Shown: positions 1 to 10,283 of the stretch, piece after piece
Layout of the letters: each line of letters starts with the position of its first letter
How positions within the stretch are numbered: position 1 is the stretch's first letter
Assembly: GCA_031254385.1 (NCBI GenBank)
Contig: JAIRUO010000082.1
Coordinates: 1 to 10,283 of the forward strand
Length of the DNA stretch: 10,283 nt
From: Treponema sp.
GTDB lineage: Bacteria > Spirochaetota > Spirochaetia > Treponematales > Breznakiellaceae
Reading direction: 5' to 3'
Position numbers and translations under genes: made by a program
The notes under the pieces: generated by a model
What the model was told of the DNA's origin: nothing
The model's database searches: none
What the model saw: only the letters and a program-made list of their open reading frames with translations

Positions 1-1
1 G

Positions 2-30
2 TTGAAACACAAATCATTCCCATATAGAAT
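2..30 (+). promoter_or_regulatory. Sigma-70-type promoter of ffh, leaderless spacing
   Basis: A TTGAAA -35 box lies at 2-7 and a TAGAAT -10 box at 25-30, with exactly 17 bases between them. Six bases separate the -10 box from the ffh ATG at 37, so the predicted +1 falls on or next to the A of the start codon. No purine-rich ribosome binding site lies between the -10 box and the ATG. The boxes and spacing are seen directly; leaderless transcription is an inference. The start of the window cuts off anything further upstream. Confidence 0.6.
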
Positions 31-36
31 GTAGCC

Positions 37-1383
37 ATGTTTGACAAACTTACCCAGAAAATCAGCGATGCCATGCGTTTTGTGGCTGGAAAATCTACCA
101 TCACCGAAAAGAATATTGATGATGCGGTAGAGGCCATTAAAATCTCCCTGCTCGAAGCAGATGTAAACCTTCGGGTGGTGCGTCGTTTTGTGAACGCCAC
201 CATAGAAGAGGCCAAGGGCGAAAAGGTTCTGCGTTCCGTTGACCCCGGTCAACAGTTCATCAAGATTGTGCATGACAAGCTCGTGTCTTTTTTGGGCGAT
301 ACCCGGCAGGATATCAAACTCCGGGGCCCTGATACCCTTTCAAAGATACTGATGCTGGGGCTACAAGGTTCCGGTAAAACTACCTGTTCCGCGAAACTGG
401 CCCTTCGGCTCAAAAAAGAAGGCCGCAATGTTATGATGGCTGCCTGCGACCTTGTGAGGCCGGCAGCGGTGGAACAGCTTTCGGTTTTGGGAAACCAGAT
501 CGGCGTTCCCGTTTATAAGGAAGATGGCGCAACAGATCCGGTAAAGGTACTCCGGGGCGCTGTTGACTGGGCCAAAAAGAATGTCATTGACACGTTGATA
601 ATTGATACGACAGGGCGGCTTCAGATTGACGAGCCCATGATGGAGGAACTTGGCCGCATCAAGGAAGAAGCAAAGCCTGATGAACTGCTTCTGGTTGCAG
701 ACGCCATGACAGGCCAGTCCGCAGTTGATATCGCGAAAACCTTTGACGAAAAAATCGGCCTGTCCGGCGTCATCCTTACCAAATTCGACAGCGACACCCG
801 TGGCGGCGCTGCCCTTTCGCTCAAGACCATTACGGGCAAGCCCCTTAAATTCATCGGCGTAGGCGAAAAGCCCGAAGACTTTGAGCCCTTCCACCCTGAC
901 CGTGCTGCGGGCCGTATCCTGGGCATGGGCGATGTAGTCAGCCTTGTGGAAAAAGCCCAGGAGGTAGTTGACCAGAAAGAGGCGCTTGAGCTTCAGAAAA
1001 AGATGGAAAAGGAAACCCTTACCCTGGAGGACTGGCTTGGCCAGCTCAGGGCGGTTAAGAAAATGGGTTCCCTCAAGTCCATGCTGAACATGATCCCCGG
1101 CCTGGCTGGCCAGATAAGCGAAGATGATATTAATAAGGAAGAAATGAAAGTTCAGGAAGCCATTCTTTCATCAATGACAAAAAAAGAAATGAGAAACCAT
1201 CTAATGATAGGCCCTTCAAGGCGCGCCCGCATTGCCCGCGGCTCCGGCACCTCCGTTGCGGAAGTCGCAAGGCTTCTCAAAAAATTCGAAAAGATGCGAT
1301 CCATGATGAAGAAAATGGCAAAGATGGGAAAGAACCCCCAAGCGGCCCAGCAGATGTTTGGCAATATGGGCAGGGGTTTTTAG
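37..1383 (+). CDS. ffh: Signal recognition particle protein Ffh (SRP54 GTPase)
   Basis: Ffh binds the SRP RNA and the signal sequences of nascent inner-membrane and secreted proteins, and delivers the ribosome to the receptor FtsY in a GTP-dependent cycle. At 448 residues it has the usual bacterial length and full domain order. Residues 1-90 form the N helical bundle. The G domain shows the P-loop GLQGSGKTT (108-116), DLVRPAAVEQL (138-148), DTTGRL (190-195), the guanine-specificity motif TKFD (248-251) and the closing loop GEKPEDFEPF (276-285). The methionine-rich M domain runs from about 325 to the end and includes the RNA-binding segment SRRARIARGSG (394-404). The usual TKLDGD is TKFDSD here, a mild variant that keeps the essential Lys and Asp. 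The ATG at 37 gives the canonical MFDKLTQKISDA start; it has no Shine-Dalgarno sequence. The gene is not followed by rpsP, its common neighbour in many bacteria; the next gene is on the opposite strand. Confidence 0.97.
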   Translation: MFDKLTQKISDAMRFVAGKSTITEKNIDDAVEAIKISLLEADVNLRVVRRFVNATIEEAKGEKVLRSVDPGQQFIKIVHDKLVSFLGDTRQDIKLRGPDTLSKILMLGLQGSGKTTCSAKLALRLKKEGRNVMMAACDLVRPAAVEQLSVLGNQIGVPVYKEDGATDPVKVLRGAVDWAKKNVIDTLIIDTTGRLQIDEPMMEELGRIKEEAKPDELLLVADAMTGQSAVDIAKTFDEKIGLSGVILTKFDSDTRGGAALSLKTITGKPLKFIGVGEKPEDFEPFHPDRAAGRILGMGDVVSLVEKAQEVVDQKEALELQKKMEKETLTLEDWLGQLRAVKKMGSLKSMLNMIPGLAGQISEDDINKEEMKVQEAILSSMTKKEMRNHLMIGPSRRARIARGSGTSVAEVARLLKKFEKMRSMMKKMAKMGKNPQAAQQMFGNMGRGF

Positions 1384-1604
1384 GGAGTATAACGACTGTA
1401 AATGCTGATCCTCCCTTTACTGTTTGGATACCAGCAGACAAAAACGAAGATCGTACCGGAAATTCGCCCCTTCCCAGTACGCCGTATGCGCCTTCGAATC
1501 TTGAAATGCGGGAACCGGGTAATCTTGGAAAAGGCTTTCGCCCAATCCGGCGTTAAAAGGGTGTTGTATAAATGCCACATGAAACCATAAGCCTCTTTAT
1601 AATA

Positions 1605-4382
1605 CTACCCATTTAAAAAATAAACCGACCTGCAAGCCGTCTTGTACACGCACTTAAGACAATCGCTAATGCGAACACTTGAGGGAACCAAGTTTAAGTC
1701 TTTTACATTCTGGCCAAAGTCTTCTATTTGTTTTTCTACGGCTTTAAGGAATGGCGCATAATCTTCCCTAGAAAGGGTTCTGGTATTCCTTCCGGTTTGG
1801 GTGCCTACGACAGCCTTTATCTTTCTGCCGTTTATGCTGTAAAAATAAGCACCTTTAATTTCCGGGCTGTGCTCCCCTGTTTTTATCTTTTCTTCATATA
1901 GTTTTGTGTAAAGAGGTATCTGAAATTCTAAAAGAGGCGTTTCCTGCAATTTATCCGGCGGAATCTGTTCGGGCAAATAGCTCGTTTTATAGTCAATTAT
2001 TACGGCGTCTCCCTCAGGGGAAATTGATACCCTGTCAATAATGCCCCGTATCAAAAGATCCCCGGTATTCAAAGAAACCGGAAGTTCCAGTTCCACAATG
2101 CTGTAGCCGTCAAAATTCTGGGCTTCCAGTTCCAGAAGACAGCCTATCTTCTTTGACATACCAATTGCCTGTGAAGAAACAAGGGGTTCCGCCAAAGGCC
2201 CTTTGAACGCAGGGTGTTCCTTTATTGCGGCCCTGGTAATTTCAAGGGCCCAGCGTTTATATGTGTCAAGAAACTGCGAATCAAAAATCCTGTGTTCTTC
2301 TTTGATTCTGGCAAAAACGGTTTCTAGAATCGTGTGGTAGAGTATGCCCAAGGCAGTATCGTCCAGAAGGGATGCCTCCAGGGAAAACTCTTCCGCCCTA
2401 AAGACCCTTTGATAAAGCCATTTAATTGAACAATCATAAAATACGTTAAGGTCGGTGGTTGGCGAAACGGTTAAATATCCATCCTTTGCCGGAATTGCAT
2501 CTTTAAGAATCTGCCGTACTGGATTTTCTTCCGGCACAGGACTTTCAAAAAAAGAAAAAGTATCTCCCTTACTGGCGATCGTTTCCTTCCATTGAATAAA
2601 TGAATTCTTTTGCAGGGGGTAGACTTTATTCAATGCTGTAGCGTTATTGTGCAATTCCTTCCAGAATTTGCGCTCATCTCTGTATGGATCATTGGGACAG
2701 GGCCGGGGTTCGCAGATTTTTCCGCTGGCAAAAAAACTATGCGGAATGGCCCAGCCGGAAAAACTCTGTTCCGAAGCGCTTATGCGGGTATGGCATTTAT
2801 ATCCGGCCCCGGTATCTTGCCCGGTATTGCTAAGGAGAAAAAAAGCACCAGTGGCATCGGCGTCTTCCAGGCCCAGACGTTTTCGTTTATCCTGGCGCAA
2901 GAACCTCATGGGCTGGTAGAGTACGGTAGCCGCGCTTTGCGATGCGTTAAGCACAAAGTGGCAGCAGAACGGAGAGGCCGCCGCTACGCGCCACTGAAAA
3001 ATATTTACCCCTGGTTTTTGATTTGCCTTTACATATTCCTTTTCTGTAAGGCAGGAAAGAAAGAAGCCTAAAGGAGAAGCAGGCATCAGTTCAGGATCAT
3101 TAAACTTTTCTTCCATCTCAATGAGCGCGTTAAGTTCTTCTATACAGCGGCTTAATACCGCATCGTCTTCTTTAGAAATGCTTTCCATGTCCAGAAGACC
3201 GTCGGCTTCTCCGCCCCTGAATGCAAAGTAATACTTTCGTATATCCTTAAAACTTTTTGATCCAGCCAGGGCTAGAATCTTTTTCTTTAATTCACCGTAA
3301 TAGGTTTTGAGTTCGCCTTCATTACTCTTATACCTGACTTCCTTAAAAGCCTCTTCCCAAATGTCCTTAATCTCTCCGTTTTGAACGTAACCGGAAACGC
3401 AGTTATAATTAATGCCAAAGCGGATCAAGGCCTTATTTTTTTCTCTGTCCCGCCAAGGTATGTGATCATTCAGGATTAAGGCTTTAAGGCTGTTAAAAGA
3501 AAATCGGGAAGCCTTACAATCGTTTACAAGAGAAAAGAAACGGCCCACGCCGATTTCGCCCAGCTTTCTCCCGGCCCGGCGTGTTACCGGAATATGGCGC
3601 AGGGTAAATTCTTTAAGAAGACACGGTTCCATTTCTTCAAGTTCGGGAACGCTGACAGCTATGTCCTCGTAAGGAACGCCTTCTTCTGTATGGAGCCTTT
3701 GTATCTCCATTACCGCGCTGCGTATTTCTTCACGCGCTGACTTGTACTGAACAAGGCAGACACCATCATCCTGCGAAACCATTTCCGCACCAATACGGAT
3801 AAATTGCGGCTCTTTTAGAAGGGCATCGAATTCCACAAAGTCTTCCATTAGCTCCGGGAAAAAAATAAAGTAACGAAAGCTTTTAGCCGCTTTTTTCCTG
3901 ATGTTGATTTCTTCCCATGAAGGTTCAAACAAGTTGTAGCGTTCCAAAAAGGCTTCGTATTCTTTTTTGATAAATTCATAGTCGGAGTCTTCCAGGTCAA
4001 GACTATCCTGTGCGGTGTTCTTCATCAGTTTTCCCCATAAGGAAAGCGAAGGGAGTAGCCGCGCTATATATGGGGCAAAGATGCTGCCGTTTTCTGCGTA
4101 TTCGGCGGGGATAAGGGCCTTAAAAGATTTTGCGTTCTTGCGTATCAGGGCTTCGGCAAAAAGCTTGCGCATTATTGCCGTTGCGGGTTCTTTTTCAGCT
4201 TTCTCTGTAATTTCTTCTTTGAACCTGTCCCAGGCAAGAAAGCGGTTTAGCGCAACAGAGCGGCTTATGCCCAGGGTACAGGTTTTTCTTGCCCAGAGGC
4301 TTACCGCCGTCTGGGAAGGAAACACGAAAAGTATATTCGGATTGGCAATGTGTTCTCTAATTGTTTGTATGACTATATTCAT
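1605..4382 (-). CDS. AddB/RexB-like PD-(D/E)XK nuclease with iron-sulfur staple
   Basis: The 925-residue protein looks like the non-motor subunit of an AddAB/RexAB-type helicase-nuclease, which processes double-strand breaks for RecA-dependent repair. The C-terminal third holds a complete RecB-family nuclease: H683 in GILYHTILE, D783 in GIIDRV, D797 and K799 in VIIDYKTS, and Q821/Y825 in QIPLY. C651, just before this domain, and C908-x2-C911-x5-C917 at the C-terminus have the order and spacing of the four AddB cysteines that hold a 4Fe-4S cluster. The N-terminal two thirds resemble a degenerate UvrD-like helicase fold; the spot where a Walker A motif would sit reads FVFPSQTAV, so ATP hydrolysis is unlikely. 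No addA/rexA lies in the window, so a partner would be encoded elsewhere. The ATG at 4380-4382 has no Shine-Dalgarno sequence. The nuclease call is secure; the exact subfamily (AddB, RexB or a spirochete variant) is not. Confidence 0.85.
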   Translation of the reverse strand: MNIVIQTIREHIANPNILFVFPSQTAVSLWARKTCTLGISRSVALNRFLAWDRFKEEITEKAEKEPATAIMRKLFAEALIRKNAKSFKALIPAEYAENGSIFAPYIARLLPSLSLWGKLMKNTAQDSLDLEDSDYEFIKKEYEAFLERYNLFEPSWEEINIRKKAAKSFRYFIFFPELMEDFVEFDALLKEPQFIRIGAEMVSQDDGVCLVQYKSAREEIRSAVMEIQRLHTEEGVPYEDIAVSVPELEEMEPCLLKEFTLRHIPVTRRAGRKLGEIGVGRFFSLVNDCKASRFSFNSLKALILNDHIPWRDREKNKALIRFGINYNCVSGYVQNGEIKDIWEEAFKEVRYKSNEGELKTYYGELKKKILALAGSKSFKDIRKYYFAFRGGEADGLLDMESISKEDDAVLSRCIEELNALIEMEEKFNDPELMPASPLGFFLSCLTEKEYVKANQKPGVNIFQWRVAAASPFCCHFVLNASQSAATVLYQPMRFLRQDKRKRLGLEDADATGAFFLLSNTGQDTGAGYKCHTRISASEQSFSGWAIPHSFFASGKICEPRPCPNDPYRDERKFWKELHNNATALNKVYPLQKNSFIQWKETIASKGDTFSFFESPVPEENPVRQILKDAIPAKDGYLTVSPTTDLNVFYDCSIKWLYQRVFRAEEFSLEASLLDDTALGILYHTILETVFARIKEEHRIFDSQFLDTYKRWALEITRAAIKEHPAFKGPLAEPLVSSQAIGMSKKIGCLLELEAQNFDGYSIVELELPVSLNTGDLLIRGIIDRVSISPEGDAVIIDYKTSYLPEQIPPDKLQETPLLEFQIPLYTKLYEEKIKTGEHSPEIKGAYFYSINGRKIKAVVGTQTGRNTRTLSREDYAPFLKAVEKQIEDFGQNVKDLNLVPSSVRISDCLKCVYKTACRSVYFLNG

Positions 4383-4398
4383 TGATGTATCTGGTTTT

Positions 4399-4427
4399 AG
4401 TTAAATCTGAAAAACCCATTTTGTCAA
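4399..4427 (-). promoter_or_regulatory. Promoter of the AddB-like nuclease gene
   Basis: On the minus strand a perfect TTGACA -35 box (4422-4427) is followed after 17 bases by TTAACT (4399-4404) as a weak -10. The ATG lies 16 bases further on, so the leader would be only about 10 bases long and holds no ribosome binding site. The -35 match is strong and the -10 match poor. Confidence 0.4.
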
Positions 4428-4461
4428 TCTTAATTTATAGCCGGAAACAGCGTTTTTTAGC

Positions 4462-4491
4462 TTGTCATTCTGATATAACTTAAGCTATACT
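4462..4491 (+). promoter_or_regulatory. Promoter of the sanA-like gene
   Basis: TTGTCA (4462-4467) and TATACT (4486-4491), 18 bases apart, sit about 37 bases before the chosen TTG start and leave room for a leader with a ribosome binding site. Together with the promoter of the nuclease gene this makes the roughly 145-base gap a divergent promoter region. Confidence 0.55.
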
Positions 4492-4518
4492 AAAGCGTTA
4501 TGTAAAATCTTATTGCTT

Positions 4519-4524
4519 GGAGAA
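4519..4524 (+). promoter_or_regulatory. Ribosome binding site deciding the sanA start
   Basis: GGAGAA at 4519-4524 lies the right distance before the TTG at 4528. It would fall inside the coding sequence if the upstream in-frame TTG at 4513 were used, so it favours 4528. Confidence 0.6.
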
Positions 4525-4527
4525 GAA

Positions 4528-5199
4528 TTGAAGGTATTGATTTTCATTTTCCGGCTGGTTCTTATTCTGGCCGCCGCAGGCCTTATTACTACTCTTATTA
4601 TTAATATTGCCATGGTTAAAAGCATGGAAAAATATATTTACACTGATATAAATGATATTCCTTTCCGGGCAACGGTAATGGTACTTGGCGCACAGACCAG
4701 GGGCACAACGCTTTCGCCGGTTTTGCGTGACCGGGTAAACGGAGGAATAGCCCTGATGCGGGCGGGAAAGGGAGATAAACTGCTCCTCTCTGGAGATCAT
4801 GGGCAGCTTTATTATGATGAAGTCAATGCAATGCGTCTCTATGTATTAGACAATGCCCCGGAGATTCTGCACGAAGATATTTTTATGGATCATGCTGGTT
4901 TTAATACTTGGGATTCCATGTACCGCGCAAGGGATGTTTTTGAGGTAAAAGAACTCTTAATAGTAACCCAGGAATTCCATATTAGCCGGGCGGTCTGCAT
5001 GGCCCGCAGCCTTGGGATAGACGCGGTTGGTTACGGGCTTACCGAAGATCATTTTGGGAAAATAAATTTGCAGGCATGGAGAACTAGGGAATTTCTTGCG
5101 CGTATTAAGGCTGTATATTCAATTATATTCAACATACAACCCAAGTATCTGGGGGATATAATCCCCATATCCGGCGACGGCCGCGCCACCTGGATATAG
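4528..5199 (+). CDS. SanA/YdcF family (DUF218) membrane-anchored protein
   Basis: Proteins of this family have one N-terminal membrane anchor and an extracytoplasmic DUF218 domain; E. coli SanA affects envelope barrier function and vancomycin exclusion, but its biochemical activity is not established. Here residues 2-25 or so (KVLIFIFRLVLILAAAGLI) form a hydrophobic anchor after a single Lys. The DUF218 core follows with MVLGAQ, the RDRVNGGIALMRAGK helix, LLLSGD, the HAGFNTWDSMYRARDVF segment (SanA has DYAGFRTLDSIVRTRKVF there), and VTQEFHISRA. The length of 223 residues is normal. I chose TTG at 4528 over the in-frame TTG at 4513 because of GGAGAA at 4519 and because it puts a Lys directly before the hydrophobic stretch. 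Its promoter region is shared with the divergent nuclease gene, and it converges with rlmB. Family assignment is firm; orthology to sanA is likely. Confidence 0.88.
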   Translation: MKVLIFIFRLVLILAAAGLITTLIINIAMVKSMEKYIYTDINDIPFRATVMVLGAQTRGTTLSPVLRDRVNGGIALMRAGKGDKLLLSGDHGQLYYDEVNAMRLYVLDNAPEILHEDIFMDHAGFNTWDSMYRARDVFEVKELLIVTQEFHISRAVCMARSLGIDAVGYGLTEDHFGKINLQAWRTREFLARIKAVYSIIFNIQPKYLGDIIPISGDGRATWI

Positions 5200-5231
5200 T
5201 TCTGTATTATTTCATATAGAACACTACAGAA
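5200..5231. terminator. Possible stem between convergent sanA-like gene and rlmB
   Basis: TTCTGTA (5200-5206) and TACAGAA (5225-5231) are exact reverse complements separated by 18 bases in the 41-base gap between two convergent genes. The stem is short, A+T-rich and lacks a proper T run on either side, so a bidirectional terminator role is only a guess from position. Confidence 0.2.
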
Positions 5232-5240
5232 TCTGGCTCT

Positions 5241-5966
5241 TTATTGCTCTCGCTGGCGCATAACTTCATAAAATAAGACCCCGGCTGCCACCGATACATT
5301 AAGGGAATCAAGTTTGCCCAGAGACGGAATCGAGATCAGGGCATCACAGTGGGTTTTAAGTATGCGTGAAATGCCTGTTCCTTCTCCTCCTAAAATAATG
5401 GCAGTACGTCCGCGCAGGTCTTTGCTCCAACATGGTTCTCCTTCCATGTCAGCGCCATAAATCCAGAACCCCTTTTCTTTTAAGATTTCTACGGCACGGG
5501 GCAGATTGGGCGCTTCTGCGGTCGGAACCCAGGCGGAAGCCCCTGCGGAAGTTTTGGCAATTACATCCGCGTATTTGGCTATACGCCGTTTTCTGGTAAT
5601 TACTATATCAGCGCCAAACTGATCGCAGGAACGAAGTATAGCGCCGTAATTATGCGGGTCTGTAATCTCATCAAGAATAACCGCCAAAGCGTCCTTTCTA
5701 TCCCCCAAGTCGGCAATAAATCCCTCAAGGCTTACAGCGCCAGTTCCTTTTTGCTGTTCATCGACTTCAAGAAGTATGCCCCGGTGATCTCCTGAAAGGC
5801 GATCCAGATCAGCGGTTCCTGTCCTGCTTACAGTAATTTTTCGTTCAATTGCCAGATCAACAATTTCCCTTGCCCTTGGTCCCGGCTTGGCAACCAGCAG
5901 GGCGCCGCAGGACAGCCCGGATTTAATCCTTTCTTCAATAGCGTGAAAACCTGATAAATAAGTCAT
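5241..5966 (-). CDS. rlmB: 23S rRNA 2'-O-methyltransferase, RlmB/TrmH family
   Basis: RlmB methylates the 2'-hydroxyl of G2251 in the peptidyl-transferase P loop of 23S rRNA, using S-adenosylmethionine, during large-subunit maturation. The 241-residue length matches E. coli RlmB (243). The N-terminal RNA-binding domain starts with LSGFHAIEERIKSG and includes SGDHRGILLEV (58-68). The SPOUT knot domain has all three motifs: DPHNYGAILRSC (103-114, with N106 and R112), ILGGEGTGISRI (191-202, with E195), and IPSLGKLDSLNVSVAAGVLF (213-232, with S221 and N223). The family contains close relatives acting on other rRNA or tRNA sites, so the target nucleotide is inferred. The ATG at 5964-5966 lies 27 bases after the uxaC stop, with only a weak AAGAG upstream, suggesting co-transcription or coupling with uxaC. 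Confidence 0.92.
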   Translation of the reverse strand: MTYLSGFHAIEERIKSGLSCGALLVAKPGPRAREIVDLAIERKITVSRTGTADLDRLSGDHRGILLEVDEQQKGTGAVSLEGFIADLGDRKDALAVILDEITDPHNYGAILRSCDQFGADIVITRKRRIAKYADVIAKTSAGASAWVPTAEAPNLPRAVEILKEKGFWIYGADMEGEPCWSKDLRGRTAIILGGEGTGISRILKTHCDALISIPSLGKLDSLNVSVAAGVLFYEVMRQREQ

Positions 5967-5993
5967 TCTTAAACTCTTAACTCGTCAATAATT

Positions 5994-7466
5994 TTATCCG
6001 CAAAAGTACACATTTGCATTTCTAAAAGAAATATCCCTTACCATGTTACTCAAAAGATCAAAATCATCGGGTATTTCTCCGTCCTCTGCCCATGTTCCTA
6101 TGATATTGCACAGTATACGGCGGAAATATTCATGCCGCGGATAGGAAAGGAAACTCCGGGAATCCGTAAGCATCCCGACAAAACGGGAGAGCAGCCCTGA
6201 ATTGGCCAGAAGTTTCATCTGATCTTCCATGCCGTCCTTGTGATCAAGAAACCACCATGATGAGCCAAGCTGTATTTTGCCGGGAATTCCGCCTCCCTGG
6301 AAACAGCCGCCTATGGTTGCCATGGTATAAAAGTCCTTAAAGTTAAGGCTGTAAAGTATGGTTCTGGGAAGTTTGTCCTGTGCTTCCAGATTATCCATAA
6401 AGCGGGAAAGGTTTGCCGCTACAGGATGATCGTGTATGGCATCGTAACCAGTGTCCGGGCCCAAGACCTTGAACATCCTGGAATTGTTGTTCCGTATCGC
6501 CGAAAGGTGAAGCTGCATGGCCCAGCCTTTTTCCGCATATATTCCTGCCAGGTAGCAAAGGATAAAAGTCTTATAGGATTCCAAGGCCCTAAAGCTGGGC
6601 TTGCTGCCGGACATTGTTTTATTAAAGGTATCTGCTACTTCTTTTTCCCAAAGGGCTCCGGTACTGCCATCGCTGGCTGTTTCAAAAGGTATGTATTCCA
6701 GGCCGTGATCCGATGCCCGGCATCCGTGCATATCAAAAAAGTTTATTCTGTCCCTAAGAGCGCCAAGGAGATCATGAAGGTTAGTGATGCTTTTTGAAGC
6801 CTCCGGCTTCCAGGCCTTGCCGAGTTTGGCAATATAATCCGCAAAGCCTTCTTTATCAATGTTTACAGCCTTATCGGGCCGGAAAGAAGGAAGCACCCTT
6901 GTTTCCGTTGCTTTTCCGCCATTGGAGTCTCTCGCATCAGCGGTCATTTTATGCCATTCCAGGGTATCCGCCGGATCATCGGTAGTTCCTACTGCAAAAA
7001 CTTTAAATTTCCTGAAAATACCAAAAACAGAAAAATCCGGCGCATTATTGAGTTTTTCGTTGGCGGCATTCCAGATTGCAGGTGCGCTTTCGTGGTTCAA
7101 GGGCTCGTTAATGTCAAAATAACGCTGGAGTTCCAGATGAGTCCAATGGTAGAGGGGATTCCCCAGCAGCTTCGGCATAGTATCAGCCCAGGCTAAAAAC
7201 CGTTCATAAGGGTCTGCCCCCGTACCCGTAATAAGCCTTTCGTCTACCCCGTTTGCCCGCATTGCACGCCATTTATAGTGATCCCCGTAATTTCCTTCTC
7301 CCAGCCAAACCTGGGCCAGATTCGAAAAACGCCGATTTTCGGCTATTTCTTTTGGAGGAAGATGACAATGGTAATCAAATATAGGCTCGTTTGCCGCAGC
7401 TTCATAATAAAGTTTTTGTGCTATGTAATTGGTAAGTAGGAAGTCTTTGTCCATGAATTTCCGCAT
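5994..7466 (-). CDS. uxaC: Uronate isomerase UxaC
   Basis: UxaC converts D-glucuronate to D-fructuronate and D-galacturonate to D-tagaturonate, the first cytoplasmic step in using pectin- or glucuronoxylan-derived uronic acids. It belongs to the amidohydrolase superfamily. Seen here are the metal-binding IFDYHCHLPP near the N-terminus, LHLSAIRNNN in the middle, and the highly conserved LTDSRSFLSYPRHEYFRRILC near the end (E. coli has almost the same string). An in-frame ATG at 7518-7520 would add 18 residues, but I chose 7464-7466: it has a GGAGG five bases upstream and gives MRKFMDKDFLLTN, which lines up with the known N-terminus MTPFMTEDFLL. The resulting 490 residues are slightly longer than the E. 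coli protein (470). No other uronate genes (uxaA, uxaB, uxuA, uxuB, kdgK) are in the window, so the rest of the pathway must lie elsewhere. Confidence 0.96.
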   Translation of the reverse strand: MRKFMDKDFLLTNYIAQKLYYEAAANEPIFDYHCHLPPKEIAENRRFSNLAQVWLGEGNYGDHYKWRAMRANGVDERLITGTGADPYERFLAWADTMPKLLGNPLYHWTHLELQRYFDINEPLNHESAPAIWNAANEKLNNAPDFSVFGIFRKFKVFAVGTTDDPADTLEWHKMTADARDSNGGKATETRVLPSFRPDKAVNIDKEGFADYIAKLGKAWKPEASKSITNLHDLLGALRDRINFFDMHGCRASDHGLEYIPFETASDGSTGALWEKEVADTFNKTMSGSKPSFRALESYKTFILCYLAGIYAEKGWAMQLHLSAIRNNNSRMFKVLGPDTGYDAIHDHPVAANLSRFMDNLEAQDKLPRTILYSLNFKDFYTMATIGGCFQGGGIPGKIQLGSSWWFLDHKDGMEDQMKLLANSGLLSRFVGMLTDSRSFLSYPRHEYFRRILCNIIGTWAEDGEIPDDFDLLSNMVRDISFRNANVYFCG

Positions 7467-7471
7467 ATTGG

Positions 7472-7476
7472 CCTCC
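7472..7476 (-). promoter_or_regulatory. Ribosome binding site deciding the uxaC start
   Basis: On the minus strand a full GGAGG stands five bases before the ATG at 7464-7466. The upstream in-frame ATG at 7518-7520 overlaps the -35 box of the likely uxaC promoter and has no such site. Confidence 0.8.
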
Positions 7477-7491
7477 GCGCCGTGTTCTATT

Positions 7492-7520
7492 AGAATAAAA
7501 TATTGTTGTGATATTGACAA
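7492..7520 (-). promoter_or_regulatory. Likely internal promoter for uxaC-rlmB
   Basis: TTGTCA (7515-7520, minus strand) and TATTCT (7492-7497) are separated by 17 bases, in the 80-base gap between the glucosidase and uxaC. The predicted transcription start near 7485 leaves a short leader with the GGAGG site. It suggests that uxaC and rlmB can be expressed independently of the glucosidase gene. Confidence 0.45.
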
Positions 7521-7522
7521 TA
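7501..7522. promoter_or_regulatory. Inverted repeat over the uxaC -35 region, possible operator
   Basis: TATTGT (7501-7506) and ACAATA (7517-7522) are exact reverse complements with 10 bases between them, covering the -35 box and spacer of the putative uxaC promoter. Size and position suit a dimeric repressor site. It does not match the ExuR/UxuR consensus I know, and the half-sites are A+T-rich and only 6 bp, so chance is possible. Confidence 0.25.
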
Positions 7523-7546
7523 GGCGTAGGAAAAAATGATGAAGAA

Positions 7547-9292
7547 TTACCTCAATAGAACCCCTTCCCAGGGAAGCAGGGTTCCGTTCAGTTCCGTGCG
7601 ATCAGCGGTAGAGACAAGCACCGCGCCGATCAAACAGGTAGCGGTCTTTTGAGGCAGTTTGGCTATGAATGAAGAAAAGTTAAGCGCTACCGTATAAACT
7701 TCGTCCCCCAATGTACGCCGATAAAGCATAAGGCGATCATCGGCGTAGAGAGGCACAAATTCGCCGAATTTAAGACATTCGGTTTTTTTCCGCAGGGCGA
7801 TAAGGCTCTTGTAGAAATTCAAAATCGAAGCGGGATCGTTTTTTTGGGATTCATAATTTATATACTTATGATTGGCGTTTACACCGAGCCAGGGCTTTAC
7901 CTTGCTAAAGCCCGCGTTCTCTCCGGCAGTCCATTGCATTGGCGTCCGGGCGTTGTCGCGGGAGCTAGCTTTGATCCACTTCCAGCGTAAAAAGCCGGGT
8001 ATGTGCAATTTTTTCATCAGTTTATCCAGGCCGTGGCTTTCGACATCGTTCACTTCTTTAAGGCTCTTAAAATCGAAATTGTTCATGCCAATTTCTTGGC
8101 CCTGATAAATAAAGGGCGTGCCACGGAGGGTCAGTTCCAGAAGAGCCAGCATTTTTGCGCTCTGTTCCCGATATTTCCCGGCATCGCCGAAATGGGAAAC
8201 GATACGGCTCTGGTCGTGGTTTTCCAGATACAGGGCATTCCACTGGAGGCCCTGCTGCCACTTGGTTAAAACTTCAAGGAGTTTTGAGGCCCGAAACTTT
8301 TTGGGGATGAAGCGGGCGATGCGGCGATCTATCTCAAGGTGCTCAAAATAAAAAAGCATATCCAATTCTCTGCGGCTTTCGTCGCAGAGGAGTTTTGCCT
8401 CGTCAAGGTCAACCATGACGGTTTCGCCTACGGTAAAGCAGTCGTAATGATCCAGCAGGTCCCGGCGCAATTCCCGCAGTGTGGCGTGGTTCCCCTCCTG
8501 GCCCTTGTAGTGCTCAATACCCCGGACGGCCATACTTTTCTTGCCGTCCTCAAGACTTGTTTTGTAGATGATGTTAATCACATCGCAGCGGAAACCTGCG
8601 GCGCCTTTATCCAGCCAGAAGCGGAGTATCTTTTTTATTTCTTCGATTACTTTAGGATTTTTGTAATTAAGGTCAGGCTGCTTTTTATCAAAAAGGTGCA
8701 GATAATACTCGCCGCTTTTTTCGTCATACTCCCAGACCTCGCCCATAAAAAAGCCCGTCCAGTTATTGGGGGGCCGCCTTGCTTTAGGCGGCAGGGAGGC
8801 CGCTGGTTCTATAGTTTTAGCTGGAGTTTTTGCAATGCAAAAACTCCGAGCTGAAAAATGGCACGGAAGCCATTTTTCAGCACCTTCTTGCCGAGGCGGG
8901 CACCATATATAGTAATCCCGGTAAGGACTCGCGGGGTCCCGGCTTTTCTGAAACCACTCGTGCTCATCGGAAGTATGGTTTATCACCATATCCATGATGA
9001 TTTTTATATCCCGCTTCGCAGCTTCGGCAAAAAGCCTTTCCATGTCCGCCATGGTCCCGAACTTGGGATCAATGGAATAATAATCGCTGATATCGTAGCC
9101 GTTATCCGCATCCGGCGATTTATACACAGGCGAAAGCCAGATGATGCCCGCGCCCAGGTCTTTGATTTCGTCCAGCCGCGAGATGATCCCCGGAATATCG
9201 CCTATGCCATCATTGGCTGTTTTGCCAGAATCCTGAAAACTGCGGGGATATATCTGGTATGCGATACGGTCTTTCCACCAAGGGTGCATCAT
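7547..9292 (-). CDS. GH13 alpha-glucosidase, oligo-1,6-glucosidase type, with in-frame insertion
   Basis: A family GH13 enzyme that releases glucose from the non-reducing end of short alpha-glucans, probably in the cytoplasm since no signal peptide is seen. The 581-residue protein has the family signatures in order: WWKDRIAYQIYPRSF (5-19), DMVINHTSDEH (101-111), QPDLN (205-209), GFRCDVIN with nucleophile D237 (233-240), TVGET with acid/base E290, LENHDQSR with D360 (357-364) and RTPMQWT (449-455). Val238 after the nucleophile and the QPDLN motif are, in this subfamily, typical of alpha-1,6 specificity. Two things are odd. Residues 138-172 are an extra stretch of about 35 residues between YRDYYIW and PPNNW, encoded by a hairpin-rich element. 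The Ca-binding-type loop near 21-32 reads DSGKTANDGIGD, three residues longer than the usual DSNGDGIGD. Start is ATG at 9290-9292 or the adjacent ATG at 9287-9289; neither has a Shine-Dalgarno sequence. Family certain, substrate inferred. Confidence 0.93.
   Translation of the reverse strand: MMHPWWKDRIAYQIYPRSFQDSGKTANDGIGDIPGIISRLDEIKDLGAGIIWLSPVYKSPDADNGYDISDYYSIDPKFGTMADMERLFAEAAKRDIKIIMDMVINHTSDEHEWFQKSRDPASPYRDYYIWCPPRQEGAEKWLPCHFSARSFCIAKTPAKTIEPAASLPPKARRPPNNWTGFFMGEVWEYDEKSGEYYLHLFDKKQPDLNYKNPKVIEEIKKILRFWLDKGAAGFRCDVINIIYKTSLEDGKKSMAVRGIEHYKGQEGNHATLRELRRDLLDHYDCFTVGETVMVDLDEAKLLCDESRRELDMLFYFEHLEIDRRIARFIPKKFRASKLLEVLTKWQQGLQWNALYLENHDQSRIVSHFGDAGKYREQSAKMLALLELTLRGTPFIYQGQEIGMNNFDFKSLKEVNDVESHGLDKLMKKLHIPGFLRWKWIKASSRDNARTPMQWTAGENAGFSKVKPWLGVNANHKYINYESQKNDPASILNFYKSLIALRKKTECLKFGEFVPLYADDRLMLYRRTLGDEVYTVALNFSSFIAKLPQKTATCLIGAVLVSTADRTELNGTLLPWEGVLLR
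8773..8881 (-). repeat. Triple-hairpin palindromic element inserted in frame in the GH13 gene
   Basis: Three adjoining inverted repeats fill this stretch. GCCGCCT and AGGCGGC form 7-bp arms at 8773-8779 and 8786-8792. GGAGTTTTTGCA and TGCAAAAACTCC form 12-bp arms around a single A at 8823-8847, extended to 8819-8852 by flanking AGCT copies with one bulged G. GCTGAAAAATGGC and GCCATTTTTCAGC form 13-bp arms with a 6-base loop at 8850-8881. The second and third palindromes share three bases. The block coincides with the protein segment that has no counterpart in related glucosidases (residues 138-172), and its reading frame is open throughout. Boundaries are uncertain by a few bases, and I see no clear target duplication. 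A mobile or dispersed palindromic element is inferred; the palindromes themselves are exact. Confidence 0.75.
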
Positions 9293-9296
9293 GTCA

Positions 9297-9325
9297 AGAA
9301 TAATAAAAAGAGGCGTTTATCGCAA
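9297..9325 (-). promoter_or_regulatory. Possible promoter directly against the GH13 start
   Basis: On the minus strand TTGCGA (9320-9325) and TATTCT (9297-9302) are 17 bases apart, and only four bases separate the -10 box from the first ATG (seven from the second). A transcript from here would have essentially no leader, in line with the absence of a ribosome binding site. Each box matches the consensus only partly, so this is tentative. Confidence 0.3.
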
Positions 9326-9373
9326 GCTTGGACTGAAAAGCGATGTCAGCAGTAACATTATAAACTTAAGCCT

Positions 9374-9946
9374 TTAAGAAATAATTTCCACAATGTCGTC
9401 GTTTTTAAGGCCAGCCGCGTTGCCTTCGTCAGTATCAACGTGTATTTCTGAAAGATGCGCGTCTCCTGCGCGGATAAGGACATTTTCAAAAATAAGGGGC
9501 CTGGTTCCAGAAACTTTTACCTTTACCCAATCCTTGTCCTTAACTCCGGCTTCTTGCGCTTGGGCAGGAGAAAGATGAATGTGCCGCAGGGCAATAATAG
9601 CGCCCTTTGCCAAATCAATTTCGCCGGCAGGGCCTGTAAGCTTGACGCCGGGGCTGCCGTCCAAGACACCCGATTCACGCACAGGCAGGGTAAGGCCAAG
9701 GCCACGGGCATCGGTCATAGCAAGTTCAACCTGGGATTCCTTGCGGGTAGGCCCCAGAACACGGACGCCCTTAAGGGTTCCTTTGGGGCCCGTAATGTCT
9801 ACCACTTCTTCCGCCGCAAACTGCCCCGGCTGCTTAAGTTCCTTTTTTACGGTAAGTTTATGCCCTGCGCCAAAAAGAGCCGCCAGATCAGCTTCGCTCA
9901 AATGAAGATGCTTATTGGAAATTCCTACTCCGACTTTATATCCCAT
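9374..9946 (-). CDS. pduL: Phosphate propanoyltransferase PduL (phosphotransacylase)
   Basis: PduL is a zinc-dependent phosphotransacylase, unrelated to Pta, that interconverts acyl-CoA plus phosphate with acyl phosphate plus CoA; in organisms without microcompartments it can serve as the phosphotransacetylase feeding acetate kinase. The 190 residues cover both beta-barrel domains. Metal-ligand-type His pairs are visible as SNKHLHLS (H13, H15) and RHIHLSP (H122, H124), with more His at 164 and 169, the conserved R90 in LPVRESG, KQPGQFAAEE (38-47), GVRVLGP (60-66) and HVDTDEGNAAGL (169-180). The conserved core begins within five residues of the start, so the N-terminal encapsulation helix of microcompartment PduL is absent and a cytosolic enzyme is inferred. 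A GGAGG lies six bases before the ATG at 9944-9946. No acetate kinase or shell-protein gene is in the window; the next gene downstream is the glucosidase after 81 bases. Confidence 0.95.
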   Translation of the reverse strand: MGYKVGVGISNKHLHLSEADLAALFGAGHKLTVKKELKQPGQFAAEEVVDITGPKGTLKGVRVLGPTRKESQVELAMTDARGLGLTLPVRESGVLDGSPGVKLTGPAGEIDLAKGAIIALRHIHLSPAQAQEAGVKDKDWVKVKVSGTRPLIFENVLIRAGDAHLSEIHVDTDEGNAAGLKNDDIVEIIS

Positions 9947-9952
9947 TTTATT

Positions 9953-9957
9953 CCTCC
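9953..9957 (-). promoter_or_regulatory. Ribosome binding site of pduL
   Basis: A full GGAGG on the minus strand, six bases before the pduL ATG, fixes the start codon. Confidence 0.8.
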
Positions 9958-9982
9958 GTTAAATAATTGTCTTTTGATTAAT

Positions 9983-10010
9983 ATTATACCAAACTGACGG
10001 TTTATGTAAT
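9983..10010 (-). promoter_or_regulatory. Promoter of pduL
   Basis: A perfect TATAAT -10 box lies at 9983-9988 on the minus strand. The best -35 candidate is ATTACA (10005-10010, four of six consensus bases) with 16 bases between. The predicted start near 9976 gives a leader of about 30 bases holding the GGAGG site. Confidence 0.6.
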
Positions 10011-10051
10011 GGGGGATTAGAAATTAGGGCAGCAATTTTACACTTATCGCT

Positions 10052-10078
10052 TTGAACGCAAAAGGTATCTGCTATAGT
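10052..10078 (+). promoter_or_regulatory. Promoter reading into the hairpin-bounded element
   Basis: TATAGT at 10073-10078 is a good -10 box. TTGAAC at 10052-10057 (15-base spacer), or the overlapping TTTGAA at 10051 (16-base spacer), could be the -35. Transcription would begin near 10085, inside the left arm of the 15-bp inverted repeat. Confidence 0.4.
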
Positions 10079-10204
10079 CCGCCGGTATGGGAATCCGCCC
10101 ATTCAGGCCGACAGTTGCGTGGCATTTCTTTACGCAGGCTCTGGCCTGGCATTTTCCTTCTCACGCAAAGCGTCCTTCATGGGCACCCGTTCCCATACCG
10201 GCGG
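10079..10204 (+). ncRNA. Candidate structured RNA or palindromic repeat element, unidentified
   Basis: The stretch is closed by a perfect 15-bp inverted repeat, CCGCCGGTATGGGAA at 10079-10093 and its reverse complement at 10190-10204. Inside, more pairings can be nested: GCCCAT with ATGGGC, TTGCGTG with CACGCAA, and a central hairpin CAGGC-TCTG-GCCTG. This gives one long rod with internal loops. It lacks the marks I would require for SRP RNA (GGAA loop with GGAAGCA), tRNA, tmRNA or RNase P RNA; 6S RNA is conceivable from the rod shape, but the length of about 126 bases is short. There is no T run after the right arm, so it is not a simple terminator. Strand is assigned from the upstream promoter. 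A dispersed repeat that is not a functional RNA remains equally possible. Confidence 0.4.
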
Positions 10205-10216
10205 GAATAACAGACA

Positions 10217-10245
10217 TCAATGCGTTCAATGCGCTAATGTATAAT
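10217..10245 (+). promoter_or_regulatory. Direct repeat beside a TATAAT box
   Basis: TCAATGCG occurs twice, at 10217-10224 and 10226-10233, a 9-base period, just before a perfect TATAAT at 10240-10245. The repeats occupy the place of a -35 box, as activator-dependent promoters sometimes show. Any gene it serves would begin beyond the window, so the role is speculative. Confidence 0.25.
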
Positions 10246-10283
10246 TTGTTTCAAAGATTTTTCCATTTCACCCTTCGGCATAA

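Follow-up and report, generated by a model that had tools for sequence, protein, structure and literature searches.

The extra segment of the GH13 alpha-glucosidase encoded in this Treponema contig is a copy of TD-2, which is very probably a non-autonomous mobile palindrome of about 98 bp and three hairpins; it would be dispersed over Treponema genomes and their phages and would at times settle within a gene, in a frame left open. The window (the whole stretch of DNA analysed, 10,283 nucleotides) contains ffh, genes for a PDDEXK-domain protein, a DUF218 protein and a SpoU methylase, uxaC, the GH13 alpha-glucosidase gene, and a phosphate propanoyltransferase gene. The minus strand of the element encodes approximately residues 136-169 of the glucosidase, in frame. 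As the initial annotation had stated, no stop is introduced by the palindromic segment, and the ORF is open over 581 codons. The gene, the element and its hairpins are located in Table 1. The window also holds a perfect 15-bp inverted repeat at 10079-10204; its arms, CCGCCGGTATGGGAA and TTCCCATACCGGCGG, are separated by 96 bases, and it is not part of any ORF of at least 100 codons.

Table 1. Location of the TD-2 element, its hairpins and the host gene in the window
Feature	Position	Strand	Description
GH13 alpha-glucosidase gene holding the insert	7547..9292	minus	581-codon ORF; PF00128, E 2.4e-137
TD-2 element (Rfam RF03162)	8787..8885	plus, antisense to the glucosidase gene	64.0 bits; gathering threshold 48.7
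Extra inverted repeat GCCGCCT/AGGCGGC	8773..8792	plus	7-bp arms; overlaps HP1; outside the family consensus
HP1	8788..8803	plus	GCGGC-AGGGAG-GCCGC; 5-bp stem, loop AGGGAG (ANGGAN type); from the sequence, alignments A2 and Rfam
HP2, central hairpin	8823..8847	plus	12-bp arms GGAGTTTTTGCA/TGCAAAAACTCC; 23-base core in 81 genome stretches
HP3	8850..8881	plus	13-bp arms, loop ACGGAA (ANGGAN type); alignments A2, A4 and A5

The initial annotation gave the element no family name; it is in fact a member of an already catalogued family, the TD-2 RNA (RF03162, clan CL00124). The match covers the full length of the model (positions 1-98) with an E value of 1.4e-9 for 501 bases, its covariance score lies above the 48.7-bit threshold, and the sequence and three-hairpin structure are those of the family. 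TD-2 is entered in Rfam as a small RNA gene, whereas the window copy is part of an ORF, to which it is antisense and in frame, and the family has the dispersed pattern of an apparently mobile repeat. The folding energy of positions 8760-8900 is far below that of shuffled sequences (z -7.2, 0 of 200 shuffles as low). Three adjoining perfect hairpins had been described at this place; HP2 and HP3 are indeed perfect and the palindrome at 8773-8792 is real, but the first hairpin of the family is HP1. A covariance model (R1), for which 26 copies including that of the window were used, detected a single copy in the window, at 8781-8890 (110.2 bits); a weak reverse-strand match falls on the same copy. 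Elsewhere in the Rfam scan, L304, a phage stretch, has nine TD-2 matches, L184 has three, and the viral contig stretch L082 has one. The family is said to have been discovered by Weinberg et al. in 2017 (NAR). By titles and abstracts, no paper on the TD-2 family was found in the open-licence PMC literature, and none on a TD-2 repeat in the PMC literature on Treponema repeats and coding palindromes; the available parts of PMC7160235 and PMC2864571 contain nothing on TD-2.

Comparison with homologs confirmed that the glucosidase carries an extra segment. Thirteen GH13 homologs, the best ones from genomes reached via Treponema and Spirochaetaceae loci, were aligned; all 13 lack the 136-169 region, which was found in the window protein alone and falls between YYIW and PNNW in the alignment, the conserved stretches between which it had been placed. 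One natural homolog lacking the insert, P0002, is 78% identical. In a protein search 7992 relatives were scored, and 120 listed homologs, including the window protein, were used; loop length could be measured with a motif pattern in 118 of them, the other 2 remaining unmeasured. The loop has 43 residues in the window protein versus 1-25 in all 117 other measured listed homologs, 55 of which have 12 residues. Because the loop is longer than these and the aligned homologs lack the segment, the insert is placed at about 30 residues near 136-169, in place of the "about 35 residues (138-172)" first proposed. A word-based search of limited reach, with residues 128-178 against 5.8 billion proteins, returned only the window protein.

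The glucosidase loop is hypervariable among homologs, spanning those 1-25 residues, as would be expected if an ordinary low-complexity loop had expanded and become palindromic by chance. With a 64-bit TD-2 covariance match and the same element in many other genomes, such an origin is hardly credible. The AlphaFold2 model of the window protein is weak (mean pLDDT 64), with residues 132-171 among the parts below 50. This is compatible with a disordered loop, and the model is too weak to bear the earlier suggestion that the insert lies near the active-site cleft. At this site, some native codons were replaced by the element.

The following course of events is proposed. TD-2 would spread through Treponema and phages, mostly into intergenic places, and would occasionally land inside a gene, where a copy would survive only in a frame left open and in a tolerant place. 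The glucosidase copy would sit in a hypervariable loop and encode about 30 extra residues; the added loop would probably be flexible, exposed at the surface, and of little or mildly negative effect. The glucosidase is presumably made, folded and active, and the extra loop is presumably neutral.

The unit recurs in relatives, as a mobile element should: many Treponema genomes have intergenic copies, and several have copies within genes. Genic copies are a minority of TD-2 copies. In-frame copies that are absent from homologs, as in the palindromic elements of Rickettsia, were found in the GH13 gene, a phage adaptor gene, a 527-codon phage gene and an AAA-ATPase/PDDEXK gene. A similar peptide, PCxF..SFCxAKTPAK..AAS, is encoded in one frame in three unrelated ORF types. 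Treponema vincentii has TD-2 in an AAA-ATPase_like/PDDEXK_9 protein, there in sense orientation, and also in a paralog of that protein with 77% identity; all 10 examined homologs from other Treponema lack it. A TerB_N/TerB_C protein in the genome G003 has TD-2 in a variable linker, unseen in 28 homologs with sequence there; since the linker of the closest homolog (L245) is unrelated and of similar length, replacement is as likely as addition at this site.

Further candidate genic copies are found in a lysine-rich protein (L310), in lipoprotein-like ORFs (L019 and L044), and at the end of a prohead protease (L195). In L019 (1-1413) and L044 (4090-5307) the element is N-terminal and HP3 encodes a hydrophobic stretch before a cysteine (LITAWMLLLSNC; ITALGIALLCAGC), and TD-2 may donate the core of a signal peptide to these ORFs. 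In L007, from a Treponema MAG, the large-chain ORF of a carbamoyl-phosphate synthase includes an HP2-type palindrome in frame, at positions 934-956. Its match to the TD-2-type model is weak (28 bits), so that this may be a coding palindrome of a different kind. Among 36 canonical copies the SFC frame is open in 5 of 5 genic copies versus 11 of 31 others. This comparison was rejected as evidence because it is circular: any copy within an ORF is open by necessity. In addition, L019, one of the five, is read on the opposite strand.

Palindromic elements of Rickettsia and coding palindromes of Wolbachia were reportedly described by Ogata et al. in 2000, 2002 and 2005. In the available parts of two papers, the Rickettsia palindromic elements (RPEs) are palindromic repeats of 105-146 bp, located between genes and in frame in unrelated proteins (PMC2229807, PMC2996958). 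TD-2 likewise is palindromic and occurs both in intergenic places and in frame inside unrelated proteins, but it belongs to another phylum, consists of three separate hairpins with a conserved loop motif and wide stem variation, and is present in phages. The initial idea of an RPE-like element tolerated at the protein level is thus supported by the dispersed copies, by in-frame copies in several genes, and by homologous sites without the element.

A second comparison is offered by intragenic REPs of the GTAG and CGTC super-families. According to the part of the source available, some are located wholly inside ORFs, with dimers or groups encoding 20-30 residues, and some supply stop codons to flanking ORFs (PMC3733652). 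TD-2 resembles them as a short palindrome sometimes located inside ORFs, but no GTAG or CGTC foot was seen on inspection of the TD-2 consensus (alignment A2). In addition, the genomes richest in TD-2 have no consistent Y1 (RAYT-type) transposase. A Y1_Tnp match was found in 119 of 195 genomes but was absent from 5 of the 7 richest (those with at least 19 candidates); many of the genomes are MAGs and may be incomplete. No transposase could be tied to TD-2, and no clear link to mobilisation by RAYT was seen. TD-2 presumably moves by the action of some enzyme.

The distribution of the element was examined at several levels. In the genome collection, 81 stretches contain the HP2 core pattern GAGTTTTTGCANNGCAAAAACTC, and 77 of the 80 listed loci have Treponema or Spirochaet- titles. 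Among 82 exact core copies with full flanks, hairpins with GGA loops are present on both sides in 43, on one side in 13 and on neither in 26; of the 43, 42 show one polarity only and one has an extra signal on the other strand. The flanks of the core copies show a composite unit, and the HP2 core is not always TD-2. With R1, for which no more than 19 candidates were scored in any genome, matches were found in 122 of 195 genomes belonging to one family. The Rfam model had 128 matches at E up to 0.001 in the complete genome of T. vincentii (G035, which contains L002), with 129 candidates scored; the 120 listed ones above the cut-off were taken as T. vincentii copies. Copies are sparse in G011, G008 and G018, three of the closest genomes, since arbitrary contig stretches of these genomes (568,607 bases) contained only three strong matches. 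The Rfam TD-2 model had no match in any of 14 control genomes.

TD-2 is not known to extend beyond Treponema and its relatives. A match above the cut-off was also found in L004, a contig of a MAG titled Helicobacteraceae (G036), beside Treponema-type phage genes; either the contig is misbinned or a phage has crossed. In G010 and G014, two of the expanded genomes, there is a TD-2 subfamily (for example at L034 and L029) with an extra conserved tail, GCAGCGCAAGGGATTGAAG, that adjoins HP3 and extends beyond the Rfam model. Of 95 T. vincentii copies with fetched context, 92 lie outside called ORFs and 3 inside, and one of these three ORFs looks truncated by the element: at L373 3269-3640, a 124-codon ORF enters a TD-2 copy and stops shortly beyond that point.

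Filled and empty homologous sites are found in phages. Of the 195 genomes, 48 have a match to the phage head-tail adaptor (phrog_442). Among 16 aligned homologs, including the query, the element is present at one site in 4 and absent in 12. Two of the 12 hold other inserts at that site: L236 1015-1617 (G065:C16) has 6 residues with an 8-bp-arm palindrome (GGGACCCC/GGGGTCCC), and L241 1132-1785 (G011:C46) has an 18-residue stretch rich in lysine, arginine and glutamate. The insertion site looks generally permissive. Here too, some native codons were replaced by the element. A second adaptor site carries TD-2 in two loci of one genome (L009, L308). Two genes beyond the adaptor in the same phage operon, a 527-codon gene without a Pfam or PHROG match contains TD-2 in G013, whereas the G178 ortholog lacks it. 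When L304, L309, L025, L307, L082 and L284 are aligned to this gene, 28-34 positions are gaps. Such sites without the element in relatives support an inserted mobile element over an ordinary loop.

In the G178 phage, eight gene junctions within the interval from 2.9 to 9.7 kb hold a TD-2 copy. All are in one orientation, and each copy overlaps or follows a stop codon and ends just before the next start. Three of these junctions were compared with the G013 phage, in which the genes overlap or abut without an element; at a fourth (L184 5800, L304 6094) the element is present in both phages. Within L304 4848-4975, a TD-2 copy at 4862 stands between similar gene starts (MSIKWEKWQ before, MHINWTSLMQ after) and the counterpart in L184 has one gene start, which gives the impression that insertion duplicated the next gene's start or left it behind. 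A clean target-site duplication of TD-2 was not found. The contig with the TD-2-rich phage block also has a 6A RNA (RF02925) above the Rfam gathering threshold, at L304 18467-18517.

The arrangement in G178 could be taken to indicate a gene-end element (a terminator, a stabiliser of mRNA 3' ends or a phage gene boundary) selected at junctions, with the in-gene copy as an accident. The stem of HP3 has an A-tract and a T-tract, and a terminator scan of the G178 region gave 15 sites, several of them in elements, versus 6.5 +/- 2.5 in shuffled sequences. The G013 phage, however, has no element at the three homologous junctions, and some G178 junctions also lack it, with none between 5523 and 5802. 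Moreover, among 92 intergenic T. vincentii copies, 51 have their HP3 side towards the 3' end of a gene and 41 towards a gene start, which is no clear preference. Selection at gene ends is therefore considered quite improbable as the origin of the family. Copies at gene ends in one orientation, seen in one phage, also recall integron attC sites; this reading was rejected, since at three junctions of the related phage the same genes occur with no element, and paired attC boxes were not seen by inspection.

Orientation was counted on the basis of simple ORF calls. In the mixed loci (97 model hits), the TD-2 strand is antisense to codirectional neighbours in 32 cases and sense in 7; the ratio is 29:7 after removal of three duplicate loci (p 0.0003) and 21:7 when L304, L306 and L318 are counted once (p 0.013). 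Inside called ORFs, many of which are short or spurious, the ratio is 16:7. The remainder comprises 6 convergent and 5 divergent positions, with 24 contig-edge rows left out; L304 4480 was counted as convergent in this set owing to a spurious ORF. No bias was found in T. vincentii (27:24, with 24 convergent, 17 divergent and 3 inside ORFs).

The stems vary widely and remain paired. Among 87 T. vincentii copies (85 distinct), paired cells make up 98.1%, and 27 of 29 pairs show changes in both partners. The 67 distinct copies taken from other genomes have 98.6% paired cells, and 25 of 29 pairs show such changes. These alignments were fitted to the model, and pairing falls to 31-48% when the partners are slid by 1-3 columns. 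In the four insert-bearing adaptor genes, some pairs have changed on both sides although the protein is altered, and in the L185 copy one HP1 pair is broken. This suggests that pairing is kept by a process at the DNA level, such as hairpin recognition, template switching or exchange between copies. The loops are nearly invariant: in T. vincentii, 86 of 87 HP1 loops and as many of the 87 HP3 loops contain A(N)GGA, and in the 67 other copies the motif is found in 61 HP1 and 65 HP3 loops.

Imperfectly paired cells also carry a strand signal. On the TD-2 strand, G-U outnumbers A-C by 37:13 (p 0.0009) and by 27:10 (p 0.008). With a reverse-complement model, which is biased the opposite way, the excess persists at 38:20 (p 0.025) and, at the borderline, 22:10 (p 0.05); with the best 87 rows in T. 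vincentii under this model it is not significant (28:17, p 0.135). The slight excess is weak evidence of some constraint at the RNA level. Together with the conserved loops it suggests a constraint that a purely selfish repeat would not need.

TD-2 could accordingly be viewed as a working small RNA, the glucosidase copy being a functional antisense or trans-acting RNA gene that overlaps the enzyme gene. Its Rfam type (Gene; sRNA), the 98% pairing with changes on both sides, the loops and the G-U excess under both models would all suit such a role. Covariation alone was rejected as proof of an RNA, as template switching can also keep palindromes. G-U cells make up 1.1-3.8% of paired cells by hairpin in T. 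vincentii, which we take as low for an RNA under structural selection, and some 120 copies in that genome without orientation bias, together with presence and absence between related phages, look like a repeat and not like a gene. A small RNA gene within the glucosidase gene thus seems unlikely.

The loops nevertheless provide a lead, and the strongest open alternative is that the TD-2 strand may have an RNA function. An ANGGAN hexaloop of CsrA/RsmE type closed by C-G is present in most TD-2 loops, the exceptions including AGGA loops shorter by one base, and we take C-ANGGAN-G to equal the optimal CsrA/RsmE site. The hairpins might thus be predicted CsrA/RsmE sites, with the dispersed copies acting as CsrA decoys or as regulators of neighbouring transcripts. 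The near-constant A(N)GGA loops would agree with this, as would the G-U excess on the ANGGA strand. CsrA was found in 170 of 195 genomes, and its co-occurrence is uninformative because it is nearly everywhere. In the mixed loci with codirectional neighbours, the ANGGA strand mostly runs against the flanking genes (the 29:7 above), which speaks against such a role, and the glucosidase mRNA has no CsrA-type site, because the loops read UCC in that mRNA. Decoys or local regulators of this kind appear very unlikely. A broader version, in which TD-2 would be a transposable RNA element selected as RNA, with two CsrA-type ANGGAN hairpins per copy, whose spread over Treponema chromosomes and late operons of phages rewires or titrates a global post-transcriptional regulator and whose in-frame copies are by-products, is also given little probability beside the mobile palindrome.

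A small RNA family of Rfam that behaves as a dispersed, locally high-copy palindrome, able to lie within protein genes, means that TD-2 hits in Treponema need a different annotation. The present case adds, in another phylum, palindromes fused in frame into genes, of the kind best known from Rickettsia, and offers homologous filled and empty sites in phages together with a cellular enzyme that can be assayed. Variable stems with fixed palindromy and loops make it testable whether a DNA mechanism, such as hairpin recognition or template switching, or selection on RNA keeps these repeats.
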